NCBI GenBank assembly: GCA_028713595.1
Contig: JAQTNZ010000022.1
Location: 1-13,786 of the forward strand
Direction: 5' to 3'
Origin: Methylovulum sp.
Lineage (GTDB): Bacteria; Pseudomonadota; Gammaproteobacteria; Methylococcales; Methylomonadaceae
DNA length: 13,786 nt
Position numbers and translations under genes: made by a program. The notes beneath the pieces are model-generated. The model was given only the letters and a program-made list of their open reading frames with translations, searched no databases and was not told the origin of the DNA. Positions 1 to 13,786 of this stretch are shown in pieces. How positions within the stretch are numbered: position 1 is the first letter of the stretch; each line of letters begins with the position of its first letter.

Positions 1-104
1 GGGCAGCTGGGCATACGGTTTCATGGCTTTTTGGCGGTTCAGGATAGGGGTTGGTATTTTAACCTGTCGACGCTTATATAGTCAGCAACATTTAGGAAAG
101 ATGT

Positions 105-347
105 CTAATAAAACCGCCCTTGTTCAAGGCGGCATTTCATGTCGCTGGCAAACACGGTGCATGATGTTCCGCGAGTCGCTAGGCGTAGCTGAAAGAACAG
201 GTTGCCAGTGATGCGGTTATGCTTTTCGCCAGCGCCCGCCATAGCATAGCAATCGCCATCTATATATTCATGCTTGCGCTCGTTTGCCGCTTCCCAGTGT
301 AAATAGTCCTGTTCAGTGATGCCGTGTTTTTGCAATAAAGCACCCAT
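105..347 (-). pseudogene. Truncated Uma2-family (DUF820) nuclease-like protein
   Basis: The 80-residue product matches the N-terminal half of Uma2/DUF820 proteins, which are usually about 180-200 residues with a restriction-endonuclease-like fold. Visible landmarks are the ITEQDYLHWE opening, HEYIDGDCYAMAGAGEKHNRI near residues 26-46 and a SDMKCRL strand near residues 68-74. The family normally continues with a YPDV-type segment and the D/E-x-K catalytic end. Here a TAG stop follows the RFY residues, and the next codons in that frame do not resemble the family. The start is supported by AGAGG about 7 nt upstream of the ATG. It begins 11 nt after the pqqB stop, so the two are probably co-transcribed. 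Uma2 genes are often mobile and abundant in some bacteria. The fragment is probably inactive because the catalytic half is missing. The family call is fairly secure; the pseudogene call is inferred. Confidence 0.7.
107..132 (-). terminator. Hairpin with T-rich tail at the end of the Uma2 fragment
   Basis: Read on the minus strand, a GC-rich stem (five pairs, a one-base bulge, two more pairs, loop of 4) is followed at once by TTTTATTA, the pattern of a Rho-independent terminator. It lies inside the last codons of the truncated Uma2 frame and could end the pqqB transcript. Confidence 0.4.
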
Positions 348-358
348 GCCGATACCTC

Positions 359-1270
359 TTACAAATCTATTTCCAGCCCATCATAAGCGACTTCGATGCC
401 GTGGGCGGTGAGTATCTTGCGCTCGTTGGAATCATCGTCCAAAATCGGGTTGGTGTTATTGATGTGTATCAAAATTTTGCGCTTTTCACCGATGCCATCC
501 AGCACCTCAATCATGCCGTCTGCGCCGGATTGGGGTAAGTGGCCGATTTCCCGCGCCCGTTTTTGGCTGATGCCTTGCGTGACCATTTCATCGTTAGTCC
601 AAAACGTACCATCGACCATGACGCAATCGGCGGTTTGCATGGCCGCCAGCACATGCGGTTCTATCTCGCCTAAGCCGGGTGAGTAAAAGACTTTTTTGCC
701 CGTGGATAGTTGCTCGATAATCACGCCGATGTTGTCGCCGTCGTGCGGGTCATAACGGTGTGGGGAGTAGGGCGGGGCTTTGCTTTTTAAGGCTTGGGTG
801 TAAAAACGCAGGTCGTCAATGCCGGGGATGGTGAAGCTGCTGCCGTCCACGGGTACGGGGTGGTGGTTGACGGTGCAGTAATGCGCCAGCATGTTAAATA
901 AGGGGAAGCCGCTGGTCAAATCTTGGCGGACCATTTCCGTGCAGTAGACTTCCAACGGCTTGCCTTCGCGCAGCATCAGCATCCCTGTGGTGTGGTCAAT
1001 CTGGCTGTCAATCAGCATAATGGCCTTAATGCCGGTGTCGCGGATGCCGTTTTTCGGTTGGATGGCGGGAAAGGCTTCCAGTTGCGCACGGATGTCCGGC
1101 GAGGTGTTGAACAACAGCCAGTTGCGGTTATCGGTGCTGACGGCGATGGACGATTGGGTACGCGCCGTGCCGTTCATTTCGTTATGGCGCAAACGGTGGC
1201 AGTTATGGCAGTTGCAGTTCCATTGCGGGAAACCGCCACCGGCGGCTGAACCTAAGACTCTAATTTTCAT
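359..1270 (-). CDS. pqqB: PqqB, coenzyme PQQ biosynthesis protein B
   Basis: PqqB is a metallo-beta-lactamase-fold protein needed for pyrroloquinoline quinone synthesis. It is proposed to hydroxylate the PqqA-derived Glu-Tyr intermediate before PqqC acts. The 303-residue product has the family's usual length (about 305). It opens with [19 protein letters not shown], followed by the C19-x-C21-x2-C24 structural metal site. It carries the DxxxDH metal motif (DSQIDHTTG, residues 88-96) and the HINNTNP motif near residues 269-275. An upstream in-frame TTG at 1285 would add five residues, but ATG at 1270 gives the family N-terminus. No strong ribosome binding site precedes it. Neither a pqqA-like small gene upstream nor pqqC downstream is visible; the next gene is the Uma2 fragment. 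PQQ serves periplasmic quinoprotein dehydrogenases such as methanol dehydrogenase, which fits a methylotroph. Confidence 0.96.
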
Positions 1271-1592
1271 TTTTTTTATAACCAATTAAGGGGAGGGGGA
1301 AGATGTTGGCTTAAGGGCTGTTTTTAGGGTGATGTACCGCACTGTAAGCTTTTAAGACACACCCACAAAGGCCGCTGTGGCGTGGGCATAAGCTTTGATT
1401 GTACCGGATTATCGGCTAGGTCGAAAATCCTTAGGCGGGCTTTGGCTAGGACTTATGGCTTGTGCCGTACACTTAAGCTTGTTTGCTCTCTCCGGCTGGC
1501 AGAAATTATGTTTTAACAACTTTAAGGTTAAGTTATGATTTAATAAAATTAAACACCACCCGTTGACATAAGGTTTAGCCATGAAAAATAAC
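1271..1592. other. Intergenic region upstream of pqqB
   Basis: This roughly 320 bp lies between the divergent starts of pqqB and the exported hypothetical gene, so promoters for both are expected here. I see no pqqA-like peptide with the E-x3-Y core on the minus strand. The motif TAAGCTT occurs three times (AAGCTT at 1346, 1390 and 1475) without clear function. A TTGACA hexamer at 1563-1568 could be a plus-strand -35 box, but no good -10 box follows. Confidence 0.4.
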
Positions 1593-1616
1593 GGAGCGCG
1601 GGCATCTTGCCCGCAA
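1593..1616 (+). repeat. REP-like GC-rich hairpin repeat, copy A
   Basis: A 24-bp unit with core gcgggcatcttgcccgc (7-bp stem, loop TCT) preceded by GGAGC. The same unit recurs at 2278-2301 (plus), 2330-2353 (minus), 8700-8721 (plus) and, altered, at 8727-8748 (minus). This copy sits between a possible ATG at 1581 and the likelier start of the downstream gene at 1662. Read as protein it gives GARASCPQ, a string I take as repeat translation rather than a real N-terminus. Confidence 0.85.
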
Positions 1617-1661
1617 ATCCTTAAAAGCCCAAATGTAAATTATAAAACGATAGGAATCGAC

Positions 1662-2204
1662 ATGGCCTATAAACAGATAGTGGCGTTAATGATAACAGGG
1701 CTTGTTTTTAGCCTGGGGGTGTTTGCAGACCCGACCCAGCCGTTGACTGTTGGGGAGGCATATCAAGCTATCCCGCATCAGCAGACGCGCTTTGATCCGC
1801 TGTCAACCGCGCTAATGGATGGTGAAGAAAAACAGTTTCTTGACCTGTTTTTTGGTTTGACCGATCTTGCGTTGGTGGAGCGGGTGTCCGTGCAACTGGC
1901 TAAGGCGCAAGGGGCTGAGGTTGGCGATCATTATGCGGATATTTTGGAGCGGTTACAGGCGTTGCATGTGCCGGCCAAACTGGCCTTGGCACATCATTTG
2001 GTGATTGCGGCGGTTACGGATCAGCAGGCTTCTCTGCAAAGTTGGAATGGCATCAGCACTTTTAACGCCCAAGACCCGTTGGTGGAAAGTGCCCATCAAA
2101 AGTTGCTGCAAGCCTATAGTGAGCTGATGCGTCTATACCCGCAAGAAAATGCGCACACTAAGCAGGCTTTTTTCGATCACTTGTGCGGGCTTGATTTCAA
2201 ATGA
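1662..2204 (+). CDS. Exported hypothetical protein with Sec-type signal peptide
   Basis: The 180-residue product starts MAYKQIVALMITG and has a hydrophobic stretch at residues 6-21 ending near VFA|DP, which suggests signal peptidase I cleavage and a periplasmic location. The mature part is mostly helical and alternates Leu, Ala and Gln-rich segments. It has one cysteine (CGLDFK at the C-terminus) and no catalytic motif that I recognise. The start at 1662 is chosen because AGGA lies 6 nt upstream and a signal peptide follows. An in-frame ATG at 1581 would add 27 residues, but these are largely the translation of a REP-like repeat. It stands alone, divergent from pqqB. I do not recognise the family. 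The coding call is good because length, start signal and signal peptide agree; the function is unknown. Confidence 0.75.
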   Translation: MAYKQIVALMITGLVFSLGVFADPTQPLTVGEAYQAIPHQQTRFDPLSTALMDGEEKQFLDLFFGLTDLALVERVSVQLAKAQGAEVGDHYADILERLQALHVPAKLALAHHLVIAAVTDQQASLQSWNGISTFNAQDPLVESAHQKLLQAYSELMRLYPQENAHTKQAFFDHLCGLDFK

Positions 2205-2277
2205 TAGGGGGGGCGAAAGGTAATAGAGCGCAGCAAGCCCGGCACATCGCAAGGGGGCAAGTAGCCACGGCTGTGGT

Positions 2278-2353
2278 GGAGCGCGGGCGTCTCGCCCGCA
2301 ACGCTTTTATTTTTTGGATTCGCCCTATTTTGCGGGCAAGATGCCCGCGCTCC
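2278..2353. repeat. Inverted pair of REP-like hairpins (BIME-like)
   Basis: Two 24-bp copies of the REP-like unit face each other: 2278-2301 (plus) and 2330-2353 (minus), 28 bp apart. They differ at two of 24 positions once one is reversed. The left copy reads gcgggcgtctcgcccgc, the right one (reversed) gcgggcatcttgcccgc. The two changes pair with each other, so both stems remain perfect. Each unit can fold alone, or the two can pair into one long hairpin. It lies 3' of the exported hypothetical gene and could protect or terminate its transcript. Confidence 0.85.
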
Positions 2354-2558
2354 GTGCGCTGAGCCGCCAAAACCGGGGCATTTCGTCATAGTGTGCAAAA
2401 GCCTCGGCAATGGGGTCTTTTGACAGGAACAAATGGAACAGTGCCGCAAAGCCTTTGGTGGTGGGGGCAAAAGAGCTGCCACACTCGACCATGCCATTGG
2501 CATCATCGAAAGGGATGACGCTGGCGGCATTAAGCTGTCGCGGTTCTGCCCGACAGTC
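2325..2558 (-). pseudogene. Decayed coding fragment of unknown origin
   Basis: A minus-strand frame stays open for 77 codons between stops. Its middle reads like real protein: VIPFDDANGMVECGSSF, then a helical part with LFHLFLSKDPIAEAF and HYDEMPRFW. The end of the frame is the translated REP-like repeat (SAGILPAK), so the original C-terminus is gone. The upstream side runs into the hairpin at 2540-2578 and a stop, so the N-terminus is gone too. The only ATG in this frame is at 2492, giving 55 residues. The pattern suggests a small gene trimmed at both sides by repeats. A vague resemblance to SMI1/KNR4 (SUKH) proteins in the IPF...SF...FL spacing was considered but is too weak to name it. Confidence 0.35.
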
Positions 2559-2578
2559 TCACAGTCGGGCAGAACCGC
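2540..2578. repeat. Perfect 15-bp stem hairpin
   Basis: The arms gcggttctgcccgac (2540-2554) and gtcgggcagaaccgc (2564-2578) are perfect inverted copies with a 9-nt loop. No T-run follows on either strand, so it is not a typical intrinsic terminator. Its sequence differs from the REP-like unit elsewhere. It abuts the upstream end of the decayed frame. Confidence 0.8.
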
Positions 2579-3247
2579 TTGCAGGCCTTACATCATTTTA
2601 TCTTGTTGATATTCCGCAATAAATGCGCCATTTATGGTTTTTTGGCTAATCAATGGCTTATGTCATTTCCATCGGCATGATGTGGTGATGTGGAAACAGA
2701 AACTGTTGCTTGTCTGCTGATAGAAAAACATTTTAGGACACGGGTCAGCGTTAACCGAATGACAGGGATGGTGGCGATACTCTCACTGCCTAAGTCTTAG
2801 CTATTTTGCTGTTTTAAACCTAGCGGGCTGTGTTGGTAAAAGGCCGAAACAAGCAATAACTGGTGGTTTGCTGCTTATATGGCAACACCAATAACCAAGT
2901 GTTTTTATTATTTTATAGTAAATTCAATCTCTTGAGTAATGGCATGTAAATTGACTATTAGATGCCATACACGGGTAAATTTAAAATGTGACAGCCAGTG
3001 TTTGTTTTTTTTTTCAATACAGATTTACATGAAAAGCACTACATACTGTAATCAATTTGTCATGCTTTAGTTGTATCTTACCTAACAGGCGTTTTTGGGC
3101 TATTCGCTTTGGGCTGATTGAAAAAGTTTGAAACTATATCAGCTAACCTCATCCCCGTAAGGGCCATTGCTCTTCGGTGTTGGATTCACGCTGTAAAACA
3201 GATGTTAAATGACTTATAACCACACACTCAACCTAAAAGCTGACGAA
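2579..3247. other. Gene-poor AT-rich intergenic region
   Basis: About 670 bp without a convincing reading frame on either strand. It is more AT-rich than the flanking genes, with homopolymer tracts such as a run of ten T near 3003-3014. It should hold the sulfatase promoter, but I cannot point to a clear -35/-10 pair. No tRNA-like or riboswitch-like fold was recognised. Confidence 0.4.
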
Positions 3248-4819
3248 ATGAATAATACTATTAAACGCCGGGAATTTTTGTCTTACCTTGTTAAGGCGGG
3301 TGTTTCAGCGTCAGCTTTGCTGTCCTTGAAGTCGCCTCTCGCCCAACAAATTACCTCCGCTATCCTTGAATCTAGCGCCCAAAAGCCCAATGTGCTTATG
3401 TTGTGTATTGATGACTTAAACGATTGGGTCGGGGTTTTAGGCGGTTATCCAGGAGTCCACACACCGAATATTGATGCCCTCGCGCAAAGTGGGATGCTTT
3501 ATACCAACGCCCATGCCGCCGCGCCGTCGTGCAGCCCGTCAAGGGCCGCCACATTGTTCAGTTATTACCCCTTTAAGTCAGGTGTTTATAGCAATAAGCA
3601 ATATTTTGACCAAAGCCCTAACTTTGACAACCGGATTTCATTGCCGTATTTCTTTAAGCTGAATGGTTATGACACTTACGGAACGGGCAAAATCTTTCAT
3701 GGCCGTGACGACAAAGCCTGGACTTATTGGGAAGATTGCGAAACTTCACCACAATGCACCATTAAAGGATCGGTCAAAAATAGATTAGGCGATCCGGGAA
3801 AAATCGAGCCTCATACCCTATCCAGCGAGCAAGGCGTAGCCAATGTCGCCCCGTATTACACGACCCAAACCCATCCTGATGCCATCCGCACCCAATGGCT
3901 GTGTGAACAGGTTTTGCAACAATCCCATACCGCCCCTTTCTTTGCGGCACTGGGGCTTATCAAGCCGCACGCGCCGTATATTTGCCCACAAGAATTTTTT
4001 GACCTCTACCCACTGGAGGACATCGCCTTGCCGCCAGGTATGTTGGGAAGCATTGCCGCCGCCGAACATGACTTACATGATGTACCAGAACGGATTGCCA
4101 AATCCCATCGTTATGGGAAACGAGGTTCCATGCTTAAAGTGTTAAAAAACAATGAGCTAAACCGCTATATCCAAGGTTATCTGGCTAACATCAGCTTTGC
4201 CGACTGGTGTGTGGGGCAAGCGTTGGCAGCCCTCAACAACGGCCCCAACAAAGACAATACGTTGGTCATGCTGTGGAGTGACCATGGCTATCAGATGGGC
4301 GAGAAAGTGCGCATGACCAAATACTCGGTATGGGAGCACTCAACACGGGTCCCGCTGATTTTTGCAGGCCCTGGCATTACCCCGGGCGTTTATGCCAAGC
4401 CCGTTTCCTTAATGGACATTTATCCTACGTTAACCGACTGGTGTTTGGGTGTCGAGCCTGATGGCTTGGACGGCATCTCTTTTGCCCGCCAGTTGCGCGG
4501 GACCGTTGACGGCATCCCCCGCGTGGTGGTCACCACCCACGGCTATGACGGGATCATCACGAAGAAACACTCGGATTTGGTTTTTGCCGCCCGGACAGAG
4601 CGTTATCGGCTTATCCGTTATAGCAATGAAACCCAAACGGGCTTTGACTATGAGTTGTATGACCATTCCACAGACCCTTACGAAACCAACAATTTGCTTG
4701 CGAATGGAAAATTGACCCTTTTTCAGCAGACGGCGTTTGCAAAGATGGACGCGTTATTCCCTAACTTGTCGGCAGTGTCACCGCCTACAGGCAGTTCAAG
4801 CAAAACCATAGATGACTAA
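3248..4819 (+). CDS. Tat-exported sulfatase, iduronate-2-sulfatase-like
   Basis: The 523-residue product is a family S1 (formylglycine-dependent) sulfatase, hydrolysing sulfate esters, probably on a carbohydrate or other organic sulfate. Metal-binding D55-D56 follow KPNVLMLC. The nucleophile site is C95-S-P-S-R99, where C95 would be converted to formylglycine. Further landmarks are GKIFHG (147-152, K148 and H151), IKPHAPY (238-244), WSDHGYQMGEK (343-353, D345 and H346) and HSTRVPLIFAGPG. The N-terminus has a twin-arginine signal, K6-R-R-E-F-L, with a hydrophobic stretch to about residue 32. That fits export of a folded, already modified enzyme. An in-frame ATG at 3209 would place 13 residues before the Tat motif; 3248 is preferred, though neither has a good ribosome binding site. 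No maturase (FGE or anSME) lies nearby. The LNDWVG and DIYPTLTDWC segments match iduronate-2-sulfatase-type members, but the substrate cannot be read from sequence. Confidence 0.92.
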   Translation: MNNTIKRREFLSYLVKAGVSASALLSLKSPLAQQITSAILESSAQKPNVLMLCIDDLNDWVGVLGGYPGVHTPNIDALAQSGMLYTNAHAAAPSCSPSRAATLFSYYPFKSGVYSNKQYFDQSPNFDNRISLPYFFKLNGYDTYGTGKIFHGRDDKAWTYWEDCETSPQCTIKGSVKNRLGDPGKIEPHTLSSEQGVANVAPYYTTQTHPDAIRTQWLCEQVLQQSHTAPFFAALGLIKPHAPYICPQEFFDLYPLEDIALPPGMLGSIAAAEHDLHDVPERIAKSHRYGKRGSMLKVLKNNELNRYIQGYLANISFADWCVGQALAALNNGPNKDNTLVMLWSDHGYQMGEKVRMTKYSVWEHSTRVPLIFAGPGITPGVYAKPVSLMDIYPTLTDWCLGVEPDGLDGISFARQLRGTVDGIPRVVVTTHGYDGIITKKHSDLVFAARTERYRLIRYSNETQTGFDYELYDHSTDPYETNNLLANGKLTLFQQTAFAKMDALFPNLSAVSPPTGSSSKTIDD

Positions 4820-4854
4820 AAAATCTCTCTTGGAATAAATAGTAGGGAAATTAA

Positions 4855-5241
4855 ATGGAATATTTATTCGAAGATGTAAATTTATCCAGCATCTTTTTTT
4901 CTAAAAATGGCCGGACACTTAATATCGAATTTATCAATATGCACGATGGTGGGTTTCTTGCCGGATTAATTTTAGACCATCTGATGATTTTCAATTATAA
5001 CAATGCCTTTGATGACGATGAAGAGGGCTTGCCTGTCTATGTTGGTGAGGTGACGTGCCGAGAACTTACGGCTAAGGAAGCGCCCTTGGAGCTGCTTAGG
5101 CTTGGCTACCTATTTATTAAACACGAAGGGGGTATAATCGGCCCTGCTGCGGGGAAGCTTTTTCTTCTTCATATAGCAGGCGGGGAGGTGTCTATTGATA
5201 TTGTCTGTGGCAATTACAACACCGCAAGACGCATTCCGTAA
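4855..5241 (+). CDS. Small hypothetical protein downstream of the sulfatase
   Basis: The 128-residue product starts MEYLFEDVNLSS and has AGGGAA about 5 nt upstream of the ATG, a good ribosome binding site. It begins 35 bp after the sulfatase stop and could share its transcript. It has no signal peptide or membrane helix. Alternating hydrophobic residues suggest mainly beta structure, with an acidic loop (FDDDEEG, about residues 52-58) and a glycine-rich turn (HEGGIIGPAAG). The layout (strand, INMHDGG turn, strand, acidic loop, short helix, strands) resembles small single-domain proteins often seen as immunity-type or accessory proteins, but I cannot place it in a named family. No polymorphic toxin is present beside it. 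A cytoplasmic location is inferred from the lack of a signal. Confidence 0.7.
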   Translation: MEYLFEDVNLSSIFFSKNGRTLNIEFINMHDGGFLAGLILDHLMIFNYNNAFDDDEEGLPVYVGEVTCRELTAKEAPLELLRLGYLFIKHEGGIIGPAAGKLFLLHIAGGEVSIDIVCGNYNTARRIP

Positions 5242-5268
5242 CGTGATAAGGTGTATTCTATTTATAGT

Positions 5269-5312
5269 AATATATTGATTGTTAATAATAATTTATTAAC
5301 TTAATGGCAGTG
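5269..5312 (+). repeat. 44-bp AT-rich interspersed repeat, solitary copy
   Basis: This unit opens AATATATTGATT and ends TTAACTTAATGGCAGTG. It matches 11891-11934 at about 37 of 44 positions with equal length and no gaps. A further 44-bp copy lies reversed at 11673-11716, and a partial one at about 11740-11779. Here it is a single unit between the hypothetical gene and the glutamine amidotransferase, while the other copies build the large palindrome upstream of mutS. Confidence 0.75.
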
Positions 5313-5386
5313 GGGGCCTGCACGGGTGCTGTGCTGATTTAGGTGTCCGCTTGTTTTTCTTGCTTAACTTAAGCCCCCCCTCTTTT

Positions 5387-6109
5387 ATGGCTATCCACAC
5401 ATTGACGATTATCAAGGCCGGGTCAACCTTCCCCAGCATCCGGCAACGTTATGGCGATTTTGACGATTGGATCACCAGTGGCTGTGGCTTGGCCGCCGAG
5501 TTGGTCGCGGTGGTTGATGTGGCCGCAGGGGAGGCCTTGCCAGCGGTGGATAGCCTGTCAGCGGTCATCATCACCGGCTCCCATGCGATGGTGACTGAAC
5601 AGGCGGCATGGATGCAAGAGGTTGAGGCTTGGCTGGCGCAAGTGCTGGCGCGGTCGGTGCCGGTGCTGGGCATTTGTTTCGGCCACCAGTTGTTGGCGCA
5701 CGCGATGGCGGGGCAGGTGGCTTATCATCCGCACGGCCAAGAGATAGGCACGGTCGCCGTCACCCTGACGGAGACGGGCAAACAGGATAAGTTATTGGGC
5801 GGCTTGCCGGAGGTGTTTTTGGCACAGGCCAGCCATGCCCAAACCGTCAGCGTTTTGCCCGCCCACGCGCTACGCTTGGCGGGCAACCCGTTTGAAGCCA
5901 ACCACGCTTTCCGTCTGGGCGAAAACGCTTGGGGCGTGCAGTTCCATCCCGAATTTTCCGCCGACATCATGCAGGCTTATGTTAGCGAAGAAGAAGCGGA
6001 ATTGCGGGAAGAGGGCTTTGATACTGACACCTTACAAACGGCGATAGCCGAGACTCCGGCAGCCTACGCCTTGCTGGCACGGTTTATGGATATAGTGGCG
6101 GCTCGTTAG
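5387..6109 (+). CDS. Class I glutamine amidotransferase, GMP synthase-like
   Basis: The 240-residue product is a stand-alone class I (GATase1) domain. The nucleophile elbow is GICFGHQLLAHAMAG with C97, and the rest of the triad is in QFHPEF with H187 and E189. The N-terminal MAIHTLTIIKAGSTFP and the IITGSHAMVTE segment (61-71) match the GMP-synthase-like amidotransferases that lack a synthase domain. Such enzymes release ammonia from glutamine or hydrolyse gamma-glutamyl compounds; the acceptor here is unknown. ATG at 5387 gives the family N-terminus. A TTG at 5351 with AGGTG five bases upstream would add 12 residues (FFLLNLSPPSF) and is less likely, although 5387 has no visible ribosome binding site. 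It is alone on its strand and converges on the next gene, with 29 bp between stops. Confidence 0.9.
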   Translation: MAIHTLTIIKAGSTFPSIRQRYGDFDDWITSGCGLAAELVAVVDVAAGEALPAVDSLSAVIITGSHAMVTEQAAWMQEVEAWLAQVLARSVPVLGICFGHQLLAHAMAGQVAYHPHGQEIGTVAVTLTETGKQDKLLGGLPEVFLAQASHAQTVSVLPAHALRLAGNPFEANHAFRLGENAWGVQFHPEFSADIMQAYVSEEEAELREEGFDTDTLQTAIAETPAAYALLARFMDIVAAR

Positions 6110-6138
6110 TGCCGGAGGCCTGCCCTCGCCACAGGGAC

Positions 6139-6870
6139 TTACAGCTTCTTCAACGCCGCCAACCTGTCTTGGATAGACGTGGCGGCGGGGGCTTTGCCGC
6201 TGACCGCGTCCATCGCCGCCTTAATGTCGGGGTTGTCTTCGGCTTGGGTCGGTTGCAGCAAGCTGGCTTTGCGGTTGGCGGCATCGGCGGCGGCCAGCGA
6301 GTTTTCGGCCAACTTGTTGATGTGATCGAGGGCACTGCTTAACGAAGAGGAACTGCCGGACAGGCCACTAGCCATTTTGGCGGCTTCGGCCTTGTCTTGG
6401 GCGCGTTCTTTCAGCAATTCGGCGTGGGCCATTTGCCTTTTTGCTTGTTCCAGGGTATGGCGGGCGGTTTTCAGTTTGTCGGCATATTGCTTGACCAAGC
6501 CCTCCAGCTCGTCCATGTACAGCTTGGCATCATCGGCTTCTTGCTTTTCCCGCTCAATATCCGGCTGCATGTCTTCAAGCAACGTGACCAATTGATTAAG
6601 GGCGGCGGCTTTTTCGGGGTTGGCCTGTAAAAATTCCGCCGCCGCCAGCCGTTGGTTGTACAGCGCGGTGATGGCTTCGGCCTCTTTGTGTTCTTTTTCC
6701 CACGCTTTTTTGGCGTTGGAAAACGACAGGTTGAGCTTATCAAACTTTTCTTCTATTTCGGCAATCGCCGCCTCGGTCGCCCCTTCAGGGTCAAATTTCA
6801 CAATCGCTTCGCCTAATAATCTGGAAATGTCCTTGGCTTTTTGGATTCCGTAATTTTTAAAAAATAACAT
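6139..6870 (-). CDS. Coiled-coil protein, possibly PspA/IM30-like
   Basis: The 243-residue product is almost wholly helical, rich in Ala, Glu, Lys and Gln, with long heptad-like stretches at about residues 28-165. A serine-rich break (GLSGSSSSLSS) lies near 170-180. A second helix follows, then an Ala/Pro-rich linker and the short end IQDRLAALKKL. There is no signal peptide or membrane helix, so it is probably cytoplasmic or peripheral to the membrane. The overall plan (short N-terminal helix, long helical hairpin, short C-terminal helix) resembles PspA/IM30 (bacterial ESCRT-III-like) proteins, and AWEKEHKEAEAI recalls a PspA region. The PspA N-terminal consensus is not clear, so this is a loose structural guess. 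GAGGA about 10 nt before the ATG supports the start. It is convergent with the amidotransferase gene and downstream of the propeller gene on the same strand. Confidence 0.75.
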   Translation of the reverse strand: MLFFKNYGIQKAKDISRLLGEAIVKFDPEGATEAAIAEIEEKFDKLNLSFSNAKKAWEKEHKEAEAITALYNQRLAAAEFLQANPEKAAALNQLVTLLEDMQPDIEREKQEADDAKLYMDELEGLVKQYADKLKTARHTLEQAKRQMAHAELLKERAQDKAEAAKMASGLSGSSSSLSSALDHINKLAENSLAAADAANRKASLLQPTQAEDNPDIKAAMDAVSGKAPAATSIQDRLAALKKL

Positions 6871-6974
6871 GGTGGGCTGTTCCTCGTGGGGTAGGGTTAA
6901 AAGGAGGCGTATAAGCGCTTAAGTTTAACGGGACAGGCCATCATAGTACAGCATCAGCCTTTGTGGGCGTGCGT

Positions 6975-6999
6975 GCCGGGCAGAAACGGCCTGCCCGGC
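6975..6999. repeat. Hairpin between two minus-strand genes
   Basis: The arms gccgggcag and ctgcccggc form a perfect 9-bp stem with a 7-nt loop. On the plus strand it is followed by TTTGTCTGTT, a weak terminator pattern. On the minus strand no T-run follows. It lies between the propeller gene's end and the coiled-coil gene's start. Confidence 0.6.
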
Positions 7000-7032
7000 T
7001 TTGTCTGTTGGCGGGTGTTGCAATGTGGCCCA

Positions 7033-7076
7033 CCGGATGCTTTTGACGCTAAAAAAACAGCGTCAGTGGCATCCGG
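7033..7076 (-). terminator. Two-tier hairpin after the propeller gene
   Basis: An outer 8-bp stem (ccggatgc / gcatccgg), a 3-by-3 internal loop and an inner 7-bp stem (tgacgct / agcgtca) surround a loop containing seven A (seven T on the minus strand). It lies 9 nt beyond the minus-strand stop at 7086. There is no T-run after the stem, so a terminator or 3'-end stabiliser role is inferred from position and stem strength. Confidence 0.55.
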
Positions 7077-7085
7077 GCGCTTTCA

Positions 7086-8435
7086 TTACTGTAGGTTGCG
7101 GAACAGGATGATAGGTTTGCCAAAAACGGGGTTGGTTGCTGAGATCACCCTGGATGTGTCGCCCGAAACGGCCAGCACATTGCTGTTTTGCCCGTTTGCA
7201 TATTGGTCCGGTACGGTTGCCACCTTGCTGATGGCATAGCCGTTTTGTCCGTACACGAAGACATCGTAAGCTTCGTAGATCCCGTCAATGCCACCAACGA
7301 AACGGCCCTTGGCATCAATTTCCGCATTGTTAGGGTAAGGGGCGGCTGGTAAGGTCTGTACTTGCAGGAGCGTCTTGCCGCTGTAGACATCAAATTCATA
7401 CGGATACCCACAGGCAGGATAAACATGGGCGCCGTTATCCGATACCGCCAAATCTTGGCAATTTTCCCCTGAAATAAAACTTGACCCGAACGATGCCACC
7501 TTCAGGCTGCCGCCGTTATCCGTGACCTTATAGCCCGTTAATGTACCTGGGCTAATGCCAAGGTCTACGGAGTACATGTTCCGCCCGTCGGGTGTCACCG
7601 CGATGAACCCTTTTGTTAGAGGGGTGGAAGTTAAGGGCGTGTTAGTCTCGACGCTGAATATTTTCCCGCCCGCCGGATAGATGGCGGGGATACCAAAAGG
7701 CCGGGCATATACCATGCTAAAACCGGGGCCGATTTTTTGGCCGATATTGAACTGGGATAACTTCGTACCGTTAACTGCGTTTAGCTTGGCTATCCGGTAG
7801 TTCGTGTAATCCGCAGCGAAAAGGAACTGGCCGTCGCCGCTGACCGTCAATGCGCCGACTGTTGGGGCAATATGAGGGAAACTGGTCACGAGCTTGGCGG
7901 TATAGACGTTATAGACATCGATTGTCGAACCGCCAGCGGAAACGTAAACGTACGGCAGCACCGGATTGGTGGCCAGCGCGGTGACAGTGCGCTTGAAGTC
8001 AACGTTTGTGGGGGACTGGGCGCCTATCCACAGCGAAACGGGCAGTGATTGGGTATCGGCAAATTCGCTATTGGCCGCTGTTGAAACAGTGATGGTGGCA
8101 AGATAGAGCTGGTCTTTATTAAGCCCTTTAGTGTTTGCCTGTAACGTCAGCATACCGGATGTTGTGCCTGATGCCGTGACTTTCAGCCAAGGCTGATTAG
8201 ACGATGCCGTCCATGACACAGATGTGCTACCGACAGTGCGCATCACATTGAGCGTGCGTGTGAGGTTAGGGTGGGAGGGGAATGCGGACAAGGCGACCCC
8301 CGCCTTGGACAGATATAAGCGGGTCGGAAAAGCAGTCGCGGTCGCATCGCTTGCGGAGGCCGCAAAGCTTGGGGTCGGCAACAGTGTCACGGACAGGAAC
8401 AAGGCTGCAAGGGTGCTGTTTATCTTACTATTCAT
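7086..8435 (-). CDS. Secreted BACON-like domain plus beta-propeller protein
   Basis: The 449-residue product has a Sec signal peptide (MNSKINSTLAALFLSVTLLP, cleavage likely near SFA|AS at 25/26), so it is exported. Residues about 40-135 resemble a BACON or related Ig-like domain: SWTASSNQPWLKV, then TTSGMLTLQAN and a YLATITVS strand. From about 145 to the end are repeated four-stranded units of the YVTN/WD-like propeller type, for example LPYVYVSAGGSTIDVYN, GALTVSGDGQFLFAAD, FIAVTPDGRNMYSVD, LAVSDNGAHVYPACGY and LAVSGDTSRVISATN. I count five or six blades by eye. Such proteins usually bind surface ligands or carbohydrates; no enzyme site is evident. GGGA about 9 nt upstream is a weak ribosome binding site. 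It is monocistronic by layout, with a hairpin close after its stop. Confidence 0.85.
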   Translation of the reverse strand: MNSKINSTLAALFLSVTLLPTPSFAASASDATATAFPTRLYLSKAGVALSAFPSHPNLTRTLNVMRTVGSTSVSWTASSNQPWLKVTASGTTSGMLTLQANTKGLNKDQLYLATITVSTAANSEFADTQSLPVSLWIGAQSPTNVDFKRTVTALATNPVLPYVYVSAGGSTIDVYNVYTAKLVTSFPHIAPTVGALTVSGDGQFLFAADYTNYRIAKLNAVNGTKLSQFNIGQKIGPGFSMVYARPFGIPAIYPAGGKIFSVETNTPLTSTPLTKGFIAVTPDGRNMYSVDLGISPGTLTGYKVTDNGGSLKVASFGSSFISGENCQDLAVSDNGAHVYPACGYPYEFDVYSGKTLLQVQTLPAAPYPNNAEIDAKGRFVGGIDGIYEAYDVFVYGQNGYAISKVATVPDQYANGQNSNVLAVSGDTSRVISATNPVFGKPIILFRNLQ

Positions 8436-8661
8436 GGTGTATCCCGTTGGTTGTCATCAATTATTGTTAAACGGCGGCGGAAAGTTTTCGGTAAAAAGCT
8501 TGGGAATCTATCACTAGGTTTTTTATGTAATTGTTTTATCGTATTTATTTGTTGATGCTGGTAAAAATAGGAGCGGAAAGTGGTGGCTATTGACCGCCGT
8601 TTTACACCAATAGGGTTAAAATTTGGTGAAACAACCAGAAAATAACATTTTATTTTTTAAT
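8436..8661. other. AT-rich region upstream of the propeller gene
   Basis: About 225 bp with no reading frame of note. It should carry the minus-strand promoter of the propeller gene, but I cannot identify clear boxes. It ends at the composite palindrome that begins at 8662. Confidence 0.35.
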
Positions 8662-8780
8662 TATACTCTGAACGGTCAAGTTTTCGGTTTTAGTGTGAAG
8701 GAGCGCGGGCATCCTGCCCGCTAGTTGCGGTCAAGATGACCGCGCTCCAAAAGCCGAAAACTTGACCGTTTGAAGTATAT
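8662..8780. repeat. Composite nested palindrome containing two REP-like units
   Basis: The outer arms aacggtcaagttttcgg (8671-8687) and ccgaaaacttgaccgtt (8754-8770) are a perfect 17-bp inverted pair, extended outward by imperfect ATACT/AGTAT pairing and inward by TTTT/AAAA. Inside are two REP-like units head to head: 8700-8721 (stem gcgggca / tgcccgc) and 8727-8748 (stem gcggtca / tgaccgc). Their outer halves ggagcgcgg and ccgcgctcc also pair. The DNA could therefore form one long cruciform or two small hairpins on a stalk. It lies between the propeller gene and the broken toxin gene. No transposase is present; a MITE or BIME origin is inferred. Confidence 0.85.
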
Positions 8781-8868
8781 AGCGGATGTTGGTTTATTTT
8801 AGGAACCTAAAGCTGTTATTTATAGGCACTGGCTTTATAGGTATCTCCAAAGGTTGGGCATTGACAGG

Positions 8869-9045
8869 CTATAACCCACTATTTTGCAGGTCAGGTGCTG
8901 TGGATAGGGTAGTTAGCGGGGATTGTGCGGATGGGGTGCAGGGGAGGGGTAAGATGTTTTGGCAAATGTCCATTGCGGTTTCCGATAACTTTTCAGGTTG
9001 CGTGTCCAGCCAAATAAAGACAGGGGTATCAAGAAAAACTTTCAT
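8869..9045 (-). pseudogene. Truncated VapC-type PIN toxin
   Basis: The frame starts MKVFLDTPVFIWLDTQPEKL, which matches the beginning of VapC/PIN-domain toxins, including the first metal-binding aspartate (D6 in LDT). After MDICQN (about residue 30) the sequence turns into a Pro, Ser and Thr-rich tail with no PIN features and stops at residue 58. VapC proteins are usually about 125-140 residues with three or four acidic residues, so most of the RNase domain is missing. No remainder of the domain is visible in the next 200 bp on this strand. The start overlaps the end of the upstream antitoxin gene by 17 bp, the usual tight toxin-antitoxin arrangement; an ATG three bases earlier (9048) is also possible. 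The family call rests on the N-terminal match only. Confidence 0.65.
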
Positions 9046-9271
9046 CATTGCCTAACCAAAAACTATCGGGTAAAGGTTTGTCAAAGTCTTCGCTCATAGT
9101 TGCCAGCCCCCGATGTTGCCCAAAGACCCGCTTTTTGGGGAGGGCGGTGCAAGAAACCAGTTTTATTCGGATTTTGTTGTCACCGAGGATAAAAATATCT
9201 TCCCCTTGCTCAACTAAAGCGACCAATTCGGGGAGTTTGTGTTGGGCTTCTTGCAGGGGGATGTTTTGCAT
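9029..9271 (-). CDS. Phd/VapB-like type II antitoxin
   Basis: The 80-residue product begins MQNIPLQEAQHKLPELVALVEQ, the pattern of Phd/YefM-type antitoxins (strand, then the helix ALHKLPELV-like, then GEDIFIL). Its C-terminus, FGQHRGLATMSEDFDKPLPD, is the acidic, probably disordered toxin-binding tail common in antitoxins paired with PIN toxins. Family members bind operator DNA through the N-terminal part and neutralise VapC with the tail. The gene overlaps the start of a truncated VapC frame, so the antitoxin seems orphaned. It may still repress its own promoter or neutralise related toxins encoded elsewhere. The ribosome binding site is weak. It follows another antitoxin-like gene by 106 bp on the same strand. 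Confidence 0.8.
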   Translation of the reverse strand: MQNIPLQEAQHKLPELVALVEQGEDIFILGDNKIRIKLVSCTALPKKRVFGQHRGLATMSEDFDKPLPDSFWLGNDESFS

Positions 9272-9377
9272 AGTTATTGTCCGCGTTTTTCGTTTGGCTC
9301 GGTTTCATGTTTTTAATAATAACTGATGTTACGCGGGAAAGCGAAGAGGCCATGTATTATAAAGGGAAGTCGTTGCC

Positions 9378-9710
9378 TTAAACGTGGCGGGAGGCAGTGC
9401 GTAGGATGCGTAATGCACCGGTTATTTCGCTCGCCCTGTCTTGTTCAAAAATACGGGTGTCAATATCGATAGGGTCTGATTCATATTTCTTAAGAAAATT
9501 TTGTAAGGCCGTTCCTGCTGATAACGAAGTATCGGCCTCCTTAAGCGTAGGGGAGCTAATAAGGCCTGCATTCTCGGCTTGCCCAATAGCTTGCGCGGGG
9601 TCGGTTTTTTTTATCGACAAAGCTAGATGCAACATGGCTTCCATTACCCCCATCGGTAAGTGATGGATTTCACGCGCTAACTGACGTTCTAACTCGGTTC
9701 GACTGCTCAT
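9378..9710 (-). CDS. Small antitoxin-like protein of uncertain family
   Basis: The 110-residue product has a helical N-terminus (RTELERQLAREIHHLPMGVMEAMLHLAL in spirit, residues 4-32) of the type seen in DUF2281-like antitoxins, where a 'helix, LP, helix' segment precedes a variable region. The C-terminal part, ALQNFLKKYESDPIDIDTRI followed by FEQDRASE, recalls the tails of antitoxins encoded beside VapC-like toxins. There is no signal peptide or membrane helix. GGGAGA about 7 nt upstream supports the ATG. No toxin gene follows directly; the next gene on the strand is the Phd-like antitoxin. A DNA-binding or antitoxin role is inferred from these resemblances, and it could instead be an unrelated small regulator. 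Confidence 0.6.
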   Translation of the reverse strand: MSSRTELERQLAREIHHLPMGVMEAMLHLALSIKKTDPAQAIGQAENAGLISSPTLKEADTSLSAGTALQNFLKKYESDPIDIDTRIFEQDRASEITGALRILRTASRHV

Positions 9711-9734
9711 TATTGTCTCCCTAGAAAACTATCC

Positions 9735-9790
9735 AAAATAGGGATGTGGTGATTTTGCCTATCATAGCGGTTTTAAGTTTACCCTATTTT
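9735..9790. promoter_or_regulatory. Inverted repeat upstream of the antitoxin-like gene
   Basis: The 9-bp arms aaaataggg (9735-9743) and ccctatttt (9782-9790) are perfect inverted copies separated by 38 bp. They lie 25-80 bp upstream of the start at 9710, where the promoter should be, and a TATGAT hexamer (minus strand, 9761-9766) sits between them. This fits paired operator half-sites of an autoregulated small protein, but no -35 box is clear. Confidence 0.3.
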
Positions 9791-9867
9791 CCGCAGTAAC
9801 CATACCTTGCGCTAGATCATTTCGGCCACCAGCCCGCACCTTACGGAATGCGTCTTACGAGTTGTTT

Positions 9868-10944
9868 TCAAGTTTTATTAGATTCGTTCACCATCTTAAC
9901 CTCAAGAAGAATTCCCAGCAGCCAACCAGAAAAACCTAATATTAGCCAACAAATAATTGCCCAGATAGAAAACTCGCACTCTATTAGAAAAAAAGCAAAG
10001 GCTAATTCCATAAGAATAACGCCAAAAGCGTTGCCATGCTCTCTATCGTGTTTATAGGAGGTTATATATTCGGGTGAAAAAGATTCTTTGATTTGTGGAT
10101 TTGAAGGTAGAGTTTTTCTAACTCGCTTACGCGGCAAGGCTTTGATTTTTTCAGGCTCCTCTTTTTTATGAGCACTTTCAATTTTATCTCTTGTGAATGT
10201 GGATTTTTTTGAAAATATATAAATATTGTCAAGTCTAAAATATATTATTAAAGGGATTATAGGGATGGCAAATAATGCTAAATGAAATTTTGAAAATAAA
10301 GCAAATATTATTATTAGTCCTGCTATTATTGGTCCTGCTATTTTTAGTCCAAAAATGTTATTTTTTTCAAAGTCTTTCTGTTCTATTGAGTGCACTTCTT
10401 TTTCTTTGTCCGACTTAGTCCATATCCAAGCACCTCTTGTTATGTGTAGAAAATAAATAGGGATGCTAGAAATATACATATATAAAAATCCAAATACACC
10501 TAATATAAAGATATTTGCAAAGTTTATTTCTGTGGTATTTATTCTATGGGCTTCATAATCTATGCTTGAATCAAAATCAAAATCCCTAAAAGCAGTTTTA
10601 TTTTGTGCAGATTCAATGACTTTTGTGGTGTTAAAGATAAACCCAAAAATTTCACTTGAAAAATCAAGTTCATTACATAATTTTTCTTTGTACGTTAATG
10701 ATTTAGTTTTGATAAGCGGACATGATTTAGCCTGAATAGTCTTGCATTCGTAATCCTCTATGCAAAGACCCCCTTGTCTTGAATATGAACAACCTACTTC
10801 ATGTACGCTCTTATTACATAAGCTACCTTTAATTTCATTACCATGAAACGTAACCAAATAAAAAAGCATCAATACAGCAAAAATATTCCCTGCTAAATAT
10901 CGGGCAACATAAAACTCCCACCACCGATTGTTTTTTTCCACCAT
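9868..10944 (-). CDS. Six-helix membrane protein with a Cys-rich loop, unknown function
   Basis: The 358-residue product has about six likely membrane helices: residues 15-33, 141-167, 198-217, 219-236, 306-323 and 327-348. Between helices 1 and 2 lies a loop of about 105 residues with six cysteines (43, 52, 61, 67, 75, 90) and N-x-S/T-like tracts. An even number of cysteines in a probable periplasmic loop suggests disulfides. Between helices 4 and 6 a very basic stretch (residues 246-300; KALPRKRVRKTLP) should lie in the cytoplasm. The N-terminus is WWEFYVARYLAGN. I recognise no catalytic motif or named family. Its codon and base use is far more AT-rich than its neighbours (Ile, Lys, Asn and Phe-rich), which suggests recent transfer. 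The ATG has no strong ribosome binding site. It stands between the antitoxin-like genes and the metallopeptidase gene, divergent from the latter. Confidence 0.8.
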   Translation of the reverse strand: MVEKNNRWWEFYVARYLAGNIFAVLMLFYLVTFHGNEIKGSLCNKSVHEVGCSYSRQGGLCIEDYECKTIQAKSCPLIKTKSLTYKEKLCNELDFSSEIFGFIFNTTKVIESAQNKTAFRDFDFDSSIDYEAHRINTTEINFANIFILGVFGFLYMYISSIPIYFLHITRGAWIWTKSDKEKEVHSIEQKDFEKNNIFGLKIAGPIIAGLIIIFALFSKFHLALFAIPIIPLIIYFRLDNIYIFSKKSTFTRDKIESAHKKEEPEKIKALPRKRVRKTLPSNPQIKESFSPEYITSYKHDREHGNAFGVILMELAFAFFLIECEFSIWAIICWLILGFSGWLLGILLEVKMVNESNKT

Positions 10945-11201
10945 AGTAACTACTCTGCCCTCTATCTAGCTAAACTTAAGGATTAATTTCACAAAAACGC
11001 CCGACTATACACGCTTCTTTACAAAACATCTGTTAACCCTTTCACATTTTCCAATCTATTTTCACGCCTTAACCAGCTTCGCCCTTCGATCCCATCCCCA
11101 CTAACCCCACCTTTATCCCCAACAATCCATAACAGCTGTCGATGTGTTGCGGTTGAAATGTTAAACTTTACCTCTTCATAATTTCCAGCTTACCCACTCC
11201 G

Positions 11202-11618
11202 ATGACCGAAGAGATACAGATTCCGCGTAAAATTGCTAACCAACTGCTGCATATCGCCCAGCTTTCGCCTGAACAGGAGGTGTGTGGCCTGTTAGGGGGT
11301 AAGGCGGGGGTGCCTAGCCGTTGCTATCCTGTCGCTAATGTCGCCGAGTTACCTGCGCAACGCTTTTTACTAGATCCGGCGGGGCAGGTCGCAGCTTTCA
11401 AGGCCATGCGCGAGAGCGGTGAAAGTTTGTTGGCGATTTATCACTCCCACCCCCATGCCCCTGCCATACCCTCGGCAACGGATTTGGAGCTGTCCGAATA
11501 CCCAGAGGCCTTGTATTTGATTATCTCTTTGGATACTAAGGGCATTTTGGAAATGCGCGGGTTTTATCTGGAGCCACAAGGTAGCCGTGAGGTGTCGTTG
11601 GTGTTGGCTGAAGATTAA
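11202..11618 (+). CDS. M67-family (JAMM/MPN+) metallopeptidase
   Basis: The 138-residue product is a minimal JAMM zinc peptidase. E26 in EVCGLLGG is the catalytic glutamate. The zinc ligands are H81 and H83 in HSHPHAPAIPSATD together with D94, giving the H-x-H-x10-D spacing of the family. Bacterial members of this size often remove C-terminal residues from small sulfur carriers or ubiquitin-like proteins such as ThiS/MoaD/CysO types and are found near ThiF/MoeB-like genes; none is visible here. No signal peptide, so cytoplasmic. The ATG at 11202 has no obvious Shine-Dalgarno, and the protein begins MTEEIQIPRKIANQLL, a normal start for the family. It precedes mutS on the same strand, separated by the palindromic element. 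Confidence 0.9.
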   Translation: MTEEIQIPRKIANQLLHIAQLSPEQEVCGLLGGKAGVPSRCYPVANVAELPAQRFLLDPAGQVAAFKAMRESGESLLAIYHSHPHAPAIPSATDLELSEYPEALYLIISLDTKGILEMRGFYLEPQGSREVSLVLAED

Positions 11619-11672
11619 GGGGCCTGTTGGCCGTGAGGCCGCCGTTTATCCTTTACTTCTCCCTTTGACCCC

Positions 11673-11989
11673 TGTTGCCATTAAGTTAAGAGGTTAATTT
11701 TTATAATCAATATATTCCATCGTTCCCACGCTCTGGTGTCACTGCCATTAAGTTAAGCATTTTTATATTTATTATCAACTAGATAAAATTATCGTAGGTC
11801 GGGTTAGCGTTAGCGTAACCCGACATTATTTGAGCGGCACACGTCGGGTTACGCTATCGCTAACCCGACCTACATCGTATTTTTCAATACAATATATTGA
11901 TTATTAATATAAATATCTTAACTTAATGGCAATGACGCTCCGGCGTGGGAACGATAGGTAATTGATTTCCCATTAACCTAATGACAGTG
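11673..11989. repeat. Large nested palindromic element flanked by 11-bp direct repeats
   Basis: The whole 317 bp is an imperfect inverted repeat in layers. The centre has two 31-bp arms (11794-11824 and 11843-11873) that match at 30 of 31 positions; each arm is itself a hairpin with 9-bp stem gtcgggtta / taacccgac. Outside are 37-bp arms (11721-11757 and 11917-11953) beginning cgttcccacgc and carrying the TTAACTTAATGGCA end of the 44-bp repeat. Outermost are degenerate copies of the same end (TGCCATTAAGTTAAG near 11677; its reverse near 11972-11987). The 11-mer CCTTTGACCCC occurs exactly at 11662-11672 and 11990-12000, like a target-site duplication. There is no coding sequence inside. A MITE-like, non-autonomous element is the best reading. 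It ends about 12 bp before mutS. Confidence 0.8.
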
Positions 11990-12012
11990 CCTTTGACCCC
12001 CCGCTATTTTTA

Positions 12013-13786
12013 ATGACTTCCAGCCAGACATCCCACACGCCGATGATGCAGCAGTATTTCCGCATCAAGGCCGATTATCCTGACACCCTGCTGTTTTACC
12101 GTATGGGTGACTTTTACGAGCTGTTTTTTGACGATGCCAAAAAAGCCGCGCAGTTGCTTAATATTACCCTGACTAGCCGAGGCAATTCGGGGGGGGAGCC
12201 GATTGCGATGGCGGGCATCCCTTACCATGCGGCGGAAAATTATCTGGCGCGGTTGCTGAAAAGCGGCATTTCGGTGGCGATTTGTGAGCAAATCGGCGAC
12301 CCCGCCACCAGTAAGGGGCCGGTCGAGCGTAAGGTGGTGCGTATCATCACGCCCGGAACGGTGACGGATGAGGCATTATTGGAAGACCGCAAAGACAATC
12401 TGTTGGTGGCGGTGGTGCAAGTCCAGCAGGTTTATGGCCTTGCCAGTCTGGATTTGAGCAACGGGCGGTTTATCCTGCAAGAGTTGGATGCCCACGACCA
12501 GCTTATCAGTGAGATAGCCCGGTTGAATCCGGCGGAGTTGTTATTGAGCGAAGAGTGGGCCGCCCCGCCCGCGCTTAAGCAACGTAGCGGGGTGTGTAAA
12601 CGCCCGCCTTGGCATTTTGACGCGGCCAGCGCTAGGCAGTTGGTGCTGAGGCAATTTAACACGCTGGATTTGAAAGGCTACGGCTGTGATGCCATGCACA
12701 CTGCGATTGCCGCCGCCGGGGCGTTGTTGCAGTATGTCAAGGACACCCAGCAGGGGGCGTTGCCGCATATCCAAGGCATTCGCATTGAGCAAACTGACGA
12801 GTGCATTTTGCTGGATGCCGCCAGCCGCCGCAATTTGGAGTTGGACAGCCACCCGACCGGACACTTGCAATACACTTTGTTTGGGGTGTTGGATAGGACC
12901 GCCACGGCGATGGGTGGCCGTTGTTTGCGGCGCTGGCTGAACAGGCCGTTGCGCGACCATGAGGTGCTGAAAAACCGTTATGCCTGTGTCGGCAGTTTGC
13001 TGGAACACCAGCTTTACGCGCAGGTGCAAGCGGTGCTGCGGCAGGTGGGCGATATTGAGCGGGTCAGCTCTAGGATTGCCTTAAAATCGGCGCGGCCCCG
13101 TGATTTGTTGGTGTTGCGCAATACCTTGGCGATACTGCCGACGTTACAGGGCTGTTTGGCGGACAGCGACAACCCGCAACTGGAACTGTTGCGCGGCCAG
13201 ATTGGCGAACATCCTGAGCTGGTGCAGTTGTTGCAAAAAGCCCTGATCGACAATCCGCCGGTGTTGATCCGTGACGGCGGCGTGTTGGCGGCGGGCTTTA
13301 ATGAGGCATTGGATGAGCTGCGCAATTTAAGCCAAAATGCCGACCAGTTTTTGCTGGATATGGAAACGCGGGAAAAGGCCGCCACCGGCATTGCTAATCT
13401 AAAGGTCAATTATAACCGTGTGCATGGCTATTATATTGAAATATCCAATGCGCACGGCGACAAAATCCCCGCCCATTACACCCGCAAGCAAACCTTAAAA
13501 GGGGTTGAGCGCTATATCACCGAGGAATTGAAGGCGTTTGAAAACAAGGTGCTGAGTGCGCGGGAAAAATCGCTGGCCTTTGAAAAAGCCTTGTATGACG
13601 GCTTGCTGACCACTATCGCGCAATCGTTGGTGGTGTTGCAGCAGTGCGCCGCCGCCTTGGCGGAATTGGATGTGCTGGTCAATTTTGCCGAACGCGCCGA
13701 CACCTTGGATTTGTCGGCGCCGGTATTGGCGGAAAAGCCGGGCATCCGCATTAGCGGAGGGCGGCATCTGGTGGTCGAGCAGGTGT
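12013..13786 (+). CDS. mutS: DNA mismatch repair protein MutS, N-terminal part
   Basis: The frame is open from ATG at 12013 to the window's end, 591 codons of an expected ~855. MutS recognises mismatches and small loops in newly copied DNA and recruits MutL. The mismatch-reading motif F34-Y35-E36 lies in [16 protein letters not shown]. The connector follows ([48 protein letters not shown]). The lever domain has SRRNLEL and the [12 protein letters not shown] segment, and the clamp region has [13 protein letters not shown] and [10 protein letters not shown]. The Walker A ATPase site lies beyond the window. No frameshift or internal stop appears. No Shine-Dalgarno is visible before the ATG, and the palindromic element ends just upstream, so the native promoter may have been displaced or supplied by the element. 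Confidence 0.97.

Follow-up and report, generated by a model that had tools for sequence, protein, structure and literature searches.

Palindromic repeats and insertion sequences (IS) of bacteria meet in several described systems, and insertion of IS4-family elements into REPs, REPINs and IS inversions are all already in print, going by extracts of the papers concerned (PMC1525189, PMC3116915 and PMC3004938, respectively). For ISRm22, an IS4-family element of Sinorhizobium meliloti, the extracts of Tobes and Pareja (2006; PMC1525189) place copies in REP palindromes, nine of them in the text and 10 of 10 in the table. The hupL MITE of Candidatus Thiomargarita nelsonii is very abundant and bears an inverted repeat of 19 bp together with a direct repeat of 10 bp; its authors did not find a parental IS (PMC4853749, in extract). 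Inversions of bacterial IS by recombination between their terminal repeats are treated in the extracts of Ling and Cordaux (2010; PMC3004938).

The window analysed here, a stretch of 13,786 nucleotides on contig C22 of a Methylovulum sp. genome (G000, "own genome" below; a draft of 3.26 Mb in 587 contigs, 76.6% complete), holds a 317-bp palindrome at 11673-11989, just 5' of mutS. In all probability this palindrome is a two-step nest of MITEs carrying the ends of an IS4-family insertion sequence. The likeness to ISRm22, so far as the extracts describe it (PMC1525189), lies in IS4-family copies sitting in palindromes; in contrast to that account, non-autonomous MITEs also enter hairpins here, half of the IS copies that were scored lie elsewhere, and a target may itself be part of a MITE of the same end family, which leads to nesting. 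With the REPINs and GTAG-tagged REPs of the extracted literature (Bertels and Rainey 2011, PMC3116915; PMC3733652) the locus has in common an inverted, GTAG-headed palindromic doublet, which differs from the REPINs of PMC3116915, as extracted, in that it is enclosed by a MITE that has ends and a duplication of its own and in that no RAYT association was found. The hupL MITE (PMC4853749, in extract) is likened by description and not by terminal sequence, and a Thioploca contig (L140) carries the IS reported below.

The end and hairpin strings occurred in no open-licence PubMed Central full text searched, and among open-licence PubMed Central papers no description was found of MITEs that harbour such hairpins and also insert into them. 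The locus thereby offers a worked case of layered bacterial palindromes arising from repeated insertion of end-matched MITEs into MITE-borne hairpins, and joins IS-derived MITEs and REP-like palindromes, two repeat worlds that are usually handled apart. It also provides a ready-made comparison in nature (element absent; outer element with the inner one in either orientation) for the behaviour of a palindrome before a mutation-rate gene, any consequence of the palindrome for mutS itself being speculation.

Architecture of the palindrome

The original prediction, made from the letters of the window, described three nested inverted-repeat layers with degenerate ends, bounded by an exact 11-bp repeat and ending about 12 bp from the mutS start, and each part of this description was borne out. 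Inverted-repeat searches returned a centre layer at 11794-11824 and 11843-11873 (31 nt, 97% complementary), a middle layer at 11719-11757 and 11917-11955 (39 nt, 85%) and a third at 11675-11716 and 11891-11932 (42 nt, 88%), the last joining the outer left end to the inner right end because both elements carry the same terminal repeat. The flanking 11-mer CCTTTGACCCC has exactly two copies on the + strand of the window (Table 1), the right one stopping 12 bp short of the mutS ATG. Folded as single-stranded DNA, 11662-12000 reaches -86.3 kcal/mol, where 100 shuffles give -28.8 +/- 3.9 (z -14.6) and none of them folds as stably, and the list of open reading frames contains none of at least 80 aa that overlaps 11673-11989. 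The downstream gene, open to the contig end, we take to be mutS, judged by its protein sequence, which is also the name that the original prediction gave it, and the upstream gene is presumably JAB/Mov34-like.

The motif GCCATTAAGTTAAG occurs three times in the palindrome (11677 and 11744 on the + strand, 11917-11930 on the minus strand), and a fourth, degenerate copy at 11972-11989 forms the outer right end; the palindrome therefore contains two same-ended elements and not one. The previously noted degenerate ends are the terminal repeats of the outer element, which differ from CACTGCCATTAAGTTAAG by 3 mismatches each, those of the inner element differing by 0 and 1; the divergence of the outer ends counts against the reading as nested MITEs. 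The outer hairpin CGTTCCCACGC...GCGTGGGAACG is split by the 195-bp inner MITE, and when the inner target is rejoined, 10 of 13 positions form palindromic pairs (ATCGTTCCC-ACGCTCYGGYGT-GGGAACGAT). A MITE-like insertion with target duplication and several repeats inserted into one another had been put forward as alternatives, and both apply together: the 11-bp duplication surrounds the outer MITE, and a second MITE lies inside it.

The inner MITE is identical at 194 of 195 positions to a copy on contig C11 of the same genome, and therefore one of the two moved recently. The duplication around this near-twin is perfect (12/12), that at mutS matching at 10/12 only, and the imperfect copy counts against the reading as nested MITEs.

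Table 1. Parts of the palindrome and the neighbouring genes (window coordinates)
Feature	Position	Strand	Remark
JAB/Mov34-like gene (presumed), upstream	11202..11618	+	
Left 11-bp target duplication of outer MITE, CCTTTGACCCC	11662..11672	+	11/11 match to right copy
Outer MITE, left arm	11673..11718	+	begins with degenerate terminal repeat TGTTGCCATTAAGTTAAG
Outer hairpin, left half, ATCGTTCCCACGC...	11719..11739	+	ends in left 12-bp duplication of inner MITE
Inner MITE, left 12-bp duplication, ACGCTCTGGTGT	11728-11739	+	10/12 match to right copy
Inner 195-bp MITE, ends CACTGCCATTAAGTTAAG / CTTAACTTAATGGCAATG	11740..11934	+	
Central REP-like doublet, two inverted GTAGGTCGGGTTAGCG... units	11794..11873		18-nt spacer between units
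Inner MITE, right 12-bp duplication, ACGCTCCGGCGT	11935-11946	+	
Outer hairpin, right half, ...GTGGGAACGAT	11935..11955	+	includes inner right duplication
Outer MITE, right arm, degenerate terminal repeat ATTAACCTAATGACAGTG	11956..11989	+	identical in G014
Right 11-bp target duplication, CCTTTGACCCC	11990..12000	+	
mutS (presumed)	12013..13785	+	open to contig end; 3' end outside window

The MITE family in own genome and relatives

Other copies of the element, on whose presence in related genomes the original prediction depended, are plentiful. BLAST matches to the element region number 110 in the own genome and occur in 26 of the 41 genomes searched, own included. With at most 1 mismatch, CACTGCCATTAAGTTAAG is found in all 9 genomes scanned, 155 times in the own genome (72 + 83), 56 times in the sister genome G014, 62 times in G018 and 7-30 times in each of six others, the backwards control giving 0 in all nine. 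Reading of 51 own-genome loci, a biased sample picked for matching the element, yielded 41 innermost end-pairs that were classified by motif into type R, with the GTAGGTCGGG doublet (10), type H, with a GTTCCCAC-type hairpin pair (8), and type F, with a CCGTTCG/GCTCACCACGAACG palindrome (23), leaving no copy in any other class. Most of these copies (38/41) measure 180-250 bp, at least 3 ends fall within 420 bp at 14 of the 51 loci, and the nest form of the mutS palindrome is seen again at other loci. The copies are short, free of transposase and multicopy; their terminal repeats are those of an autonomous IS4-family element (18-bp CACTGCCATTAAGTTAAG ends), and their duplications have the same length as its own (11-12 bp in both).

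A duplication of 10-12 bp with at least 80% match was present at 16 of the 41 own-genome loci. At the other 25 no readable duplication exists, several of the elements being visibly half or recombined, which counts against a nest of MITEs. The rejoined flanks of 12 other MITE insertions were sought in G014, G007, G006 and G019, and three of them have clean empty sites in G014, ungapped across the junction with 60 bases on each side: L091 (120/120), L116 (118/120) and L098 (113/120, a figure derived from the alignment score). Among nine further aligned pairs, L108 in G014 and L116 in G007 run ungapped through the junction at about 75% identity, while L116 in G006 and L096 in both G019 and G006 cross it with gaps, at low identity or with little sequence to the right. 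The last four pairs are one-sided or start near the junction; in one of them, L118 in G014, the site is filled by another MITE.

Several copies depart from the plain form. L091 and L118 are composite MITEs whose left and right ends come from different elements and are surrounded by a single duplication; such composites may move as units, the L091 site being empty in G014. At L009, L090, L114 and others (G000, G014) one arm, or both arms symmetrically, are longer, because ATTTATGCCC(C)GTGGGT or a similar sequence separates the hairpin from the MITE end; this extension is accounted for neither by the consensus end nor by a simple duplication of the target. Within the window itself, a lone right arm of the same family (ATATATTGATTGTTAATAATAATTTATTAACTTAATGGCAGTG) lies at 5265-5312, about 24 nt past an open reading frame ending at 5241, and no left end was seen near it.

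An autonomous IS4-family partner

Loci with a PF01609 match were read at 32 places, 30 of the 83 matches in seven genomes and both matches in the own genome. Two of them, both in G018, carry perfect 18-bp CACTGCCATTAAGTTAAG ends 1397 bp apart that enclose an open frame of 433 aa; one of the two elements is flanked by an exact 11-bp duplication, ACGCTCTGCGT, and the other lacks it. Besides its PF01609 match, the G018 transposase scores 160.6 bits against the NF033592 IS4-family model (cutoff 115), and it has the Y-R-E-K spacing, which is the IS4-family signature.

Relatives of this transposase are encoded at 39 loci in named genomes, and at 11 of these both ends are found 1317-1430 bp apart with 0-3 mismatches per end. 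Direct repeats flank these complete IS exactly in six cases (11-12 bp) and imperfectly in four (8-10 of 11), L142 having none. L130 and L131, counted among the 11, are apparently the two G018 elements (100% and 94% matches); set aside from the count were an end-pair at L164, which is 1159 bp long, lacks a duplication and has 4 mismatches in one end, and another in L130 of 1719 bp, which spans two elements. The hosts include Methylococcaceae, Crenothrix, Methylocaldum, Candidatus Contendobacter and Thioploca. In the genus, G018 alone has the full-length IS, G003 having an 84% fragment that breaks off where its contig stops. A transposase remnant matching one and the same part of the protein was noticed on contig C52 of G006, of the same genus, and in Methylovulum sp. 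STC_68, probably a single sequence under two names. The same or nearly the same IS ends also appear at contig ends in Advenella and an Alcaligenaceae MAG (L146, L148, L162, L163, L165 and L166), and this occurrence of the end sequences suggests that the element may have spread beyond methanotrophs.

A transposase of this IS4 kind was not found in the own genome as assembled (76.6% complete), where PF01609 gave two partial matches only, neither with CACTGCCATTAAGTTAAG ends; this too counts against a nest of MITEs. The element resembles IS4-family IS (IS4, ISPa1635-like) in its DDE transposase, which exceeds the NCBIfam IS4 cutoff, and in its 11-12-bp duplications, and annotated plasmid relatives, among the 15 records listed of 51, are named "IS4 family" or "IS4-like element ISPa1635 family" transposase. 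It differs from them in that the transposase is 28-43% identical to the listed plasmid relatives, in that Nterm_IS4 (PF13006) was found in none of the 20 genus genomes searched (0/20), the transposase having come to light via PF01609, and in that hairpin targets are frequent. A sequence search among solved structures gave no match to the transposase at E 1.

Hairpins as insertion targets

Insertions with a readable duplication, and these only, were scored for hairpin targets by restoring one duplication copy and counting complementary pairs, out of 13, about the duplication axis, with a threshold of at least 9. This threshold was reached by 5 of 10 IS and 6 of 19 MITE insertions, compared with 0.25% of 20,000 random positions; the six MITEs include the inner insertion at mutS, and the own genome alone contributes 3 of 16. 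Most of the 11 hairpin targets come from one repeat family and are thus not independent, and the remaining half of the scored IS copies have plain-sequence targets.

The duplicated 11-12-mers are nearly their own reverse complements, so the loop bases were compared by eye. At L101, L112, L130, L134, L135 and L219 the repeat is exact in direct orientation, loop bases included, and these are therefore duplications. The flanks of L131 and L132 match better inverted (10/11 by eye) than directly (8 and 9 of 11), and target duplication there is unproven. The IS at L135 sits in a hairpin of another sequence, CCCCCGGCTCTGCCGGGGG, a single case that hints at target shape rather than sequence.

Counts of uninterrupted, exact GTTCCCACGC-N2-6-GCGTGGGAAC hairpins were also considered as a measure of target saturation, G000 having 0 (155 ends), G001 24 (8 ends) and G015 10 (26 ends). 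This use of the counts was rejected: G006, G007 and G019 also have 0, with 30, 14 and 28 ends, and the pattern admits exact hairpins only. At one outer site occupied in both sister genomes (G000 C336, G014 C42), G014 has a MITE with hairpins and G000 a composite with the inner type, a pair that supports nesting loosely, the left part differing as well.

The mutS locus in relatives

Loci of the upstream gene were fetched to the number of 30; nine of them, each from a different genome and the own one among them, also reach the mutS start, and the outer element is present before mutS in two of these nine genomes, G000 and G014. In G014 the outer insertion is the same, at the same base and between the same 11-mers. 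The left stretch (11-mer plus arm) agrees at 55/57 positions, both differences lying in the left arm, and the right stretch (partial hairpin half, arm, 11-mer and the next four bases) at 62/62, which amounts to 2 differences in 119 bases compared; the genes agree at 1471/1498 (mutS) and 399/417 (upstream gene).

In the seven relatives compared that lack the insertion, the gap between the upstream gene and mutS measures 49-169 nt. It had been proposed to look for an allele with a single CCTTTGACCCC copy at the junction, and relatives free of the palindrome yet bearing both 11-mers were to speak against an insertion. No such relative appeared. In G007 (L030), the nearest one without the element, the gap measures 49 nt and contains CCTTTG once but not the complete 11-mer, so that the single-copy state is visible there in part: 6 of 11 bases align. 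A strict single-copy junction was thus not seen at mutS, which counts against the reading as nested MITEs, although such junctions were seen for the three other copies with empty sites in G014.

The gap before mutS is a recurrent repeat site, also among more distant relatives. In G019 (L031; 169 nt) it holds half of an R-type MITE, with neither CCTTTGACCCC copies nor the hairpin, and in G006 (L032; 138 nt) a different palindrome, GGGCATCTTGCCCGC.

Proposed mechanism and alternative explanations

In the sequence of events that we propose, an outer MITE with the CGTTCCCACGC hairpin would have entered 12 bp before mutS and duplicated the 11 bp of CCTTTGACCCC, after which a second MITE of the same end family would have entered the axis of that hairpin and duplicated 12 bp (ACGCTCYGGYGT); the second step falls on the hairpin axis, and so each insertion would add another palindromic layer. 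The first step draws on an anatomy common to the sister genome, the second on anatomy and on the same arrangement at other loci. The inner MITE would have brought its own central palindrome, the GTAG-headed REP-like doublet, and both would have been moved in trans by a DDE transposase of the IS4 family that recognises CACTGCCATTAAGTTAAG ends and probably prefers palindromic targets without requiring them. By extension, and with confidence that falls somewhat short of even, we suggest that these MITEs are self-propagating landing pads: the palindromes at their centres, one type being preferred by the same transposase, would serve as new targets, the family would grow by nesting, new composite MITEs (left end of the outer element, right end of the inner) would move as units, and the mutS hairpin would have been hit separately in two sister lineages.

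The original prediction suggested that the palindrome could affect the mutS level and the mutation rate and be a cruciform hazard. The inner MITEs of G000 and G014 stand in opposite orientations at mutS, which is a hint of instability at this palindrome and the only sign of it. Separate insertions into the same hairpin in the two lineages are, on balance, the favoured origin of this difference; the competing account, to which we give appreciable but clearly lesser credence, is a single ancestral inner MITE that was inverted between its arms and then exchanged one arm and its spacer with other copies. Inversions between terminal inverted repeats of bacterial IS are on record (PMC3004938, in extract) and could account for the orientation in G014, a simple inversion being insufficient to explain why one arm and the spacer differ. 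Compared with 19 other copies, the G014 inner MITE is closest to those of G000 on C11 (0.912) and at mutS (0.882). The differences between the two mutS copies are unevenly spread in a mosaic, one arm agreeing at 52/54 while the spacer and other arm hold most changes, and a G014 copy at the end of C5 keeps the arms of the G014 inner MITE exactly or nearly so with a different spacer, so copies do exchange parts. All of this suits inversion and exchange. Against it, the inner elements agree at only 172/195 ungapped (9-12% different) when the outer layer and duplications differ at 2 of 119 bases, identity is 96.7% between two MITEs that lie within the same flanks in the two genomes (C434/C383), and the inner junctions are unlike, G000 showing a 12-bp duplication and G014 an extra 17 nt in each arm. 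G000 C26 and G014 C294 are 96.9% identical as sequences. A tree of 20 inner-type MITEs was left unused for this choice, with 3 of 17 inner branches starred and the rest mostly unresolved.

The nest of MITEs as a whole was also weighed against three explanations of other kinds. Under the first, a RAYT (tyrosine transposase) would have moved a REPIN/BIME cluster and the outer parts would be mere decoration. This would agree with a centre in which a GTAG-headed REP-like unit stands twice in inverted orientation, the two copies 97% complementary, and with BLAST matches around this region in many genomes of the genus. It is nevertheless very unlikely, given that the unit which moves shares its 18-bp ends and its duplications of 11-12 bp with an IS4-family element, that MITEs with the same ends carry other centres (R 10, H 8 and F 23 of 41), and that the own genome, an incomplete assembly, has no Y1_Tnp match. 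Nor did the GTAGGTCGGGTTA unit (at most 1 mismatch) occur beside Y1_Tnp within the fetched stretch at any of 30 loci scanned, of 60 genus matches listed, and because no RAYT association was found we use the name REP-like doublet instead of REPIN. Domestication, in which the structure is kept as an attenuator, insulator or promoter regulating mutS, would fit the retention of the outer layer in both sister genomes while the inner layer turned over, and the position of the palindrome between genes that stand 49-169 nt apart in relatives; we judge it improbable, since common descent by itself would lead to joint retention, elements of this kind occur at many other loci, and consensus scans gave no terminator-like site and three weak promoter-like matches (1.4 +/- 1.2 in shuffles). 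That the palindrome is an assembly artefact might be feared of a metagenome-assembled draft in 587 contigs, palindromic repeats being prone to misassembly; the same outer insertion in G014, at the same base and with the same 11-mers yet around a different inner element, and the same nest form at other loci make this scarcely credible.

Other repeats and matches in the window

Rfam searches of 11500-12100 returned sub-threshold families only (MIR6217, 43.9 bits against 110; P9, 16.6 against 43), which we attribute to chance similarity with a palindromic sequence. A different hairpin repeat, GCGCGGGCATC...GCCCGC, occurs at 1596, 2281, 2340, 8703 and 8735 of the window, and it yields frames that encode the peptide GARASCPQ, among them the beginning of the open reading frame listed at 1581.
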